Below, piece after piece: positions 1 to 48,020 of a stretch of DNA of 48,020 nucleotides; position 1 is the stretch's first letter, and every line of letters starts with the position of its first letter. The stretch is taken from positions 1 to 48,020 of the IMG/VR virus record IMGVR_UViG_3300036853_000256. The stretch is one strand, 5' to 3'. The position numbers and the translations under genes are program-made. The notes below the pieces were generated by a model. The model was not told where the DNA came from. It worked only from the letters and a program-made list of their open reading frames with translations, and made no database searches. Source of the DNA: a virus.

Positions 1-11
1 GGGTATGGCAT
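1..11 (-). CDS. First codons of a head-tail adaptor-like gene, cut by the left end
   Basis: On the minus strand an ATG at 11 begins M-P-Y and runs off the left end. A purine-rich ACGGAG lies just upstream. The 24 bases at this end closely match 46723-46746, the start of the head-tail adaptor gene (MPYP...). This end therefore probably holds the start of a homologous adaptor that directly follows the accessory virion gene, without the glycosyltransferase cassette seen at the right end. Only three codons are visible. Confidence 0.4.
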
Positions 12-27
12 TGCCGTCGCTCCGTCC

Positions 28-1341
28 TCAGTACTCGTATCCGGCGATGAGCAGGTCGACGGTGGGCGCGTTGGTGACGTAGACGGAGTTCACGGTCGCG
101 CCGATTTGCAGCGTCCCGTCACCGAGGATCTCCAGACCCTCCGGCACCTCGATCGGAACAACCTGCTGCGCGCCGCCGGTCGCCGGAGTGGCCGCCCGGG
201 CGGACAGCACGATCGGCGTGCTCGCGGTGGTGACAGCTCCGGCCGTGTTGATCCGCACCGAGATGACCGACGTGGCCGCCGTGCCGGTCGCGTTGCCCAC
301 CTGGCTCGCCAGGATCGACGTGATCCGGAACCGCTTGCCCGAGGTCACGACGAAGCTCGCCGCGCTGGTCGTCGCCCCCGTCCCGGCTGAGCGGGTCAGC
401 GTCAGAGCCGTCTCCACGCCGGTAGCGCCCACAGCGAGACCCGTCCCGGACAGGCACACCGCCGTACGGCCGCTGTCTCTCAGATCCTGGGTTGCCAGAC
501 CGAACGCGCCCTGCCGGCCCACCGGCGTCACGTTGGCCTTGCGCCACGGGAACGACGAGTCGCTGATGAACTGGTTGTTGACTGACGAGTCACCGACGCC
601 GAAAAACGACGACTGGTATACGGCCGCCGGGGAGACCGTCGAGGCGCCGTTGACGACGAGCGCCAGGAACGGCAGGTTGCTGGTGTTCGGGTTCGGGTAG
701 GCGATGGAGCCCACCGCGATGTTGTCGATCTCGAAGTAGGCGCGGGAGGTCTTGAAGTAGATCTCGTAGCGGTGCAAGTTCGCGTCCAGCGGCTGCACCG
801 TCGACAACGAGATGGCCTGAGTCCTCACACCACCGGACCACACCACCCCGGAAAGAACACCGGTCGTGTCGATCCACTCGAAGCCGACGCCATCGGTGAT
901 CGGGGCGGCCACCGTCGGGGAACCGGCGGCGTTACCGACACCGAGCCAACGGTAGGCGCCCGTCTTCAGGGTCGGATCCACCTTGACCAGACCCAGGATC
1001 ACGTTGAACATGTTGCCGAGCAAGGGGAACGTAGCCTTGGACGTCAGCGAGGAAACCGCCAGCGCGGTCGTGCCCTGGTTCATCGTCAGCGTACCGGCGG
1101 TCGATGTCGGCGCCGTACCACCCGTGGTCCACCGGTCAACAGTGTCCAACGCCCCGTCGAAAGTCTCCGCGATCAGCGGCGACGCGTCCGACGCGGTCTT
1201 CAGATATCCGTCAGGCCGGAACAGGGCCACATTGTCCGACGCGCCATCGCCTACAACCACCACCGGGCGGTGCTCACCGAGGACAGTGGTCCGGGTATCG
1301 CGCGCCTTCGGGTCGTTCTCGTTGACGAAACTATCGGGCAT
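28..1341 (-). CDS. Large accessory virion protein (head fibre or decoration candidate)
   Basis: 437 residues, ATG start with AGGAG upstream. The protein is rich in Thr, Ser, Ala, Gly and Val, with alternating beta-type stretches and no membrane segment. Residues 55-245 resemble a concanavalin/LamG-like sandwich (Phe-Glu-Trp, Tyr-Glu-Ile-Tyr-Phe-Lys and Phe-Glu-Ile-Asp patterns). The C-terminal 130 residues form a second beta-rich domain ending in a Tyr-Glu-Tyr. It lies downstream of the major capsid gene in the late operon, where accessory head proteins often sit. The C-terminus is duplicated at the right end of the window (47831-48020) with about ten base differences. Function is inferred from position and composition only; an adsorption role is possible. 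Confidence 0.6.
   Translation of the reverse strand: MPDSFVNENDPKARDTRTTVLGEHRPVVVVGDGASDNVALFRPDGYLKTASDASPLIAETFDGALDTVDRWTTGGTAPTSTAGTLTMNQGTTALAVSSLTSKATFPLLGNMFNVILGLVKVDPTLKTGAYRWLGVGNAAGSPTVAAPITDGVGFEWIDTTGVLSGVVWSGGVRTQAISLSTVQPLDANLHRYEIYFKTSRAYFEIDNIAVGSIAYPNPNTSNLPFLALVVNGASTVSPAAVYQSSFFGVGDSSVNNQFISDSSFPWRKANVTPVGRQGAFGLATQDLRDSGRTAVCLSGTGLAVGATGVETALTLTRSAGTGATTSAASFVVTSGKRFRITSILASQVGNATGTAATSVISVRINTAGAVTTASTPIVLSARAATPATGGAQQVVPIEVPEGLEILGDGTLQIGATVNSVYVTNAPTVDLLIAGYEY
92..217. repeat. Left copy of 126-bp terminal identity
   Basis: These bases are identical to 47895-48020, the last 126 bases of the window. Both copies lie in the same reading frame of the same C-terminal coding region, at a constant offset of 47803. 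To the left of position 92 the two copies differ at roughly one base in six, so the identity stops sharply. This is the pattern of an assembly closing on a shared k-mer rather than a packaged terminal repeat. Confidence 0.85.
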
Positions 1342-1365
1342 GGCGACTCCTGACCTGTTGTGCCC

Positions 1366-1686
1366 TTACGCCCTCGACTGCAAGAAGATCTTCGAGGTCG
1401 TGGCGTTGCTTACGGTCTGCACCGTTCGCCACCGAATGAACGGCGACACCACCGTGATCGGGGTAAGACTTGTCGGCGCCGCATACGCGGCGGTCAGGTC
1501 CGTGTCCAGCGTCGAGCCGTCGAAACTGCCCTCGAGCGAATGCACCGACGTGCCGCCCGCGAAAAGGAACCACGGCAGCACGATCGTGAACCCGGTCGTA
1601 TCCAGCCACGGAGATACCAGCGGTGACGCGGCGGTCGTCAGCGGCGTCAGGTACTGCCAGATCTTGTAGCCGGGCAGAGTCGCCAT
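1366..1686 (-). CDS. Small virion-associated protein, unknown
   Basis: 106 residues beginning MATLPGYKIWQYL. The start overlaps the stop of the upstream 65-residue gene as TGATG, which fixes it at 1686. The protein is beta-rich (alternating Thr/Val/Ser, Trp-Leu-Asp-Thr-Thr-Gly, Phe-Ile-Arg-Trp-Arg-Thr-Val) with a short aromatic stretch but no convincing membrane helix. It sits between the capsid gene and the large accessory virion protein, so a minor head or decoration role is inferred. Family not recognised. Confidence 0.65.
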   Translation of the reverse strand: MATLPGYKIWQYLTPLTTAASPLVSPWLDTTGFTIVLPWFLFAGGTSVHSLEGSFDGSTLDTDLTAAYAAPTSLTPITVVSPFIRWRTVQTVSNATTSKIFLQSRA

Positions 1687-1883
1687 CAGGACGCCTTCGG
1701 CCTGCCCAGGCCGCCACGCTTCGCGGGCGGCGGCTCGGGCACCTCGTCCAGGGCGAGGTCCTCGAACTGCAGCGGCGCGCCCAGCGCGTGCGGGTGATTG
1801 TCGGGCAGCACCTTGCCCTTGGGCACGAACGTCTCGCCCCCCTCGCCGTCGGCGATGAAAAACGACTCGATGGCCTGCTTCAT
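1686..1883 (-). CDS. Small acidic protein downstream of capsid
   Basis: 65 residues, MKQAIESFFIADGEGG..., acidic with a proline-rich and basic C-terminus (EPPPAKRGG). It is the first gene after the capsid gene and the hairpin at 1931-1960, and is joined to the next gene by a TGATG overlap. No recognised domain. The position suggests a small head accessory protein, but nothing in the sequence proves it. Confidence 0.6.
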   Translation of the reverse strand: MKQAIESFFIADGEGGETFVPKGKVLPDNHPHALGAPLQFEDLALDEVPEPPPAKRGGLGRPKAS

Positions 1884-1930
1884 GCCGCGGCCTTCCTCTC
1901 AATGAGAAGTGATGCGATTCCTGGAATGGA

Positions 1931-1960
1931 AATGCCCGACACGCAGAAGTGTCGGGCATT
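1931..1960 (-). terminator. Stem-loop after the major capsid gene
   Basis: A perfect 12-bp inverted repeat (AATGCCCGACAC, six-base loop, GTGTCGGGCATT) lies 17 bases beyond the capsid stop codon, followed on the minus strand by a short TTTCC run. Such hairpins commonly end or attenuate transcripts after phage capsid genes, raising capsid expression relative to downstream genes. The weak T-run suggests partial termination. Confidence 0.75.
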
Positions 1961-1977
1961 TCCCATGCATTCTGGAG

Positions 1978-3345
1978 TCAGGCTCCCTTGAGCACCCGGA
2001 AGGCGTTCGGCGTGGACACTCCGGCACCCACGCGCCAGAACATATACCATCCTGCTTGCCCATTGGGAAGAATGCCGCCCGTGCCCTTGACCATCGGCTC
2101 GTACATGAGGCTAACGCCCACGCGGTCGACGATGTAGTAGTTGCTGAAGTCGCCGAACACGGCCATCAGCGAACCGACGGCCGGAGCGCCGCCGAACATG
2201 GTGGTCGACTCGTAGATCGGCGCGCCGAGCAGCGTCTCCGGCTGGCCCTTGCCGAGGTTCGTCCAGAAGCTCGCACCACCGGCAGTGTCGAACTGCCGGG
2301 TGCGGTTGATGTAGGCCACGTTCATCGCCCACGCCACCGACGGGGAAGTACGGAAGCGGGCCGGCAGCGCGGCCTGGATGCCGTACACGTCGGCCAAGGC
2401 GTACACCAGCGTGGTGGCCGTGGTGTACACGGTCGTCGCGCCGGTGATGATGCCGGTCGGGGTGGTCGTGCCCGGGCCGGTCGCGAACGCCGCCTCCTCG
2501 AGACGGTCCTTCGCGTCGCCGAGCAGCACCGGCAGCTGGTTGGCGAAGTCGGTGTCGGCCAGCACCTCGTACGAGCCGAACACCCACGCCGCGGCCTTCT
2601 GCGGGGTGATCTGGATGTTGCCGACCGTCGGCGTGTTGTCGGTGACGATCGTCGCCTCAGCGAGCCACGCCGCGTTGACGCCGGCGGAGGTGACGCCGTT
2701 CCAGGTGTTCGAGGTGGTCTGCTTGATGTTGGAGATCCGCCGCCACGGGTTCGCCGAGGCGGAGTTGGTCAGCACGATCGTCGGGTCCAGGACGAACGGG
2801 AGCATGTAGCCGCCGTTCGCGAGGGTCAGTGACAGCGCCGCACGCGAGGCCTGGCCCTCCGGGTCCTCGACGTACGCCTGGAACGCCTTCTGGTACTCGT
2901 CGGAGCCGGTCAGCAGCAGGTGCCGGGCGATGCCCGGGTCCTGCTGGACCTTGACCGTCGCGGCCTCGGCGAAGTCGCTGTTCATCTGGCCGACCCGGTT
3001 GCAGCGCTCGATGGCGGTCTGCGCGCGGGCGATCATGTCAGCGCGGTGGATCATCTTCGAGCGGACCGCGTCCAGGTCCTGGAACGGGTCCATGTCGCGG
3101 CTGACGACCAGGTCGGGCGTGGTCTTCTCGACCTTCCGCTCGTCCTTGGCCGCGTAACGGACGGCGTCGAGGCGTTCCATCCGGGCGGCGAGCGGCTTGC
3201 GCTGCTCCTCCAGCTCGTCCCACTCGGTGAGCAGGGTATCGGTGTAGGCCTCGTCCTCGTCGGTGCGGTCTTCCTTCTTCTCGATCTCAAGCAGTTCGGC
3301 TCGGACGGCCGTCTGCCGGTCGAGGATGTCCTGCAGCTTCATCAT
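1978..3345 (-). CDS. Major capsid protein, HK97 fold
   Basis: 455 residues, the shell subunit of the icosahedral head. Residues 1-75 are a charged coiled coil (ELLEIEKKEDRTDEDE, EWDELEEQ), the usual N-terminal delta/scaffold domain cleaved during maturation. The rest is a typical HK97-type core: AALSLTLANGGYMLPF, a WNGVTSAGVNAAWLAE E-loop-like stretch, an ITPQKAAAWVFGSYEVL spine region, and a C-terminal segment with FGDFSNYYIVDR. Start at 3345 with GAGAGG upstream; it overlaps the protease gene by 59 bases. A hairpin terminator follows. Assignment is firm from motif pattern and from the protease and portal upstream. Confidence 0.95.
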   Translation of the reverse strand: MMKLQDILDRQTAVRAELLEIEKKEDRTDEDEAYTDTLLTEWDELEEQRKPLAARMERLDAVRYAAKDERKVEKTTPDLVVSRDMDPFQDLDAVRSKMIHRADMIARAQTAIERCNRVGQMNSDFAEAATVKVQQDPGIARHLLLTGSDEYQKAFQAYVEDPEGQASRAALSLTLANGGYMLPFVLDPTIVLTNSASANPWRRISNIKQTTSNTWNGVTSAGVNAAWLAEATIVTDNTPTVGNIQITPQKAAAWVFGSYEVLADTDFANQLPVLLGDAKDRLEEAAFATGPGTTTPTGIITGATTVYTTATTLVYALADVYGIQAALPARFRTSPSVAWAMNVAYINRTRQFDTAGGASFWTNLGKGQPETLLGAPIYESTTMFGGAPAVGSLMAVFGDFSNYYIVDRVGVSLMYEPMVKGTGGILPNGQAGWYMFWRVGAGVSTPNAFRVLKGA

Positions 3346-4405
3346 CGCTGCGCATTCCTCTCGCGGTGAGCGCCACCTGGAGGCGGCGCGCGAACGGTGA
3401 CTGCCGAACCGAGTGCTCGATGAGCGGCTCTACGGCGACGGCCTCCGAGTTGTCGGAGGTGTCGCTGTCTGCCGGCTCCCCGTCGGGAGTGGCGGACAGA
3501 AGCGGAAGGAGGCGCATCGCCTCTTCGGGGGTGTAGCCGTGGGCGGCGAGCAGCCGGGCGAAGTCGGCCCGCACGCCGAGCACGCCCGCAGTCTCGTAGG
3601 CGGGCTCCGGCGTCGGGCCGTACTCCTGCAGGCCGAGTTCGTGACGGCGCACGACGGGCAGGGTGCCGTTGCGGCTCGCCCGGAAGCCGCCCGCCGGCGG
3701 CCGGTTCGGGTCGGAGCGGATCAGCCGGCCGGTGAAGCTGTAGCCCTTCACTGCCCCGGCGCGCACCAGCTCCAGCGCGTGGTCGCCTTCAGGGGTTTCC
3801 ATGTAGTGGTCGGTCGCGACCACGCCACGGGACTCCACGACCAGGTTGCGGGTAACCGCGACCGGGGTGCTCCAGCGCTCGCTGGGCGTCCCGTACGGCG
3901 TCATCGCGTGGTTGTAGTAGACCGACGTCTTCCAGCCGGTCCGGGAGCCTTGGGGCCGGGCATCGGAGATCGCCTTGTTGAACGCCGACCGGTCGATGGT
4001 CTCCTTGTAGTGACCCTGACCGTCGCGGATCTCCGCCTCGGTGTCGAACACCGCCAGATACGCCTCGACGGTGCGACCGGCCTTGACGGAGATGTCTTCC
4101 AGCGGCACGGTCCGATGGATGATGCCGGCGGTCAGAAACAGCGCCGGGTCGGCGATCGGGTCGGCGGAGCGGGATGCGGACTCGAAAGTGATGCCGTACT
4201 TCTTTCCGGCCGCCATGATCCGTCCCTTGATGTTCGACAACTGCTCGGCGGTGTACTTAGCGGCGTTACCGGCCTGGTTGATGTACGACCACGCCGCGCG
4301 GCAGTGCTCCTCGCTGTCCAGCGGGTAGCGCTTCTTGTTGTCCGCCTGGTAGCCCGGGTCCGCGTAGGTGACGTCGCCGTAGGGCTTCTCGGTGCTGGCC
4401 GCCAT
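3287..4405 (-). CDS. Prohead maturation protease (serine, U35-like)
   Basis: 372 residues. The protease domain spans about residues 95-260: His166 in SVYYNHAMTPYG and Ser223 in AVKGYSFTG are the expected catalytic His and Ser of HK97-type prohead proteases. The first 75 residues form an extra N-terminal domain (DVTYADPGYQADNKKRYPLD... NIKGRIMAAGKKYGI) of a kind seen on some actinophage proteases. The C-terminal third is acidic and probably disordered. It should cleave the capsid delta domain before DNA packaging. The gene begins 12 bases after the portal stop and overlaps the capsid gene. Confidence 0.9.
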   Translation of the reverse strand: MAASTEKPYGDVTYADPGYQADNKKRYPLDSEEHCRAAWSYINQAGNAAKYTAEQLSNIKGRIMAAGKKYGITFESASRSADPIADPALFLTAGIIHRTVPLEDISVKAGRTVEAYLAVFDTEAEIRDGQGHYKETIDRSAFNKAISDARPQGSRTGWKTSVYYNHAMTPYGTPSERWSTPVAVTRNLVVESRGVVATDHYMETPEGDHALELVRAGAVKGYSFTGRLIRSDPNRPPAGGFRASRNGTLPVVRRHELGLQEYGPTPEPAYETAGVLGVRADFARLLAAHGYTPEEAMRLLPLLSATPDGEPADSDTSDNSEAVAVEPLIEHSVRQSPFARRLQVALTARGMRSDDEAAGHPRPADGRPSRTA

Positions 4406-4417
4406 CAGGTCGCCTTC

Positions 4418-5800
4418 CTACGTGCCCGCAGGCGCGGGAATGCTGGGCTTGTTGCCGTTGACCGCGGGCGGGGGCTGTCCGCCGGACTGCTGCAGCTGCA
4501 CGGACACCCAGTTCGGGTCTTCCTCGAGCAGCGTCATGTCCTGGGCGACCACCGCGGCGATCGCCGAGGCGCGGGTGAAACCGCCGGTCGCCAGCGACAC
4601 GATGGTCGAGCCCTGCTGCTGCTGGATGTTCGCCGCGTCGGACTGGTCCTCGCGCAGGAACGGGATGTCGCGGGTATCGACCACCAGCTGCGCGCCAGGC
4701 GGGGGCGGCACGAGCGTGGCCAGCGAGCCCGCCACATTGCGCCACAGCGTCGACAGGGTGCCCTCGGCGAACTGGCGGCGCGCGGCCCCGAAGTTGCCCG
4801 CGTTCAGGCTCGAGCCCTGCAGCCCTTCCGACAGTCCGACGATGACCGGGTGCACGCCGGCAGCCGCGGCGATCCGGGTCTCACCGGCGCCCTGGGTTAC
4901 CTTGAAGTCGAGCTGACGCATGTCCGCGCCGACCGTGGTCACGTCGGCGCCGCCGCCGAGGTACAGCGTCTTGTAGGCGTTCTGCGCGCCCTGGTGGGCG
5001 TTGTTCATCTTCTTCATGAACCGCTCGAACGTCTCTTCCTTCATGTCCTTGAAGGAGACGACCGTCTGCAGGGTGGCGCCGTTCTGGAAGAACGCCAGCT
5101 TGTGCAGGCTCGCTGCGCTGTCGGCTTCGAGCTCACGCACGATCGGGGAGATCCACGACATGCCGCGGTAGTGGGCGAGCGGGTCCGGGGTCGGCGCGAA
5201 GTGCGCGACCTCGTCCGGGAGCAGGTAGATCGGGTCCTTGCCGGACAGCGCCCCGCCGGGCCAATAGCCGTAGCCGAGCAGCTCGGCGTCGAGGTCGTCG
5301 GGCAGGATGTCCGGGTCGTCCATCGAGCCCATGACGATCGTCACCCAGTCCGGCCGCATCCTGCGCAGGTGGCCGTTGCGTTCCGTCCAGAACGCGTTGC
5401 CGGCCAGGTCCGCGTCCTGCAGCAGCCGGGTCAGCAGATCCTGGGTGGTGCCGTTCGGCCACGGCCGTTCGAGCAACCCCAGGGACTGATTGCCGAACAT
5501 GTCGCCCGGGCGGCCGTTGCGCAGCTGCTGATACTGGAACCGGCCCTCGGAGAAGACTGACAGCCGGGCCCGCATGCAGGCGAAGACGATGCCGTTGCGC
5601 TTGTACGCGCCCTCCACCATCCCGGTGAAGTTGGTCTCCATCCGCTCCGTGCGTCCGCCGGAGAAACCGCCCGGGACGCCGGAGTAGGTGTTGCCGCCGT
5701 ACGACCACGTGAAGTCGAGCGGGTCCTGCGCGGCGAAGTCGACACCCTCATAACGTCGGATCGAAGACGCGCTTCGGCGGATCGACTGGAGGAGGTTCAA
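4418..5800 (-). CDS. Portal protein
   Basis: 460 residues from a TTG start at 5800 (LNLLQSIRRSASSIRRYEG), preceded by a strong GGGAGGGA. The open frame extends 25 codons further upstream, but that part is Pro/Ser/Cys-rich, lacks such a ribosome site and reads into the membrane-protein gene. Portal-type features are a conserved start of the stem region (NGIVFACMRARLSVFSE), the FWTERNG and GYGYW strands, a DEVAHFAP motif, a long helical stretch around residues 235-290, and QGAGETRIAAAAGVHPVIVGLSEGLQG. As the dodecameric ring at one head vertex it docks the terminase and later the connectors. Overlaps the upstream membrane gene by 53 bases. Confidence 0.92.
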   Translation of the reverse strand: MNLLQSIRRSASSIRRYEGVDFAAQDPLDFTWSYGGNTYSGVPGGFSGGRTERMETNFTGMVEGAYKRNGIVFACMRARLSVFSEGRFQYQQLRNGRPGDMFGNQSLGLLERPWPNGTTQDLLTRLLQDADLAGNAFWTERNGHLRRMRPDWVTIVMGSMDDPDILPDDLDAELLGYGYWPGGALSGKDPIYLLPDEVAHFAPTPDPLAHYRGMSWISPIVRELEADSAASLHKLAFFQNGATLQTVVSFKDMKEETFERFMKKMNNAHQGAQNAYKTLYLGGGADVTTVGADMRQLDFKVTQGAGETRIAAAAGVHPVIVGLSEGLQGSSLNAGNFGAARRQFAEGTLSTLWRNVAGSLATLVPPPPGAQLVVDTRDIPFLREDQSDAANIQQQQGSTIVSLATGGFTRASAIAAVVAQDMTLLEEDPNWVSVQLQQSGGQPPPAVNGNKPSIPAPAGT

Positions 5801-5969
5801 CCGGAGTCCCTCCCTCGACGTCGTAGAGCAGCAGGAAGGACAGGGCGGTGATAGCGCCGGCGACGACCAGGGCAAGCCCGAGGCCGCGGGTCAGGTAGAT
5901 GCCGGCGACGAAAGCGACCAGGCCGGCGACATAGCCGAAGCGGGCGATGGTGGCGCGGCTCGCGCGCAT
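5748..5969 (-). CDS. Small two-helix membrane protein between terminase and portal
   Basis: 73 residues with two hydrophobic helices (about residues 10-28 and 32-48) joined by a tight TRGLG turn, then a short acidic proline-rich tail. The ATG overlaps the upstream stop codon and the 3' end overlaps the portal gene by 53 bases. Its place in the packaging/head operon is conserved in style with other actinophages, but the role is unknown; an inner-membrane assembly or exclusion function is possible. Confidence 0.65.
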   Translation of the reverse strand: MRASRATIARFGYVAGLVAFVAGIYLTRGLGLALVVAGAITALSFLLLYDVEGGTPVEPPPVDPPKRVFDPTL

Positions 5970-6220
5970 CAGTCGACCGGATCGCAGACGAGCCAGCCGC
6001 CCTCAGGCCCCTGCTCGACACCGCGCGGCCGGTAGACGACCACCTGCTGACGGCCGTCGTCCTCAACACCCCGGAAGATGACCAGGCCGTCGCGGATCTC
6101 CAGCCACTCCGGATCGGCTTGCGCGAGCAGCCCGAACGAGATCTTCAGCAGGCCGGGCGTGACCGACAGGCACACGGTGCCGTCGGCCCGCTTCACAGCG
6201 GTGACATCGCCGTCGGTCAT
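5969..6220 (-). CDS. Small hypothetical head-operon protein
   Basis: 83 residues, MTDGDVTAVKRADGTVCLSV..., predicted mostly beta with a hydrophobic stretch (LLKISFGLLAQ) too polar to span a membrane. Start and stop overlap neighbouring genes by one to a few bases, which supports translation as part of the terminase-portal operon. No family recognised. Confidence 0.6.
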   Translation of the reverse strand: MTDGDVTAVKRADGTVCLSVTPGLLKISFGLLAQADPEWLEIRDGLVIFRGVEDDGRQQVVVYRPRGVEQGPEGGWLVCDPVD

Positions 6221-6531
6221 CAGCGGATCCGTTCGGCCGGAAGCTGGAGCGATATTGATGGCGGCACATAGCCGTGCGCCATCTCCGCCGGCATATAGCC
6301 AGACGCTGGTCCGTAAGGCAGTGCAATCTCGCGAGCGAACCGGACCGTCGGCTTGTCGACGAGCTCAAGCTGGCCGTTGAGCCACGTCACGTCGTCGTCG
6401 GTGAGCCGCTGGTCGAGCGCCACTCTTGGCGGTCGCCAAGACGCGGCGAAGCCTGCGCCCCATGCCAGCATCAGCCGACCGCCGCGCTTCCGACGAGCTT
6501 GGGTGCCTTCAACATCAGACTCGTCTCCCAT
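6220..6531 (-). CDS. Hypothetical protein after terminase large subunit
   Basis: 103 residues starting MGDESDVEGTQARRKRGG; the ATG overlaps the TerL stop as TGATG. A basic N-terminus is followed by a mixed domain containing LTDDDVTWLNGQLELVDKPTV. An internal Met at residue 21 is an alternative start. The upstream overlap favours 6531. Not recognised; location suggests a packaging-operon accessory protein. Confidence 0.65.
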   Translation of the reverse strand: MGDESDVEGTQARRKRGGRLMLAWGAGFAASWRPPRVALDQRLTDDDVTWLNGQLELVDKPTVRFAREIALPYGPASGYMPAEMAHGYVPPSISLQLPAERIR

Positions 6532-8135
6532 CAGGCGAAATACGCCCACGGTTCGATGTCGGGCTCCTCGGGCACGTCGTTGAGCACCCACACGCCCATG
6601 CACAAGGTGATCGCCGCGTCGATGTGCCGCTTGCTCTTGCCCTTCGACAGGGTGAAGCCGCGGTCCTGCTCCCGCTTCACCGCCGCCTTCACGTGCGCGC
6701 CGAGCTCCATGTCGCCGTCGTGCACGATGCGGCCCTCGACGATCAGGTCGAACGCCAGCCCGCACGCCGGGGCCATGCGCTGCGGCGACTGGTCGAACTG
6801 GATCGTCAGGATGCCCTCGTCCTCGAGCATCCGGCCGGGCAGCTCGAAGAACCGCGGGTCGTAGACGACGCCCCGGAACGCGGTCCCGCGAGCCAGCGAC
6901 CGGATGTAGGTGAACACGTCGAGGTGATCGATCGGTCCCGACTCGGCCCGCCAGATCCGCGAGGTGATCGCGTACCGGTCGTCCGGCAGGTGCTCGATGA
7001 GGCTGACCGCCACGGAGTCGTGCTTGAGCGCCATGTCGACAACGACCACGAACGGGTTGTCCGGGCTGGAGGTCCATTCGCCCTCGCAGGCGCCCCACGC
7101 GCCCGGGTGGTCGGCCAGCCAGGATTCCTCGGCGACGTCCACCCAGCGGTTGGCGTAGTAGCGCAGCCACTCGTGACGCTGCACGCCCGGCTTGCCCCAC
7201 TCGTTGACCCGGTCCCGCACCGACCACAGCACACCGGCCGCCCCGGACGCCGCCTGCACGGCGACCTCCCGGTCGGCGGGCACGTCGTAGTTCAGATCGT
7301 CGGGTGCCTCATGCCAATCGAACAGGAACCGCGGGGCGAGCGACGGATCCCGTTCGGCCTTCTTGCCGAGCTTGTACATCGCGCCGAGCAGGGACTGGTC
7401 CACGTCGAAACCCGCCGTCGACAGGTTGAGCCGGCGACCGGCGCCGCGGGGGGTGCGCCGCTTCTTCGTGGACTTGCCGATGACGGTGTGCACGCGGGCC
7501 TTGCGCGAGCCTTCCTCGCCCCACTCGTGCAGCTCGTCGGCGACGAACAGCGACGGCAGGCCGCCCTCGTTCGTACCGGCGACCGCAGCGACCCGGTAGA
7601 CCCGGCCCGGACGCCCGTCCGCGAACTTGATCTCGGTGTCGTAGACCTCGAAGTAGCCGCACAGCGGCGACTCCTTCACGGCCTGGTCCCGGCCGCCGCA
7701 CATCGTGGCGAGCGCCGTGAACAACAGATTGGCCTGCTCGAACGAGGCCGCGCCGATCGGGATGTTCGGCGACGGCACAGCGATCTGATCAGGCCCCGCG
7801 AACTCCACCAGCGCCAGCGCGGCGATGAACTGAGTCTTCCCGTCGCCGGTCGCCGCGCCGCGCAGGCCCTCGTCGTAATGCCACTCCTGGCAGCGGGGGC
7901 AGTACTCGAACCAGCGCCATGCGAACGCCTGCTGATCCGGGCGCAGGACGATCAGCTTGCCGTACCAGTCGCCCTCGCCGCAGATGCAGTTGTCCTGAAT
8001 CCAGTCGACGGCGATGGCGCCGTGCGACGGCCACAGCTCGCCGGCGGCCGGCTTCCACCCGCAGGCCTGGCAGCCGGGGTCAGGCTTGGGCTTCGATGAT
8101 CCGTGGGTCGGCGTGGGGGCCGTTGCGGTCGACAT
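6531..8135 (-). CDS. terL: Terminase large subunit
   Basis: 534 residues from the ATG at 8135, with GGGGGTGG upstream; a GTG at 8144 is the alternative. It is the packaging motor ATPase and headful or cos nuclease. Visible motifs are a Walker A-type GAATGDGKTQF near residue 97, Walker B SLFVADELHEW near 208, and RNaseH-like nuclease acidic positions VVVVDMALKHDS, YDPRFFELP and HIDAAI in the C-terminal half. The first 90 residues carry three Cys pairs (CQACG, CICG, CPRC), an uncommon zinc-binding-like N-terminus. It overlaps the small terminase gene by 56 bases. Confidence 0.93.
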   Translation of the reverse strand: MSTATAPTPTHGSSKPKPDPGCQACGWKPAAGELWPSHGAIAVDWIQDNCICGEGDWYGKLIVLRPDQQAFAWRWFEYCPRCQEWHYDEGLRGAATGDGKTQFIAALALVEFAGPDQIAVPSPNIPIGAASFEQANLLFTALATMCGGRDQAVKESPLCGYFEVYDTEIKFADGRPGRVYRVAAVAGTNEGGLPSLFVADELHEWGEEGSRKARVHTVIGKSTKKRRTPRGAGRRLNLSTAGFDVDQSLLGAMYKLGKKAERDPSLAPRFLFDWHEAPDDLNYDVPADREVAVQAASGAAGVLWSVRDRVNEWGKPGVQRHEWLRYYANRWVDVAEESWLADHPGAWGACEGEWTSSPDNPFVVVVDMALKHDSVAVSLIEHLPDDRYAITSRIWRAESGPIDHLDVFTYIRSLARGTAFRGVVYDPRFFELPGRMLEDEGILTIQFDQSPQRMAPACGLAFDLIVEGRIVHDGDMELGAHVKAAVKREQDRGFTLSKGKSKRHIDAAITLCMGVWVLNDVPEEPDIEPWAYFA

Positions 8136-8583
8136 CGCCGCCACCCCCGTATCGCGAGTTCATCTCGGCCAGGGACTTCTGCTCGGCGATCACGGCGATA
8201 CCCAGTGCGGACCGATGCAGCGGGCCGACGCCCATCTGCCGCTCGCACCGCTCGGCGGCATCGAGCGCGCGGTAGGCGATCTTGTAGAGCGGGTTCTCCA
8301 CCTGCTGACCCGTCGAGCCCGGCACGATCGGCTGCTTGTCCGCCTCGGCGATGGTGCGCATGTACCGGTCGTACTCGGTGATCCAGCGGGTCAGGACACC
8401 ACGGTCGACGGGCGTCTGAACAGTGGAAACGGCGTCCGACCAGTACGCGTCCCACAGTGCGAGCGAATCCGGCGACAGGCCGTCAGGTGGGTCGAGGCGG
8501 CCACCGGCAACAGCGGCAAGCAGGGCGCGGCGGCCGTTACGTGGGTTGACCGCCGTGCCTGCCGGTTTCTTCGTCGCAGGCAC
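8080..8583 (-). CDS. terS: Terminase small subunit, P27 family-like
   Basis: 167 residues from a GTG start with GGAGGTACGCC upstream. It is mostly helical: SLALWDAYWSDAVSTVQTPVDRGVLTRW, then a long helix through the YDRYMRTIAEADKQ region and a VENPLYKIAYRALDAAERCERQMGVGP segment, the pattern of P27-type small terminases that recognise phage DNA and recruit the large subunit. The acidic GGGGDVDRNGP tail overlaps the TerL start. Confidence 0.85.
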   Translation of the reverse strand: MPATKKPAGTAVNPRNGRRALLAAVAGGRLDPPDGLSPDSLALWDAYWSDAVSTVQTPVDRGVLTRWITEYDRYMRTIAEADKQPIVPGSTGQQVENPLYKIAYRALDAAERCERQMGVGPLHRSALGIAVIAEQKSLAEMNSRYGGGGDVDRNGPHADPRIIEAQA

Positions 8584-8595
8584 GGCGTACCTCCG

Positions 8596-9435
8596 CTATC
8601 CGATCAAGAGCAGTTGAGCCGGGCCGCGATTGCCTCGCCGCGTGTTGCACTGCAGGTGGGCGAGGGCCAGATTCTCGGGGGCGTCGAACCCTCCTGCACT
8701 GATGGGTATCAGGTGATCGAAGCTAGGTGACATGCGATGACCTGCTCGGAGGTTCCGATTCACCCGACGTCGGCACAGGTGGCAACGCCACGAGTCGCGA
8801 TCGCCCAGTTCGGTAATCGTCATGCGGCGGCCGCGCACCCTGCTGCCTCGTCGGACCGCGTTCTTCTGACGGAATCGGGCGCGCTGCCGGATCGCCCGGC
8901 AACCCGCGCACCGTTTCGCGCTGGACAGTGCCCCGTCGAAGGAGGCACCGCAATCCACACAGATGCAGGTCTGGCGCTGGTGGCAGCCCGGCGAACAGAA
9001 CAGCTGTTCACGGCGGCGAGCGTTGAACTCAAGCCCGCACGTGGCGCACGGCCGCCGTCCGACGACACCTCGGCACGGGCCGCACCGCTGTCCGCTGCCC
9101 TTTGCCGTGAAGGTCGCCGTGCAGACGATGCAGGTCCGCTCGGTCTCCGCCACGAGGCAGCGTGTCATGCGCAGGGTGTCCAGCATCCTGCTTGGAGCGC
9201 CGCCCGGCAGATGGCTGAGCTTGCACTTGCGGCTGCAATACTTCGCCTTCGAGTGCATGGCGGTGAACACCACACCACAGACGGTGCACGGAATATCGCG
9301 CGTGACCTGCGGTTTCTCCGGGCGCTGTTCTCGGCGGCACGGTTGGCAGCGTCGCAATCCTGCGGGCAAGGACTGGGCGGTGCCAGGCAGCACGCGGCCG
9401 CACCCGGCGCATGGAGCGTCATAGATTCTGGACAT
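8596..9435 (-). CDS. Multi-zinc-knuckle HNH endonuclease
   Basis: 279 residues from the ATG at 9435 with GGGAGAAA upstream. Residues 1-200 contain a run of CxxC pairs (CAGCG, CQPC, CTVCG, CSRKC, CIVC, CGPC, CATCG, CSPGC, CVDCG, CAGC), enough for about five zinc ribbons. The C-terminal 80 residues are an HNH domain: SWRCHLCRRRVN, FDHLIPISAGG, LALAHLQCNTRRG. HNH proteins next to terminases are needed for DNA cleavage at cos sites in several HK97-like phages, so a packaging role is likely; a free-standing homing nuclease is the alternative. Confidence 0.8.
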   Translation of the reverse strand: MSRIYDAPCAGCGRVLPGTAQSLPAGLRRCQPCRREQRPEKPQVTRDIPCTVCGVVFTAMHSKAKYCSRKCKLSHLPGGAPSRMLDTLRMTRCLVAETERTCIVCTATFTAKGSGQRCGPCRGVVGRRPCATCGLEFNARRREQLFCSPGCHQRQTCICVDCGASFDGALSSAKRCAGCRAIRQRARFRQKNAVRRGSRVRGRRMTITELGDRDSWRCHLCRRRVNRNLRAGHRMSPSFDHLIPISAGGFDAPENLALAHLQCNTRRGNRGPAQLLLIG

Positions 9436-9729
9436 GCGAATTTCTCCCGGAAAGACGGAGGCCCCGTGCCGGGAGACACGGGGCCTTCTTACCGACGGGA
9501 TCAACGTCGGTCGATGTGGGTCACGAAGCGTAACCTCACGTTTGGTAGTGGCCCAAAGGGCCGTAACTTAGAGTTACCTAAAAACGGGAGTCCTAGTCGA
9601 CACGGATCTTGGCGAGGGGCCCCGGGGTCCCTCTCTTGATCTTGATCTTCCGTGCCGACCCCTCCCCCCTACCCTCTGTGACCTGCGCCGTCAGGCCCAA
9701 TGTCACGTTGAGTAACATGTAACAGAGAG
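9436..9729. other. 294-bp non-coding region with three dyads, possible packaging or promoter region
   Basis: No convincing gene. Besides the hairpin at 9460-9490 it holds three closely spaced dyads: GGCCC-AAA-GGGCC at 9550-9562, GTAACT-TAG-AGTTAC at 9563-9577, and GAGGGGCC-CCGG-GGTCCCTC at 9614-9633. A doubled TTGATC repeat follows (9637-9648). It lies between two HNH genes and just upstream of the terminase genes, where cos or pac sites are usually found. No cohesive-end sequence can be proven from sequence alone. Confidence 0.4.
9460..9490 (+). terminator. Stem-loop with TTCTT tail upstream of the terminase operon
   Basis: A perfect 9-bp stem (GGCCCCGTG / CACGGGGCC, eight-base loop) is followed on the plus strand by TTCTT. 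No plus-strand gene ends nearby, so on the minus strand it may instead act as an attenuator in the leader of the HNH/terminase genes. Confidence 0.45.
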
Positions 9730-10062
9730 TTAGTCGCGTGCTCCACGGTTGCAGGCGGCGTGCTCCAGGTGGTCAGCGCGCGATGTTCGATCGAGTCGAC
9801 GTGGTGCACCGATGGGATGGCCAGCGTCCAGCTCCTGGCCTAGCCACATGGGTCGGTTGCACCGTGGGCACAGCGTGCCGGGCACGAAGTGGCTGAGCAG
9901 GTCGGCTCGATCCCGGTCGTGCCCGTTGCCCAGCCCGCGCTGGTGCCGGTTGCCGCGTTGTCGCTCGTGTGCGCTGGCGCATGCCCCGCATCGCGAGTCG
10001 CCCCGGCTGGTGAGCCGGCCGCATGGCCGCCCCGGTAGTCCGAGGCATGGGCGGGTGGGCAT
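9730..10062 (-). CDS. Small HNH endonuclease
   Basis: 110 residues. The C-terminal half reads as a compact treble-clef HNH motif: LCPRCNRPM, DAGHPIGAP, RADHLEHAACNRGARD, with an earlier CGAC pair near residue 27. This resembles the small HNH proteins adjacent to terminases in many actinophages. The ribosome site is weak and the gene begins five bases after the preceding small membrane gene. It may act with the terminase in end formation; role inferred from position. Confidence 0.7.
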   Translation of the reverse strand: MPTRPCLGLPGRPCGRLTSRGDSRCGACASAHERQRGNRHQRGLGNGHDRDRADLLSHFVPGTLCPRCNRPMWLGQELDAGHPIGAPRRLDRTSRADHLEHAACNRGARD

Positions 10063-10066
10063 GGGG

Positions 10067-10213
10067 TCAGCCGAAGTGCGGCAGGAGGAAGGCCGTAAAG
10101 GTGACGATGGCCAGGCCGAGCCAGCCGAACGACACGCGCGGATGGCCGACGTTGAATGCGGCCAGGACCAGCAGCACGCACGCGAGGATGTACAGCACCA
10201 GTGCCAGCATCAT
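10067..10213 (-). CDS. Small membrane protein
   Basis: 48 residues (MMLALVLYILACVLLVL...), essentially two hydrophobic helices separated by NVGHPRVSFG. GGGAG precedes the paired ATG codons, and the second ATG (10210) has the better spacing. It is the first minus-strand gene facing away from the plus-strand endonuclease VII gene. Function unknown. Confidence 0.55.
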   Translation of the reverse strand: MMLALVLYILACVLLVLAAFNVGHPRVSFGWLGLAIVTFTAFLLPHFG

Positions 10214-10281
10214 CACTCCCGTGGCCCGGAGACGACAAAGGCCCAGCTCAATGGGAGCGCCATCATGCTGGGGGTGTGTCG

Positions 10282-10294
10282 TACAATTGAATGG
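10282..10294 (+). promoter_or_regulatory. Leaderless-type promoter of the endonuclease VII gene
   Basis: TACAAT at 10282-10287 is followed, six bases later, by GTG (10294), the second codon of the annotated frame; ATG at 10291 is only three bases away. There is no Shine-Dalgarno sequence at normal spacing. This geometry predicts transcription starting at the initiation codon. Confidence 0.5.
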
Positions 10295-10809
10295 TGGATA
10301 CAACCCCGAAATGCAGGGTCGATAACTGCGTCCGACCCGTTCGCTCCAAGGGCCTATGCGATGCCTGCTACAACCGCGCTCGAAGGTACGGGGGTGTGGT
10401 CCAGCCGCTTGCCGTGTCCTCACCGAATAGGCACAGCCTGTCGAACATAGATCTGGAGACGCGTCGCGGAGATTGCACGATCTGCGGCAACGGCGTACCA
10501 GTGCGGATCCGTTCGACCGGCGGCAACGAGTGCGGCCGGAAGGACCGGCGTAGCGCTGCCCGAAGCGCGAGGGACGGCGGGTACGCGCGAATGGCTAAGG
10601 CTGACTTCTCTGCCATGCGGACAGAACAGGGCGATCGGTGTGCCATTTGCCAGGTAAAGGTTGAGCGCCTAGTTGCCGACCACTGTCACGCGACAGGGAA
10701 GGTCCGCGGTCTTTTGTGCCGGGAGTGCAACCTAGCGCTCGGTTGGCTGCGTGATAACCCGACGATCGCACGAGCGGCTGCGGCGTATTTGGAGAAGGCG
10801 CTGCTATAG
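10291..10809 (+). CDS. Recombination endonuclease VII-like protein
   Basis: 172 residues on the plus strand, opposite to the surrounding operon. The C-terminal domain has the endonuclease VII signature: CAICQ, LVADHCHATGKVRGLLCRECNLALG, then a short helix with DNP. The N-terminus adds two further zinc-knuckle pairs (CRVDNC, CDAC; CTICG). This family resolves branched DNA, but free-standing copies on actinophage genomes often behave like homing or accessory nucleases. The true start may be GTG at 10294 on a leaderless transcript. It is a single-gene insertion between two minus-strand blocks, probably a moron. Confidence 0.82.
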   Translation: MVDTTPKCRVDNCVRPVRSKGLCDACYNRARRYGGVVQPLAVSSPNRHSLSNIDLETRRGDCTICGNGVPVRIRSTGGNECGRKDRRSAARSARDGGYARMAKADFSAMRTEQGDRCAICQVKVERLVADHCHATGKVRGLLCRECNLALGWLRDNPTIARAAAAYLEKALL

Positions 10810-10882
10810 CTCGTCGAGCCTCACCCGAGGGGATCCGGGCAGGGTTCACTTGCGGCGATCTTCGCAGGTCAGGCGGTGATCG

Positions 10883-11497
10883 TCAAACATGTGCGGTCTT
10901 CCGGTTGGTGGTGATGTGTTGGGCGAGGACGCCGATGGTGTCGTTGTTCCAGGTGGCACCGCATGCGACGCACAGGCCGTGTGACGTGGTGAGGTTGATG
11001 CGGAGGCTGCCGCGCTGGGCGCAGTCGGGTAGTGGGCAAGGCACTGCGGTGATCTGGCGGACTTGTTCGATGCCGAGGTAGACGCGGCACCAGTGGGTCC
11101 AGCGTCGGAGGTCGGCGGCTAGGGCTTGCTGGTCGGTTTCGTCGAGGTGGCTGGCGGCTCCGACGAGGCCACGGATGGTTGATTCGGTGGTGGGGCGGGG
11201 CTCGATGCCGAGGTCTTTGCACCAGCGTTGGGCCGCCGTGGTGATCTGCTGGTGGCGGCTGAGGGCTTCGATTTCGAGGGGTGGCCGGCTTCCTGGGATT
11301 GTTCCGCCTGTGCCTTCTTCGGCCATTGAGGCTGGCAGGACGGCGCGGTAGAGCTGGGTGAGGAGGCCGTGTTGGACGGTGACGTGGTGCATGACCTTGC
11401 GGTGTCGGTTGCTGTCCCACACGGTGTAGGGCTCGCGGTGGGCGTGGGGTTCGGTGAGGGTGTCGGCGAGGTCGAGGATCTGGGCGAGTGGGTTCAC
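10883..11497 (-). CDS. Conserved actinophage-type protein with C-terminal zinc ribbon
   Basis: 204 residues. The N-terminal part has VMHHVTVQHGLLTQLYRAVLP and a Gly/Pro linker before LEIEALSRHQQITTAAQRWC, a pattern I associate with widespread uncharacterised actinophage proteins. The last 60 residues form a likely zinc ribbon: CPLPDCAQRGSLR ... CVACGATW. It may bind DNA or RNA. Its start overlaps the next upstream gene by four bases. Specific function unknown. Confidence 0.7.
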   Translation of the reverse strand: MNPLAQILDLADTLTEPHAHREPYTVWDSNRHRKVMHHVTVQHGLLTQLYRAVLPASMAEEGTGGTIPGSRPPLEIEALSRHQQITTAAQRWCKDLGIEPRPTTESTIRGLVGAASHLDETDQQALAADLRRWTHWCRVYLGIEQVRQITAVPCPLPDCAQRGSLRINLTTSHGLCVACGATWNNDTIGVLAQHITTNRKTAHV

Positions 11498-11736
11498 TTG
11501 TGCCCTCCTTCGCCGTGGGCGCGCGGGTAAGCGCTTGCGTTGGGTGCGTGGCGGCCGATCGGCTCCGACGCATGTACCGCACTGGGTCCGATGCGTGCGC
11601 GGCTCTGAGGGGCGCTGAGCGGGTTGCTGCTCACCGGCAGATCCTCCGTGTGTTCCTCGGCGCGCTGCACCACTCGTCGTACGTCGTCACGCGTCCTCCT
11701 CGAATCGCACATCAAGCCCTGGCTGGTAGGGCGCAT
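11494..11736 (-). CDS. Hypothetical basic protein
   Basis: 80 residues from ATG 11736, or 72 from ATG 11712; neither has a strong ribosome site. It is basic and polar, low in hydrophobic residues, with no domain recognised. The ATGA overlap with the downstream gene supports it, while the 25-49 base overlap with the upstream XRE gene and the odd composition weaken it. Confidence 0.4.
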   Translation of the reverse strand: MRPTSQGLMCDSRRTRDDVRRVVQRAEEHTEDLPVSSNPLSAPQSRARIGPSAVHASEPIGRHAPNASAYPRAHGEGGHK

Positions 11737-12109
11737 CCACGATGGCCATGACGCTGGCGATGGTCGCGGCCGATGGCGGGGGTTCTAGGTCCGGCACCAC
11801 CTCCTCGGCGTCCTCCCGGGGGATGAGGGCCAGGTCGTAGCCGAGGGCGCGCACTCGCTGCCGAACGTCGGCGATCAGGTGCTCGGCGGTGGCGAGCGGC
11901 TCGTCGAAGAGCACGCCGTATGTGACGTCGAGGACGTCAGCGAGTTCGGCGAGCGTGTAGACGCCGGGGACTGTGACGCCGCGTTCGTACTGGCTGACGG
12001 CGTTGATTGACACGCCCAGCTTCTCGGCGAGCTGCGGCTGGGATAGGCCGCGTTCTTGGCGTATCCGGCGGATAGCTGCTCCGAGGCCGGGTGCGGGCTC
12101 GCTGGTCAC
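11687..12109 (-). CDS. XRE-family transcription regulator
   Basis: 140 residues. Residues 9-65 are a clear Cro/CI-type helix-turn-helix: LGAAIRRIRQERGLSQPQLAEKLGVSINAVSQYERG, followed by LAELADVLDVTYGVLF. A C-terminal extension of about 70 residues is acidic and not recognised. It lies in the middle of the early leftward operon, not in the immunity region, so it is more likely a secondary (Cro-like or middle-gene) regulator than the main repressor. Confidence 0.85.
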   Translation of the reverse strand: MTSEPAPGLGAAIRRIRQERGLSQPQLAEKLGVSINAVSQYERGVTVPGVYTLAELADVLDVTYGVLFDEPLATAEHLIADVRQRVRALGYDLALIPREDAEEVVPDLEPPPSAATIASVMAIVDAPYQPGLDVRFEEDA

Positions 12110-12426
12110 GCCGTCCTCCGGTCGGGGGTGAGGGCGCCGGCGTTCACGGCGCGGTAGTAGGCGCGGTTGAGGCCGTCGAAGGTGATGCCGAGGGTCCAGG
12201 CGACGTAGCGGACGCTGTGGCCTTGGGCGCGTAGCCGGGTGTAGTCGGCGACGAACTCGGCTTGGGTGCGGTTGACGCGCGGGAATTGGCCGAGGGTTCC
12301 GGCGTCCATGTGGTGTTCGTAGCAGCCGGGGCAGAGGCGGCGTGCTTTGTGGCGGCGGTCGGGGTGGCAGGTGGGGCGGCGTGTGGCGGCGTCGAAGTCG
12401 GCGACCTGGTCGCGCAGGTCGGTCAC
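12106..12426 (-). CDS. Small zinc-finger/HTH-like protein
   Basis: 106 residues from a GTG at 12426 that overlaps the upstream stop as GTGA. CHPDRRHKARRLCPGC forms a Cys/His cluster, and residues 55-95 (FVADYTRLRAQGHSVRYVAWTLGITFDGLNRAYYRA) look like a resolvase-type helix-turn-helix. It probably binds DNA. The open frame runs further upstream, but that part is Arg/Gly-only shadow sequence. Confidence 0.65.
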   Translation of the reverse strand: MTDLRDQVADFDAATRRPTCHPDRRHKARRLCPGCYEHHMDAGTLGQFPRVNRTQAEFVADYTRLRAQGHSVRYVAWTLGITFDGLNRAYYRAVNAGALTPDRRTA

Positions 12427-12851
12427 GGGGTCACCTCGGGCTCGTCGTAGGCCCGGTCGTTGCGCAGACCGGCGACGGGCTTCCACTCCGTTCCGGCGGC
12501 GAGGTCGGCGCCGTCGCGGGCCGGGCACTCGTCGGCGATGCACTGCTCGACCATGTCGACCCAGCGGACGCCGTCGACGTCTTCCTGGCCGCACTTAGGG
12601 CAGCGTTCGCAGTCGGCGGCGAGGCGGGCGTGGTGGTCGGCTGCGACGAGCAGCCCCATGCGGGCGAGTTCGTCGGCCTGGTGCGCCGCGTGGGACTTGC
12701 CGAGCTCGTCCCAGCCGCACAGGCAGCTCCTGGCGTCGAAGCGCTGGTGGGCGGTCAGCAGTGCCTGGGCGCGCTCGGTGGGCGTGAGGCGCGTGTCTGC
12801 GGCAAGGCGGGTCAGTATGGCGATTTCCCGCTGGGCGTTCTCGCTGGTCAT
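12423..12851 (-). CDS. Hypothetical Cys-rich protein
   Basis: 142 residues; an N-terminal helix (EIAILTRLAADTRLTPTERAQALLTAHQRF) precedes CLCGW, CERCPKCGQEDV and CIADEC, giving two likely metal-binding clusters. Overlapping ATGA/GTGA junctions place it firmly in the early operon. Not recognised beyond that. Confidence 0.65.
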   Translation of the reverse strand: MTSENAQREIAILTRLAADTRLTPTERAQALLTAHQRFDARSCLCGWDELGKSHAAHQADELARMGLLVAADHHARLAADCERCPKCGQEDVDGVRWVDMVEQCIADECPARDGADLAAGTEWKPVAGLRNDRAYDEPEVTP

Positions 12852-13099
12852 GTGGTTTCTCCTGGGGTGAGGGCTTGGTGGCCGGCACGGCGGGCGGTCA
12901 CGACGGCTCGCTGAAGTTGGGCTTCAAGCTCGGCGGCGGCCCAGCGCGGATTGAATGGCGGAAGGCTGTCGCGCTCCACGCCCAGCTCGTCGCAGAGGTA
13001 GTTGAACGCGACGTTCGCGCCGGTCATGTACGAGCCGTTGCGCAGGGCGTTGTCGATGGCGCTGAGCAGGATGCGCGTGCGGTCGTCGGCTTCGGTCAC
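12848..13099 (-). CDS. Small early protein with RAGHQA-type tail
   Basis: 83 residues from a GTG start that overlaps the stop of the 18-residue frame upstream. Residues 1-60 are helical (RTRILLSAIDNALRNG, ANVAFNYLCDELGV). The C-terminus VVTARRAGHQALTPGETT is almost repeated by the next frame upstream (13096-13152), which suggests a small tandem duplication. Function unknown. Confidence 0.6.
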   Translation of the reverse strand: MTEADDRTRILLSAIDNALRNGSYMTGANVAFNYLCDELGVERDSLPPFNPRWAAAELEAQLQRAVVTARRAGHQALTPGETT

Positions 13100-13152
13100 G
13101 GTGTCTCCCCGGGCGCGAGTCGTGCTTGGTGGGCTGCGCGCTTGGCGGTCAC
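13096..13152 (-). CDS. 18-residue mini-frame, remnant or peptide
   Basis: A GTG-initiated frame VTAKRAAHQARLAPGETP sits between two genes, with GTGA overlap to the downstream GTG. The frame stays open upstream and includes CVDCGGH, a zinc-knuckle-like motif, overlapping the 113-residue gene, but no start codon is visible there. It closely matches the C-terminus of the 83-residue neighbour. It is either a peptide gene or a duplicated gene tail. Confidence 0.35.
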   Translation of the reverse strand: MTAKRAAHQARLAPGETP

Positions 13153-13154
13153 GG

Positions 13155-13496
13155 CTACTCCGGCAACGGCGAGCGTCGGATTATGCCCGCCACAGTCGAC
13201 GCACCGGCGGCCTCCAACGCCTTGAGCGCGAGGTCGTACCGGTGGGCCAGCAGCATTACGTCGGCGACCAGGCCTTCGCCCGCGCCGTCCTCCTCGTCGG
13301 GGCCGAGTGCCTTGTCCAGGACGTCACTGACGCCGAAGTAGGCGCGCTTGTACATGGCCTCGCCGGACTGGCCTCGCTTAACCAGGGCGAGGACGGCGGC
13401 GATTCCCGAGCGGATGTCGGGCTGCTCCAGCTCGTTGGCCGGGTCGTGGTTGAGCTTGAACAGCTCGATCATTTCGTCGGTCACTTCGATGGTCAT
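13155..13496 (-). CDS. Hypothetical acidic early protein
   Basis: 113 residues, acidic and helical: VTDEMIELFKLNHD..., SGIAAVLALVKRGQ, DVMLLAHRYDLALKALEAAG. The ATG overlaps the stop of the replication initiator gene. No domain recognised. The small helical form would fit a DNA-replication accessory or antirepressor-like protein, but that is a guess. Confidence 0.65.
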   Translation of the reverse strand: MTIEVTDEMIELFKLNHDPANELEQPDIRSGIAAVLALVKRGQSGEAMYKRAYFGVSDVLDKALGPDEEDGAGEGLVADVMLLAHRYDLALKALEAAGASTVAGIIRRSPLPE

Positions 13497-14380
13497 GCGG
13501 GCCTCCGGGAGTCGGGCTTACGAATAGCGGATCGGGCGGCAGCAGAGCCGCGATTTACCCGGTCCGAATTCGCCGGGTCGTGATAGCAGAGCCGCCCGCC
13601 GGACAAATAGCCCGTGGAATCGCATTGGTCGCACGCGTTTATCGCGGCGCGGGCCGCCTCGGCTCGCTCGCGGGCGGCGCTGGACTGGGCGGATCCGATG
13701 GCGGACACCCGGTCTCGGTCCCACTGCTCTCGGGTCTCCCGTGCGGTACGGCAGGCACGGCACGGCGGCGGGTCGAGGGTCTTGGTGTGTTCGAGGCATC
13801 GAAGGGGTGGGGGCTCTGAGCCCGGGTCGATCGGGGCCGTCGCGGTCTCGCGCTCGCGCACGCCCGCGTCCCCTCCCTTCCCCTCCCCTCCTTTCCCTTC
13901 CTTTCCTTTCCCCGTGGGAGGACTACCGGAGGGCTCCGGGAGGACTACGGGAGTGGTGCCGGAGTTAGACGCCTCGTAGTTGGGCGGCTGCTCATCGTCG
14001 AAATCTTCATCCGGCTCGGGGGGCTCCTCGAAGGTGAGGATGCGGCCCTCGGCTGGTGCCGGGATCCGGCTCGGCGTCGGCTTGGAGATGGCCTGGTGAG
14101 CGTGCCAATTCACGATCTCCAGGTAGCGCTTGCCGTCCACCTCGTAGCGCACAATGCGCCCGTGGCCGGCCAACGTGTCGAGGTCTTGCTCTACGTCGCG
14201 CAGGCTGACGTTGTCCAGCGGCCACACATCCCCTTTGATCAGCCTGGCGTTGTCCTTGGTGCGGCCCTGGTCGTCGCATTGCGTCCAGAGACCGATCCAT
14301 GTCAGGCGAGCGCGCAGTGGCAGCGCCGACACGTCCTCGGAGCGGAAGAAGCTGGGCTTGATCGAGCGGATGCGGGGCAT
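13493..14380 (-). CDS. Replication initiation / DnaD-like protein
   Basis: 295 residues. The N-terminal 110 residues are the winged-helix domain of phage replisome organisers (MPRIRSIKPSFFRSEDVSAL, RLTWIGLWTQCDDQGR, LAGHGRIVRYEVDGKRYLEIVNWHAHQ). A low-complexity GKGKEGKGGEGKGG linker follows, then a C-terminal region with CLEH, CRAC and CDQCDSTGYLSGG clusters that may form a zinc site. It should bind the phage origin and load host helicase. The linker DNA carries a pyrimidine tract and iteron-like repeats, as in lambda-type origins that lie inside the initiator gene. Start fixed by a TGATG junction. Confidence 0.82.
   Translation of the reverse strand: MPRIRSIKPSFFRSEDVSALPLRARLTWIGLWTQCDDQGRTKDNARLIKGDVWPLDNVSLRDVEQDLDTLAGHGRIVRYEVDGKRYLEIVNWHAHQAISKPTPSRIPAPAEGRILTFEEPPEPDEDFDDEQPPNYEASNSGTTPVVLPEPSGSPPTGKGKEGKGGEGKGGDAGVRERETATAPIDPGSEPPPLRCLEHTKTLDPPPCRACRTARETREQWDRDRVSAIGSAQSSAARERAEAARAAINACDQCDSTGYLSGGRLCYHDPANSDRVNRGSAAARSAIRKPDSRRPA
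13869..13952. other. Candidate replication origin: pyrimidine tract plus two direct repeats
   Basis: Positions 13869-13913 are 45 consecutive pyrimidines; the minus strand there holds closely spaced G runs (three or four Gs, loops of one or two bases) able to form a G-quadruplex or triplex. Immediately next to it lie two 15-bp direct repeats, GGGAGGACTACCGGA at 13916 and GGGAGGACTACGGGA at 13938, spaced 22 bp or two helical turns. All of this is inside the initiator gene. Origin function is inferred. Confidence 0.45.
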
Positions 14381-14622
14381 CAGGCGCACACCCCGGTGAT
14401 GAACTCCACGTTGCGTTGCAGCCACAGAGGGCCGACCCATGGCACCATGTGCGCAGGGCTCCTTCCGGTTCGGTGTAGCGAATCGGGTGTTGCCTTAGTG
14501 GCCGGACTGGGCGTTCCCGCGCCCTTTCCGGTCCACCCCAATTCTCTCATTCCGTGACTCGCGTCAATTCGCGACTCGCCGGATTCCTCTGTGACGAACA
14601 CCGCTTTACCTCGGGCTTTCAT
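14380..14622 (-). CDS. Doubtful hypothetical protein upstream of the initiator
   Basis: An 80-residue frame from ATG 14622 whose stop overlaps the initiator start. It has no ribosome site and an unremarkable composition, and it covers a stretch with direct repeats (GACTCGC at 14556 and 14573) and a TTGACG box at 14562-14567. The stretch may instead be a leader and promoter region for the initiator operon. Confidence 0.3.
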   Translation of the reverse strand: MKARGKAVFVTEESGESRIDASHGMRELGWTGKGAGTPSPATKATPDSLHRTGRSPAHMVPWVGPLWLQRNVEFITGVCA

Positions 14623-14646
14623 TGCCGTGCTGTAGGAACGGGCCGA

Positions 14647-14673
14647 GAAACGCCCCGCCGAACAATCGGGGCG
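14647..14673 (-). terminator. Stem-loop terminator after the DpdA-like gene
   Basis: CGCCCCG and CGGGGCG (7 bp, nine-base loop) lie 25-50 bases beyond the DpdA-like stop codon and are followed on the minus strand by TTTC. It probably separates the DpdA-containing transcript from the replication genes. Confidence 0.6.
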
Positions 14674-14697
14674 CTACCGGAAACGTCGGCCGGAATG

Positions 14698-15525
14698 TCA
14701 GGCGGCCCCTTTCTGCGCGTCGAATAGTTCGAGCTGAACAATTCGCTCGCGCGCAGGTGTACCGATCAGATCGAGGACGCCTTGACGCCATTGCAGGGCG
14801 TAGGTGAGGCAGTTGGCGCAGTTCCTGTGGCCCACGCAGCCGCTCAGCGGGGCGCTGCGCCGGCCGTCGTAGGACCAGGCCATCGAATCGGCGGTGTTCA
14901 GGTGCACGCCGTACCGCTCCAGACCCTGCTTCTTCACGCCGAAGCCGTGGATCGGCAGGCCGTCGTCTAGCTGGCGCAGGACCTGCATGATCTCGCCGAT
15001 CTCGTCGGTGGCCTGCCGCCGACACACGGAGCCCACGCCGACGACGGGGTAGTTCCGGATGTCAATCCCGGCGGCGTCGTAGAGGTCCCAGCAGCGCAGG
15101 TAGTCGTCGCGGTCCCAGCCCTGCAGAACCGGCATGAACGGGCTCTCCGACTCGTCGCCCCACAGGTCCTGCAGCTGCACGAAGTTGGCGACGGTGCGGC
15201 GCTGGTGCTCGGCGATGGTGAGGCCGGTCTTGGCGAGCATGAACGGCTCGCACATCCAGTCCTGCGGCGTTGCCCAGCCGAGCTCGCCGATCTCCTCGTC
15301 GTAGCGGCGTACCGCGGCGACGTACTCCTGCGGGGTGGTACGCCACTCGCCGTAGAGGCTGAGTTCGGAGAAGCCGCCGGAGTCAAGTGCCCAGTGCACG
15401 CGGGCGCGTGGCAGCGTCTTGCGGCCGGCGAGCCTGCGGTGGGAGACGAACAGGCACAGGTCGGTGGGCAGGCCGTCGGCTTCGAGCCAGTTCGGCATGT
15501 GGGTGCCGAGGTAGAAGCACTCCAT
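14698..15525 (-). CDS. DpdA/TGT-like 7-deazaguanine base-exchange protein
   Basis: 275 residues with the pattern of tRNA-guanine transglycosylase-like barrels in phages: ALDSGGF with Asp48, EEIGELGWATPQDWMCEP (Asp89), VLQGWDRDDYLRC, VVGVGSV, PIHGFGVKK and TADSMAWS (Asp213). A Cys/His cluster (Cys230, His233, Cys236, Cys239) matches the expected zinc site. Phage members of this family (DpdA) replace guanine in DNA with 7-deazaguanines and protect against restriction. No preQ0 synthesis gene is visible here, so the host would have to supply the base. It could also act on RNA. Start at 15525 by TGATG overlap; a terminator follows. Confidence 0.75.
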   Translation of the reverse strand: MECFYLGTHMPNWLEADGLPTDLCLFVSHRRLAGRKTLPRARVHWALDSGGFSELSLYGEWRTTPQEYVAAVRRYDEEIGELGWATPQDWMCEPFMLAKTGLTIAEHQRRTVANFVQLQDLWGDESESPFMPVLQGWDRDDYLRCWDLYDAAGIDIRNYPVVGVGSVCRRQATDEIGEIMQVLRQLDDGLPIHGFGVKKQGLERYGVHLNTADSMAWSYDGRRSAPLSGCVGHRNCANCLTYALQWRQGVLDLIGTPARERIVQLELFDAQKGAA

Positions 15526-15686
15526 CAGCCCTCACCTCGCTCATCGGCGGTTCGCCGGAGGGCGCCCTCTCGGCGCAGTGCCTCAAGGACTCGGCTCGCG
15601 GCGCGCAGGTCGTCCGGTTCGGCCTTGCCGTTGCCGATGGCTACCGCGACGGCCACGAGCCAACCAGGCGGAAAGTCGAGGCTCAC
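15525..15686 (-). CDS. Small protein upstream of the DpdA-like gene
   Basis: 53 residues from a GTG at 15686 (VSLDFPPGWLVAVAVAIGNG...), with GTGA overlap upstream and TGATG overlap downstream. A short hydrophobic N-terminal helix is followed by a charged helix (DLRAASRVLEALRREG). The tight junctions on both sides are good evidence that it is translated. Function unknown; co-transcription with the DpdA-like gene is clear. Confidence 0.65.
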   Translation of the reverse strand: MSLDFPPGWLVAVAVAIGNGKAEPDDLRAASRVLEALRREGALRRTADERGEG

Positions 15687-16051
15687 CCTTCGCTCCTCTC
15701 GCCGGCGGCAGCGCTACGGGCGTCCTGCTCCGGTGGCGGCAGTGCTTCGGCCCACGTGAACATCACGCCAGGCGCGCCGCGAACGGCGTCCTCGATCCAG
15801 GTCCGGCCGCTGAGCCCATAGCCGTCGCGCCACCAACCCGGCACCAGGTAGGCGATGTGGAACGAGTCAGCGTCCCCGTACCAGGCCGCGCACGCCTCAT
15901 GCGCCTTAGCGCTGGCCGGGCCTTGCGGGTCGAGGGTGCCGAACACGATGCAGCCGCTATCGAACTCCTCGGCGTTCTCCCACGCGCGCACCCACAGGTC
16001 TCGGCGACGCGGGCGGTAGACGCGGCCGTTCGGCCGGACGAACTCCGTCAT
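15683..16051 (-). CDS. Hypothetical early protein
   Basis: 122 residues with many Trp and Tyr (LWVRAWENAEEF, AAWYGDADSFHIAYLVPGWWRDGYG, GVMFTWAEAL). It reads as a compact soluble domain. Four-base overlaps join it to both neighbours. Not recognised; its place just before the DpdA-like gene makes a modification-related role conceivable but unproven. Confidence 0.6.
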   Translation of the reverse strand: MTEFVRPNGRVYRPRRRDLWVRAWENAEEFDSGCIVFGTLDPQGPASAKAHEACAAWYGDADSFHIAYLVPGWWRDGYGLSGRTWIEDAVRGAPGVMFTWAEALPPPEQDARSAAAGERSEG

Positions 16052-16431
16052 GAGTCCTCCCCTGCGGCGAGCTGCCGGGCGTCAACTGGAGCTTCCGCGA
16101 CCGTGTGGTGGGCGTCGCCGGGCTCGCCGACCAGGTGGCAGGCGACGCACACGGAACGCTGCTCAAGGTCGGCCGGGTGCGGCAGCAGCTCGGGGTCGGC
16201 CACGAAGACATGCGGATGCTGGCGGCTCTTGGCGGTCACGCGTCGCTTCACCTGCTTCCCGGCCTTGATCGCTTCGGCCCGCGGGTCCTCGCCGCGCCGT
16301 ACGTGCTCCCGCCAGTGCTCGGCGGCCAGGTCGATGACGGCCGTGCCGTACGGGGTGTCGCCGTACGGCAGCCACCACGTCTCCGGGCACAGGCCGCACT
16401 CCATCGGATGCCAGCCCTCGGGCGCGTTCAC
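16048..16431 (-). CDS. Hypothetical Cys/His-containing protein
   Basis: 127 residues. ECGLCPETWW and CVACHLVGEPGDAHH suggest metal binding, separated by a basic helical region (AAEHWREHVRRGEDPRAEAIKAGKQVKRR). ATGA overlap with the LuxR-type regulator upstream. No assigned family. Confidence 0.6.
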   Translation of the reverse strand: MNAPEGWHPMECGLCPETWWLPYGDTPYGTAVIDLAAEHWREHVRRGEDPRAEAIKAGKQVKRRVTAKSRQHPHVFVADPELLPHPADLEQRSVCVACHLVGEPGDAHHTVAEAPVDARQLAAGEDS

Positions 16432-16682
16432 CGGGCACTTCCAGCCATCACGTCAGCGCCCAGCAGCCCGTACTCGTGGGCCAGGTGGACAGCGTGGGCG
16501 GCGTTGCGGGCGCCGAGCTTGGCGTACAGCCGGGTCTTGTCGGCCTTGACCGTGCCGAGCGACGTGCCCCAGCCGGTGCCGAGTTTGCGGGCGATGTCGG
16601 TCCCGTCGTGGCCGTCGGCGAGCATTTGCAGAATGCGCCGCTCGCGGTCGGTGACCGGGGCGAGCCAGGCCGGCGCGGTCAC
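16428..16682 (-). CDS. LuxR/GerE-type HTH regulator
   Basis: 84 residues from a GTG at 16682 with GGAGGTG at ideal spacing. The whole protein is a GerE-like DNA-binding domain: VTDRERRILQMLADGHDGTDIARKLGTGWGTSLGTVKADKTRLYAKLGARNAAHAVHLAHEYGLL. It lacks any receiver domain and so probably acts constitutively on early or late promoters. The frame is open 20 codons further upstream, but that part overlaps a separate small gene. Confidence 0.8.
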   Translation of the reverse strand: MTAPAWLAPVTDRERRILQMLADGHDGTDIARKLGTGWGTSLGTVKADKTRLYAKLGARNAAHAVHLAHEYGLLGADVMAGSAR

Positions 16683-16795
16683 CGGGCACCTCCGATCGCC
16701 CAGACGCACGCGCATCCGTAGCAGACGAGCCAGCCCGACCACCGGCGCCGGGTCGGCTCCCCGCAGGTGATGCAGGCCCGGGCCACGGCGCTCAC
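16679..16795 (-). CDS. 38-residue Cys-rich protein
   Basis: GTG at 16795 overlaps the preceding stop as GTGA, and the stop overlaps the next GTG. CITCGEPTRRRWSGWLVCYGC is a likely zinc ribbon in a very small protein. The double overlap and the precise fit between two genes argue that it is real. Confidence 0.6.
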   Translation of the reverse strand: MSAVARACITCGEPTRRRWSGWLVCYGCACVWAIGGAR

Positions 16796-17196
16796 GACTC
16801 GCCCCGCATCTCGTTGAGCCGGCGCAGGGCAGCCTCGTTCTCGGCGACCAGCACGCGGTTGCGTTGGTTGGCGGTGGACAGGGCGCGGGCGGTCTCGTCG
16901 AGGTTGGCGAGGTGTCGTTCGGCCATCTCGCGCCAGCGTCCGGCCTCGGCCTTGAGCTCGGCGTTGAGCACCGCCAGCCGGTCGCGTTGGGCCTCCATCG
17001 CGGTGAGGGCCTTCTGGGTGGCGAGCAGGTCGGCGAGGGTGTCCTCGAAGTCGGTCTGCGTCTCGCGGAGCTGGGCGGTCGGATCGGTCAAGTCCCGCAT
17101 TGAGGGCGGCGGTCCGAGCCTGTTCAGCGCGTCATTGACGGCCTCGGTGGCGTCGTCGATAGCGGCGGCCACCCGATCGGCGGACGGCTCGGTCAT
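16792..17196 (-). CDS. Coiled-coil protein
   Basis: 134 residues, almost entirely helical with heptad character from about residue 40 to 130 (LRETQTDFEDTLADLLATQKALTAMEAQ..., ERHLANLDETARALSTANQRN). It is acidic and has no Cys. It probably oligomerises. In the early operon it could be a scaffold for replication or recombination proteins, but no partner can be named. Confidence 0.65.
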   Translation of the reverse strand: MTEPSADRVAAAIDDATEAVNDALNRLGPPPSMRDLTDPTAQLRETQTDFEDTLADLLATQKALTAMEAQRDRLAVLNAELKAEAGRWREMAERHLANLDETARALSTANQRNRVLVAENEAALRRLNEMRGES

Positions 17197-17318
17197 GGCC
17201 GCCCCCGCATGCAGTCGACGGCGTATCGGATCAGCGCGTACGGCATGAGCAGCAGCGCGATGAAGATGGCGTCCGGGTCGCCGCAGGTCTTACGCCCGGC
17301 GTTGTCGTAGCGGCGCAT
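17193..17318 (-). CDS. 41-residue membrane protein
   Basis: MRRYDNAGRKTCGDPDAIFIALLLMPYALIRYAVDCMRGRP has one hydrophobic helix flanked by charged ends. ATG fixed by TGATG overlap with the upstream gene. Unknown function; small early membrane proteins of this kind often act on the host envelope. Confidence 0.55.
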   Translation of the reverse strand: MRRYDNAGRKTCGDPDAIFIALLLMPYALIRYAVDCMRGRP

Positions 17319-17689
17319 CAGCGGTTCACCGCCCCGGCCGGAACGACAATCAGGCGACCTGCGCTGACCTTCACCGCGTCGCGCATCTTCTTGCCGCGCC
17401 GCTTCCACTGGTTTTCCTCGGGCCAGTCCCGGCTCTTCCACCACAAGAACAGCGACCAGGCGTAGAACGGGATCGTCCAAGATCGATTCAGGCCCCACGC
17501 CTGCACGGTGAGGATCAAGAAGCCGGGCGGTGCGAACAGCCAAGCCTCTTGATGCACCCGTGCAGCGGCTCGCCAGAACCGTTCCAGGCGGTCGTTGCTG
17601 CGAACCAGCTGGCACCACAGTTCGCCCATCTGCCCGGTGGAAAGGGCGAGCTGCCAGCAGATGGACACCCAGACGACAAGGTCAATCAC
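17318..17689 (-). CDS. Early membrane protein
   Basis: 123 residues from GTG 17689 (VIDLVVWVSICWQLAL) with GGGAG upstream and a GTGA overlap. Two hydrophobic segments (about residues 1-18 and 51-84, the second Trp-rich) and a basic C-terminal region (KRRGKKMRDAVK). A host-envelope or exclusion role is possible; family unknown. Confidence 0.6.
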   Translation of the reverse strand: MIDLVVWVSICWQLALSTGQMGELWCQLVRSNDRLERFWRAAARVHQEAWLFAPPGFLILTVQAWGLNRSWTIPFYAWSLFLWWKSRDWPEENQWKRRGKKMRDAVKVSAGRLIVVPAGAVNR

Positions 17690-17925
17690 GGGTTCTCCCT
17701 GCGGTTGTCGATGATCGAGTCGACGCGGCCCTTGGCCGGGCGGATGGCGTTGCGCTGGTCGAGAAGCCGATCCAGCTGCCACCACAGCGCCTCGTTGCGC
17801 TCAGCGGGTGGAACCTCGGCGATGACGGACAGACGCTGGTCGAGCTCGGCGATCCGGACCTCGACGGGCAGGGGCTGTTCGGCGACAGGACTCAGCCACC
17901 CACGGCGGCGGGACAGGCCGTACAT
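17686..17925 (-). CDS. Small helical early protein
   Basis: 79 residues from ATG 17925 (TGATG junction). The core is a charged helical hairpin (VEVRIAELDQRLSVIAEVPPAERNEALWWQLDRLLDQRNAI). The longer open frame upstream is Arg/Gly/Pro shadow sequence of the next gene. Not recognised. Confidence 0.55.
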   Translation of the reverse strand: MYGLSRRRGWLSPVAEQPLPVEVRIAELDQRLSVIAEVPPAERNEALWWQLDRLLDQRNAIRPAKGRVDSIIDNRRENP

Positions 17926-18125
17926 CAGCGGTCCCCTCCCGCCCGGGCGGCAGCGGCGCGTAGCTTGCGGGGCGAGTGCGGCGCGGCAGCCGCCCGCGTG
18001 GTCAACCGGACCGCGCCCGGGCGCCCGGCAATCGGGTGAGCGCTGGCCTGGTCGATGCATGGCTCACCCTGGCCGGCGCCGCAGACCTGCGAACACTTCT
18101 GATACAGCTCCCAGTCGATGCTCAT
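17925..18125 (-). CDS. Small Cys-containing protein
   Basis: 66 residues; YQKCSQVCGAGQGEPCIDQ is a CxxxC...C cluster of a type frequent in actinophage zinc-finger proteins, followed by a basic Ala/Arg tail. Overlap with the ArsR-like gene upstream supports translation. Confidence 0.55.
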   Translation of the reverse strand: MSIDWELYQKCSQVCGAGQGEPCIDQASAHPIAGRPGAVRLTTRAAAAPHSPRKLRAAAARAGGDR

Positions 18126-18430
18126 CGCGGTCCTCCCAGCAGATCAGCCACGTACCGCAGCGCGTCAGGGACCGCCCGATACGGCCTGCCCCGCTTCTCG
18201 CAGACCGCGAAGCCCTCGCCGACGAGCGGGCGTAGATGCCAGCTCAGGCCAGCCTGGAAAAGGCTCAGGTCGTTCATCAACTGGACCGGCCGGACCCCGT
18301 CCGGGGACGCCAGAAGCATCGACAGGATCTGTATCCGCGTCGGGTGGGCCAGGGTCTGCATCACCCGGGCGAAGTTGTCGGCCTCGGCGTAGGTCACGGG
18401 ACGGTCGTGCGGGTTGGTGAGCTGGCGCAT
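18122..18430 (-). CDS. ArsR-type winged-helix regulator
   Basis: 102 residues: FARVMQTLAHPTRIQILSMLLASPDGVRPVQLMNDLSLFQAGLSWHLRPLVGEGFAVCEKRGRPYRAV is a standard ArsR/SmtB-like winged helix with recognition helix and beta-wing. There is no metal-binding Cys pair, so it probably acts as a simple repressor. It is co-transcribed with RecT and overlaps its stop. Confidence 0.8.
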   Translation of the reverse strand: MRQLTNPHDRPVTYAEADNFARVMQTLAHPTRIQILSMLLASPDGVRPVQLMNDLSLFQAGLSWHLRPLVGEGFAVCEKRGRPYRAVPDALRYVADLLGGPR

Positions 18431-19323
18431 CAGCTATCGCCGCCCGCCGTGCGTTCCTTGCGCTCCCGCAGCGCGGCGATGACCCGATCGGCCTCGTCGC
18501 GGGTGAGGTCGTTGCTGGACTCGAGCGGCCCGTCGGCTTCGTCGAGGCCGAGGATCTGGCCTGTCAGCCACAGCCGCTTGCTGCGGTCCTCCTCCGACTT
18601 GCTGTAGCCCAGCTCGGTCCACAGCGCGAACATCTCGCTGCGCTGCTTGGCGGTGACCATCTCGACGTCGGGGGCCTGCTCGACCGCGGGCGGCTCGTCG
18701 AGGTCGGCGGCGGTGAGCCGGCGCACGACCGGCGTCGGGGCGAGCGCGCGCTGGTCCTCGATCTCCTCGGCCGCGTACGGCATCCCCATCACGGCGTCGC
18801 TAGCTATCCAGCGGCACACCTCCGCCGTGGCGCGGGCAACCAGCATCGCGGCGGGCTGAAGGAGCCACTGGTTCTTACCGGGCTCCTTGGCCTTATCGAG
18901 CAGACCCAGCTTCCTGGCGCGCTCGATCGTCCAAACCGATTCCTGCCACTCCTCGTCCCCGCGCCGCAGCCCGGCCACGACTGCCTCGGTCTCGCTAGAG
19001 CGGACGATGCGGACCTTGTGGCCCGCGCCCTGGACGACCGCCCGCAGCGTGATGGCCTTCGGCGCGGGCACGCCCTGGATCGAATCGAAAGCCCGAAGCG
19101 ACGCCATCGGGTCGAAGCCGAGCTCCGCGCCGGCCAGGATCGCCGCCGTAGCCTCGGCGGGTTTGCCGCGGTAGGCGGCGGGGGCGAAGGAGGTGGAGCA
19201 GATGTCGGCGGCGATCTCGGAGACGGCGCGGGCCTGCTCGACCCAGCGGGCGAGGCGATCCATGCTGTTGCTGCCGTAGGTCTCTACGGCAGCCTGCTGG
19301 TTGCGGATCTCGATGTCGGTCAT
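18430..19323 (-). CDS. recT: RecT-family single-strand annealing protein
   Basis: 297 residues, start fixed by TGATG at 19323. The RecT core spans residues 20-200: AADICSTSFAPAAYRGKPAEATAAILAGAELGFDPMASLRAFDSIQGVPAPKAITLRAVVQGAGHKVRIV and PAAMLVARATAEVCRWIASDAVMGMPYAAEEIED. The C-terminal 90 residues are acidic and linker-like with a final helical region. It anneals single strands produced by the adjacent exonuclease during phage recombination and replication. Confidence 0.92.
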   Translation of the reverse strand: MTDIEIRNQQAAVETYGSNSMDRLARWVEQARAVSEIAADICSTSFAPAAYRGKPAEATAAILAGAELGFDPMASLRAFDSIQGVPAPKAITLRAVVQGAGHKVRIVRSSETEAVVAGLRRGDEEWQESVWTIERARKLGLLDKAKEPGKNQWLLQPAAMLVARATAEVCRWIASDAVMGMPYAAEEIEDQRALAPTPVVRRLTAADLDEPPAVEQAPDVEMVTAKQRSEMFALWTELGYSKSEEDRSKRLWLTGQILGLDEADGPLESSNDLTRDEADRVIAALRERKERTAGGDS

Positions 19324-20168
19324 CAGAACTCCTCGGTCCTCACCCAGCCGGGGAGGTCTATGTCGGTGATCTGGTCCTCGGGGTAGCCCGGCCAGATGCC
19401 GGACTCTCGGCAGTCGCGGTAGATCTCGAGCGCCTGGCTGACCTGCTGGTCGCCCCAGGTCATGGCCCGTTCGGTGAGCTGGTTGACGTGCACCAGGTAC
19501 GGCGGCGTCTTCTCGACGGCGATGTGCACGAACCACGGATCCGGCCCATCCGGCCGCAGGGCACGGAAGCCGCGCAGGTAGAACGGGGCCTGGATCGCGT
19601 ACCCGTAGTTGTGCGCCGCCTTGGACAGAGCGTCCGGCGCGGCACTCTCGGTGGTCTTCAGGTCGACGATCCCGGCCCAGCGCAGCCAATCCGCCTTGGC
19701 CCGGCACATGACGCCGGTTGCCGGGTCGCGCCAGATCAGCGCCCGCTCGGGCTTGCCGGAGTCGAGCAGCTTCTTCGCCAGCCGGTGCGCCTTGACCGCC
19801 TTCTCCATGGCAAACGCGGCGGCGTAGTCGGACGGACGCAGCGGCACGTATCCCTTCGCGCGCAGCCTCGCGACCTCGGCCTTGTCGGCGTCGGTCCGCC
19901 ACGCCTCCGGGTCCTTGCCGCTGCCCACGACCTCCACAGGCGTCGGCCCGGCGCCGAGCACCAGCGTGTGCACGGCGTGGCCGAGGTCGAACTCGCGCCG
20001 GACCTCCAAGGTGCCGTTGTCGATGGCGTGGCGGAAGCGGGCCGGGCCGCCGGGCTTCAGCAGCTCCCGCGCGCCGGTGCTGGACAGTGTGGCGCTGGCG
20101 AGCGCCGGCCCGAAGTACTCGTCGTCGGTGAGCTCGTAGACGCCGGGCTGGAGGGCGATGGTGGTCAC
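19323..20168 (-). CDS. RecE-like exonuclease (PD-(D/E)XK fold)
   Basis: 281 residues. It follows the arrangement of phage recombination nucleases paired with RecT: LSSTGARELLKPGGPARFRH at the N-terminus, a catalytic core with RALIWRDPATGVMCRAKADWLRWAGIVDLKTTESA (acidic and Lys catalytic residues), and YAIQAPFYLRGFRAL. It degrades one strand of duplex DNA to give tails for RecT. Translationally coupled to RecT by a TGATG junction. Confidence 0.88.
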   Translation of the reverse strand: MTTIALQPGVYELTDDEYFGPALASATLSSTGARELLKPGGPARFRHAIDNGTLEVRREFDLGHAVHTLVLGAGPTPVEVVGSGKDPEAWRTDADKAEVARLRAKGYVPLRPSDYAAAFAMEKAVKAHRLAKKLLDSGKPERALIWRDPATGVMCRAKADWLRWAGIVDLKTTESAAPDALSKAAHNYGYAIQAPFYLRGFRALRPDGPDPWFVHIAVEKTPPYLVHVNQLTERAMTWGDQQVSQALEIYRDCRESGIWPGYPEDQITDIDLPGWVRTEEF

Positions 20169-20395
20169 GAAGCCTCACCGCCTGCGGCCGCCTCGGCGTG
20201 CCTTCGGTAGTCGCTGATGACTCTGGCCTTCTCGACCACGTCGGCGGGGACGAGCTTCAGGGCCACGCATGGGCACCAGTCGTAGGTCTTCGTCCCTTCA
20301 AACGCTCCCGACTCGAACAGCAGCCGAGGATGAAGCTCCTGTTGCTCACGCAGCTGGCTGACGAGGTCGTAGACCCAGTTCGGCAGATCAGCCAT
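20165..20395 (-). CDS. Small protein coupled to the exonuclease
   Basis: 76 residues, MADLPNWVYDLVSQLREQQELHP..., with YDWCPCVALKLVP and a helical, Ala-rich C-terminus. Overlaps the exonuclease start by four bases. Resembles short actinophage early proteins of unknown role. Confidence 0.6.
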   Translation of the reverse strand: MADLPNWVYDLVSQLREQQELHPRLLFESGAFEGTKTYDWCPCVALKLVPADVVEKARVISDYRRHAEAAAGGEAS

Positions 20396-20648
20396 GGGTC
20401 ACCGCCTGGTGGAAGGCGAGCGGCCCGTCCGTGACGGCTCTGAACGCGCGCAGCACCCGCACCTCGCCGAGCGTGCCCAAAGGCTGCTTGGCCCAGAGGT
20501 GCACGACGCCTTCGAAGTCGGGCTCGGTGGGTTCGACGCGCAGGCCCTCGACGGCGAGGACTTTGGCGACGGTGGCGGCCTCGGTCGGGGTGATGCGGTG
20601 GGCGATGAGGTCTACGGGGCGGCCGTCGGCACGGATCTGCGTGATCAT
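20388..20648 (-). CDS. Hypothetical early protein
   Basis: 86 residues, mixed alpha/beta (VDLIAHRITPTEAATVAKVLAVEGLRVEPTEPDFEGVVHLWAKQ). No Cys clusters or membrane segments. Short overlaps to both neighbours. Not recognised. Confidence 0.6.
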   Translation of the reverse strand: MITQIRADGRPVDLIAHRITPTEAATVAKVLAVEGLRVEPTEPDFEGVVHLWAKQPLGTLGEVRVLRAFRAVTDGPLAFHQAVTHG

Positions 20649-20968
20649 CGAGACACCACCACGGTGGCCTTGAGATGGCGGCGAAAGTACGCCGCCAGCT
20701 CGTCGAGGCGCGGCAGCAAGCTGTCGTAGCTACCCCAGCCGTTCTCCGGGTTCATCGCGATGTACTTCGCCGGATTGGCGCGCAACTCTGCGATCCCCGC
20801 CTCAAGAACCGGAAGACACTCGCCCGCGGTCTTGCCGTGGAACTCGGCGAGGTCGGCACCGGCGGCGCGCCACATCGGTCCGCAGTTGCTGGTGTAGTTC
20901 CAGTCCGCGTCGAGGCTCGCCGGTTCGGGGCCGCCGGTGTCGATGGTCAGCCCGATGTGGTAGCTCAC
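20645..20968 (-). CDS. Conserved-looking early protein (SNCGPMW type)
   Basis: 107 residues from a GTG. NYTSNCGPMWRAAG, AGECLPVLEAGIAELRANPAKYIAMNPENGWGSYDSLLPRLDEL is a pattern I have met in many actinophage and actinobacterial proteins of unknown role. Soluble, mixed fold. Overlap junctions on both sides. Confidence 0.65.
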   Translation of the reverse strand: MSYHIGLTIDTGGPEPASLDADWNYTSNCGPMWRAAGADLAEFHGKTAGECLPVLEAGIAELRANPAKYIAMNPENGWGSYDSLLPRLDELAAYFRRHLKATVVVSR

Positions 20969-21222
20969 CGCGCCGCCTCCTTCGCGAGGCCGGGACGGAA
21001 GGCGGCGGCGCGGGCCTTACGCCACGCGCCCCACCCGGTCCGGGTCCAGCCCCACGCCAGTGGCTCGCCGTACTTCCCGGCGGTGACCTCCCAGGCGTGG
21101 CGGCGGTCGTCGCGGTGGACATGGCCGTAGATGTCCGGTCCGGGCTCCATCACGAACCGGTCATCGGCGGTCCAGACGGCAGTGCCGCCGAACCGCAGCA
21201 GACGCGTGACGACGGCGGTCAC
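20965..21222 (-). CDS. Hypothetical early protein
   Basis: 85 residues, beta-rich and aromatic (AVWTADDRFVMEPGPDIYGHVHRDDRRHAWEVTAGKYGEPLAWGW) with a basic tail. Not recognised; overlapping starts support expression. Confidence 0.55.
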   Translation of the reverse strand: MTAVVTRLLRFGGTAVWTADDRFVMEPGPDIYGHVHRDDRRHAWEVTAGKYGEPLAWGWTRTGWGAWRKARAAAFRPGLAKEAAR

Positions 21223-21761
21223 GATGCGCTCCCGGCATTCGGCGGGACATCGTCAGGCGCGCGGTAGGCCGGGCAGTCCTCGGCGTGAGGATGACTGCGG
21301 TCGGGCCAGGGGGCGAGTCCGTTTCCGCCGTCGATCCCGCAGTCGCAGCCTGAGGCGGGAACGCCCATGACGGGCTCTAGCGGTTTGTTCCAGTCGACTG
21401 GGCGCGGGCCGAAGATCTCGGCCACAGTCTCGCCGAGCGACTCGCGGTTGCGAAGTCCGTCGTACGGGTCGGGCAGGTCGCGGTCGCGTAGATAGCCGAC
21501 GCTGATGCCGAGCAGTTTGTCGGCCGCCAAGTCGACAGGCAGGCCGTTCAGTTCCTCGAGGCCGCTCACGACCATCGGCACGCGCCACTCTTCCTCCGGG
21601 TCGAGGCGCTCGATGGTGCCGCCGGACAGGCGGACAGCCCAGCCCGCGAAGCAGGCCGCCGTGCCGCAGTCCCAGCTGCCCTGCTGCCACGTTTCCGGAT
21701 GGGCGTCGATTTGATCCAGCACGGCGTACGCCAACTCGGCGTTCGGGGCCGCCGCGCTCAC
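21219..21761 (-). CDS. Conserved-looking protein (WDCGTAACFAGWA type)
   Basis: 180 residues. The N-terminal 60 residues carry AVLDQIDAHPETWQQGSWDCGTAACFAGWAVRLSG, a motif shared by many small uncharacterised actinobacterial and phage proteins. A C-terminal CDCGIDGG and late Cys pair are present. No enzyme motif is evident. Co-transcribed in the early operon. Confidence 0.65.
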   Translation of the reverse strand: MSAAAPNAELAYAVLDQIDAHPETWQQGSWDCGTAACFAGWAVRLSGGTIERLDPEEEWRVPMVVSGLEELNGLPVDLAADKLLGISVGYLRDRDLPDPYDGLRNRESLGETVAEIFGPRPVDWNKPLEPVMGVPASGCDCGIDGGNGLAPWPDRSHPHAEDCPAYRAPDDVPPNAGSAS

Positions 21762-22306
21762 CAGAACACCCCCACGGCCGCCAGGACCAGCCCCGCCCAG
21801 ATCGCGGCGAGGGCCACGCCCACAACGCCCATCCGCGCGAGCAGGCGGCGCACACGTCCACCCCAGGTCAACCGGTGACGGCCCACATAGCGCGGCTTCG
21901 GCGGCGGGGGCGGCGGCAGCGGATCCGGGCCGGGCGGCGGCGGGTTCAGCTCACCGTCGATCCCGGCCACTGAGCCGAGCAGCGACAGCTGGGCCGTGTC
22001 GGCGACCCGCTCCCACGGGGCGATCGGCTGGGCGTCGTACAGCGGCGGCGGCGGGAACGTGACGGTGTCGACCATGTCCACAACGGGGCCTGGGTGGGCC
22101 TCCGGGTCGTAGCCGTGGCCGGTCACCAGCGAGTCGGGGACGGCGTCGCTGTAGCGCAGCGGGATCGGGAACGGGCCGGACGGGACGAGGTAGGGGTTCA
22201 GGTTCTGGGTGGCCTCGCCGAGGTCGATGCGCGTGCGGTGCTCGCCGGGCAGGCGGGCGACCTCGCCGGAGTCGTTCGGGTCGTAGTCGATCAGGGTGTC
22301 GGTCAT
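21758..22306 (-). CDS. Proline-rich tail-anchored membrane protein
   Basis: 182 residues from ATG 22306 with GGAG upstream. A soluble N-terminal region (PGEHRTRIDLGEATQNLNPYLVPSG) is followed by a Pro-rich spacer near residue 125 and one C-terminal hydrophobic helix (VVGVALAAIWAGLVLAAVGVF), preceded by arginines. The topology suggests a cytoplasmic domain anchored at its C-terminus. Role unknown. Confidence 0.65.
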   Translation of the reverse strand: MTDTLIDYDPNDSGEVARLPGEHRTRIDLGEATQNLNPYLVPSGPFPIPLRYSDAVPDSLVTGHGYDPEAHPGPVVDMVDTVTFPPPPLYDAQPIAPWERVADTAQLSLLGSVAGIDGELNPPPPGPDPLPPPPPPKPRYVGRHRLTWGGRVRRLLARMGVVGVALAAIWAGLVLAAVGVFW

Positions 22307-22356
22307 CTTTATGTGTCTCCAACTTGAATTTGCTGCCGTGGTTTTCAAGTTCTGGG

Positions 22357-22394
22357 CCCGGGGCGCCCGGTTGTGTCAGGCCGAGCGCCCCGGG
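22357..22394 (-). terminator. GC-rich stem-loop in the early operon
   Basis: CCCGGGGCG and CGCCCCGGG form a perfect 9-bp stem with a 20-base loop in the 148-bp gap between two minus-strand genes. There is no T-run on either side, so it is more likely an attenuator or RNA-processing site than a full terminator. Confidence 0.45.
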
Positions 22395-22454
22395 TTTGCC
22401 AGGGCTGGGGGGAACCCTGGCGGTCCGATGCGGCAGGAAGTGCCGCGCCGGAGA

Positions 22455-22544
22455 TCAGTGGCGGGGCTTGCGTCTCCACCGGCGGCGCTTGGCGCGGCAG
22501 CCGTGCATGCCGCAGGACTCGCACCAGGGCAGGAAGGGCACCAT
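22455..22544 (-). CDS. 29-residue basic Cys peptide
   Basis: MVPFLPWCESCGMHGC followed by a strongly basic end (KRRRWRRKPRH). The ATG overlaps the preceding stop as TGATG. It may bind zinc and nucleic acid. Very short, so only moderate support. Confidence 0.4.
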   Translation of the reverse strand: MVPFLPWCESCGMHGCRAKRRRWRRKPRH

Positions 22545-23056
22545 CAGCAGGCCCCGCAGTCCGGATGGCCGCAGTGGCAGTCGATATCCGGCTCGTCGGC
22601 TTCGCTGCGGTCGTAGGCCTCGCGCTCGGGCGTGCCGTACGGGGGCTTGGCCGGGCCGTGGGGCACGATGAAGTAGCCCTCCGGCGGGTCGATCTCGATC
22701 AGGCCGCCGGCCACCTCGACCGCCGCGTTGCCGCCCTCGTCGACCACCGCGCCGAAGTGCGGCGGGACGCGGCCCGCGATCGGCTGGGTGGTCTCGCCGT
22801 CGTCGGCGCGGGAGTAGCCCAGGCCGGCGTCGGCGGGGTAGACCATCACCGGGCTATCGGGCTCGTACGAGGTGCTGTCGTAGAACCCGTTGTCCTGCAT
22901 GTACGCGACGAAGACGTACCGGCCTGCGTGGTAGTCGTGCACCTTGACGAAGACGACCTCGCCGATCTCCTTGAAGTACGACGTCGGCAGGGACTCGGGC
23001 AGGATGCGGTCGCCGACGACGAGCTGATCGGCGCGCTTGGTGATCGGCGCGGTCAT
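22544..23056 (-). CDS. Hypothetical early protein with C-terminal CHCGHPDC motif
   Basis: 170 residues. It begins TKRADQLVVGDRIL, a beta-strand motif common at the start of small phage proteins with Hint-like or SH3-like folds, continues with beta-rich sequence (GEVVFVKVHDYHAGRYVFVAYMQ) and ends in CHCGHPDCGAC, a likely metal site. No catalytic Cys or splice motif is present, so it is not an intein. Confidence 0.6.
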   Translation of the reverse strand: MTAPITKRADQLVVGDRILPESLPTSYFKEIGEVVFVKVHDYHAGRYVFVAYMQDNGFYDSTSYEPDSPVMVYPADAGLGYSRADDGETTQPIAGRVPPHFGAVVDEGGNAAVEVAGGLIEIDPPEGYFIVPHGPAKPPYGTPEREAYDRSEADEPDIDCHCGHPDCGAC

Positions 23057-23379
23057 CGCCCGGCCCCCGGCTCGTCCAGGTCGCAGAGCTTCTCCTGGAC
23101 GGAGATGTTCACCCCGGCACGGGTGGCCCGCACAAGGTAGTACGCGCCGCCGAGGAACTCTTCGCGGTGACCGGCGCAGCCGAGGACGGCCGAGGCCACC
23201 GCGTCCACGTCGGCGATGCGCTGCTCGGGCGTCGCGTCGTAGGGACCCGGCATGAAGCTGACGTTCACGTACGGCACGTCCTGGTTGAGATGGAGATGCT
23301 CGATGGCGTCGGCGATACGGCGCAGCTCGGCGGCGACGCGCTGATAGCCCGTCAGTTCGGGTACGGTCTGGTCATCCAC
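23053..23379 (-). CDS. Hypothetical early protein
   Basis: 108 residues: an N-terminal helix (LTGYQRVAAELRRIADAIEHLHL) and an alpha/beta remainder (VNVSFMPGPYDATPEQRIADVDAVASAVLG). Reads like a family of small actinophage proteins of unknown function. Four-base overlap with the next gene. Confidence 0.6.
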   Translation of the reverse strand: MDDQTVPELTGYQRVAAELRRIADAIEHLHLNQDVPYVNVSFMPGPYDATPEQRIADVDAVASAVLGCAGHREEFLGGAYYLVRATRAGVNISVQEKLCDLDEPGAGR

Positions 23380-23410
23380 GGGATTGCCTTTCTGGTAGAG
23401 ATCCGGTGGG

Positions 23411-23443
23411 GCGGGCTAGCCGAGGCACAGTCGGCTGGCCCGC
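23411..23443 (-). terminator. Strong stem-loop between the HTH gene and the early genes
   Basis: GCGGGCTAGCCGA and TCGGCTGGCCCGC pair over 13 positions with one T-G wobble and a 7-base loop, directly after the stop of the 66-residue HTH gene. No clear T-run follows on the minus strand. It probably limits read-through from the first genes of the early operon. Confidence 0.55.
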
Positions 23444-23450
23444 ATCTGTT

Positions 23451-23651
23451 TCAGGAGGTCAGCAGCGGCGTAACAGCCGAGCGACGGAACCGCACACGCC
23501 CGCCCGGCGTCTTCATCGACGGCAGCAGCCCGGCCTTCGCCCACCGGCTGACCGTCTTCCGGTCGACCCTGAACAGCGCGGCCACTTCGGCTGGAGTCAG
23601 CAGCGGGTCGTCGTTCAGCACGTCCGTCACGAAGCGGCTCACCGCGGGCAC
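23451..23651 (-). CDS. BldC/MerR-like HTH protein (excisionase-type)
   Basis: 66 residues; LLTPAEVAALFRVDRKTVSRWAKAGLLPSMKTPGGRVRFRRSAVTPLL is a complete MerR/BldC-like helix-turn-helix with wing. Proteins of this size and form serve as excisionases or early regulators. It overlaps the proline-rich gene upstream by 13 bases. Confidence 0.8.
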   Translation of the reverse strand: MPAVSRFVTDVLNDDPLLTPAEVAALFRVDRKTVSRWAKAGLLPSMKTPGGRVRFRRSAVTPLLTS

Positions 23652-24079
23652 CTCGGCGGGGCGTCGTACAGCACGCCCTCGCCCGGCACCGGAAACGTCG
23701 GCGGACCAGGCGGCCGGGTGGCCGCGCCGACCGCTCCGCCGGCGCGGCCTTCATCCCGGGCACGCACGGCCGGGATGCCATCGGAGACCGCGCCGGGGCG
23801 CGGGGTGGTCGCCCCGGCGCGGTCATTACCCGAGGGGAAAGCTGCACGGATCGGCTTCGTGTTCGTCGGCTTGCGCGGCGGCTTCGACGGCGGGCTGGTT
23901 TTCGACGGGCGCGCCAGGTCGCGGGCCGTGTCCGGACCGAGCGACAGAGCCAGGCCAAACAGGTCGGCGGCCTTCCTCGGCGGCTTCGTCGGCGGAGGCG
24001 GCGTCTTCGGCGGACGCGACGGGGGGTTCGCGGGCGGCGGCGGCGTGGTTGATTTGCCGGACAGGCCGATGGCGGTCAT
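23639..24079 (-). CDS. Proline-rich low-complexity protein
   Basis: 146 residues. The first 75 are PPxxP-type repeats (PPPPANPPSRPPKTPPPPTKPP), the rest Gly/Arg/Ala-rich with no predicted fold. It lies between two HTH genes in the first part of the early operon with short overlaps at both ends. Role unknown; may be disordered. Confidence 0.5.
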   Translation of the reverse strand: MTAIGLSGKSTTPPPPANPPSRPPKTPPPPTKPPRKAADLFGLALSLGPDTARDLARPSKTSPPSKPPRKPTNTKPIRAAFPSGNDRAGATTPRPGAVSDGIPAVRARDEGRAGGAVGAATRPPGPPTFPVPGEGVLYDAPPRCPR

Positions 24080-24294
24080 GCCGCAGTCCCGGTGCTCGTG
24101 CCCGCGAGGATTGCGTCGATGACCTCGCGCCGGAATCGCCGCTGGCCGGAAGGGAGGGTGATGCAGTCGAGCTTCCCGTCCCGCGCCCAGCGGTTGACGG
24201 TCTCGTCACTGATGCCGCCCAGGGCCTCCCCGGCCTCTTTGGCCGTGAGAAGATCCGGCCGCGAGGCTGTCTCTTGCGGGGGAACCTGTGTCAT
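24076..24294 (-). CDS. BldC/MerR-like HTH protein, first gene of the early operon
   Basis: 72 residues from ATG 24294. LLTAKEAGEALGGISDETVNRWARDGKLDCITLPSGQRRFRREVIDAIL is a BldC-like helix-turn-helix. The start was chosen because CATGAT (-10) lies seven bases upstream and TTGACA (-35) a further 18 bases up, giving a leaderless transcript; ATG codons at 24303 and 24306 overlap the -10 box. An operator copy covers the start codon. As the first leftward gene facing the repressor it is the best candidate for a Cro-like regulator or excisionase. Confidence 0.75.
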   Translation of the reverse strand: MTQVPPQETASRPDLLTAKEAGEALGGISDETVNRWARDGKLDCITLPSGQRRFRREVIDAILAGTSTGTAA

Positions 24295-24342
24295 GGACAG
24301 CATCATGCTCTGGAACGGGAACCTGTGTCAAGGACAGGTTCC
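24286..24342 (-). promoter_or_regulatory. Early leftward promoter with two operators
   Basis: The minus-strand promoter is TTGACA (24326-24331), an 18-base spacer, then CATGAT (24302-24307). Operator copies CTGTGTCATGGACAG (24286-24300) and CTGTGTCAAGGACAG (24323-24337) differ by one base and are 37 bp apart. The second is the centre of a longer dyad with arms GGAACCTGT and ACAGGTTCC (24318-24342). One covers the -35 box and the other the start site, so repressor bound to both would shut the early operon. Confidence 0.72.
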
Positions 24343-24373
24343 TAGGCATCCATGCCATTCTCTGTCCATTGCA

Positions 24374-24409
24374 TTGCGATCTGTGCCATGAGACGTATGC
24401 TGTGCCTCA
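24374..24409 (+). promoter_or_regulatory. Repressor promoter, leaderless type
   Basis: TTGCGA (24374-24379), a 16-base spacer and TATGCT (24396-24401) are followed seven bases later by the ATG at 24409, with no Shine-Dalgarno. CTGTGCCATGAGACG at 24381-24395 matches the operator consensus at 10 of 15 positions and lies between the boxes, suggesting weak autorepression. Confidence 0.6.
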
Positions 24410-24855
24410 TGACAGCCGTGCAAGGGGAGCCGAGACCCCGCAACCTGGAGCAGGGCTGGACCGTCGACGACAGCACCTTTGGGGCGAGGTTGGCGCTGGT
24501 CCGGCAGCGAATGCAGTGGAACATCAAAGAGGCCGCACGCGAATGCGGCATCCCGGCCGCGACGTGGGGCCTATGGGAGAACGGATCGATGCCGCGCCGC
24601 TACACCGAGATGTGCCGGCTCATCGCCAACCGCACCGGATGCGACTATGGCTGGCTCCTCGACGGGCCTCGCTTAGCAGGTCAGGGCGGCGATCCTGGAC
24701 TTACCGCAAGGTATCTCTCCGTAGCCAATCGGTCAGCTTTTCCCGACCGGCCTAGCGACAATCGGCCAAACGGGCGACCCCTCGCCGGGTCCACCGCACC
24801 GGCAAGCCGAACGGCCTACCTCGATCGTGGTGGCCGCCGCCGACGGGACCGATGA
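24409..24855 (+). CDS. Immunity repressor, XRE-type
   Basis: 148 residues from ATG 24409 (MTAVQGEPRP), chosen for the leaderless promoter; an ATG at 24352 is possible but overlaps the control region. The helix-turn-helix is TFGARLALVRQRMQWNIKEAARECGIPAATWGLWENGSMPRRYTEMCRLIANRTGCDYGWLLDG. The C-terminal 60 residues are Arg/Pro/Gly-rich without a LexA-type Ser/Lys peptidase, so induction is probably not by RecA-driven cleavage. It shares an ATGA junction with the integrase and diverges from the early operon, the usual position of a CI-type repressor. Confidence 0.8.
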   Translation: MTAVQGEPRPRNLEQGWTVDDSTFGARLALVRQRMQWNIKEAARECGIPAATWGLWENGSMPRRYTEMCRLIANRTGCDYGWLLDGPRLAGQGGDPGLTARYLSVANRSAFPDRPSDNRPNGRPLAGSTAPASRTAYLDRGGRRRRDR

Positions 24856-25706
24856 CGATGCCGATCCGGACCAACGAGGCCGACCCTCGGGGAATGCAGC
24901 TCATCGACGAGTACATCCAGCACCTGGAGCGCAGCAGCGACAGCACCCAGACCCCGCACGACCGGCGCGGCATCCTCGAGCGGATGAACCGTGAGCTGCC
25001 GTTCGGCGTCGGCCAGGTCAGCGCCGAGGACCTCGCGACGTGGCTGTACCGGCGCGAGTGGTCGACGAACACGAAGGCCACGTACTACCGGTGCATCAAG
25101 AGTTTCTACGCCTGGGCCACCGACCCGGATGACCCGTGGATCAGTGGACGCAACCCGGCCGCGAAACTGGAGCCGGTGACGACGGCCAAGTCGGTGGCCC
25201 GGGCGTGCACCGATGATCAGCTGGCCGAGGTGCTGGCGAAGGCGCGGGAGCCGTTCCGCACCTGGGCGATCATTGCGGCCTACCAGGGCCTGCGTTGCGT
25301 CGAGATCGCCGGGCTCGACCGGGAGCACGTCACCGGGAGCCAACTGATCGTCGTCCGCGGCAAGGGCGGCCGGCCGCGCGCGCACGACACCGACGAGGCG
25401 GTCTGGCTGGCGGTCAAGGATCTGCCGCCCGGGCCCATCGCGCGCCGGCTGGACAACGGGGAACGGGCGTCGGCCCATTACGTCAGCGCCGAGTCCCGCT
25501 ACCACTTCCACCGGCTAGGCGTGCCGATCAGCCTCCACCGCTTCAGGCACTGGCTGGGCACCAGCGTGCAGCGGGAGTACAAGGACATCCGGGTGACGCA
25601 GGAGATCCTGGGGCATTCGTCGCTCTCGAGCACCCAGATCTACACCCAGGCTACGGACGAGCAGCAACGGGCGGCGAGGGCGACTCTTCCGCGCCTCGCC
25701 GGGTAA
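24852..25706 (+). CDS. int: Tyrosine integrase
   Basis: 284 residues. An N-terminal SAM-like core-binding domain (residues 15-105) is followed by the catalytic domain with Arg148 (YQGLRCVEIAG), Lys171 (VRGKGGRPR), His229-x-x-Arg232 (SLHRFRHWLG), His255 (ILGHSSLSS) and nucleophile Tyr264 (TQIYTQ). All residues of the family are present. It lacks the long arm-type N-terminus of lambda Int and is of the shorter XerC-like form. It overlaps the repressor gene by four bases, so both are made in the lysogen. Confidence 0.93.
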   Translation: MTMPIRTNEADPRGMQLIDEYIQHLERSSDSTQTPHDRRGILERMNRELPFGVGQVSAEDLATWLYRREWSTNTKATYYRCIKSFYAWATDPDDPWISGRNPAAKLEPVTTAKSVARACTDDQLAEVLAKAREPFRTWAIIAAYQGLRCVEIAGLDREHVTGSQLIVVRGKGGRPRAHDTDEAVWLAVKDLPPGPIARRLDNGERASAHYVSAESRYHFHRLGVPISLHRFRHWLGTSVQREYKDIRVTQEILGHSSLSSTQIYTQATDEQQRAARATLPRLAG

Positions 25707-25719
25707 GAGCGAAGGGGGG

Positions 25720-25746
25720 TGCGCGTTCCGGGGTCCAGGGAACGCG
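25720..25746 (+). terminator. Stem-loop after the integrase
   Basis: A perfect 9-bp stem GCGCGTTCC / GGAACGCGC with a nine-base loop lies 14 bases beyond the integrase stop, between convergent genes. There is no T-run, as is common for actinobacterial terminators, and it could serve both directions. The attP core might lie near here, but no core can be defined without the host sequence. Confidence 0.6.
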
Positions 25747-25759
25747 CGGCAGTAGTGAA

Positions 25760-26062
25760 CTACTCGATGGCGTTGCGCGGGATGACCGTGGTCCGCTCAT
25801 CCCAGTGCCGGCCGCCGTTGGTGGCGGGCTTCGGCGGGTGCGAGACGAACTCGATCCGCGGCTTGCGGTCCGGGTCGAGGTCGCCGGGCTCGGCGACGAT
25901 GGCAACGGAGCACTCGTCGTCGAGCATCATCTGCTGGGCGGCCGTCCAGTCCCGGACGAGGCCCAGGAACTTGTAGCCGCAGGCCCGTACGTAGTCGATA
26001 CAGCGGTCGGCGCGCTCGTAGTCGACGCCCGGTAGATACACAATTGCTCGGGTCACGAGCAT
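25760..26062 (-). CDS. Degenerate resolvase-like small protein
   Basis: 100 residues from ATG 26062 with GGAAGGGGGA upstream. MLVTRAIVYLPGVDYERADRCIDYVRACGYKFLGLVRDWTAAQQMMLDDECSVAIVAEPGDLDPDRKPRIEFVS follows the beta-alpha-beta plan of a serine-recombinase N-terminal domain (strand, helix with Cys, GLV strand, SVAIVAE strand), but the catalytic Ser is replaced by the GVDYER stretch and the C-terminal DNA-binding part is missing. It is probably a regulatory or accessory relative rather than a recombinase. Confidence 0.6.
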   Translation of the reverse strand: MLVTRAIVYLPGVDYERADRCIDYVRACGYKFLGLVRDWTAAQQMMLDDECSVAIVAEPGDLDPDRKPRIEFVSHPPKPATNGGRHWDERTTVIPRNAIE

Positions 26063-26296
26063 TCCCCCTTCCTGATCACTCGCGGTCGCTCCGCGAGCAG
26101 AAATCACGTTCCTCCCTGGTTGGGAAGTATCAATATCGGCGTAACGTGCTCGGGCTAATGGCATGCCGTGTCGGTTCGTATGCCCCTTTGTCTAATTCTT
26201 GACAGAGGGTGTTGCGTGATCAATCCGCCCTGTGCATGATGGCGCACCTTGTGCGCGATCGCGCACCCATGATCGCGCCGCTCTACCGTGCACCCC
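26063..26296. promoter_or_regulatory. Divergent control region with GTGCGC/GCGCAC palindromes
   Basis: This 234-bp gap is less GC-rich than its surroundings. At 26242-26256 lies GCGCAC-CTT-GTGCGC and at 26251-26266 the perfect 16-bp palindrome GTGCGCGATCGCGCAC, which share a half-site. CATGAT-type repeats flank them. TACCGT at 26284-26289 lies seven bases before the GTG at 26297, a leaderless-type promoter for the AlpA-like gene. The palindromes probably bind a dimeric regulator. Confidence 0.55.
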
Positions 26297-26482
26297 GTGC
26301 CGAAGCCGGACGTAATGGGCTTGAGTGAGATCGCCGCGCGCCTCGGCATCAGCAAGTCGTACGCTCGCCGCCTCGCCGACCACCGGAACTTCCCCGAACC
26401 GACGGTGCTCACCATGGGGCAAGTCTGGTCAACCGCCGACGTCGAAGCCTGGATCGCCAAGCACCGGCCGCCGCGCGACTAG
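26297..26482 (+). CDS. AlpA-like HTH protein, copy 1
   Basis: 61 residues from GTG 26297, aligned to the start of the paralogue at 27183; GTG 26288 is the alternative. DVMGLSEIAARLGISKSYARRLADHRNFPEPTVLTMGQVWSTADVEAWIAKHRP is a full AlpA/excisionase-type helix-turn-helix with wing. No Shine-Dalgarno is present, and a -10 box precedes the start. Its stop shares a CTAG with the stop of the convergent gene. Likely an excisionase or lysogenic regulator. Confidence 0.75.
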   Translation: MPKPDVMGLSEIAARLGISKSYARRLADHRNFPEPTVLTMGQVWSTADVEAWIAKHRPPRD

Positions 26483-26829
26483 TACTTCGCCACGCGCCCG
26501 GGATGGGCGTAGCACCACGCGCACCCGCTCAGGCTGTAGTCGTGCTCCGGCACACCGATCGCGATCCGCTCCTCCAGCGCCTCAGGATCAGGGTCGAACG
26601 CCTCCGCCCGATGCCGATCGCCCTCGTACGAGGCGTGAAAACCCGCCGGGCGCTCGAAACCCTTGATCGTGTTCTCGTTCGACCAGTCCACATGCCAGCC
26701 CGGATACCGGCGCTCCAGCTCTAGGCACGTCTCCCGCACGCCATCGGGCCAATGCAGACGTTCGGCGAGCACGTCGCGGTTCCGGCGCATCAGGTCGGTC
26801 GGCCACTTCGGGGCCGGCGAGGTCGGCAT
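26479..26829 (-). CDS. Hypothetical soluble protein in the lysogeny region
   Basis: 116 residues from ATG 26829 (TGATG junction). Trp- and His-rich with helices (DLMRRNRDVLAERLHWPDGVRETCLELERRYPGWHVDWSNE) and a C-terminal CAWCYAHPGR motif. Such short proteins occur near actinophage and ICE integration genes, but I do not recognise the family. Confidence 0.55.
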   Translation of the reverse strand: MPTSPAPKWPTDLMRRNRDVLAERLHWPDGVRETCLELERRYPGWHVDWSNENTIKGFERPAGFHASYEGDRHRAEAFDPDPEALEERIAIGVPEHDYSLSGCAWCYAHPGRVAKY

Positions 26830-27017
26830 CACCGCTCGGCCCTCCGCGCGTAGAGGACGCCGCCTTGCAGCTCGCCGACCGGCTCGTAGTCGGTGAGCTC
26901 GCGGCGCAGCGCGTGGCCGCGCTCAGGCTCTTCGTCGTCGGTCAGGTCGTAGTCGCCCCTGGTGGCGCGCTCCGAGTCCGCGATAGCCCTGCTCGTCAGT
27001 GGCCAGTCGTCGTCCAT
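26829..27017 (-). CDS. Small acidic protein
   Basis: 62 residues from ATG 27017 with GGAGG at ideal spacing, MDDDWPLTSRAIADSERATRGDYDLTDDEEPERG... It ends in VGELQGGVLYARRAER. Highly acidic and possibly disordered. It is the first gene of a two-gene minus operon diverging from the second AlpA-like gene. Confidence 0.6.
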   Translation of the reverse strand: MDDDWPLTSRAIADSERATRGDYDLTDDEEPERGHALRRELTDYEPVGELQGGVLYARRAER

Positions 27018-27104
27018 GGCCAGTCCTCCCTCGCCGCGATCGAAGGGCGGAGCTCCGGGCCGGGTCTCGCAGGCGGCCGACCCGGAGCGCCTAAGCCACG
27101 GACG

Positions 27105-27129
27105 GTACACGTGTGCACGGTACGTGTAC
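27105..27129. promoter_or_regulatory. GTACACGT inverted repeat, candidate operator
   Basis: GTACACGT (27105-27112) and ACGTGTAC (27122-27129) form a perfect 8-bp dyad with nine bases between, centred on GTGCAC. It lies in the 165-bp divergent gap between the small acidic gene and the second AlpA-like gene, well placed to control both. Confidence 0.5.
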
Positions 27130-27182
27130 ATGGAGTCACCCGTTTTCACATACTGTGCATACGCGCCTCATACGTTCAGACC

Positions 27183-27383
27183 ATGCCGAAGGTGCAGCTC
27201 ATGGGCGCGTGGGAGATCCGACAGCGCCTCGGCTATTCACGCGGATGGGTGGAACGGCTGATCAGCCGCCGCGACTTTCCTGAGCCCTACCAGGTGCTTC
27301 GCATGGGATCGGTCTGGGACGCTGAGGACGTCGAGGCGTGGATCCGCGAGCACCGGCCCGAGATCGACGAGGCCGACGACTGA
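27183..27383 (+). CDS. AlpA-like HTH protein, copy 2
   Basis: 66 residues. QLMGAWEIRQRLGYSRGWVERLISRRDFPEPYQVLRMGSVWDAEDVEAWIREHRPEIDEADD is clearly paralogous to the protein at 26297 (shared DFPEP/NFPEP, MGxVW, DVEAWI, EHRP). TACGTT at 27171-27176 lies six bases before the ATG with no Shine-Dalgarno, again a leaderless layout. A different recognition helix suggests a different DNA target from its paralogue. Confidence 0.75.
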   Translation: MPKVQLMGAWEIRQRLGYSRGWVERLISRRDFPEPYQVLRMGSVWDAEDVEAWIREHRPEIDEADD

Positions 27384-27480
27384 CCCGATCATCCATCCCG
27401 CGCCGCCGATCATCGGATTGACCGGGTTGCATCTATACCTCACCCTGTGACCGACTCATCACCGCGAGCAGGGACGCCCG

Positions 27481-27969
27481 ATGACCTACCAGCCGCAGCA
27501 GCCACCTGTCATGCCCGGCCACACCATCCCGCCGCCGCAGGGTGATTGGACGCCGCCGAAGCCGAAGAGCAAGGCCGTGCCTGTCCTAGCCGGCATCGTC
27601 GTCCTGCTCGTGCTCATCGTCGGGGCACTCGCCTACCTGCTCACCACCAAGGGCGACGGCGCATCCCCAGCGACCGCTACCGCCGCCGCCGGGCCGTTCG
27701 ATCGCGCCAGGGCAGCCTGCAACGTGGTAGCCGGGTACCTGATCGAGGACGGCGGGAAGACGTTGGCGATGACCGTCGGCGGCGCGTACGTAAGCACCGG
27801 CACGATGGATTGCGTGTTCGATCAGCTGACTGTGCCGCACGCGGTCCGCGAGCATGTGGCCTCGACCCGTGCGCTCGACGGGCAGCAGACCGACGCGTGG
27901 CCCGGGTACACGGCGCGGTGGACGTTCTACCCGGACGACGGCCTGAAGATGACGATCCAGGCAACCTGA
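27481..27969 (+). CDS. Membrane-anchored exported protein, lysogenic-conversion candidate
   Basis: 162 residues, ATG with AGGGA upstream. A cytoplasmic Pro/Gln-rich leader (residues 1-32) precedes one transmembrane helix (VPVLAGIVVLLVLIVGALAYLL, about 33-54), a TTKGDGASPATAT linker and an extracytoplasmic domain with two Cys (RAACNVV, TMDCVF) able to form a disulfide. It resembles actinobacterial cell-surface proteins rather than virion proteins. Transcribed from the prophage-side strand and followed by a terminator, it could alter the lysogen surface or exclude superinfection; this is inference. Confidence 0.68.
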   Translation: MTYQPQQPPVMPGHTIPPPQGDWTPPKPKSKAVPVLAGIVVLLVLIVGALAYLLTTKGDGASPATATAAAGPFDRARAACNVVAGYLIEDGGKTLAMTVGGAYVSTGTMDCVFDQLTVPHAVREHVASTRALDGQQTDAWPGYTARWTFYPDDGLKMTIQAT

Positions 27970-27989
27970 TCCCGGACACGCGAAAAGCG

Positions 27990-28015
27990 CCCCACCTCGC
28001 CGAAGCGAGGTGGGG
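27990..28015 (+). terminator. Strong stem-loop between convergent units
   Basis: CCCCACCTCG and CGAGGTGGGG form a perfect 10-bp stem with a six-base loop, extended by flanking AGC/GCT pairs, just after the stop of the membrane-anchored protein and ahead of the tRNA-like element on the other strand. It probably terminates the rightward lysogenic transcript. Confidence 0.75.
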
Positions 28016-28022
28016 CTACGTG

Positions 28023-28134
28023 TCCACTGGGCCGGAGTCGAACCGGCGACCTTCCGCCCCCGGCTACCCCTCCGTCCCGGCTGTTGTCGGGCTCCAGGAC
28101 CGCGGCGGCGCTCTCCCGACTGAGCTACCAGGCG
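28023..28134 (-). tRNA. tRNA-like element with oversized anticodon region, probably degenerate
   Basis: On the minus strand a canonical D-arm (TAGCTCAGTCGGGAGAGC) and a canonical T-arm (GCCGG-TTCGACT-CCGGC, preceded by AGGTC) are present. The acceptor halves CGCCTGG and CCAGTGG pair at five of seven positions, with mismatches at the second and third. Between the arms CCGCC and GGCGG can pair, but they enclose about 45 bases instead of a 7-base anticodon loop, including a CCCG...CGGG hairpin. No CCA is encoded. No anticodon can be assigned. It is either a decayed tRNA, one with an insertion, or a tRNA mimic. Confidence 0.5.
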
Positions 28135-28155
28135 TGCATGACCGCTGAGTCGAGG

Positions 28156-28509
28156 CTACATCTGCCGGCCGCCGACGGCGCTCACCTTGGCTACTGCCTG
28201 CGTGCGGATGAATGCGGCTGCAACCGCGCCCACGAACGACATGATCACGGCCTGGTTCTCGGCCGAGACATGCAGCCCGAAGCCGATCGCGAGCGCGAGC
28301 AGCGCCTGCGCGACGCCGAGGATCGCGGCGACCTGTCCGTCGTGAGCCACCGCGAAGGCGACGATCAGCGCGGCGATCGCGGTCGCGGCGGCGTTGACGA
28401 CGGCCTGCTGGTCAACGGTCAGGTGGAACAGGAACGCGGAAGCCAGCCGGACGGCGGTCGCGACGAGGGTGAGGTAGAGCGCCGGGTCGCGGCTAAACCG
28501 AAGCGACAT
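28156..28509 (-). CDS. Holin-like membrane protein
   Basis: 117 residues from ATG 28509 with GGAGGAACC upstream. Three hydrophobic segments (about residues 11-28, 37-56, 62-80, with a weaker one at 88-105) lie in a small basic protein. It is the last gene of the lysis region after the endolysin, and has holin-type size and topology. A membrane-permeabilising role fits the context but is not proven. Confidence 0.65.
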   Translation of the reverse strand: MSLRFSRDPALYLTLVATAVRLASAFLFHLTVDQQAVVNAAATAIAALIVAFAVAHDGQVAAILGVAQALLALAIGFGLHVSAENQAVIMSFVGAVAAAFIRTQAVAKVSAVGGRQM

Positions 28510-28657
28510 GGTTCCTCCGAACGTGCGTTCTAATGAGGGAGTGGAGCGGGTCGACATCGCCTGGGTACACGGCAAGACCCGGCATCAGCTACGCGCGGGG
28601 CGCGGCGCGGCGCTGGATGAGGACCGTCGGCGGCGAGTGGGCGGCCGCCTAGCTGGT

Positions 28658-28990
28658 TTACCGCGGCGGCTGGCATTTGTAGAGCTGGTACTCGGTCAGC
28701 CACGCGTCGCGGATGTTCTTGCCGGTATCGGTCGTCGGCGGCGTCTCGTCGTACGCCTCCAGCTGACGGCGGAACAGATCGCACGTGATCCTGATGGCCA
28801 CCCCGGCCTGTTCCGCCTGCGCCTTCTGCTGCTGCTCGACCAGACGCCGCGCGTTCTCCACCGCGATGGTGCGCGACGCGAACACCGACAGAATCGGGTT
28901 GGCCACAGCGATCGCGATCCCGACGACCAGCCAATACACCGGGATCTGGATCACGTGCTGAATGCGCACAGGACGCTTCTGCTCCGTCAC
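28658..28990 (-). CDS. Single-span membrane protein with coiled coil, lysis region
   Basis: 110 residues from GTG 28990 with GGAGGGG upstream. An N-terminal membrane helix (IPVYWLVVGIAIAVANPILSVF) is followed by a helix RTIAVENARRLVEQQQKAQAEQAG and a Cys-containing tail. Such proteins occur in actinophage lysis cassettes, perhaps as spanin-like or holin-regulating partners. The 148-bp stretch on its downstream side before the holin-like gene contains no gene I can support. Confidence 0.55.
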   Translation of the reverse strand: MTEQKRPVRIQHVIQIPVYWLVVGIAIAVANPILSVFASRTIAVENARRLVEQQQKAQAEQAGVAIRITCDLFRRQLEAYDETPPTTDTGKNIRDAWLTEYQLYKCQPPR

Positions 28991-29012
28991 CAGCGCCCCT
29001 CCAACACCACCA

Positions 29013-29285
29013 TCAGGACGACGACGGCGCCGACGGAGACGGCGCTGAGGATGACGGCGAGTCGCCGGTACCACCGCGGCGCAACGCGCCGGCCAGCGAC
29101 GTGAACCCGACCGCCAGCCCCGGCACCCCGATGATCACGCCCGCGAAGACCATCACCGACTCGCGGACTTCCGGCCGTTGCGCCTCGCTGAAGATCAGCG
29201 CCCAGCCCCCCACGAACGACAGGATGTCCCGTGTAAGCGTCCACCAGCCAGGGAGTTTGCGATCTTGAGTCGCGCGGTCGCTCAC
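29013..29285 (-). CDS. Two-span membrane protein, possible second holin
   Basis: 90 residues. Two hydrophobic helices (WTLTRDILSFVGGWALIF and VMVFAGVIIGVPGLAVGFTSLAGAL) with a short acidic hinge, then a Ser/Pro tail. Size and topology suit a type II holin. It lies three genes after the endolysin. Confidence 0.58.
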   Translation of the reverse strand: MSDRATQDRKLPGWWTLTRDILSFVGGWALIFSEAQRPEVRESVMVFAGVIIGVPGLAVGFTSLAGALRRGGTGDSPSSSAPSPSAPSSS

Positions 29286-29306
29286 CCATGGTCCGCCTTT
29301 CCAATC

Positions 29307-29326
29307 CCGGGCACAGAAAAGCCCGG
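29307..29326 (-). terminator. Small stem-loop in the lysis region
   Basis: CCGGGC and GCCCGG pair over 6 bp around the loop ACAGAAAA, in the gap between the two membrane-protein genes. Weak; may reduce read-through. Confidence 0.4.
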
Positions 29327-29360
29327 TGTATGACGACAGGCGGGGTCTAGGCCAGTCGTG

Positions 29361-29813
29361 TTATTTGAGGACGGCGCCGACAACCGCGACGAGCACGCCC
29401 GCGATGACCGCGGCCAGAGTGACCGCGGTGTAGATGCTTGCCCTGTTCTCCTGTCCGCCGCGGTGAACGCCTTGCTGGCTGGACACGTACTCCGTGAGTG
29501 GCTTGAGGGTCGCCGAGATCTCACGGATGGCGTTGGCCAGGTCGTCCTTGGTGGCGTAGGTGCCGCGCTCACGTTCGATCTGGCTGCGCAGCTCGTTGGC
29601 CTTCTCGTCCTTGTATGTCTGGATTTCTCGCGCCAGTTGCAGCGCGGCCAGGTCTGCGGTCTCCTTAATCTTGAGAGCCTTCTCGCGCTCGAGCGCGACC
29701 TCCGCGTACCGCCGATCGCGCTCCTCGGCCAGCGCCGCCCGGGCCGCCTCGCGCTCGTCCATGAGCGCCTTCAGAGTGGTGATCGTCCACTCCGAGCTGG
29801 GCCTGGGGCGCAT
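29361..29813 (-). CDS. Coiled-coil protein with C-terminal membrane anchor
   Basis: 150 residues. Residues 10-85 form a long charged coiled coil (LMDEREAARAALAEERDRRYAEVALEREKALKIKETADLAALQL), followed by TKDDLANAIREISATLKPLTEYVSSQQG and one hydrophobic helix at the end (IYTAVTLAAVIAGVLVAVVGAVL). Proteins with this layout are frequent next to actinophage lysins and are thought to join the lysis apparatus. It starts three bases after the endolysin stop. Confidence 0.65.
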   Translation of the reverse strand: MRPRPSSEWTITTLKALMDEREAARAALAEERDRRYAEVALEREKALKIKETADLAALQLAREIQTYKDEKANELRSQIERERGTYATKDDLANAIREISATLKPLTEYVSSQQGVHRGGQENRASIYTAVTLAAVIAGVLVAVVGAVLK

Positions 29814-29816
29814 GGG

Positions 29817-30848
29817 CTAGGAGGCCAGCAATGCGCCGACCGCCGCCGCCCGATCACCCAGCGTGGCCCGCAGTGCCGCAGCGACCTCCTCGTCCGACCG
29901 CCCGGCGTCGGTCAGCGCAGCGAGGACCTGCTCATCGACGCCGCCCACCGCGGCGAGGACCTCACTGACCGGCACGTCGAGCTTCGCGGCGATGCCCTTG
30001 GTCAGCGCGCCGATGCTCCCGATCAGCTGATACAGGGTGGTGGTGCCGCCGTTGATCGTGTCAGGCACGCCCTGCGCACTGGCGTCGTGGCCGATCTTCG
30101 ACTCCGGCAGTCCGCCCTTCTCCTTGGGCTGCTTGCCGACGGCGAAGTACTCGGCCAGCGCGTCGAATACGTCTTGCTTGGTCACGTCGTCCTCCCATCC
30201 TGGGGCAACCAGCGCGGTCAGCTCGGCCAGCGTGCCCCGGTAGGCGTTGGCGTCGCTTGTGCTCTGGCCGCCGATCGTGGCCGAGCTCGAGTACTGCAGG
30301 ATCGCGGGCGTCTGGCCCGAATAGGAGGCCCACTTCGACGATCCGTCACCCGGGTAGAGCGACTTGAATCCACCCGAGCCGGTGACGTACGAGCTGGCCC
30401 ACAACGGATACCCGAGGCCGGCGAGGCTGCCGCCGTACACCCACTTCGGCGCGTAGACGATCGGCCGCAGCTTCGGCATCCGGGCCCGCAGCCGGTCACA
30501 GAACGCCTTGATGTCAGAACGCGACGGGACGGTGCTCGCGTCGCCGCTCCACTTCTCGCAGTCGGCCTGCAAGATCCAGGGCCGATTCCGCCAGCCCGGG
30601 CACGCATCGTCGAGCCGGGCAATGAACGCGTCGGCGCGGCCAGCCGGATTGCCCGGGTAAAGCACCCAGTACGCGCCCAGCAGCACCCGGCCCGGGTCGA
30701 GGCCGCGGACGCCGGACCACCAGGCGCCCAGCTCGTCGTCGAGCTTGTCACCACCGGCCTTGTGCGTGATGAACGAGATGCCGTCGGCCACCGCAGTGCC
30801 GACGCCGGGTGCGTCGAAGTGGGACATGTCCCAGCCGTAGATGGTCAT
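29817..30848 (-). CDS. Endolysin, GH25 muramidase
   Basis: 343 residues. Residues 1-215 are a glycoside hydrolase 25 lysozyme: YGWDMSHFDAPG with Asp7, ISFITHKAG, LLGAYWVLYPGNPAGRADAFIARL, and WILQADCEKW with the Asp96-x-Glu98 catalytic pair, then ASYSGQTPAILQYSSSA. It cleaves the N-acetylmuramic acid to N-acetylglucosamine bond. The C-terminal 125 residues are helical with an Ala/Asp-rich end; a hinge at residue 217 (APGWEDDVTKQDVFDAL) resembles short modules found on actinophage lysins. No signal peptide, so export depends on holin action. Confidence 0.9.
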   Translation of the reverse strand: MTIYGWDMSHFDAPGVGTAVADGISFITHKAGGDKLDDELGAWWSGVRGLDPGRVLLGAYWVLYPGNPAGRADAFIARLDDACPGWRNRPWILQADCEKWSGDASTVPSRSDIKAFCDRLRARMPKLRPIVYAPKWVYGGSLAGLGYPLWASSYVTGSGGFKSLYPGDGSSKWASYSGQTPAILQYSSSATIGGQSTSDANAYRGTLAELTALVAPGWEDDVTKQDVFDALAEYFAVGKQPKEKGGLPESKIGHDASAQGVPDTINGGTTTLYQLIGSIGALTKGIAAKLDVPVSEVLAAVGGVDEQVLAALTDAGRSDEEVAAALRATLGDRAAAVGALLAS

Positions 30849-30849
30849 C

Positions 30850-31287
30850 TCAGCTCACCAGCCTGTCGACGGTCAGATACGCGGGCCGGGAACCGCCCGC
30901 CGCGATGGACTGCGTGCCGGTGCCCGCACCTCGGGAGCCAGTCACCACCCATGTCTTGGAGCCGGTCGCCGCGGCCGTGTACTCGGCGTAGAGGATCCCG
31001 GGAAACCCGGAGCCGGACGTGGTGGGGATGGACACGTTCGTGGCGTCGTTCTGCGTGCCCGCGCTCGTGTCTTCGCGGAGCCGCATGAACGCCAGGTCGC
31101 CGGCCACCGTCGACTGGACCTTCATTATGGCGAAGATCCGGTACGTCCAGCCGGAGACCAGCGACGCGGTCACGGAGATCAGCGCGGCGGACTCCGATGA
31201 CGTCCACGTCGCGCTGTTCGCCACCAGCGACGCCGACGTGATTCGGGTCGCAACATCAGGCCAGTTGACAACATCACCGGCAGCCAT
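30850..31287 (-). CDS. Small minor tail protein
   Basis: 145 residues, beta-rich and Ser/Thr/Ala-rich (WPDVATRITSASLVANSATWTSSESAALISVTASLVSGWTYRIFAIMKVQ...). It lies between the large minor tail protein and the endolysin. Resembles short structural proteins at the tail-tip end of actinophage genomes. A trimeric tip or receptor-binding accessory role is inferred. Confidence 0.6.
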   Translation of the reverse strand: MAAGDVVNWPDVATRITSASLVANSATWTSSESAALISVTASLVSGWTYRIFAIMKVQSTVAGDLAFMRLREDTSAGTQNDATNVSIPTTSGSGFPGILYAEYTAAATGSKTWVVTGSRGAGTGTQSIAAGGSRPAYLTVDRLVS

Positions 31288-31296
31288 CGGCTCTCC

Positions 31297-34005
31297 TCAC
31301 AGGGCGTAGACGGGAGCGGTGTAGATCTGCACGTCCTCACCGGCCGCATGCGCCGGGCTGATCCCGTTGACCGCGCGGGTGACGGTGGCGACCTGCTGGA
31401 AGTTCGGGGCGCTGCCCGTGACCGCGCCCATCGCGGTCACGGTCATGACCTCGCCGCCCTTGACCCGGATCGGATACGGCACACCGGCCGTCGACCAGGC
31501 GTCCTGCGGGATCGCGAAGGTCAGCGTCAGCGACTGCCCCGAGCCGGGGCCCGCGGTCAGCGTGCTGACCGTCGTGGTGCTCGACGAGCCCGCCTTCGAG
31601 GTCCCGTAGACGCCGACGTCCCACGGCCGCGCGGGCGAACAGTTGAGGGTGACCTGCCACGACGCCGACGTGATCTCCTGCCGGAAACCCTCGACGATCA
31701 GGGACAGGTCCTGCCCGATCGGGCCCTGCGACGGAACGCCGGAGACGGTGATCCTCGGGGCGAACGGCCGGCCCCGCCATGCCGCCAACTGGGCCGGACG
31801 GTCGGTGAAGTCGATGACCAGCTGCGGCCACCGGTACTCACCCCACGTCCCCAGGTGCACCCGCCACGACGCGTTGTCCGGGAGTACCCCGTCCGAGAAG
31901 ACGTTGATCGTGGCCGTGTCCGGCCGCCGCCCGTACTGCACGATGTGCGCATCGTCCTGGTCCGTGGCCGAGCTGCCGCCGTCGCGGGTGACCTTCCAGA
32001 AGTTCCGGACGTACTGGTCGGGGCGGCCGGGCTGCGGCTCGTCGGCGATGTCCCCCGTCGGTGCGATGGCGAGGGCCATGTCGGCCGGCCTGTTGTACCG
32101 GGCCGACCGGGGCCGATACCCGTACCCGGAGCCGGTCTCGTACAGCACACCCAGGCCGGCGGCCTCGGCCTCGCGGACGTTGGGCAGCAACCCCTGGATC
32201 TTCTGCGGGCCGAGCTGCTCCCCGGTACCGGGCTCGACCGCGATCCGGACGGCCTTCTCGCCGAAGAGCCGGGCGATCCTCGCCGTGTCCGTCTCGCCGG
32301 GGAAGGCCGCGCTGACCTGCATGAACGTCACATCGACGAACGGAAGGAGGTCGTCTCCGGCCCACATGTGCGAGATCAGGGCACCGTCCGACGGCGCCCA
32401 CCCGGTGATGGTGTTGAGCCGGTCCGCGGTCCCCGCGAAGCTGCCGGTGCCGGCCACGAAGAAGCCGGTGGAGCCGACCTGGTGGTAGATGACCGTCCAG
32501 GTGACGTTCCCGCCGATCTCCTGCGCCTCCAGTTGCAGCGCAACCCATTTGGTCGGGTCGATGCTCCCCGTCCACACCGCACCGGCCGGGGAGATCGACA
32601 CCGATCCGTCGGCGAGGTAGCCGACGATCGTGAACTGCGCGTTCGACAGCGACACCACCCAGCGGGCGATCGTGCCGGCCGCGGTGATCTCCATCAGCGG
32701 CACGCCGGACCCGGGCAGCGTGTTCGGGCAGCGGAAATAGAACATGCCCGCATACCCGTCGTACGGCACCTGCCACTTGAGCACCCGGCCCGTGATCTTC
32801 GACGTCAGGGCGGTCGTCAGCGTCGCCGCGGCCAGCGCCCCGGCCGGACAGTCGGTGCCGCCCAGCGTCGCTCCCGTCAGGGTGGCCGGCTGCCCACGTG
32901 GCACCGCGGACGCGGCCAGCGTCGCGCCGGAGTCATCCTCGAGAGGCCAGTAGCCCTGCGGGTTCTGGCCCATCAGCTGCCGGTGGATCGGCGACTCGAT
33001 CTGGTCCTCGCCCTGCGACAGGCGGCGAGTAATCCCGGCGATCTCCAGCGGCGCCCACGAGACGGTCGCCGTCGGGTCCCAGCGGATCGGCAGATCCGGC
33101 AGGGTGCCCACGATCTCGACGGCCTCGATCTCAAGGTCGTCGTAGGAGAAGGTCAGGTTGCCGGCGTTGCTGTTGCCCGCGACCCGCCACGAGTGGACGG
33201 CGACCGCGGAGCCGGTGCATTGGGTGTCGGTGGCCGTCGCCGACCAGGTGGTCGGCTCGCCGGACGCCTCCGGCCACACCCGTAGCCGCAGATCCTGCCC
33301 GTCCCACTGGCAGCGGACCTTGATCCGCTGCCCGGCCGTGTAGGTACCCACCGTCGGCGTGCCACCGATATCCGTCAGGCCACCGCCTACGTCGCGCTTG
33401 ATGCGCGCGCCGAGCGTGCCACCCGTGCCGAAGTCGACGCTGAACAGGATCTGCGAGACGCCGACCGTACGGCGGGCGGTAAGACTGCACACCAGCGCGG
33501 CGCCGGTCGCGACCACGGGCGCCGCGCACACGAACGTCGCCTCGCCGTTGCGGGCGTTCGCGCCGGTGAGCTCACCCTGATGGAACGCCGGCGCGGCCGT
33601 CATGAGGACCTGACCGGCACCGCCGGACGACGACCAGTCCGACGCGGTGCCGTCCAGCGACCACGACAGGCCGACGTCCGGCGTGCCCCACCCGTTGCTT
33701 GTGTTGTCCGTCCACGCCTCAGCGCCGGAGATCGTTCCCCATCGGGCCGGGCAGCCGGTCGTCAGCAGCCCGTACCAGCGGCCGTTCGGGTTGGCGTCGC
33801 AGTAGTGGCCGCCGGCGTTGTCGACCTCGAGAAGCGCGCCGCCGGCCTCGACCTCGGTGGTCTCGTCGCCGCGGCCGCCGGTGATCGTCACACCGCCGTT
33901 GACGTGGTTGACGTCCTGGCTGCGGTCCGTCCATACCCAGGTGGAGGGCTGCGCCGGGTCGTAGCCGGGGGCGATGTGGAACCGGCCGAGAGTCGACAGG
34001 TCCAT
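31297..34005 (-). CDS. Large minor tail protein (distal tail / tip)
   Basis: 902 residues from ATG 34005, which overlaps the tape-measure stop as TGATG; the frame is open further upstream only as shadow. The N-terminal part (GRFHIAPGYDPAQPSTWVWTD, GGHYCDANPNGRWYGLL) matches the style of actinophage proteins directly following the tape measure. A middle region with concanavalin-like strands (residues about 330-500) and a C-terminal set of beta domains ending TVTRAVNGISPAHAAGEDVQIYTAPVYAL follow. It probably forms the tail tip/baseplate and contacts the cell surface. Confidence 0.78.
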   Translation of the reverse strand: MDLSTLGRFHIAPGYDPAQPSTWVWTDRSQDVNHVNGGVTITGGRGDETTEVEAGGALLEVDNAGGHYCDANPNGRWYGLLTTGCPARWGTISGAEAWTDNTSNGWGTPDVGLSWSLDGTASDWSSSGGAGQVLMTAAPAFHQGELTGANARNGEATFVCAAPVVATGAALVCSLTARRTVGVSQILFSVDFGTGGTLGARIKRDVGGGLTDIGGTPTVGTYTAGQRIKVRCQWDGQDLRLRVWPEASGEPTTWSATATDTQCTGSAVAVHSWRVAGNSNAGNLTFSYDDLEIEAVEIVGTLPDLPIRWDPTATVSWAPLEIAGITRRLSQGEDQIESPIHRQLMGQNPQGYWPLEDDSGATLAASAVPRGQPATLTGATLGGTDCPAGALAAATLTTALTSKITGRVLKWQVPYDGYAGMFYFRCPNTLPGSGVPLMEITAAGTIARWVVSLSNAQFTIVGYLADGSVSISPAGAVWTGSIDPTKWVALQLEAQEIGGNVTWTVIYHQVGSTGFFVAGTGSFAGTADRLNTITGWAPSDGALISHMWAGDDLLPFVDVTFMQVSAAFPGETDTARIARLFGEKAVRIAVEPGTGEQLGPQKIQGLLPNVREAEAAGLGVLYETGSGYGYRPRSARYNRPADMALAIAPTGDIADEPQPGRPDQYVRNFWKVTRDGGSSATDQDDAHIVQYGRRPDTATINVFSDGVLPDNASWRVHLGTWGEYRWPQLVIDFTDRPAQLAAWRGRPFAPRITVSGVPSQGPIGQDLSLIVEGFRQEITSASWQVTLNCSPARPWDVGVYGTSKAGSSSTTTVSTLTAGPGSGQSLTLTFAIPQDAWSTAGVPYPIRVKGGEVMTVTAMGAVTGSAPNFQQVATVTRAVNGISPAHAAGEDVQIYTAPVYAL

Positions 34006-36053
34006 CAGGCCGGCACCTTGAGGGTCTTCGCGATCGTCGCGCGGACGCCTGGCTTGACCCGCAGCGAGTACGCCATCAACTGCCCGAACGCGTCCGCACC
34101 GCCTACGAACTCGACGACGTTGCGGGTCTCGACGATCACCTTCTGCGGGCCGAAGTTCGCCGGCATCGCCCGGGGTGACCCCGACAGCACCGACGCGCGC
34201 AGCGCCGACACGGCGGCCTGGCCGCCCGCAGCGGCAACCTCCCGCGCGGTCCACACGTGCTCACCGCGGGACAGCATCATCGGGATCGAGTCCGAGGTCG
34301 TGGTGCCCGGCCCTTCGATCGGGCCACCCGTTGCGGCCCCGCCGATCCGATGGCCGAGCGCGTTGAGCCGCTCGGTCCCGGTGACAGACACGTGCACTTC
34401 GACGGTCTTGCCGTGGATTCGGTTGATGGCATCCCTGGCCGCATTCAACCGGCCCACTGCGTCGTGGGTATTGACCAGAAAGTCGATCTTCTTGGTCTTG
34501 ATCAGACCCATCTCGTCGGCCAGGGCCCCGGCCTGAGTCTTCGTCGCACCCATCTGAGTGGCCACTCTGATGAAGGTTGCGCGCGCATCGTTAGCCCTGG
34601 CTGACGCCTCAGAGCTTCCGATTCCGACCTTCACGTAGCCCTTGAAGTTTTCTTCTAGCTTCCCCGCCAGGTCGGACAGGGCCTTACGGTTGTCGCGGCC
34701 CTTCTGCGTGTTGAGGTCGAGGGTCCGGCCGTTCTCCTTGACCGCCTTCGTGGTGTCGGCGATGGCCTGCGCCACGTCGGTCTGCGAGTCGTACAGGCCG
34801 CGGCCCTTCGCAGCGGCCTCGTCCATCTTGTCGGCGAAGGTCTGCATCTGCAGGCCGGCCTTGCCTGCCGCCTCGCCCGCCGACAGCATGCCTTTCACGA
34901 CGCTGGGCAACACGTTTCCGAGGGCGTCGACGGCCGCTGACGCGACCGGGGTCTTCGCCGCCATGTAGTCGATCCCGGTCTTCCACTTGAAGAACCACTC
35001 GGTCTCCAGGTGGGTCGGGAGCATCATGGCGTTGTAGAGCTCGGTGAGGCCGCGGACCGCCCAGCCGACCCCCTTGATCACCACGGCGACATCGTTCGCG
35101 AAGTCGTTCAGCGCGGTGGCGGCCGACTCGCTGCCGCCCGCGATCGTCTTCAGCGCGCTACCGACGGCGCTGCCGATCGTGGTGAAGCTCTGGCCCAGCG
35201 CGTCGATGACCGGCTTACCCTTGGCGACCAGCGCCTCGATACCGCCGAGGATGCCCCTGATGCCGCCGATCGCCCCGTTCACCAGCGGGTCGAGGAACCC
35301 TGCCGAGCCCCCGAAGATGTTCTTGATCTGGCCGTTCAGGCTGCCGAACGCGGCCTCGATCTTCCCGATGTTCCGCAGCACCGGGCCGATGAACACGTCC
35401 GCGTCCTTGGTCAGCTGGCCCAGCAGGTTCTGGCCCAGCTCCGTCCCGGCCGCCTTCACCCGCGCGTCGCGCGCCGCGAGAAGCACGCCGCCGATCACGC
35501 CGCCCACGCCGGCGCCACCGATGATCCCCGCGGAGATCACGCCACCGATCAGCGGGGCCAGCGCCGCGAGGGCAGGGACGACCTCCGCCGGGCCGATGCC
35601 GCCCTCGAACGCGCTGGTGAGGGAGCTGCTGAACCTCTTGAAGATCCCCGGGCTGTTCTGGCTGTTGGGAATGACGTCGTCCAAGACCTCCTTCGGGATG
35701 AGGTTTTTCAGAACGTTCTTGTTCTGCTTGAGCTTCGTCAGCTCGGTCTGCGTCTTGCGGATGTTCTTGGACAGGTCAGCGCGGTCGGCCGCCGTCTCCG
35801 CCTCGGCGAACGCGACCGCCAGCTGCCGCAGTTCGCGCTCGGCCTGCTTGATCTCGTGGTCGAGTTTCTCGACATGCCCAGCGGCCGTCTTGGCGGTCTT
35901 GCCGAACACCTCGGTCGCCACCGCCGTCTCGTCGCCCGCCCTGGCCGCCTTCTGCAGCTCGTCGACGAGGCCGTCGGTGGCCTTCGCCGACTCCTTCACG
36001 CCCGCGATGTAGTTGGCCACCTCGGCCTGAAGCTTTATTCCGACGGTGCGCAC
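34005..36053 (-). CDS. Tape measure protein
   Basis: 682 residues from a GTG with GGAGGTGATC upstream. Helical throughout: an N-terminal coiled coil (residues 15-120, KLDHEIKQAERELRQLAVAFAEAE), a Gly/Ala-rich hydrophobic core (APLIGGVISAGIIGGAGVGGVIGGVLLAARD and GFLDPLVNGAIGGIRGILGG) and the C-terminal signature GGPIEGPGTTTSDSIPMMLSRGEHVWTAREVA typical of actinophage tape measures. It sets tail length, here fairly short, and may help DNA cross the envelope. Preceded by the frameshifting chaperone genes. Confidence 0.92.
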   Translation of the reverse strand: MRTVGIKLQAEVANYIAGVKESAKATDGLVDELQKAARAGDETAVATEVFGKTAKTAAGHVEKLDHEIKQAERELRQLAVAFAEAETAADRADLSKNIRKTQTELTKLKQNKNVLKNLIPKEVLDDVIPNSQNSPGIFKRFSSSLTSAFEGGIGPAEVVPALAALAPLIGGVISAGIIGGAGVGGVIGGVLLAARDARVKAAGTELGQNLLGQLTKDADVFIGPVLRNIGKIEAAFGSLNGQIKNIFGGSAGFLDPLVNGAIGGIRGILGGIEALVAKGKPVIDALGQSFTTIGSAVGSALKTIAGGSESAATALNDFANDVAVVIKGVGWAVRGLTELYNAMMLPTHLETEWFFKWKTGIDYMAAKTPVASAAVDALGNVLPSVVKGMLSAGEAAGKAGLQMQTFADKMDEAAAKGRGLYDSQTDVAQAIADTTKAVKENGRTLDLNTQKGRDNRKALSDLAGKLEENFKGYVKVGIGSSEASARANDARATFIRVATQMGATKTQAGALADEMGLIKTKKIDFLVNTHDAVGRLNAARDAINRIHGKTVEVHVSVTGTERLNALGHRIGGAATGGPIEGPGTTTSDSIPMMLSRGEHVWTAREVAAAGGQAAVSALRASVLSGSPRAMPANFGPQKVIVETRNVVEFVGGADAFGQLMAYSLRVKPGVRATIAKTLKVPA

Positions 36054-36060
36054 GAGCAGA

Positions 36061-36995
36061 TCACCTCCGGACGGTGGTCGTGAACCAGGCGAGCGCCTCG
36101 GGGCGTTCGGTGTTCTGCAGCGCCGCCTGCGCGATCATCAAGGCGTCGGTGCGGCGGCAGCGCATCCGCGACGGCTTGAACGTCAGGCCGTCCTTCTCGT
36201 GCGACTGGCATTCGGTCGCCGGGCCACCGCACACCGAGCAAAGGCCCTCGCGGTAGACGGCCAGGGCGAGCAACTCCGCCCGGTCCTGCTCGGTGTAGCG
36301 GGCCTCGACCGTCGTGGTGCTGCGCACGATCCGGCCCGCGTCGTCGTATTCGTGGACGGTCACCGACGCGGGCTCGCGGCCGTCGAGCCGCGACGGCGGC
36401 TGCCCGTGCCGGTCGGCGAGCTCTACCCGGGCTCGGAAGTTCCGTTCTGCCGCCAGGCGGCCTGCGAGAAAGGGACGTTCACGTCCTTGCGGTTCAGGCC
36501 CCACGCTGCCCCGGCCAGCAGGTCGTACTGCCGGTCGGTAAGACTCTCGGTCAGCCGGAACCAGGCCTCGTCGTCAAGGACCGGGTCGACCAGGCACTTA
36601 CGGATCAGCGCGTCGAAGAACGTGTCCGTGTTGGCTTCCAGTGCCGCGTCCTGCTCATTGCCGGGCCGCGGCGGATGCTCGGCGACGAACGCGTGCCAGT
36701 CCTTGCGGGCCAGCGCCCGGAACCGGAACGGGTAGGTCGCCTCGAGCATCTGGCCCTCGAGATCGCGGACACGATTCTGCAGCTCGCCACGGCCGTCCCC
36801 GGCGAACTTAGTCACCGGCTTGTCGGCCAGCGCCTGCAGCTCCCGGTCGGCGGTCTCATGCTCGGCGACCAGGTCGCCGCGCATGCATATCGGTACGGTG
36901 CGTTCGGGCAGTTTCGCATCGGCGAGCAGCGCGGCGAAGTCGGGCTTGGCGGCCGGGGCCGGGGTCACGGCGGCTTTGCGGGGGCGTGCGGTCAT
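36061..36995 (-). CDS. Tail assembly chaperone, long (GT-type) form by -1 frameshift
   Basis: The frame of the short chaperone continues after a -1 shift at CCCTTTC (36468-36474): 176 residues of the first frame then 135 of the second (LAGRLAAERNFRARVEL ... LAWFTTTVRR), about 311 in all. The second part contains CSVCGG and CRRTDALMIAQAALQ. This two-frame arrangement before the tape measure is near universal in siphoviruses. The second frame has no convincing start of its own, which supports the frameshift. Confidence 0.78.
36423..36995 (-). CDS. Tail assembly chaperone, short (G-type) form
   Basis: 190 residues: a disordered N-terminus (AAVTPAPAAKPDFAALLADA), then a helical domain (LVAEHETADRELQAL, FRFRALARKDWHAFVAEHPPRPGNEQDAALEANTDTFFDALIRKCLVDPVLDDEAWFRLTESLTDRQYDLLAGAAW). 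The KDWHAFVAEHPP and LTDRQYDLL phrases are typical of actinophage tail chaperones. It coats the tape measure during tail assembly. A terminator stands upstream. Confidence 0.85.
   Translation of the reverse strand: MTARPRKAAVTPAPAAKPDFAALLADAKLPERTVPICMRGDLVAEHETADRELQALADKPVTKFAGDGRGELQNRVRDLEGQMLEATYPFRFRALARKDWHAFVAEHPPRPGNEQDAALEANTDTFFDALIRKCLVDPVLDDEAWFRLTESLTDRQYDLLAGAAWGLNRKDVNVPFSQAAWRQNGTSEPG
36468..36474 (-). other. Slippery heptamer CCCTTTC for -1 frameshift
   Basis: In frame as C-CCT-TTC, the heptamer fits X-XXY-YYZ with X=C and Y=T, so both tRNAs can re-pair after a -1 slip. It lies in the 82-base overlap of the two chaperone frames, 45 bases before the first stop, and the downstream frame is in the -1 register. 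Confidence 0.72.
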
Positions 36996-37032
36996 CGGCG
37001 GTTTTCTCCTACCCGAACGTCCCGAATGAAGC

Positions 37033-37066
37033 GCCCGGCCACCCCATTCGGGAAAGGTGGCCGGGC
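37033..37066 (-). terminator. Stem-loop in the leader of the tail chaperone gene
   Basis: GCCCGGCCACC and GGTGGCCGGGC form a perfect 11-bp stem with a 12-base loop in the gap between the terminator at 37070-37093 and the chaperone start at 36995. It has no T-run; it could be a second terminator or a transcript 5' stabiliser. Confidence 0.5.
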
Positions 37067-37069
37067 ACG

Positions 37070-37093
37070 AAAAAACCGCCCTGTCGAAGGCGG
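37070..37093 (-). terminator. Intrinsic terminator after the tail tube gene
   Basis: CCGCC and GGCGG around an eight-base loop are followed on the minus strand by six consecutive T. It sits 22 bases past the stop of the tail tube candidate and is the most classical intrinsic terminator in the window, limiting transcription into the chaperone and tape-measure genes. Confidence 0.85.
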
Positions 37094-37115
37094 CGTAAGG
37101 GGCGGTGCGGATGAG

Positions 37116-37592
37116 TCAGGCGATGGTCGCGTTCAGGTTCGGCTGGAGGCGGATCTTCAGCGGGGCCTCCCAGCGCTCCAGCGTGTTCGGCTCGGGGTCG
37201 AGGCGCTTCCGCTCGCCGCAGGTCACCGGATAGATCTCGACCTTCTGCGTCGACAGCCACGCCGTGCCGACGGCCAGGCTGCGCCGGATCGCCACGAACG
37301 CGGCCGTGCCGTACGCCATCGCCGTGAAGATCGGGTCGGTGTCCTGCTTGCAGAACCGCAGCAGCGTCCCCGAGAACGACACCCGGCCCGCCGTCACCGT
37401 GTCGAACACCGACGAGAACTTCGACGTCGGCACGTCCGCGGTGTCCGGCTGGAAACCGACCAGCCCGTCGGGGGTCATCACGTCGTGCAGCAGTGTGCCG
37501 GCGTTCAGCTCCGCCGTGGTCGGTGAGGCGATGTTGGCGATGGCCAGGATGAACCCGACCCTGGTAAACCCGTCGGTAATCAGATCGGCCAT
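37116..37592 (-). CDS. Major tail (tube) protein candidate
   Basis: 158 residues: MADLITDGFTRVGFILAIANIASPTTAELNAGTLLHDVMTPDGLVGFQPDTADVPTSKFSSVFDTVTAGRVSFSG... The first 60 residues and the position directly before the chaperones, with a strong terminator after it, fit a tail-tube subunit, which is normally the most expressed tail gene. Beta-rich with an even distribution of Thr, Phe and Val. Assignment by context and sequence style; moderately sure. Confidence 0.78.
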   Translation of the reverse strand: MADLITDGFTRVGFILAIANIASPTTAELNAGTLLHDVMTPDGLVGFQPDTADVPTSKFSSVFDTVTAGRVSFSGTLLRFCKQDTDPIFTAMAYGTAAFVAIRRSLAVGTAWLSTQKVEIYPVTCGERKRLDPEPNTLERWEAPLKIRLQPNLNATIA

Positions 37593-37595
37593 GAC

Positions 37596-37946
37596 CTACT
37601 TCTCCTCGTGCTGCTTACCGGCGGCGGCCGGGATCTTCGGCTGAACCGGCACGGCGGGCGCGGCCGGGGTCTGGTCGACGTACCGGGGGTCGTCGGCGAC
37701 CGCGAGGGGCTCCTGCGGCGGGCCGGGCTCCCAGCCGCGCGCCGCCCAGCCCTCGGCGAGGGATTCCAGCGGCAGTCGGGCCTGGAAGCCGTCGGGGTGC
37801 TGCAGGTGCACCAGATCGGTCGGTCCGGGCTCGCCGGACTCGCGCCAGCCGTACAGCAGCGTCCAGCGTTTCACCTCGTCGGTGCCCACGACCTGGGCGT
37901 ATGACCCGTCCGGGCCGGTGATCCAGTACTTCTGCTTGTCGGTCAT
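37596..37946 (-). CDS. Small tail-region protein
   Basis: 116 residues, YWITGPDGSYAQVVGTDEVKRWTLLYGWRESGEPGPTDLVHLQHPDGFQARLPLESLAEGWAARGWEPG with a Pro/Ala/Lys tail. The N-terminal 90 residues look like a compact beta domain. It starts three bases before the tail tube gene and overlaps the upstream gene by four. Function unknown. Confidence 0.6.
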   Translation of the reverse strand: MTDKQKYWITGPDGSYAQVVGTDEVKRWTLLYGWRESGEPGPTDLVHLQHPDGFQARLPLESLAEGWAARGWEPGPPQEPLAVADDPRYVDQTPAAPAVPVQPKIPAAAGKQHEEK

Positions 37947-38233
37947 GCCGTCACCACCCAGAGGTGCGCTTCCGCGTTTGCGCCGACAGGAACAGCGAAG
38001 GCGACGACCATGTCCCAGTCGTCCTCTTCGCTGTTGCGGACAGGGAAGGCTCCGACCATCGGCAGAAGGCCCTGCATCGATGCGCCATTGGTCTCATTGT
38101 TCGATCCGGTGGTGTGGATTCCGGCGTATCCGCCCGCCGAGATTGCGTCGCCGTTCCCGCCGCTGCTGACGCGAAAAGACATGACGCCATTGGCGTCGCC
38201 ACTACCTGAGGTGTGCAGCCAATAAACGTTCAT
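37943..38233 (-). CDS. Small structural protein
   Basis: 96 residues, Gly/Ser/Asn-rich N-terminal half (GDANGVMSFRVSSGGNGDAISAGGYAGIHTTGSNNE) and beta-type C-terminal half. An open frame on the opposite strand over the same bases is judged a shadow because this one keeps operon overlap. Likely a virion or assembly accessory protein. Confidence 0.55.
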   Translation of the reverse strand: MNVYWLHTSGSGDANGVMSFRVSSGGNGDAISAGGYAGIHTTGSNNETNGASMQGLLPMVGAFPVRNSEEDDWDMVVAFAVPVGANAEAHLWVVTA

Positions 38234-38247
38234 GAAGCGCCTTTCAC

Positions 38248-38577
38248 CTAGACCCGGGTCAGTTCATATGTGACGCCCGTGATGGACGAGAACGTGACCG
38301 TCGCGACGAGCGATGAGCCGATCGCCGAGTTCGGGATGAGCCACTGCCGCGTGCCCGTCGCGGGCATGACCTGGCCGACCGGCGCACCCGGGTTGGTCGA
38401 CGGGGTAAGACCCGGGTCGAGGGTGGTCACGGTCGTCGTCGTGCCGGTCGTGATGACCCGGATGTAGCAACCGTTCGGGCCGAAGCTCGTAGCCGAGATC
38501 GTCTCGGACGCCGACGGTGTCAGCGGCACAGGAGCGGCGGCGGTCGTCGTCAGGGACTGGGCGGACTGCAGCGCCAT
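38248..38577 (-). CDS. Small beta-rich structural protein
   Basis: 109 residues, rich in Thr and Ser, single compact beta domain (ETISATSFGPNGCYIRVITTGTTTTVTTLDPGLTP ... WLIPNSAIGSSLVATVTFSSITGVTYELTRV). The sequence looks like an Ig-like or decoration domain. It lies between the tail terminator and tail tube genes. Confidence 0.6.
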   Translation of the reverse strand: MALQSAQSLTTTAAAPVPLTPSASETISATSFGPNGCYIRVITTGTTTTVTTLDPGLTPSTNPGAPVGQVMPATGTRQWLIPNSAIGSSLVATVTFSSITGVTYELTRV

Positions 38578-38603
38578 GGCGCTCCTCTCGGTGGATGAAT
38601 CGC

Positions 38604-38996
38604 TCAGCCAGGAACGCTGGCGAGCAGGTACGTGTCGACCGCGTCCATGACCACCACGCCGGTCGAGTCGTCACGCAGCGGGGGAACCGACTCCTCCCAC
38701 CGGATCGGATAGCACGACCGGCCCGCGACAGTCGGCCGCACATCCAGCAGCAAGGCGCGGGACCGGTCCGATCCCACCCGGGCGGCCTGGCCGTTGCCGC
38801 CCACGTTGTGCACGTAGATCCGCAGCTGGAACGTCTTCGTCACGCCCCGGAAGCTCAGGTCCGGCCACGCCGACGAGAAGTAGACGACCCAGTACGGCAA
38901 GGCAGGTGTTGGATTCGGCAGCGCCCCGTCGTAGGGGTTCCACACCGGATCCGGGTCGAGCAGCGCCAGAACGGCGGCCGCGTGCTCGGCGATCAC
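38604..38996 (-). CDS. Tail terminator candidate
   Basis: 130 residues from GTG 38996 (GTGA junction). VIAEHAAAVLALLD, LPYWVVYFSSAWPDLSFRGVTKTFQLRIYVHNVGGNGQAARVGSDRSRALLLDVRP, DSTGVVVMDAVDTYLLASVPG is the pattern of tail-terminator proteins in actinophages (HK97 gp10/lambda U-like). It caps the tail tube and joins the head. Position after the gp10-like neck protein agrees. Confidence 0.75.
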   Translation of the reverse strand: MIAEHAAAVLALLDPDPVWNPYDGALPNPTPALPYWVVYFSSAWPDLSFRGVTKTFQLRIYVHNVGGNGQAARVGSDRSRALLLDVRPTVAGRSCYPIRWEESVPPLRDDSTGVVVMDAVDTYLLASVPG

Positions 38997-39379
38997 CGGA
39001 CGCCCTCGATCGCGTCGGCGGCGGCCTGGTCGAGGTATGACTCCCACACGGGGACTTCTTTGTCGGCGGCCGGCGCCCAGTGCGGAATCGGCGCGGACGT
39101 CGGAGTCCCGAACTCGATGAAAACGTCGAGCTTGCCCTGCGACCGCTCGTGCTCTGCGCCGACCTCGCCGGTGACCGTCGTGCCGCTGGTCTTCACCTCG
39201 TAGGTGAAGGACCGGGCCAGATGCGGCAGGTGCGAATAGCCGCGCACGCGCTTCTGGGCGTCCTTCTTGATGTTGTTGCACGCCTTGCCGGTCACCTTGC
39301 CGACCTCTTTGGTGATGTCCGCGCCCGCGCGCTCCAAGTCGGCGGCCAACTCGGCGAAGCCGTGCGTCTCGATCCTCAC
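38993..39379 (-). CDS. Head-tail neck protein, HK97 gp10-like
   Basis: 128 residues from GTG 39379 with GGGAG upstream; an ATG 13 codons earlier would overlap the divergent promoter. HGFAELAADLERAGADITKEVGKVTGKACNNIKKDAQKRVRG, YSHLPHLARSFTYEVKTSGTTVTGEVGAEHERSQGKLDVFIEFGTPTSAPIPHWAPA is typical of gp10-type connector proteins (FIEFGTPT, PAADKE). It helps close the neck between head and tail. Confidence 0.8.
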   Translation of the reverse strand: MRIETHGFAELAADLERAGADITKEVGKVTGKACNNIKKDAQKRVRGYSHLPHLARSFTYEVKTSGTTVTGEVGAEHERSQGKLDVFIEFGTPTSAPIPHWAPAADKEVPVWESYLDQAAADAIEGVR

Positions 39380-39407
39380 GACGTCACTCCCGTGGCATGC
39401 TGAGCGA

Positions 39408-39590
39408 ATGGCGGACATTGAAGCGCCGACGGTCGGCAGAGAGCATCGGCTCGGCTATCGCCGCTTCCAGGGACACGTGACATCGGTGTGGTGTTCGTGC
39501 GGCTGGACCATTCCGACGCCGCGACGGATTGTGACGCGCGCCGAGATCCGAAGTTGCTGGAGCGAGCACATCAAGCCCGACGAGGCCTAG
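39408..39590 (+). CDS. Plus-strand single gene inside the late operon (moron)
   Basis: 60 residues, MADIEAPTVGREHRLGYRRFQGHVTSVWCSCGWTIPTPRRIVTRAEIRSCWSEHIKPDEA, with SVWCSCGW as a possible metal knuckle. It fits exactly between two minus-strand connector genes; CATGCT at 39396-39401 lies six bases before the ATG, so it looks leaderless with its own promoter. Its stop shares a CTAG with the convergent connector gene. An opposite-strand frame exists but lacks starts and overlap. Probably expressed in the lysogen or early. Confidence 0.62.
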   Translation: MADIEAPTVGREHRLGYRRFQGHVTSVWCSCGWTIPTPRRIVTRAEIRSCWSEHIKPDEA

Positions 39591-39982
39591 CTGGTCACGT
39601 CCAGAACGGTGACCCGGCGCGCGGTCAGGAACGTCTTCTCCTCCACGTCGCGCGCGATGTAGACGTTCCCGGCCAGCGCGGCGTCCAGCGCGGCAGCGGT
39701 GATGACGATCCGGTCACCCGCGACGACACCGGTCACCGCCATGGGCAGCTTCACGATGCGCCGCGTCACGATCCGGTACGCCTCACCGACATCCGCGGCC
39801 TGCCCGGTCTCCGTGCGGGTCTGCACCTGGCAGGGGCCGGTGTAGAACGCCGTCCCGTACGCGGGTGTGACGACACCGTTCGCGTCGGTGGATTCCCCGG
39901 TCTGGTGCTGCACGGTGCACGCGTCCAGCATCAGCGCCTCGGCGGCGGCCTGGCCGCGCTGGGTGACCGTCAGGGCGGACAT
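39587..39982 (-). CDS. Head-closure/connector protein
   Basis: 131 residues from ATG 39982 (TGATG junction). LMLDACTVQHQTGESTDANGVVTPAYGTAFYTGPCQVQTR, GEAYRIVTRRIVKLPMAVTGVVAGDRIVITAAALDAALAGNVYIARDVEEKTFLTARRVTVLDVT is the style of DUF6093-type head-tail connector proteins in actinophages: conserved YTGPCQV and a beta-barrel end. It follows the surface-protein block and precedes the gp10-like neck protein. Confidence 0.78.
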   Translation of the reverse strand: MSALTVTQRGQAAAEALMLDACTVQHQTGESTDANGVVTPAYGTAFYTGPCQVQTRTETGQAADVGEAYRIVTRRIVKLPMAVTGVVAGDRIVITAAALDAALAGNVYIARDVEEKTFLTARRVTVLDVTS

Positions 39983-40617
39983 CAGGACTGGGTGACCGTG
40001 TCCGTGACCGTCAGCTGGTCGCCGGACAGGGTCAGGGTCGCCGTCGCGTTCAGCAGCGTCTCGAACGCCATCGTGCCGCCGGTGATCGAGTTGAAGCAAC
40101 CCATCTTCGCGACCGTCACCGGAAGCGCGTCCGAGCCGTTCGCCGTGTACACGGTCGTGATCGTGTACGACGCGACACCTGCCGTGTGGGCGTAGGTGCC
40201 GAGCTTGCGGATCAGGCCACCGCCGCCTGTGGTGATCTCCGCCGTCAGGGTGGTGTCGGCGCCGGCGGCGGCGCTTGCGTTCGCGGTCAAAGCCATCCAC
40301 GGCGCGCCGGCCCCGTACGGCATGATGATGAACGTCGTCGTCGCCGACGGAGTCGTCGCCGCCGCGCCGGACGGGGTCAGCGGGTTGTACCAGCGGTCGA
40401 TCGTCAGGACCGTCGTCGTGTTCGCGGTGATGATCCCGTACACCGCCGTACCCGGCGTGGTGCCCGCGACCACGATCTTCCCGATGTACGCGGACGCGGT
40501 GAAACCCGACGCGACCGTCAGCGACGTCGCCGACGTGGCCGTCGCCGTGCCGGTGAACGCGGTGATGTCACCGCCCATGGTCAGCGCCTGCAGATCGCGC
40601 CCGCTGTTGACCAGCAC
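39982..40617 (-). CDS. Virion structural protein in the connector region
   Basis: 211 residues from GTG 40617 with GGAGAG upstream. Beta-rich, Thr/Ala/Gly-rich: LTMGGDITAFTGTATATSATSLTVASGFTASAYIGKIVVAG, TVLTIDRWYNPLTPSG, then a C-terminal domain with SYTITTVYTANGSDALPVTVAKMGCFNSITGGTMAFETLLNATATLTLSGDQLTVTDTVTQS. It is probably a decoration- or tail-type protein; the C-terminal part is seen in actinophage proteins near the neck. Not a named family. Confidence 0.62.
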   Translation of the reverse strand: MLVNSGRDLQALTMGGDITAFTGTATATSATSLTVASGFTASAYIGKIVVAGTTPGTAVYGIITANTTTVLTIDRWYNPLTPSGAAATTPSATTTFIIMPYGAGAPWMALTANASAAAGADTTLTAEITTGGGGLIRKLGTYAHTAGVASYTITTVYTANGSDALPVTVAKMGCFNSITGGTMAFETLLNATATLTLSGDQLTVTDTVTQS

Positions 40618-40618
40618 G

Positions 40619-40942
40619 TCAGCTCTCCTCGGTCTCGGTGACGTCCTGCCAGCCGTCGGGCCGGCCGATCGGACAGCCGAAGTGCTCGGCCAGCAGCTGC
40701 TCCAGCGGGCCGCTGTCCGACTCGACCCAGTCGGGCGTCGAGTCGGACGGGTCGTCACCCGACGAGTGGTGGTTCCATGCGCCGTCCTGGGCGGTCACCG
40801 CCGACACCGCCTCGATCAGCGAGTAGCCGCCGGGGATGACGATCGTCGTGACGCGGGAACCCGGGAGGCCGCGATGACGCAGCAGGCCATCGGCGTCGCG
40901 GTAGGCCTCTTTCGCGGCCGAATTGCCGAGCAGTACGCGCAC
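40619..40942 (-). CDS. Small protein before the structural gene
   Basis: 107 residues from GTG 40942: VRVLLGNSAAKEAYRDADGLLRHRGLPGSRVTTIVIPGGYSLIEAVSAVTAQDGAWNHHSSGDDPSDS... ending in an acidic stretch. A soluble alpha/beta domain without recognised motif. The start is less certain than for its neighbours. Confidence 0.5.
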   Translation of the reverse strand: MRVLLGNSAAKEAYRDADGLLRHRGLPGSRVTTIVIPGGYSLIEAVSAVTAQDGAWNHHSSGDDPSDSTPDWVESDSGPLEQLLAEHFGCPIGRPDGWQDVTETEES

Positions 40943-40955
40943 CGGCCATCCCCTC

Positions 40956-42815
40956 TCAAGGTCGATTCGTTGTTCCGGTGAAGGGCCGGACGGTGATGCC
41001 GCTGCCGGGCCGGGCCGTGGTGCCCGAGCTCGGCCGGGTGGTAGTTCCCGAACTCGGGCGGGTGGTGGTGCCGGTGAACGGCCGGAAGGTGATCCCACCG
41101 GACTGCGCCCCGATCACCGCGTCGACCGCCAACGCCGTATCGACTGCGGTACGGGAGAACGACTGCGGCGCCCGGGTGGCGGTATCGGACGCCGCAGCCG
41201 TGTCCGTGGCGGTCCGGTTCCGGGCCAGCGACTTGACCGCCGCATCCGTCGCGGCGGCCGTGTCGGAGATGGTGCGGAACCGGGCGACGACCCGCGCGGC
41301 GCTGTCCGTGGCTGCTGCCGTGGACGGCGCGGTCCGGTTGAGCGCCTGCGCCGCGCGGGTCGCCACGTCGGTGGCTACGGCCGCGTCCGTGGCGCTGCGG
41401 ACCTGCCCGCCGCCAAGGGCGCCCGTCGCTGTGTCGGTGGCTGCGGATGTGTCCGTCGCTGTGCGGCCGCGTGCGGACGAGCGCGTTGCCGCGTCGGTCG
41501 CCGCGGCCGTATCGGCGACCGGCCGGGAAACCGTCAGCGATCGCGCAGCCGCGTCCGTGGCCGCTGCGGTATCGGCGGTGGCCCGTGCGCGGGTGCTGGT
41601 GCGAGTGGCTGCGTCGGTTGCTACTGCGGTGTCGGCGGCGGTGCGCGCCAGGATCAGAGCTCTGGACGCGGCGTCGGTCGCTGTCGCCGTGTCAGAAGCC
41701 GTCCGGGACTGTCCGCTGCCGATGACCGACCCGGTCGCCACGTCCGTCGCGGCCGCCACATCCGCCGCTGTCCGCGTCTCGACCAGGGACCGGGTGGCCG
41801 CGTCAGTAGCTACCGACGTGTCCGCGATCGGGCGAGACGAAGTCAGCGAACGGGCCGCCACGTCCGCGGCTACGGCTGTGTCGGCGACCGGGCGGGAACG
41901 GCTGCTCGAGCGGGTGACGGTATCGGTGCCGGCGGCCGCGTCCGTGGCGGCGCGGGCCTGGACCAGCGCCCGGCTCGCCGCATCGGTGCCGGCGGCGGCA
42001 TCGGATCCCGTACGGCTGAATGCTTGCGTGGACCGGACCGCCACGTCCGTGGCTGCTGCCGTGTCGGTCGCCGTGCCGGTGAAGTTGCCGCTCGCCGCGC
42101 CCTGGGCCGTGAAGGACAGCGACGACCACTGGCTGGTGGGGTTGATGGTGTAGGCGCGGGTCCCGGTCGCGCCGGACGCGACCAGGGTCTCGTCGCCGAC
42201 GGCCAGGGCGCAGCCGAACGTCGGGTCGGTGATCCACACTTCGCGTTTCTGCGGCGACGCGACCGTCAGGCTGGAGACCTGGGCGGCGTTGCCGTTTCCT
42301 GCTCCGGCGGTGAACAGGATGTCTCCGGCGTTGCTGGGGGAGACGGTGCCCGCGTTGAACGTCGTCGCGGTGGTCTGTGAGCCGTTCCCTGATGCGGTTC
42401 CGTCGACCGTCCACGTGCCGCGCATGACGGCGACGATCAAGCAGTGCTCTTCGTTCGAGGGCGACGGGTTGACGGTGATGGTCTGCGCGCCGCCGGCGGC
42501 CGTCCCCGACCATGCTTTGACGTGGGAGCCCTGCGTGGTCCCGGTGTTGCCAGAATCGCCGGTTCCGATCAGCGTCCACGTGCCGGTGGTCGGGGCGGTC
42601 AGGTTCGCGGCGGTGTTGAAGTCGTTGGCGTGCCACACGAAGATCGTGTCCCCGGCGACCGTCGTGGATGCCGTGTTCACCGAGATGGATGTCCCCGACG
42701 CCTCGGTCACCAGCCACTGCCGGACCGCCCCGTTGTTGGCCGCCTGGATCAGCCGGGACCCGAGCCTGGCGCGGGGCAGCCGGACCGGGTTGGGGGCACG
42801 GCTGGCGGCAACCAC
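40956..42815 (-). CDS. Repeat-containing virion surface protein
   Basis: 619 residues. Residues 1-240 are a beta-sandwich module shared with the 251- and 709-residue proteins upstream. Residues about 243-570 are 16 tandem units of close to 20 residues, consensus TAxDTAAATDAATRSLxxxR, and the C-terminus has short TTxRPSSG-type repeats. No signal or membrane segment. It ends the surface-protein block between the adaptor and the other connectors; a long fibre or head-fibre role is likely. The opposite strand is also open throughout the repeats but is judged a shadow. Confidence 0.65.
   Translation of the reverse strand: MVAASRAPNPVRLPRARLGSRLIQAANNGAVRQWLVTEASGTSISVNTASTTVAGDTIFVWHANDFNTAANLTAPTTGTWTLIGTGDSGNTGTTQGSHVKAWSGTAAGGAQTITVNPSPSNEEHCLIVAVMRGTWTVDGTASGNGSQTTATTFNAGTVSPSNAGDILFTAGAGNGNAAQVSSLTVASPQKREVWITDPTFGCALAVGDETLVASGATGTRAYTINPTSQWSSLSFTAQGAASGNFTGTATDTAAATDVAVRSTQAFSRTGSDAAAGTDAASRALVQARAATDAAAGTDTVTRSSSRSRPVADTAVAADVAARSLTSSRPIADTSVATDAATRSLVETRTAADVAAATDVATGSVIGSGQSRTASDTATATDAASRALILARTAADTAVATDAATRTSTRARATADTAAATDAAARSLTVSRPVADTAAATDAATRSSARGRTATDTSAATDTATGALGGGQVRSATDAAVATDVATRAAQALNRTAPSTAAATDSAARVVARFRTISDTAAATDAAVKSLARNRTATDTAAASDTATRAPQSFSRTAVDTALAVDAVIGAQSGGITFRPFTGTTTRPSSGTTTRPSSGTTARPGSGITVRPFTGTTNRP
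41110..42085 (-). repeat. 16 tandem coding repeats of about 60 bp
   Basis: Units such as TAADTAVATDAATRTSTRAR and TATDTSAATDTATGALGG recur with Asp at fixed places and Arg at the end; two units (with GSGQSR and GGGQVR) carry extra glycines, perhaps hinges. The DNA units are diverged, so the array is old rather than a recent expansion. Low hydrophobicity suggests an extended or helical stalk. Confidence 0.75.
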
Positions 42816-42835
42816 GGGCTACCTCCCCTCGGGGG

Positions 42836-43276
42836 CTACGCGTCCCAGGAGAAGTACACGTCGCAGATCTGACCGGTTCCGACTATCGGCATGAGCACTA
42901 TCCCGTTGGCCACCCCGGACGGGACGAACAGGCCCCGGCCACCGAACGTCCAGATCACACCCGAGCCCTTCGACGCCCCGACGTATGCACGACGCAGCTC
43001 GCCGTTGACCAGGGTCGGCGCGACGGTGTGCGTGTCCCGGGCGTCGCCCTTCGCGGTGAAGTTGGCGTCGTTCTCCTCGTACACCACCGTCTGCGAAGTG
43101 CCCTGGGTGCCCGCCGAGGTGACCCGCTTGAGGCTGACCTCGAAATCCGTCACGGTCGTGTTGGTGACCCCGATCTCGACGACCCACAGGCCCCCGGTGG
43201 ACGATGCGTAGAGGGAGGCCATCGGCAGGGTCGCCGATCCGGCCCCGGTGGTCCTGAAAGCGGCTGCCTGCCTCAT
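42836..43276 (-). CDS. Virion surface-block protein, small
   Basis: 146 residues, beta-rich (GSATLPMASLYASSTGGLWVVEIGVTNTTVTDFEVSLKRVTSAGTQGTSQTVVYEENDANFTAKGDARDTHTVAP), ending in ICDVYFSWDA. It resembles small decoration/fibre-base proteins in actinophages. Its place between two module-sharing proteins suggests that it joins the same structure. Confidence 0.6.
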   Translation of the reverse strand: MRQAAAFRTTGAGSATLPMASLYASSTGGLWVVEIGVTNTTVTDFEVSLKRVTSAGTQGTSQTVVYEENDANFTAKGDARDTHTVAPTLVNGELRRAYVGASKGSGVIWTFGGRGLFVPSGVANGIVLMPIVGTGQICDVYFSWDA

Positions 43277-43287
43277 GCCCTACCCTC

Positions 43288-44043
43288 CTAGAAGACCGAT
43301 GACGACGACTGAGGCCCGACGTTGTACGGGCCGTATGTGCTGCCGATCGCCGACGGACGCGGGCTGGGCTGACGCCACTCGACCTTGTTGGCTGCGTTGA
43401 TCATCGCCAGGGTCATCATCGCCTTGAACCCGGCACGGGCCAGGGTCATCGTGCTGCCGCCGGTCGCGCCCGCCGTCGCTTTGGCTCCCGACACCACGCC
43501 GATCACGCCGCCGTTGCCGGTCGTGTCGCCGTTGTCGATCCACTCGGTGATCGAGGTGTACGTGGCGTTGGTCAGCGCACCGATCTCCGTGGTCGTCGCA
43601 GACCCCGGATCCGCGTCCGTACAGATGATCTCCAGGACTTGCGTGTCGGTGGTCGTGGTCGTCACCCCCGGCCATACGGCGGTGGTGTCCGACAGGGCCT
43701 CGACGGCGGAAGAGACCACGTTCCATGGGTTGCCGGTCGTCGGGCAGCCCCGGACAGCGAGCATCCGGCCGAGGGCATGGTCGGTGGTACCGGTCAGGGC
43801 GGGCGCGGCGAACGCTCCGTCCCAGCGCCGCCACATCACCGTCAGCTGCGTGTTCGTCGACTGGACCACGGGGCTGCCGGTGACGTGCGCCCAGCTCGTC
43901 GGCAGGTTGTAGCTCTGCCCGCCGACCGACTCGCAGATCAGCAGGAGGATGTCGTTCGTGACGATCCCGGCGGGCAGGGCCGGGGTGATGGTGGTCGTCC
44001 CGGCGGCCACAGCCCCCGTAGCGACCACCGCCGGGGCGGGCAT
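43288..44043 (-). CDS. Virion surface-block protein with the shared module
   Basis: 251 residues. AGTTTITPALPAGIVTNDILLLICESVGGQSYNLPTSWAHVTGSPVVQSTNTQLTVMWRRWDG begins the same beta-sandwich plan as the N-termini of the 619- and 709-residue proteins (GD/ND-hydrophobic strand, Trp, then a mid strand with RWDG, ending MTLAMI). The gene has no separate domain beyond this module. Its TGATG-type junction with the 709-residue gene supports coupled expression. Confidence 0.65.
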   Translation of the reverse strand: MPAPAVVATGAVAAGTTTITPALPAGIVTNDILLLICESVGGQSYNLPTSWAHVTGSPVVQSTNTQLTVMWRRWDGAFAAPALTGTTDHALGRMLAVRGCPTTGNPWNVVSSAVEALSDTTAVWPGVTTTTTDTQVLEIICTDADPGSATTTEIGALTNATYTSITEWIDNGDTTGNGGVIGVVSGAKATAGATGGSTMTLARAGFKAMMTLAMINAANKVEWRQPSPRPSAIGSTYGPYNVGPQSSSSVF

Positions 44044-46172
44044 CAGGGCTCTTCTAGCGGAGGCGGCTCAGGCGGCGGAGATACGGCCAGGTAGTTGACG
44101 TCGCCCGGAAACGCAGCATTGAGCTGCGTGGTCACCGTCGTGCCCTGCGGGACGACCACGGTGGTCGGGACAGTGGCCACTTCGTAGTAGAGGCTCGTGT
44201 CGGCGGCAGACGCCGGGGCGATAGTCGTCACCGAAACGATGCCCTGCCGGGAGTAGTCCTCATCCACGTCCACCACGTCGCCCAGCGCGCTACGGGTCCT
44301 CGTCTTGCCGACCGCTATTTCCAGGTAGAGGGCCTGCAGTCCGGGGGCCACGTCGGTGGCGAAGCCGAATCGGAGCGCTGCGGCGTTCAGCATGGTCTGC
44401 GTCCAGCCGTTCGTGACCTGCCACATGGCGGTGCGCCACAGCGGGGCACCGGTGGCGTAGGCGGTCGGCTGGGCGGGGTTGAACGTCGATCCAATCGCGA
44501 TCAGCACCGTTTCAGCGGTGCCATCCCATCCTCGGAACCCAGCGGTAACGGCACCTCCGGCGGAGGTGCACCACATCGGGCAGACCATTCGCACCCCCGC
44601 GATGGTCTCCTGCGGGCCGAGGGTGTAGGTCTCCATCGGGAACTCGGCATAGTCGCTGGCCGCGACGGTCACCTGGACCACGCCGTCAGCCGACGCCGAG
44701 ATCGTGGCCGGCAGTTCGTCGATCGCGTTCCGGGCGGTGGTCGCGTTCCACGCGGTCAGCGTGCCGTTCGAGGCGAACGTGTTGAAGTTCGCCGTCGTCC
44801 CGGAGATCGTCGGGGTGCCCGCCGGATCAACTTTGAGCACCTTGACGTTGTGCGGGCCGAGCGGGAACAGCGGGCCGAACTGGCTCAGGACGAGGTCGTC
44901 GAAATCCATCGTCACCGTCTGGGCGGCGTTGCCGCCGGTCCGGAACGTGCTGATCCATCCGTTGTCCTGCGCGGTGAGCGAGGCGCTGGTCTGCATCGTG
45001 TACGTGTTCGTACCGGTTTCGAGCTGCCAGTCCGCAGTCCACGTAGTGGAGCCGATCTTCGCCCGGACGTCGACCCACACCCACGTGTTCAGCGCGGTTG
45101 TCCCTGACTGATACTGGATGGTGCCGGTGGTGCCGCACCGCACCCCGAACTTTGTGGCCGTCACGTCGTACACCAGTTGCATCGCGGTCACGCTGGGCCC
45201 TGACGCGCTGGTGCCGGTCAGCTCGCAGACGATCACCACGCCTGAGCCGGACACCACCCGAACGTTGAGCCCGACGACCACCGTGGTCACCCCGGACGGC
45301 AGGGTGCCGTGCGGCACGCGCGCCGCCGCGCCGGCCTGGACCATGCGCAGTCCGTATCCGCTGGTTCGCGCCGAGGCGGCCTGGATGAGGTACGCGGTGC
45401 CCCACGTCCCGGTCGGGACGCTGTTGTTGGCCCACATGTTGTTGACGCCCAGCAGAGTGCCGCCGCCACCGTGATGCCCCCACTCGAACCCCGCGAGGTG
45501 ATACAGCGGGTTGACGATCGGGGTGCCCTTCTCCCGGTACGCCACCATCAGCCAGGCGGGGCTGGATGACACATCGGTGGACGCCAGGGTCGCCGTCGTC
45601 GACCAGGTGATCGTGCTGGTGCTGGCGTTGACGGCCACGGCCATACCCGGCGCGGTCGGGCCGCCGGTATCCACCCGCTCGGTAAACCCGTTCGTCCAGC
45701 CCGACCACGTATACGTGTGCCCGGTCCCAGTGTCGGTATTGCTGATCGCGGCGAAAGCGAGCGTGGACAGCCCGCCCGTGGGCGAGGTGTTTGCCGCCGT
45801 CCCGGTCCCGCCGTTGGCGACGGTGAACTGGGTCGCCAGGGAGGTGTCGAGAGGGTCGTCGTCCAGGCCGGACACCTCAGCGCAGTACCAGGCGGTCATC
45901 GCCGCAGCGGTCGGGGTGAACGTCCAGGACGTTTCCCCTGCGCCGACGTTCGGAAGCCGAAATACCTGCTGGGTAAGCGCGGTATTGCTGAGATCCAGGA
46001 CCCATCGGGCGTCGGGTGCGGTCACCTTCGGGTTGCCGCCGCCGGACGTGATGAACAGCAGCACCGAGTTCCCTGCAGTGGTGCCGCCGGGCAGGGACAC
46101 CACCCGGGTCGTCGCGGTCGCGGAGTCCTGGAACGAGTTCTCCTGGATGATGTTGGCCGTGGACAGGCTCAT
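44043..46172 (-). CDS. Large virion surface protein, module plus ConA-like domain
   Basis: 709 residues. Residues 1-210 carry the shared beta-sandwich module (GNSVLLFITSGGGNPKVTAPDARWVLDLSN ... SPAWLMVAYREKG). Residues 215-450 are a concanavalin/LamG-like domain (WGTAYLIQAASARTSGYGLRM, VRCGTTGTIQYQSGTTALNTWVWVDVRAKIG, ADWQLETGT). The C-terminal 250 residues are additional beta domains, with DYAEFPMETYTLGPQETIAGVRMVCPMW and IAVGKTRTRSALGDVVDVDEDY. It directly follows the head-tail adaptor gene. A head-fibre or collar role, or glycan binding, is inferred. Confidence 0.65.
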   Translation of the reverse strand: MSLSTANIIQENSFQDSATATTRVVSLPGGTTAGNSVLLFITSGGGNPKVTAPDARWVLDLSNTALTQQVFRLPNVGAGETSWTFTPTAAAMTAWYCAEVSGLDDDPLDTSLATQFTVANGGTGTAANTSPTGGLSTLAFAAISNTDTGTGHTYTWSGWTNGFTERVDTGGPTAPGMAVAVNASTSTITWSTTATLASTDVSSSPAWLMVAYREKGTPIVNPLYHLAGFEWGHHGGGGTLLGVNNMWANNSVPTGTWGTAYLIQAASARTSGYGLRMVQAGAAARVPHGTLPSGVTTVVVGLNVRVVSGSGVVIVCELTGTSASGPSVTAMQLVYDVTATKFGVRCGTTGTIQYQSGTTALNTWVWVDVRAKIGSTTWTADWQLETGTNTYTMQTSASLTAQDNGWISTFRTGGNAAQTVTMDFDDLVLSQFGPLFPLGPHNVKVLKVDPAGTPTISGTTANFNTFASNGTLTAWNATTARNAIDELPATISASADGVVQVTVAASDYAEFPMETYTLGPQETIAGVRMVCPMWCTSAGGAVTAGFRGWDGTAETVLIAIGSTFNPAQPTAYATGAPLWRTAMWQVTNGWTQTMLNAAALRFGFATDVAPGLQALYLEIAVGKTRTRSALGDVVDVDEDYSRQGIVSVTTIAPASAADTSLYYEVATVPTTVVVPQGTTVTTQLNAAFPGDVNYLAVSPPPEPPPLEEP

Positions 46173-46187
46173 CCGGTTCCCTTCCGG

Positions 46188-46733
46188 TCAGGCGGCGAGC
46201 GGGCCGGCGTACCAGTCGGCCAGGGCTGCAGCGGAGTCGGACAGCGTCATGCCGCCGGTGCGGGGCGCGCTTCTCACCGAGTAGTCGTCGATCGACTCGG
46301 ACACGACGGTGATGTCCGGCGACGAATACGCGGCGCCCGCGGACTCCAGCACCGCGCCGGCAACATCGTCGGTGACCGTGGCGTAGCCGTAGGTGTAATC
46401 GACCTCGACCAGGTCGGGCGGGAACGCCGACCACCGGCCCCAGCCGATCCGCCGGTACAGCGACTGCTCGATGACCGTGTAGTCGGTACCGGCCGTCAGG
46501 ACCACGCCCTTGACCCGCACCTGCACGACGGCCACCAGCGGGGCGAACGGCATGATGATCTCCGCGCAGCCGGTGCCCGGCTTGCTGTACGTCGTCGACA
46601 GCGTGCCGCCCCAGTGGGACTTCGCCCGCGCCTCGAACAAGGCCGTGACCTTGGCGAGGGCCAGCGTCGCCGTCGCCGTGTCGACGTCCTGCTTCAGGAA
46701 CGAGGCCAGATCAGAGGGCGTCGGGTATGGCAT
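46188..46733 (-). CDS. Head-tail adaptor (connector), gp6-like
   Basis: 181 residues from ATG 46733 with GGAGG upstream. MPYPTPSDLASFLKQDVDTATATLALAKVTALFEARAKS (helical), then TDYTVIEQSLYRRIGWGRWSAFPPDLVEVDYTYGYATV, DVAGAVLESAGAAY, SIDDYSVRSAPRTGGMTLSDSAAALADWY is the standard plan of HK97 gp6-like adaptors that bind the portal from below. The glycosyltransferase gene overlaps its 5' end by 23 bases. Confidence 0.85.
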   Translation of the reverse strand: MPYPTPSDLASFLKQDVDTATATLALAKVTALFEARAKSHWGGTLSTTYSKPGTGCAEIIMPFAPLVAVVQVRVKGVVLTAGTDYTVIEQSLYRRIGWGRWSAFPPDLVEVDYTYGYATVTDDVAGAVLESAGAAYSSPDITVVSESIDDYSVRSAPRTGGMTLSDSAAALADWYAGPLAA

Positions 46734-47376
46734 TGCCGCCGCCTCCGATCACCGTCGACTTGACGTGCCCGGCCCGGATTCCGGTATGTACGTGCACGGG
46801 GATCCGGGCGACGCCCGCGCGCAGGCAGAACGCCATGTCCTCGCCGATGCGGCGGCCGCCGAACTCGGTCTCCTTGAACCAGGGCCACGGAGTGTTCCTG
46901 GACCGGTTCCGGCTGGCGATGTTCTCCAGCGCCGTGCGGTGCATCAGCAGGCACGCGGCACCGGTAGCCGCGACCGGCACGGCCGCGTCGTCCGGCCACT
47001 GCTGATACCAGGCGAACGCCGGACCCTCGACCAGCTCGTACATGGTCGGCCGGACCTGCCCGTCGTCGGTCTCCTGGTAGCACAGGGCACCCATGATTGG
47101 CCGGGTCCGGCTGTCCGCGGCGGCGACCAGCCGGTCCAGGGTGTCCGCTGCGAACACCATGTCCGTGTCGAGCATCCACAGCCACGGAGCCCTCTGCTCC
47201 GCCAGGAAACGCTCGACGATCAGATTCCGGGCCGCGGCGATGTTCGGCCCCGACCGCACCGCGAGCACCTCGTCCAGATGGGTCGCGCCGCGTCGCAGCA
47301 CACCCAGCAGCGACGTCATGAACTCCGCGCGGACCGTGCCGGGATGCACGTACCCGGCGACCGCGGCCGGGCTCAC
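46711..47376 (-). CDS. GT-A glycosyltransferase
   Basis: 221 residues from a GTG at 47376 with GTGA overlap. GPNIAAARNLIVERFLAEQRAPWLWMLDTDMVFAADTLDRLVAA contains the DTD metal-binding motif of GT-A fold enzymes, followed by GALCYQETDDGQVRPTMYEL and a C-terminal GEDMAFCLRAG with the expected acidic residue, then HVHTGIRAGHVK. It probably glycosylates virion proteins or a host surface polymer. It interrupts the head-to-adaptor gene order and seems absent in the sequence at the left end. Confidence 0.82.
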   Translation of the reverse strand: MSPAAVAGYVHPGTVRAEFMTSLLGVLRRGATHLDEVLAVRSGPNIAAARNLIVERFLAEQRAPWLWMLDTDMVFAADTLDRLVAAADSRTRPIMGALCYQETDDGQVRPTMYELVEGPAFAWYQQWPDDAAVPVAATGAACLLMHRTALENIASRNRSRNTPWPWFKETEFGGRRIGEDMAFCLRAGVARIPVHVHTGIRAGHVKSTVIGGGGNAIPDAL

Positions 47377-47567
47377 CCGTTGAGGAACGGGCCCGCGACC
47401 GGATGCCCCTCGGCGCTGTCGGTGGTGCCGACCTCGGGGATCGGCACGTCCAGGTCGACCATCGGCTGCACGTCCGGGATGTACATCTGACGGCCGTAGT
47501 CAAGCGGCGTCATGCCGTCGGTCGGCACGTTGCGGGCTGGTTCGGCATTCGAGGTCGGCTGGCTCAC
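47373..47567 (-). CDS. Small protein of the glycosyltransferase cassette
   Basis: 64 residues from GTG 47567 (GTGA junction): VSQPTSNAEPARNVPTDGMTPLDYGRQMYIPDVQPMVDLDVPIPEVGTTDSAEGHPVAGPFLNG. Acidic and Pro-rich, probably disordered; could be a carrier or scaffold, or an acceptor peptide for the transferase, which is speculation. Confidence 0.55.
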   Translation of the reverse strand: MSQPTSNAEPARNVPTDGMTPLDYGRQMYIPDVQPMVDLDVPIPEVGTTDSAEGHPVAGPFLNG

Positions 47568-47821
47568 GTGTCCGTCGCTCCCATCGGCTCGTGACCGGAG
47601 GCGTCCATCGCCGCGTCCGGATCCATCGGTTCGTTGCCGGCGCACGACACCCCATCCGGCACCTCCATCGGCTGGCCGATGGTCGAGCCCTGGTCATAGG
47701 TGTCGCCCTGCCGGTTCTGCATGTAGGCGAACGCCTGCTCCACGGACATCGGCACCGTCGGCGCCATCCGCGCGTTCACCGCCTCGACGCTGTCCGGCGT
47801 CGTCTGGATCCCGTACTCCAT
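47564..47821 (-). CDS. Small Met/Asp-rich protein of the glycosyltransferase cassette
   Basis: 85 residues, MEYGIQTTPDSVEAVNARMAPTVPMSVEQAFAYMQNRQGDTYDQGSTIG... with repeated EPM phrases (QPMEVP, EPMDPDAAMD, EPMGATDT). GAGGACG precedes the ATG. Not recognised. Tight junctions on the downstream side. Confidence 0.6.
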   Translation of the reverse strand: MEYGIQTTPDSVEAVNARMAPTVPMSVEQAFAYMQNRQGDTYDQGSTIGQPMEVPDGVSCAGNEPMDPDAAMDASGHEPMGATDT

Positions 47822-47830
47822 ATCGCGTCC

Positions 47831-48020
47831 TCAGTACTCGTATCCAACGATGAGTAGGTCCACGGTCGGGGCATTGGTGACGTAGACGCTGTTGACGGTC
47901 GCGCCGATTTGCAGCGTCCCGTCACCGAGGATCTCCAGACCCTCCGGCACCTCGATCGGAACAACCTGCTGCGCGCCGCCGGTCGCCGGAGTGGCCGCCC
48001 GGGCGGACAGCACGATCGGC
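47831..48020 (-). CDS. C-terminal end of the accessory virion protein, second sequence version
   Basis: 63 codons in frame with a stop at 47831, cut by the right end. The protein is the same as the C-terminus of the gene at 28-1341 except for a single Ala-to-Val change near the end (LLIVGYEY instead of LLIAGYEY); most of the base differences are silent. If the window is circular, this and 218-1341 are one gene of full length. Confidence 0.8.
   Translation of the reverse strand, partial: PIVLSARAATPATGGAQQVVPIEVPEGLEILGDGTLQIGATVNSVYVTNAPTVDLLIVGYEY
47895..48020. repeat. Right copy of 126-bp terminal identity
   Basis: Identical to 92-217 and ending exactly at the window edge. Base 47894 is the first difference (g against c at 91). 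Joining at this overlap gives a circle of 47803 bp in which the accessory virion gene is followed by the glycosyltransferase cassette. Confidence 0.85.

Follow-up and report, generated by a model that had tools for sequence, protein, structure and literature searches.

The 48,020-bp window analysed here is one whole IMG/VR record, not an excerpt of a longer sequence, and its two ends raise a question: why does the sequence at its right edge recur near its left edge, behind 91 further bases? We conclude that this end repeat is very probably the assembly seam of a circularly mapping tailed-phage genome, to which a short branch from a sister strain has been attached. The feature itself is an ordinary assembly seam, and the biology behind it is a difference in gene content within a variable slot of the head module.

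Within the window, the longest suffix with a second occurrence measures exactly 126 bp, bases 47895–48020 being identical to bases 92–217, as an earlier reading made from the letters alone (the sequence-only reading) had noted. The 64 bp that precede the two copies (28–91 and 47831–47894) differ at 10 of 64 sites, in keeping with the mostly silent divergence of about one base in six described previously: eight codons are changed, seven of them silently, and one carries an A to V change. Bases 1–16 match 46723–46738 without a mismatch (E = 7.7e-4 for this 16-mer in a BLASTN-short search against the window alone), and this site is precisely the adaptor start codon and its RBS side. Over bases 1–24, which had been assigned to the adaptor start at 46723–46746, 20 of 24 bases match, and allowing a one-base gap extends the homology of the left end to the upstream side of the adaptor as far as base 23 or 24.

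Read on the minus strand, the left end (version A) passes from the 437-aa gene through its stop and a 16-nt gap with an RBS into the adaptor, which begins ATG CCA TAC, whereas at the right end (version B) the stop of the same gene is followed by an 85-aa gene. In version A the 437-aa gene abuts the adaptor, whereas in version B a 1.08-kb segment comprising the 85-aa gene, a 64-aa gene and a glycosyltransferase-like gene lies between the two (Table 1). Because seven of the eight changed codons are silent, version A has the character of a coding strain variant. The mixed population proposed earlier thus gains support from bases 1–91, which are coding, mostly silently diverged and joined differently, and we infer that versions A and B coexisted in one sample. 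Version A may be without the segment or may carry it elsewhere, as its 91 bases cannot distinguish the two, and the arrangements would differ through loss in A or gain in B.

Bases 1–91 could also be an assembly or PCR chimera, in which case there would be no virus with the 437-aa gene beside the adaptor. The stretch is short and was found nowhere else, either by a 21-mer match of version A in IMG/VR or by a pattern scan there for relatives of the 437-aa protein. However, it differs from version B on the adaptor-start side as well as at the gene end, so it was not built from main-version sequence; the predominance of silent codon changes also argues against a chimera, as does a junction that retains the stop codon, the 16-nt gap and the RBS. 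We therefore regard a chimera as very unlikely, and version A would be a genuine strain variant, with the adaptor coming immediately after the 437-aa gene.

Joining base 48020 to base 218 yields a proposed closed circle of 47,803 bp and an intact 437-aa gene (1,314 nt, with a single terminal stop). The head module then reads portal, protease, major capsid, 197-aa gene, 437-aa gene, seam, 85-aa gene, 64-aa gene, glycosyltransferase and head–tail adaptor. Across the closed seam this order agrees with that of related phages (capsid, 197-aa gene, segment, adaptor), and it is the order of L003, the closest related phage record found, except for the added 437-aa gene. Both the closure and the uninterrupted 437-residue gene had been predicted by the sequence-only reading, and both hold. 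'Circular' refers here to the genome map and does not in itself prove a circular molecule. Despite lacking an end-to-end match, the record is probably complete.

The same pair of diverged 3′ ends and adaptor starts would likewise arise from a tandem duplication within one genome, with the 437-aa gene and the adaptor start each present twice and the contig ending in the repeat. However, in the 48-kb window the adaptor and the complete 437-aa gene each occur just once, none of the related loci examined has two adaptors or two 437-aa-type genes, and closure of the map reproduces the gene order of the relatives. A duplication is thus highly improbable, and the seam of a circular map remains our preferred reading.

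Table 1 Features of the window at its ends and in the head and terminase region
Feature	Coordinates	Strand	Evidence
Version A: first codons of the adaptor (1–11; start codon complement 9–11) and 16-nt gap with RBS (12–27), up to the stop of the 437-aa gene	1–27	−	1–16 identical to 46723–46738
Version A: about the last 21 codons of the 437-aa gene, including the stop	28–91	−	Diverged from 47831–47894 (10/64 sites differ)
Seam, first copy (126 bp)	92–217	−	Identical to 47895–48020; regenerated by the K = 127 walk
437-aa gene, probable virion accessory protein	28–1341	−	Residues 22–284 resemble a 340-aa protein of L007
197-aa gene, upstream of the 437-aa gene	1366–1959	−	65% homologue in L003
Major capsid protein	1978–3345	−	Pfam PF05065, E = 1.4e-36; 98% to L003
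Portal protein	4418–5875	−	Pfam PF04860, E = 1.6e-34
Terminase large subunit; beside it small subunit (8080–8583) and HNH endonuclease (8596–9504)	6531–8144	−	PHROG 9, E = 3e-54; PHROG 83; PHROG 338
Head–tail adaptor, 181 aa	46188–46733	−	PHROG 442, E = 1.5e-20
Glycosyltransferase-like gene, 221 aa, 3′ end overlapping the adaptor start	46711–47376	−	PHROG 34859, E = 7e-16; 95% homologue in L003
64-aa gene, also in the segment, whose GTG start overlaps the stop of the preceding gene	47373–47567	−	Homologues in L003 (85%) and L015 (76%), over 46 residues
85-aa gene, in the segment that separates the 437-aa gene from the adaptor	47564–47821	−	85% homologue in L003
Version B: 3′ end of the 437-aa gene (47831–47894 diverged; 47895–48020 second copy of the seam)	47831–48020	−	Sequence comparison

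Identical sequence near both ends of a record is also what one would expect if a linear genome were packaged with a true direct terminal repeat. Here, however, the two physical ends do not carry the same sequence: the left copy does not lie at the left end, as 91 bases precede it that have no counterpart at the edge of the right end. Moreover, the 126 bp fall inside a coding gene, and one flank is diverged by 16%; on the ground of this one-sided divergence, a packaged repeat had already been judged unlikely. The length also equals k − 1, and the 127/126 signature recurs in other records, including circular ssDNA phages. Packaging sites usually lie beside the terminase genes. In the window, the terminase and HNH genes are about 6.5–9.5 kb away, and the record ends inside a head gene, whereas a packaging site would be expected near the terminase genes (6531–8583). 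A packaged repeat is accordingly improbable in the extreme, and the length of the match points again to an assembly seam.

To place this length in context, we examined the terminal 3 kb on both sides of 20 related IMG/VR records and found an exact 127-bp end-to-end repeat in four of them; record G039 is a mirror image of the window, with 126 identical bases from its base 1 followed by one variant base. Gokushoviruses are circular ssDNA phages without a packaged repeat, and 78 whole gokushovirus contigs, gathered with a gokushovirus profile, therefore served as a control (an earlier microvirus control with a pequenovirus capsid query returned only that virus's own record). Three of the 78 have 127-bp end repeats, three have a 126-bp match with a SNP at its edge (L143, L153 and L169), and three have a 127-bp match behind a variant (L170, L193 and L194). 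Another k is represented by three contigs with 99-bp repeats and three with 98-bp (99 − 1) variant forms (L144, L149 and L195). The closest parallel to the window is L193, in which a 412-base head differing at 42 of 412 sites (10%) is followed by 127 identical bases. Double-length gokushovirus records also occur: L194:1–8070 and L198:1–8665 consist of two diverged genome versions head to tail, 84–91% alike, and L185:1–8249 shows partial matches of 73–85%. In these records the assembler has probably joined two strains.

We combined the proposed 47,803-bp circle with window bases 1–400 in a de Bruijn graph; a walk through it at K = 127 returned the window letter for letter, but walks at K = 99, 121, 126, 128 or 141 did not. 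As the input includes the window itself, the walk tests whether the model is consistent and which K fits; it does not test whether the circle exists. The earlier attribution of the 126-base identity to a k = 127 assembly graph agrees with this walk, in which only one of the six K values tried regenerates the window, and with the recurrence of 127 and 126 elsewhere. The window itself is probably the product of a short-read assembler run with k = 127. End overlaps equal maxK in metaSPAdes and MEGAHIT and maxK − 1 in IDBA_UD, and within-population variation was among the simulated causes of fragmentation (PMC10914622). One counterpoint to the seam is that closed metaSPAdes circles overlap by k = 127, whereas the window shows 126 (k − 1). 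The shortfall of one base is also present in other variant-ended contigs, where the match is often k − 1 rather than k. The k-mer end overlaps of circular short-read contigs are the basis of COBRA (PMC10914622), and the window likewise has an end identity of k-mer length. Unlike an overlap of the COBRA type (PMC10914622), its left end bears 91 bases of a diverged strain, which makes the overlap internal on the left, so that simple end-to-end repeat tests miss it and would overlook other contigs of this kind.

We propose the following course of assembly. The short-read graph would consist of one loop, version B, and a short incoming branch, version A, from a co-occurring strain, whose point of entry into the loop would lie within the 3′ end of the 437-aa gene. 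An assembler that starts on the branch would walk the whole loop and stop on returning to the join. The left edge would then keep 91 bases of version A, and the right edge an identity of k-mer size (126 = k − 1 for k = 127). For users of the record, this means that bases 1–91 come from a different strain and that 48020/218 is the point of closure of the map (47,803 bp). If the two versions did coexist, one sample contained two gene arrangements of the head genes of this phage.

Comparison with relatives locates this difference in the slot between the capsid and adaptor genes. In L003 (IMGVR_UViG_3300046740_000426), the capsid, adaptor and glycosyltransferase are 98%, 90% and 95% identical to those of the window, respectively, and the DNA is 90% identical and colinear with the window over the stretch that begins with the 85-aa gene and includes the whole adaptor. 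L003 is without the 437-aa gene, however: its 197-aa gene leads straight into the 85-aa gene, and the 64-aa gene, the glycosyltransferase and the adaptor come next. L015 (IMGVR 3300012207_000004) and L016 (IMGVR 3300012359_000156), with capsids 80–82% identical, have homologues of the 197-aa protein and the adaptor in the same slot; unlike in the window, other small genes precede the adaptor, and the glycosyltransferase was not found in either record (L016 is a 5.7-kb fragment). The glycosyltransferase is present in 14 of 24 related records, adjoining the adaptor in L003, L004, L007 and L009 and lying further upstream in L005, L006, L008 and L011. The 437-aa protein has a single relative among 44 records, a 340-aa protein of L007 (about 34–35% by tblastn over residues 22–284) encoded beyond the adaptor, on its downstream side; it is absent from the other 43.

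As the content of segment, 437-aa gene and glycosyltransferase differs among relatives, the capsid–adaptor slot is variable and can be flagged as a site of content variation between close relatives. Within it, the glycosyltransferase is common and the 437-aa gene rare. The two arrangements described by the sequence-only reading stand, with the 437-aa gene directly before the adaptor in version A and the segment between them in version B. That reading took the cassette to be the optional part, but among relatives it is the 437-aa gene that is rare and the cassette that is common. It is possible, though doubtful, that the glycosyltransferase segment is a gain-and-loss module among co-occurring strains, so that virions with and without a phage-made sugar decoration circulate together.

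Two further differences were observed among these relatives. The 197-aa gene (window 1366–1959, minus strand) is 65% identical to its counterpart at L003:4302–4907, between the capsid at 98% and the segment at 85–95%, and this step marks a putative mosaic boundary in the head module. L005 (4575–5135) and L008 (625–1185) contain an extra gene between the glycosyltransferase and the adaptor, whose product, LVAAMVTALRPDYVVETGTHIGNTA, looks by eye like a class I methyltransferase.

The 437-aa protein has no match in Pfam or PHROGs, and neither a pattern scan of IMG/VR nor the phage records yielded relatives; a structure prediction with its one relative had a mean pLDDT of 28 and was not used. Judged by its position, it probably serves the virion as an appendage or decoration protein. 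PHROGs identifies the 221-aa protein as a glycosyltransferase, a search of phage records for it returned none, and its location among the head genes points to a role in decorating a virion protein. An actinobacterium is the probable host, given the G+C content of the window (69%) and a capsid that, among the matches listed, is closest to those of Mycobacterium and Gordonia phages (about 34–36%); a capsid profile search of bacterial and archaeal genomes for prophages and a host returned no match.

Outside the head module, a 582-aa frame (18430–20178, minus strand) has a RecT-like annealing domain at residues 301–530 only. Residues 1–300 were without a match; they may represent a second, fused domain, or the start may have been called too early. 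The window also carries a queuine tRNA-ribosyltransferase-like gene (14698–15525, minus strand; PHROG 1279, E = 3e-112); genes of this type are often linked to 7-deazaguanine modification of phage DNA.

Follow-up and report, generated by a model that had tools for sequence, protein, structure and literature searches.

The gene at positions 14698–15525 (minus strand) of the viral record IMGVR_UViG_3300036853_000256, whose full stretch of 48,020 nucleotides is called the window here, is a member of the already known class of stand-alone dpdA genes, whose function was left open by Hutinet et al. (PMC6884629). Judging from its sequence and predicted structure, the product is very probably an active DNA transglycosylase, and we think it probable that the enzyme is fed by a scavenged or host-made base and stands idle where no such base is present. 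A stand-alone DpdA of family PF23859 would replace guanine in DNA with preQ0 or a closely related 7-deazaguanine, using the double-displacement reaction of the tRNA-guanine transglycosylases (TGTs), with Asp213 as the nucleophile. The base would not be made by the phage but would have its source outside the phage genome, either by scavenging via a YhhQ-type (VUT/QPTR) transporter, the coupled second gene in many relatives, or from a preQ0-producing host, which among actinobacteria mostly makes it by way of its own Dpd restriction system. Such modification would shield the DNA from restriction and, where the host has a Dpd system, possibly from that system as well.

The open reading frame is intact and encodes 275 amino acids. 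The protein matches PF23859 (‘DpdA, DeoxyPurine in DNA protein A’) along the domain (positions 3–249 of 291) with 368 bits (E=3.6e-110), the curated cut-off being 27 bits, and it matches phrog_1279 (‘queuine tRNA-ribosyltransferase’) at 3e-112. Structure comparison was used in place of profile comparison against single TGT or bacterial DpdA sequences. The AlphaFold2 model, built on 45 relatives, has a mean pLDDT of 92.4, and the 18 PDB structures that it matches at E<=0.001 are without exception tRNA-guanine transglycosylases; a search of the PDB by sequence with the window protein found nothing. The DpdA/TGT-like protein proposed in the first-pass annotation is thus confirmed by both the family match and the predicted fold. 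With the tRNA TGTs (PF01702) the protein shares the fold and the order of the DSGGF, D, QG, GG and D motifs; unlike them, it gives no match to PF01702, and so it is not a tRNA TGT by family. The DpdA proteins of bacterial Dpd systems also share the TGT-like fold and presumably carry out the same reaction, the insertion of preQ0 into DNA, but they are larger. No PADLOC DpdA model matched the window protein, no dpdB–K gene was seen in the window, and there is no DndB/DpdB-type family among its listed Pfam matches, which places the protein outside the bacterial Dpd-system DpdAs.

Conservation of the catalytic residues was followed in a sample of 129 non-identical, diverse PF23859 proteins. Asp48 of the ALDSGGF motif (codon at 15382–15384) is present in 128 of the 129, being absent only from one fragment with a gap there, while Asp89 of the QDWMCEP motif (15259–15261) and Asp213 of the ADSMAWS motif (14887–14889; all three codons on the minus strand) occur in 129/129. 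The three motifs match, in order, the TDSGGFQ, LDECx and FDCVxPTR motifs of TGT, and from what is known of TGT we take Asp48 to be the general acid/base, Asp89 the residue that recognizes the base and Asp213 the nucleophile. D89, E93, Q135, G136, G163, G165, C168, G196, K198, D213, S214 and S218 do not change in any of these relatives. The invariance of D48, D89, Q135, G163, G165, K198 and D213 across such diverse proteins speaks against decay or a solely structural role, and the enzyme of the window looks catalytically intact; the acidic positions earlier recognized as TGT-like are indeed those kept throughout the family. The Cys/His cluster noticed at the same time is real as well, a C-x2-H-x2-C-x2-C arrangement (C230, H233, C236 and C239, encoded at 14809–14838 on the minus strand) that is a probable zinc site. 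However, it is limited to the actinobacterial branch, where most sequences have it, some with C230 replaced by H or C236 by E, and it is missing from the rhizobial branch; it is therefore dispensable for the core function of the family. It also differs in its order from the zinc site of TGT.

Hutinet et al. 2019 described 76 phages that have DpdA and lack the synthesis genes, and for one of them, the mycobacteriophage Orion (B1), LC-MS/MS detected no 7-deazaguanine in the phage from M. smegmatis, this host having none of the pathway (PMC6884629). Rosebush, which has synthesis genes, carries dPreQ0 at about 28% of G, CAjan also carries dPreQ0, and the DpdA of 9g alone inserts dPreQ0 from the preQ0 of E. 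coli itself (PMC6884629). The comparison with the phage DpdA groups, suggested in the first-pass annotation, places the window protein with the stand-alone DpdAs of mycobacteriophages and not with the pathway-linked ones. A tblastn search of GenBank phages matched 400 records, 391 of which are mycobacteriophages, the best of these with 56–62% identity over 90–99% of the protein and the B1 relatives of Orion with 58–59%; Rosebush-type phages are not among the listed matches. Rosebush, Orion and Qyrzula were represented in the comparisons by Hedgerow, Ares and Pops. The window protein is therefore like group 3 of Hutinet et al. (Orion, B1 and Weiservirinae mycobacteriophages) in belonging to the same family and having no synthesis genes, which here means FolE, QueD, QueE and QueC in a linear record, amidotransferases not being among the named searches. 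The window has no dpdA-flanking genes in common with the group 3 mycobacteriophages and the other loci compared. The pathway-linked DpdAs (Rosebush-type B2, CAjan and 9g) have TGT-like chemistry and the same motif order, but the profile match of the window protein is weak to Hedgerow gp2 (hhalign 95.7%) and lower still to CAjan gp35 (28.7%); they adjoin folE-queD-queE-queC, unlike the gene of the window, and were not reached by tblastn from it. The stand-alone phage DpdAs cluster apart from the pathway-linked DpdAs, and functional divergence was left open by the authors (PMC6884629). This would suit a diverged enzyme of TGT fold with another substrate (tRNA, protein, or the removal of modified bases), which we regard as quite improbable, the set of catalytic Asp residues being the same.

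The record is a 48-kb viral contig with 69% G+C, and its genes for an integrase, an excisionase, RecT, exonuclease VIII, an HK97-type capsid and portal, a terminase, a holin and an endolysin indicate a temperate siphovirus, which is an uncultured soil phage with a probably actinobacterial host. A domain search found no QueC, QueD or TGT domain in it, the best 25 of the 29 Pfam matches from its 72 proteins include no Que or FolE family, and phage and host QueC, QueD, QueE and FolE queries gave nothing better than E ~1. The absence of queC/D/E and folE reported from the first inspection thus stands, for the 48 kb present in a linear and possibly incomplete contig. None of 27 related viral records searched has QueC, QueD or TGT. 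Upstream of dpdA and on the same strand lie an ORF of 53 amino acids (15525–15686), which ends in an overlap with the start codon of dpdA (TGATG), and a gene for a 122-amino-acid phage protein of unknown function (phrog_20101; 15683–16051). These had been put forward as possible partners, but no homologue of either was found beside dpdA in about 60 loci, so the 122-amino-acid protein is not a conserved partner and the 53-amino-acid ORF is probably only translationally coupled. A DpdB/ParB-like partner was also considered and rejected, as none occurs among the conserved neighbours.

At the DNA level the window resembles known phages only in dpdA and over a short stretch of portal sequence, which suggests that dpdA travels as a single mobile gene. 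Such a gene might be a neutral hitch-hiker, that is, a moron acquired from ancestors that had the base, now mostly idle and leaving the phage DNA unmodified. The unmodified DNA of Orion (PMC6884629), the lack of QueC in most positive host genomes and the lack of conserved dpdA neighbours besides a transporter would all agree with this. Nevertheless, an idle gene should decay, and the catalytic residues are invariant in the 129 relatives; considering also the repeated pairing with a transporter of the preQ0 type, described below, we judge such an origin unlikely.

When the neighbours of dpdA were clustered, the recurring plausible companion was a gene for a membrane protein of PF02592 (VUT, YhhQ/QPTR-like), the other recurring neighbours being integrases and common phage genes. 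It is present in 22 of 80 dpdA loci fetched by the family profile (a count that includes the near-duplicate pair L118/L132), always on the same strand, mostly overlapping and at most ~700 bp away. In L001 and L004, whose enzymes are the closest relatives of that encoded in the window (70% identical), the transporter gene lies directly upstream and its stop codon runs into the start of dpdA. No PF02592 or YhhQ-like ORF occurs anywhere in the window, which thus lacks the pair that L001 carries. On a tree of 129 sequences, which includes loci found through the transporter so that its 35/129 is no frequency, the transporter trait needs about 20 changes, at least 4 of them forced by well-supported branches, which indicates that the pair was formed or broken repeatedly. 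Synthesis-type genes lie within 6 kb of dpdA (PF23859) in two exceptional loci, L155 with a QueC-like and L137 with a FolE-like gene.

The reverse search is the stronger test of this linkage. Among the best 80 of 208 viral transporter loci, retrieved by transporter similarity alone and with near-duplicate contigs counted, 75 have an adjacent TGT-like gene on the same strand (20 of PF23859, 20 of phrog_887 and 35 of phrog_15826), and Que genes lie within 4 kb in only two (L220 and L235). Although the search was seeded with PF23859-linked transporters, 55 of the 75 neighbours are members of phrog_887 or phrog_15826, and the outcome is therefore not due to the choice of seeds. Whereas phrog_887 is annotated as ‘queuine tRNA-ribosyltransferase’, phrog_15826 is annotated as ‘unknown function’. 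The latter keeps D43, Q104-x-G106, G123-G124, H149-x-G151-R152 and D171, and the structures matched by its model are TIM barrels, among them TGTs and the solved DpdA that inserts preQ0 into DNA (7ui4), although these matches are less exclusively TGT than those of the window protein's model. It looks like a third phage TGT/DpdA-like family, seen for example in L205, L210 and L221 among L197–L276. Another match of the phrog_15826 model is Cap10 from a CBASS-type complex (PDB 9ntn), a TGT-like protein not known to act on DNA. This match speaks for the improbable reading of another substrate, and the linkage of a 7-deazaguanine-type transporter to all three phage TGT-like families speaks against it.

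Cultured phages have the pair as well: Mycobacterium phage GreaseLightnin (gp54-gp55), Rhodococcus phage ReqiPine5 (gp04-gp03), Arthrobacter phage Aoka (gp38/gp40), Rhizobium phage RHph_N3_2, Pseudanabaena phage Pam5 and Sinorhizobium phage phiLM21. In GreaseLightnin, a Fishburnevirus of M. smegmatis, both genes (L277:2483-3644) are annotated as encoding hypothetical proteins. The QPTR (YhhQ) of E. coli transports preQ0 and preQ1 while that of Chlamydia transports queuine (PMC11130926), and so the phage pair may use preQ0 or another such base. Phage homologues of YhhQ were seen by Hutinet et al. and did not correlate with any phage group (PMC6884629); our literature searches found no earlier report of the pairing of the transporter with a TGT-like gene.

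The first-pass annotation had supposed that the base is made by the host, and its suggestion to look for preQ0 synthesis in host genomes was followed. Actinobacterial genomes with a DpdA of the window type include Actinocrinis, Allonocardiopsis, Parafrankia, Actinoplanes, Virgisporangium, Dactylosporangium and Streptomyces. In the eight genomes first examined, QueC and QueD occur in four and a full tRNA TGT in none, the one weak match being a bacterial DpdA; the tRNA queuosine pathway of the host was therefore rejected as the source of the base, and a role of the phage enzyme in making tRNA-Q is unlikely. True QueC is present in 5 and absent from 10 of the 15 actinobacterial genomes with phage-type dpdA. 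Four of the five (Actinocrinis, Allonocardiopsis, Actinoplanes and S. oceani) have queC-queE-queD-folE2 beside dpd genes, and in the fifth (G266) a bacterial DpdA is also next to queC-queE-queD-folE2 genes. By PADLOC and Pfam, the Actinocrinis proteins and the DpdA of two others belong to a Dpd restriction system (DpdA, B, C, E, F and, weakly, G). Among 395 genomes sampled evenly from the class, with the centre genome G009 included, 9 have PF23859 above the cut-off, 13 have true QueC and 3 have full-strength bacterial DpdA. QueC was found in 5/15 PF23859-positive versus 11/386 negative actinobacterial genomes (Fisher 1.2e-4, a pooled value that mixes differently found genomes and is not corrected for kinship or genome size). 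Of 14 actinobacterial genomes with phage-type dpdA, 8 lack both QueC and a PF02592 transporter (G004, G005, G006, G008, G088, G115, G208 and G323).

As two thirds of the positive genomes lack QueC, host supply, perhaps together with defence against Dpd, is plausible only for a minority of cases. The supposition of a host-made base is thus upheld in part, for the genomes that have QueC with a Dpd system of their own; the other ten genomes, the finding for Orion in M. smegmatis (PMC6884629) and the gene linkage, which points at least equally to import, tell against it as a general source. Several further observations were made on the host systems. Actinobacterial Dpd systems with queC-queE-queD-folE2 beside the dpd genes are found in L087, L088, L089, L090, L091 and L093; dpdA is flanked by two DpdB copies in L087 and likewise in several of the other loci. 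In L093 a YhhQ-like transporter gene (1611-2546, minus strand) lies in or beside a host Dpd cluster that has preQ0 synthesis genes. Moreover, G539 has five matches to phage-type DpdA, two of which are adjacent pieces of one gene, in addition to a DpdA of the bacterial Dpd system.

The co-occurrence with dpd genes bears on a possible counter-defence, in which the phage DpdA would mark phage DNA with host preQ0 so that the Dpd nucleases of the host read it as self; synthesis genes would be needless because exactly the Dpd hosts make preQ0. The dpd genes were found in 5/15 positive versus 1/386 negative actinobacterial genomes (Fisher 2e-7), but this pooled value, too, mixes genome sources and takes no account of kinship and genome size. 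In the family of the Actinoplanes genome, dpd occurs in 3/17 positives versus 6/153 others (p 0.048, centre genome excluded), whereas in the genus of G393, called mycobacterial from plasmid similarity only, it occurs in 0/9 positives though 5/160 other genomes there have it. With three strata, one of them (the third) approximate, the odds ratio is 4.6 (p 0.024). Considering this weakening on stratification, the absence from the mycobacterial-type genus and the 10 of 15 positive genomes without a dpd system, we rejected counter-defence as the main explanation; it is an improbable reading, though less so than the hitch-hiker, which in turn is less improbable than another substrate.

We thus return to an active enzyme that depends on a base from outside the phage. 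The 368-bit match to PF23859, the TGT fold, the invariant residues, the transporter linkage and the enrichment of QueC in hosts were counted for it, and the unmodified Orion, the 8/14 genomes without QueC and PF02592 and the lack of a transporter in the window against it. The neighbourhood evidence from the relatives favours salvage as the general strategy, and host supply is likely the fallback of transporter-less phages such as that of the window; since this phage has no transporter, synthesis or import by the host are both possible in its case. More broadly, we suggest tentatively that many phages lacking synthesis genes might modify their DNA by salvage. In these an importer of the YhhQ/QPTR type and a TGT-like transglycosylase (PF23859, phrog_887 or phrog_15826), paired as a two-gene cassette, would take up environmental preQ0-type bases and write them into phage DNA, and the transporter-less form in the window might depend on the host, either for import of the base or for its synthesis, which often serves the host's Dpd system.

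Among 7-deazaguanine phages, those with stand-alone DpdAs were the most numerous group and the one least understood. The frequent pairing of YhhQ-like and TGT-like genes in phages without synthesis genes offers a direct and testable answer, salvage, and points to cultured phages in which it could be tested, such as GreaseLightnin (on M. smegmatis mc2 155) and the Sinorhizobium phage phiLM21. Salvage would also account for a phage appearing unmodified when it is grown in the absence of the base.
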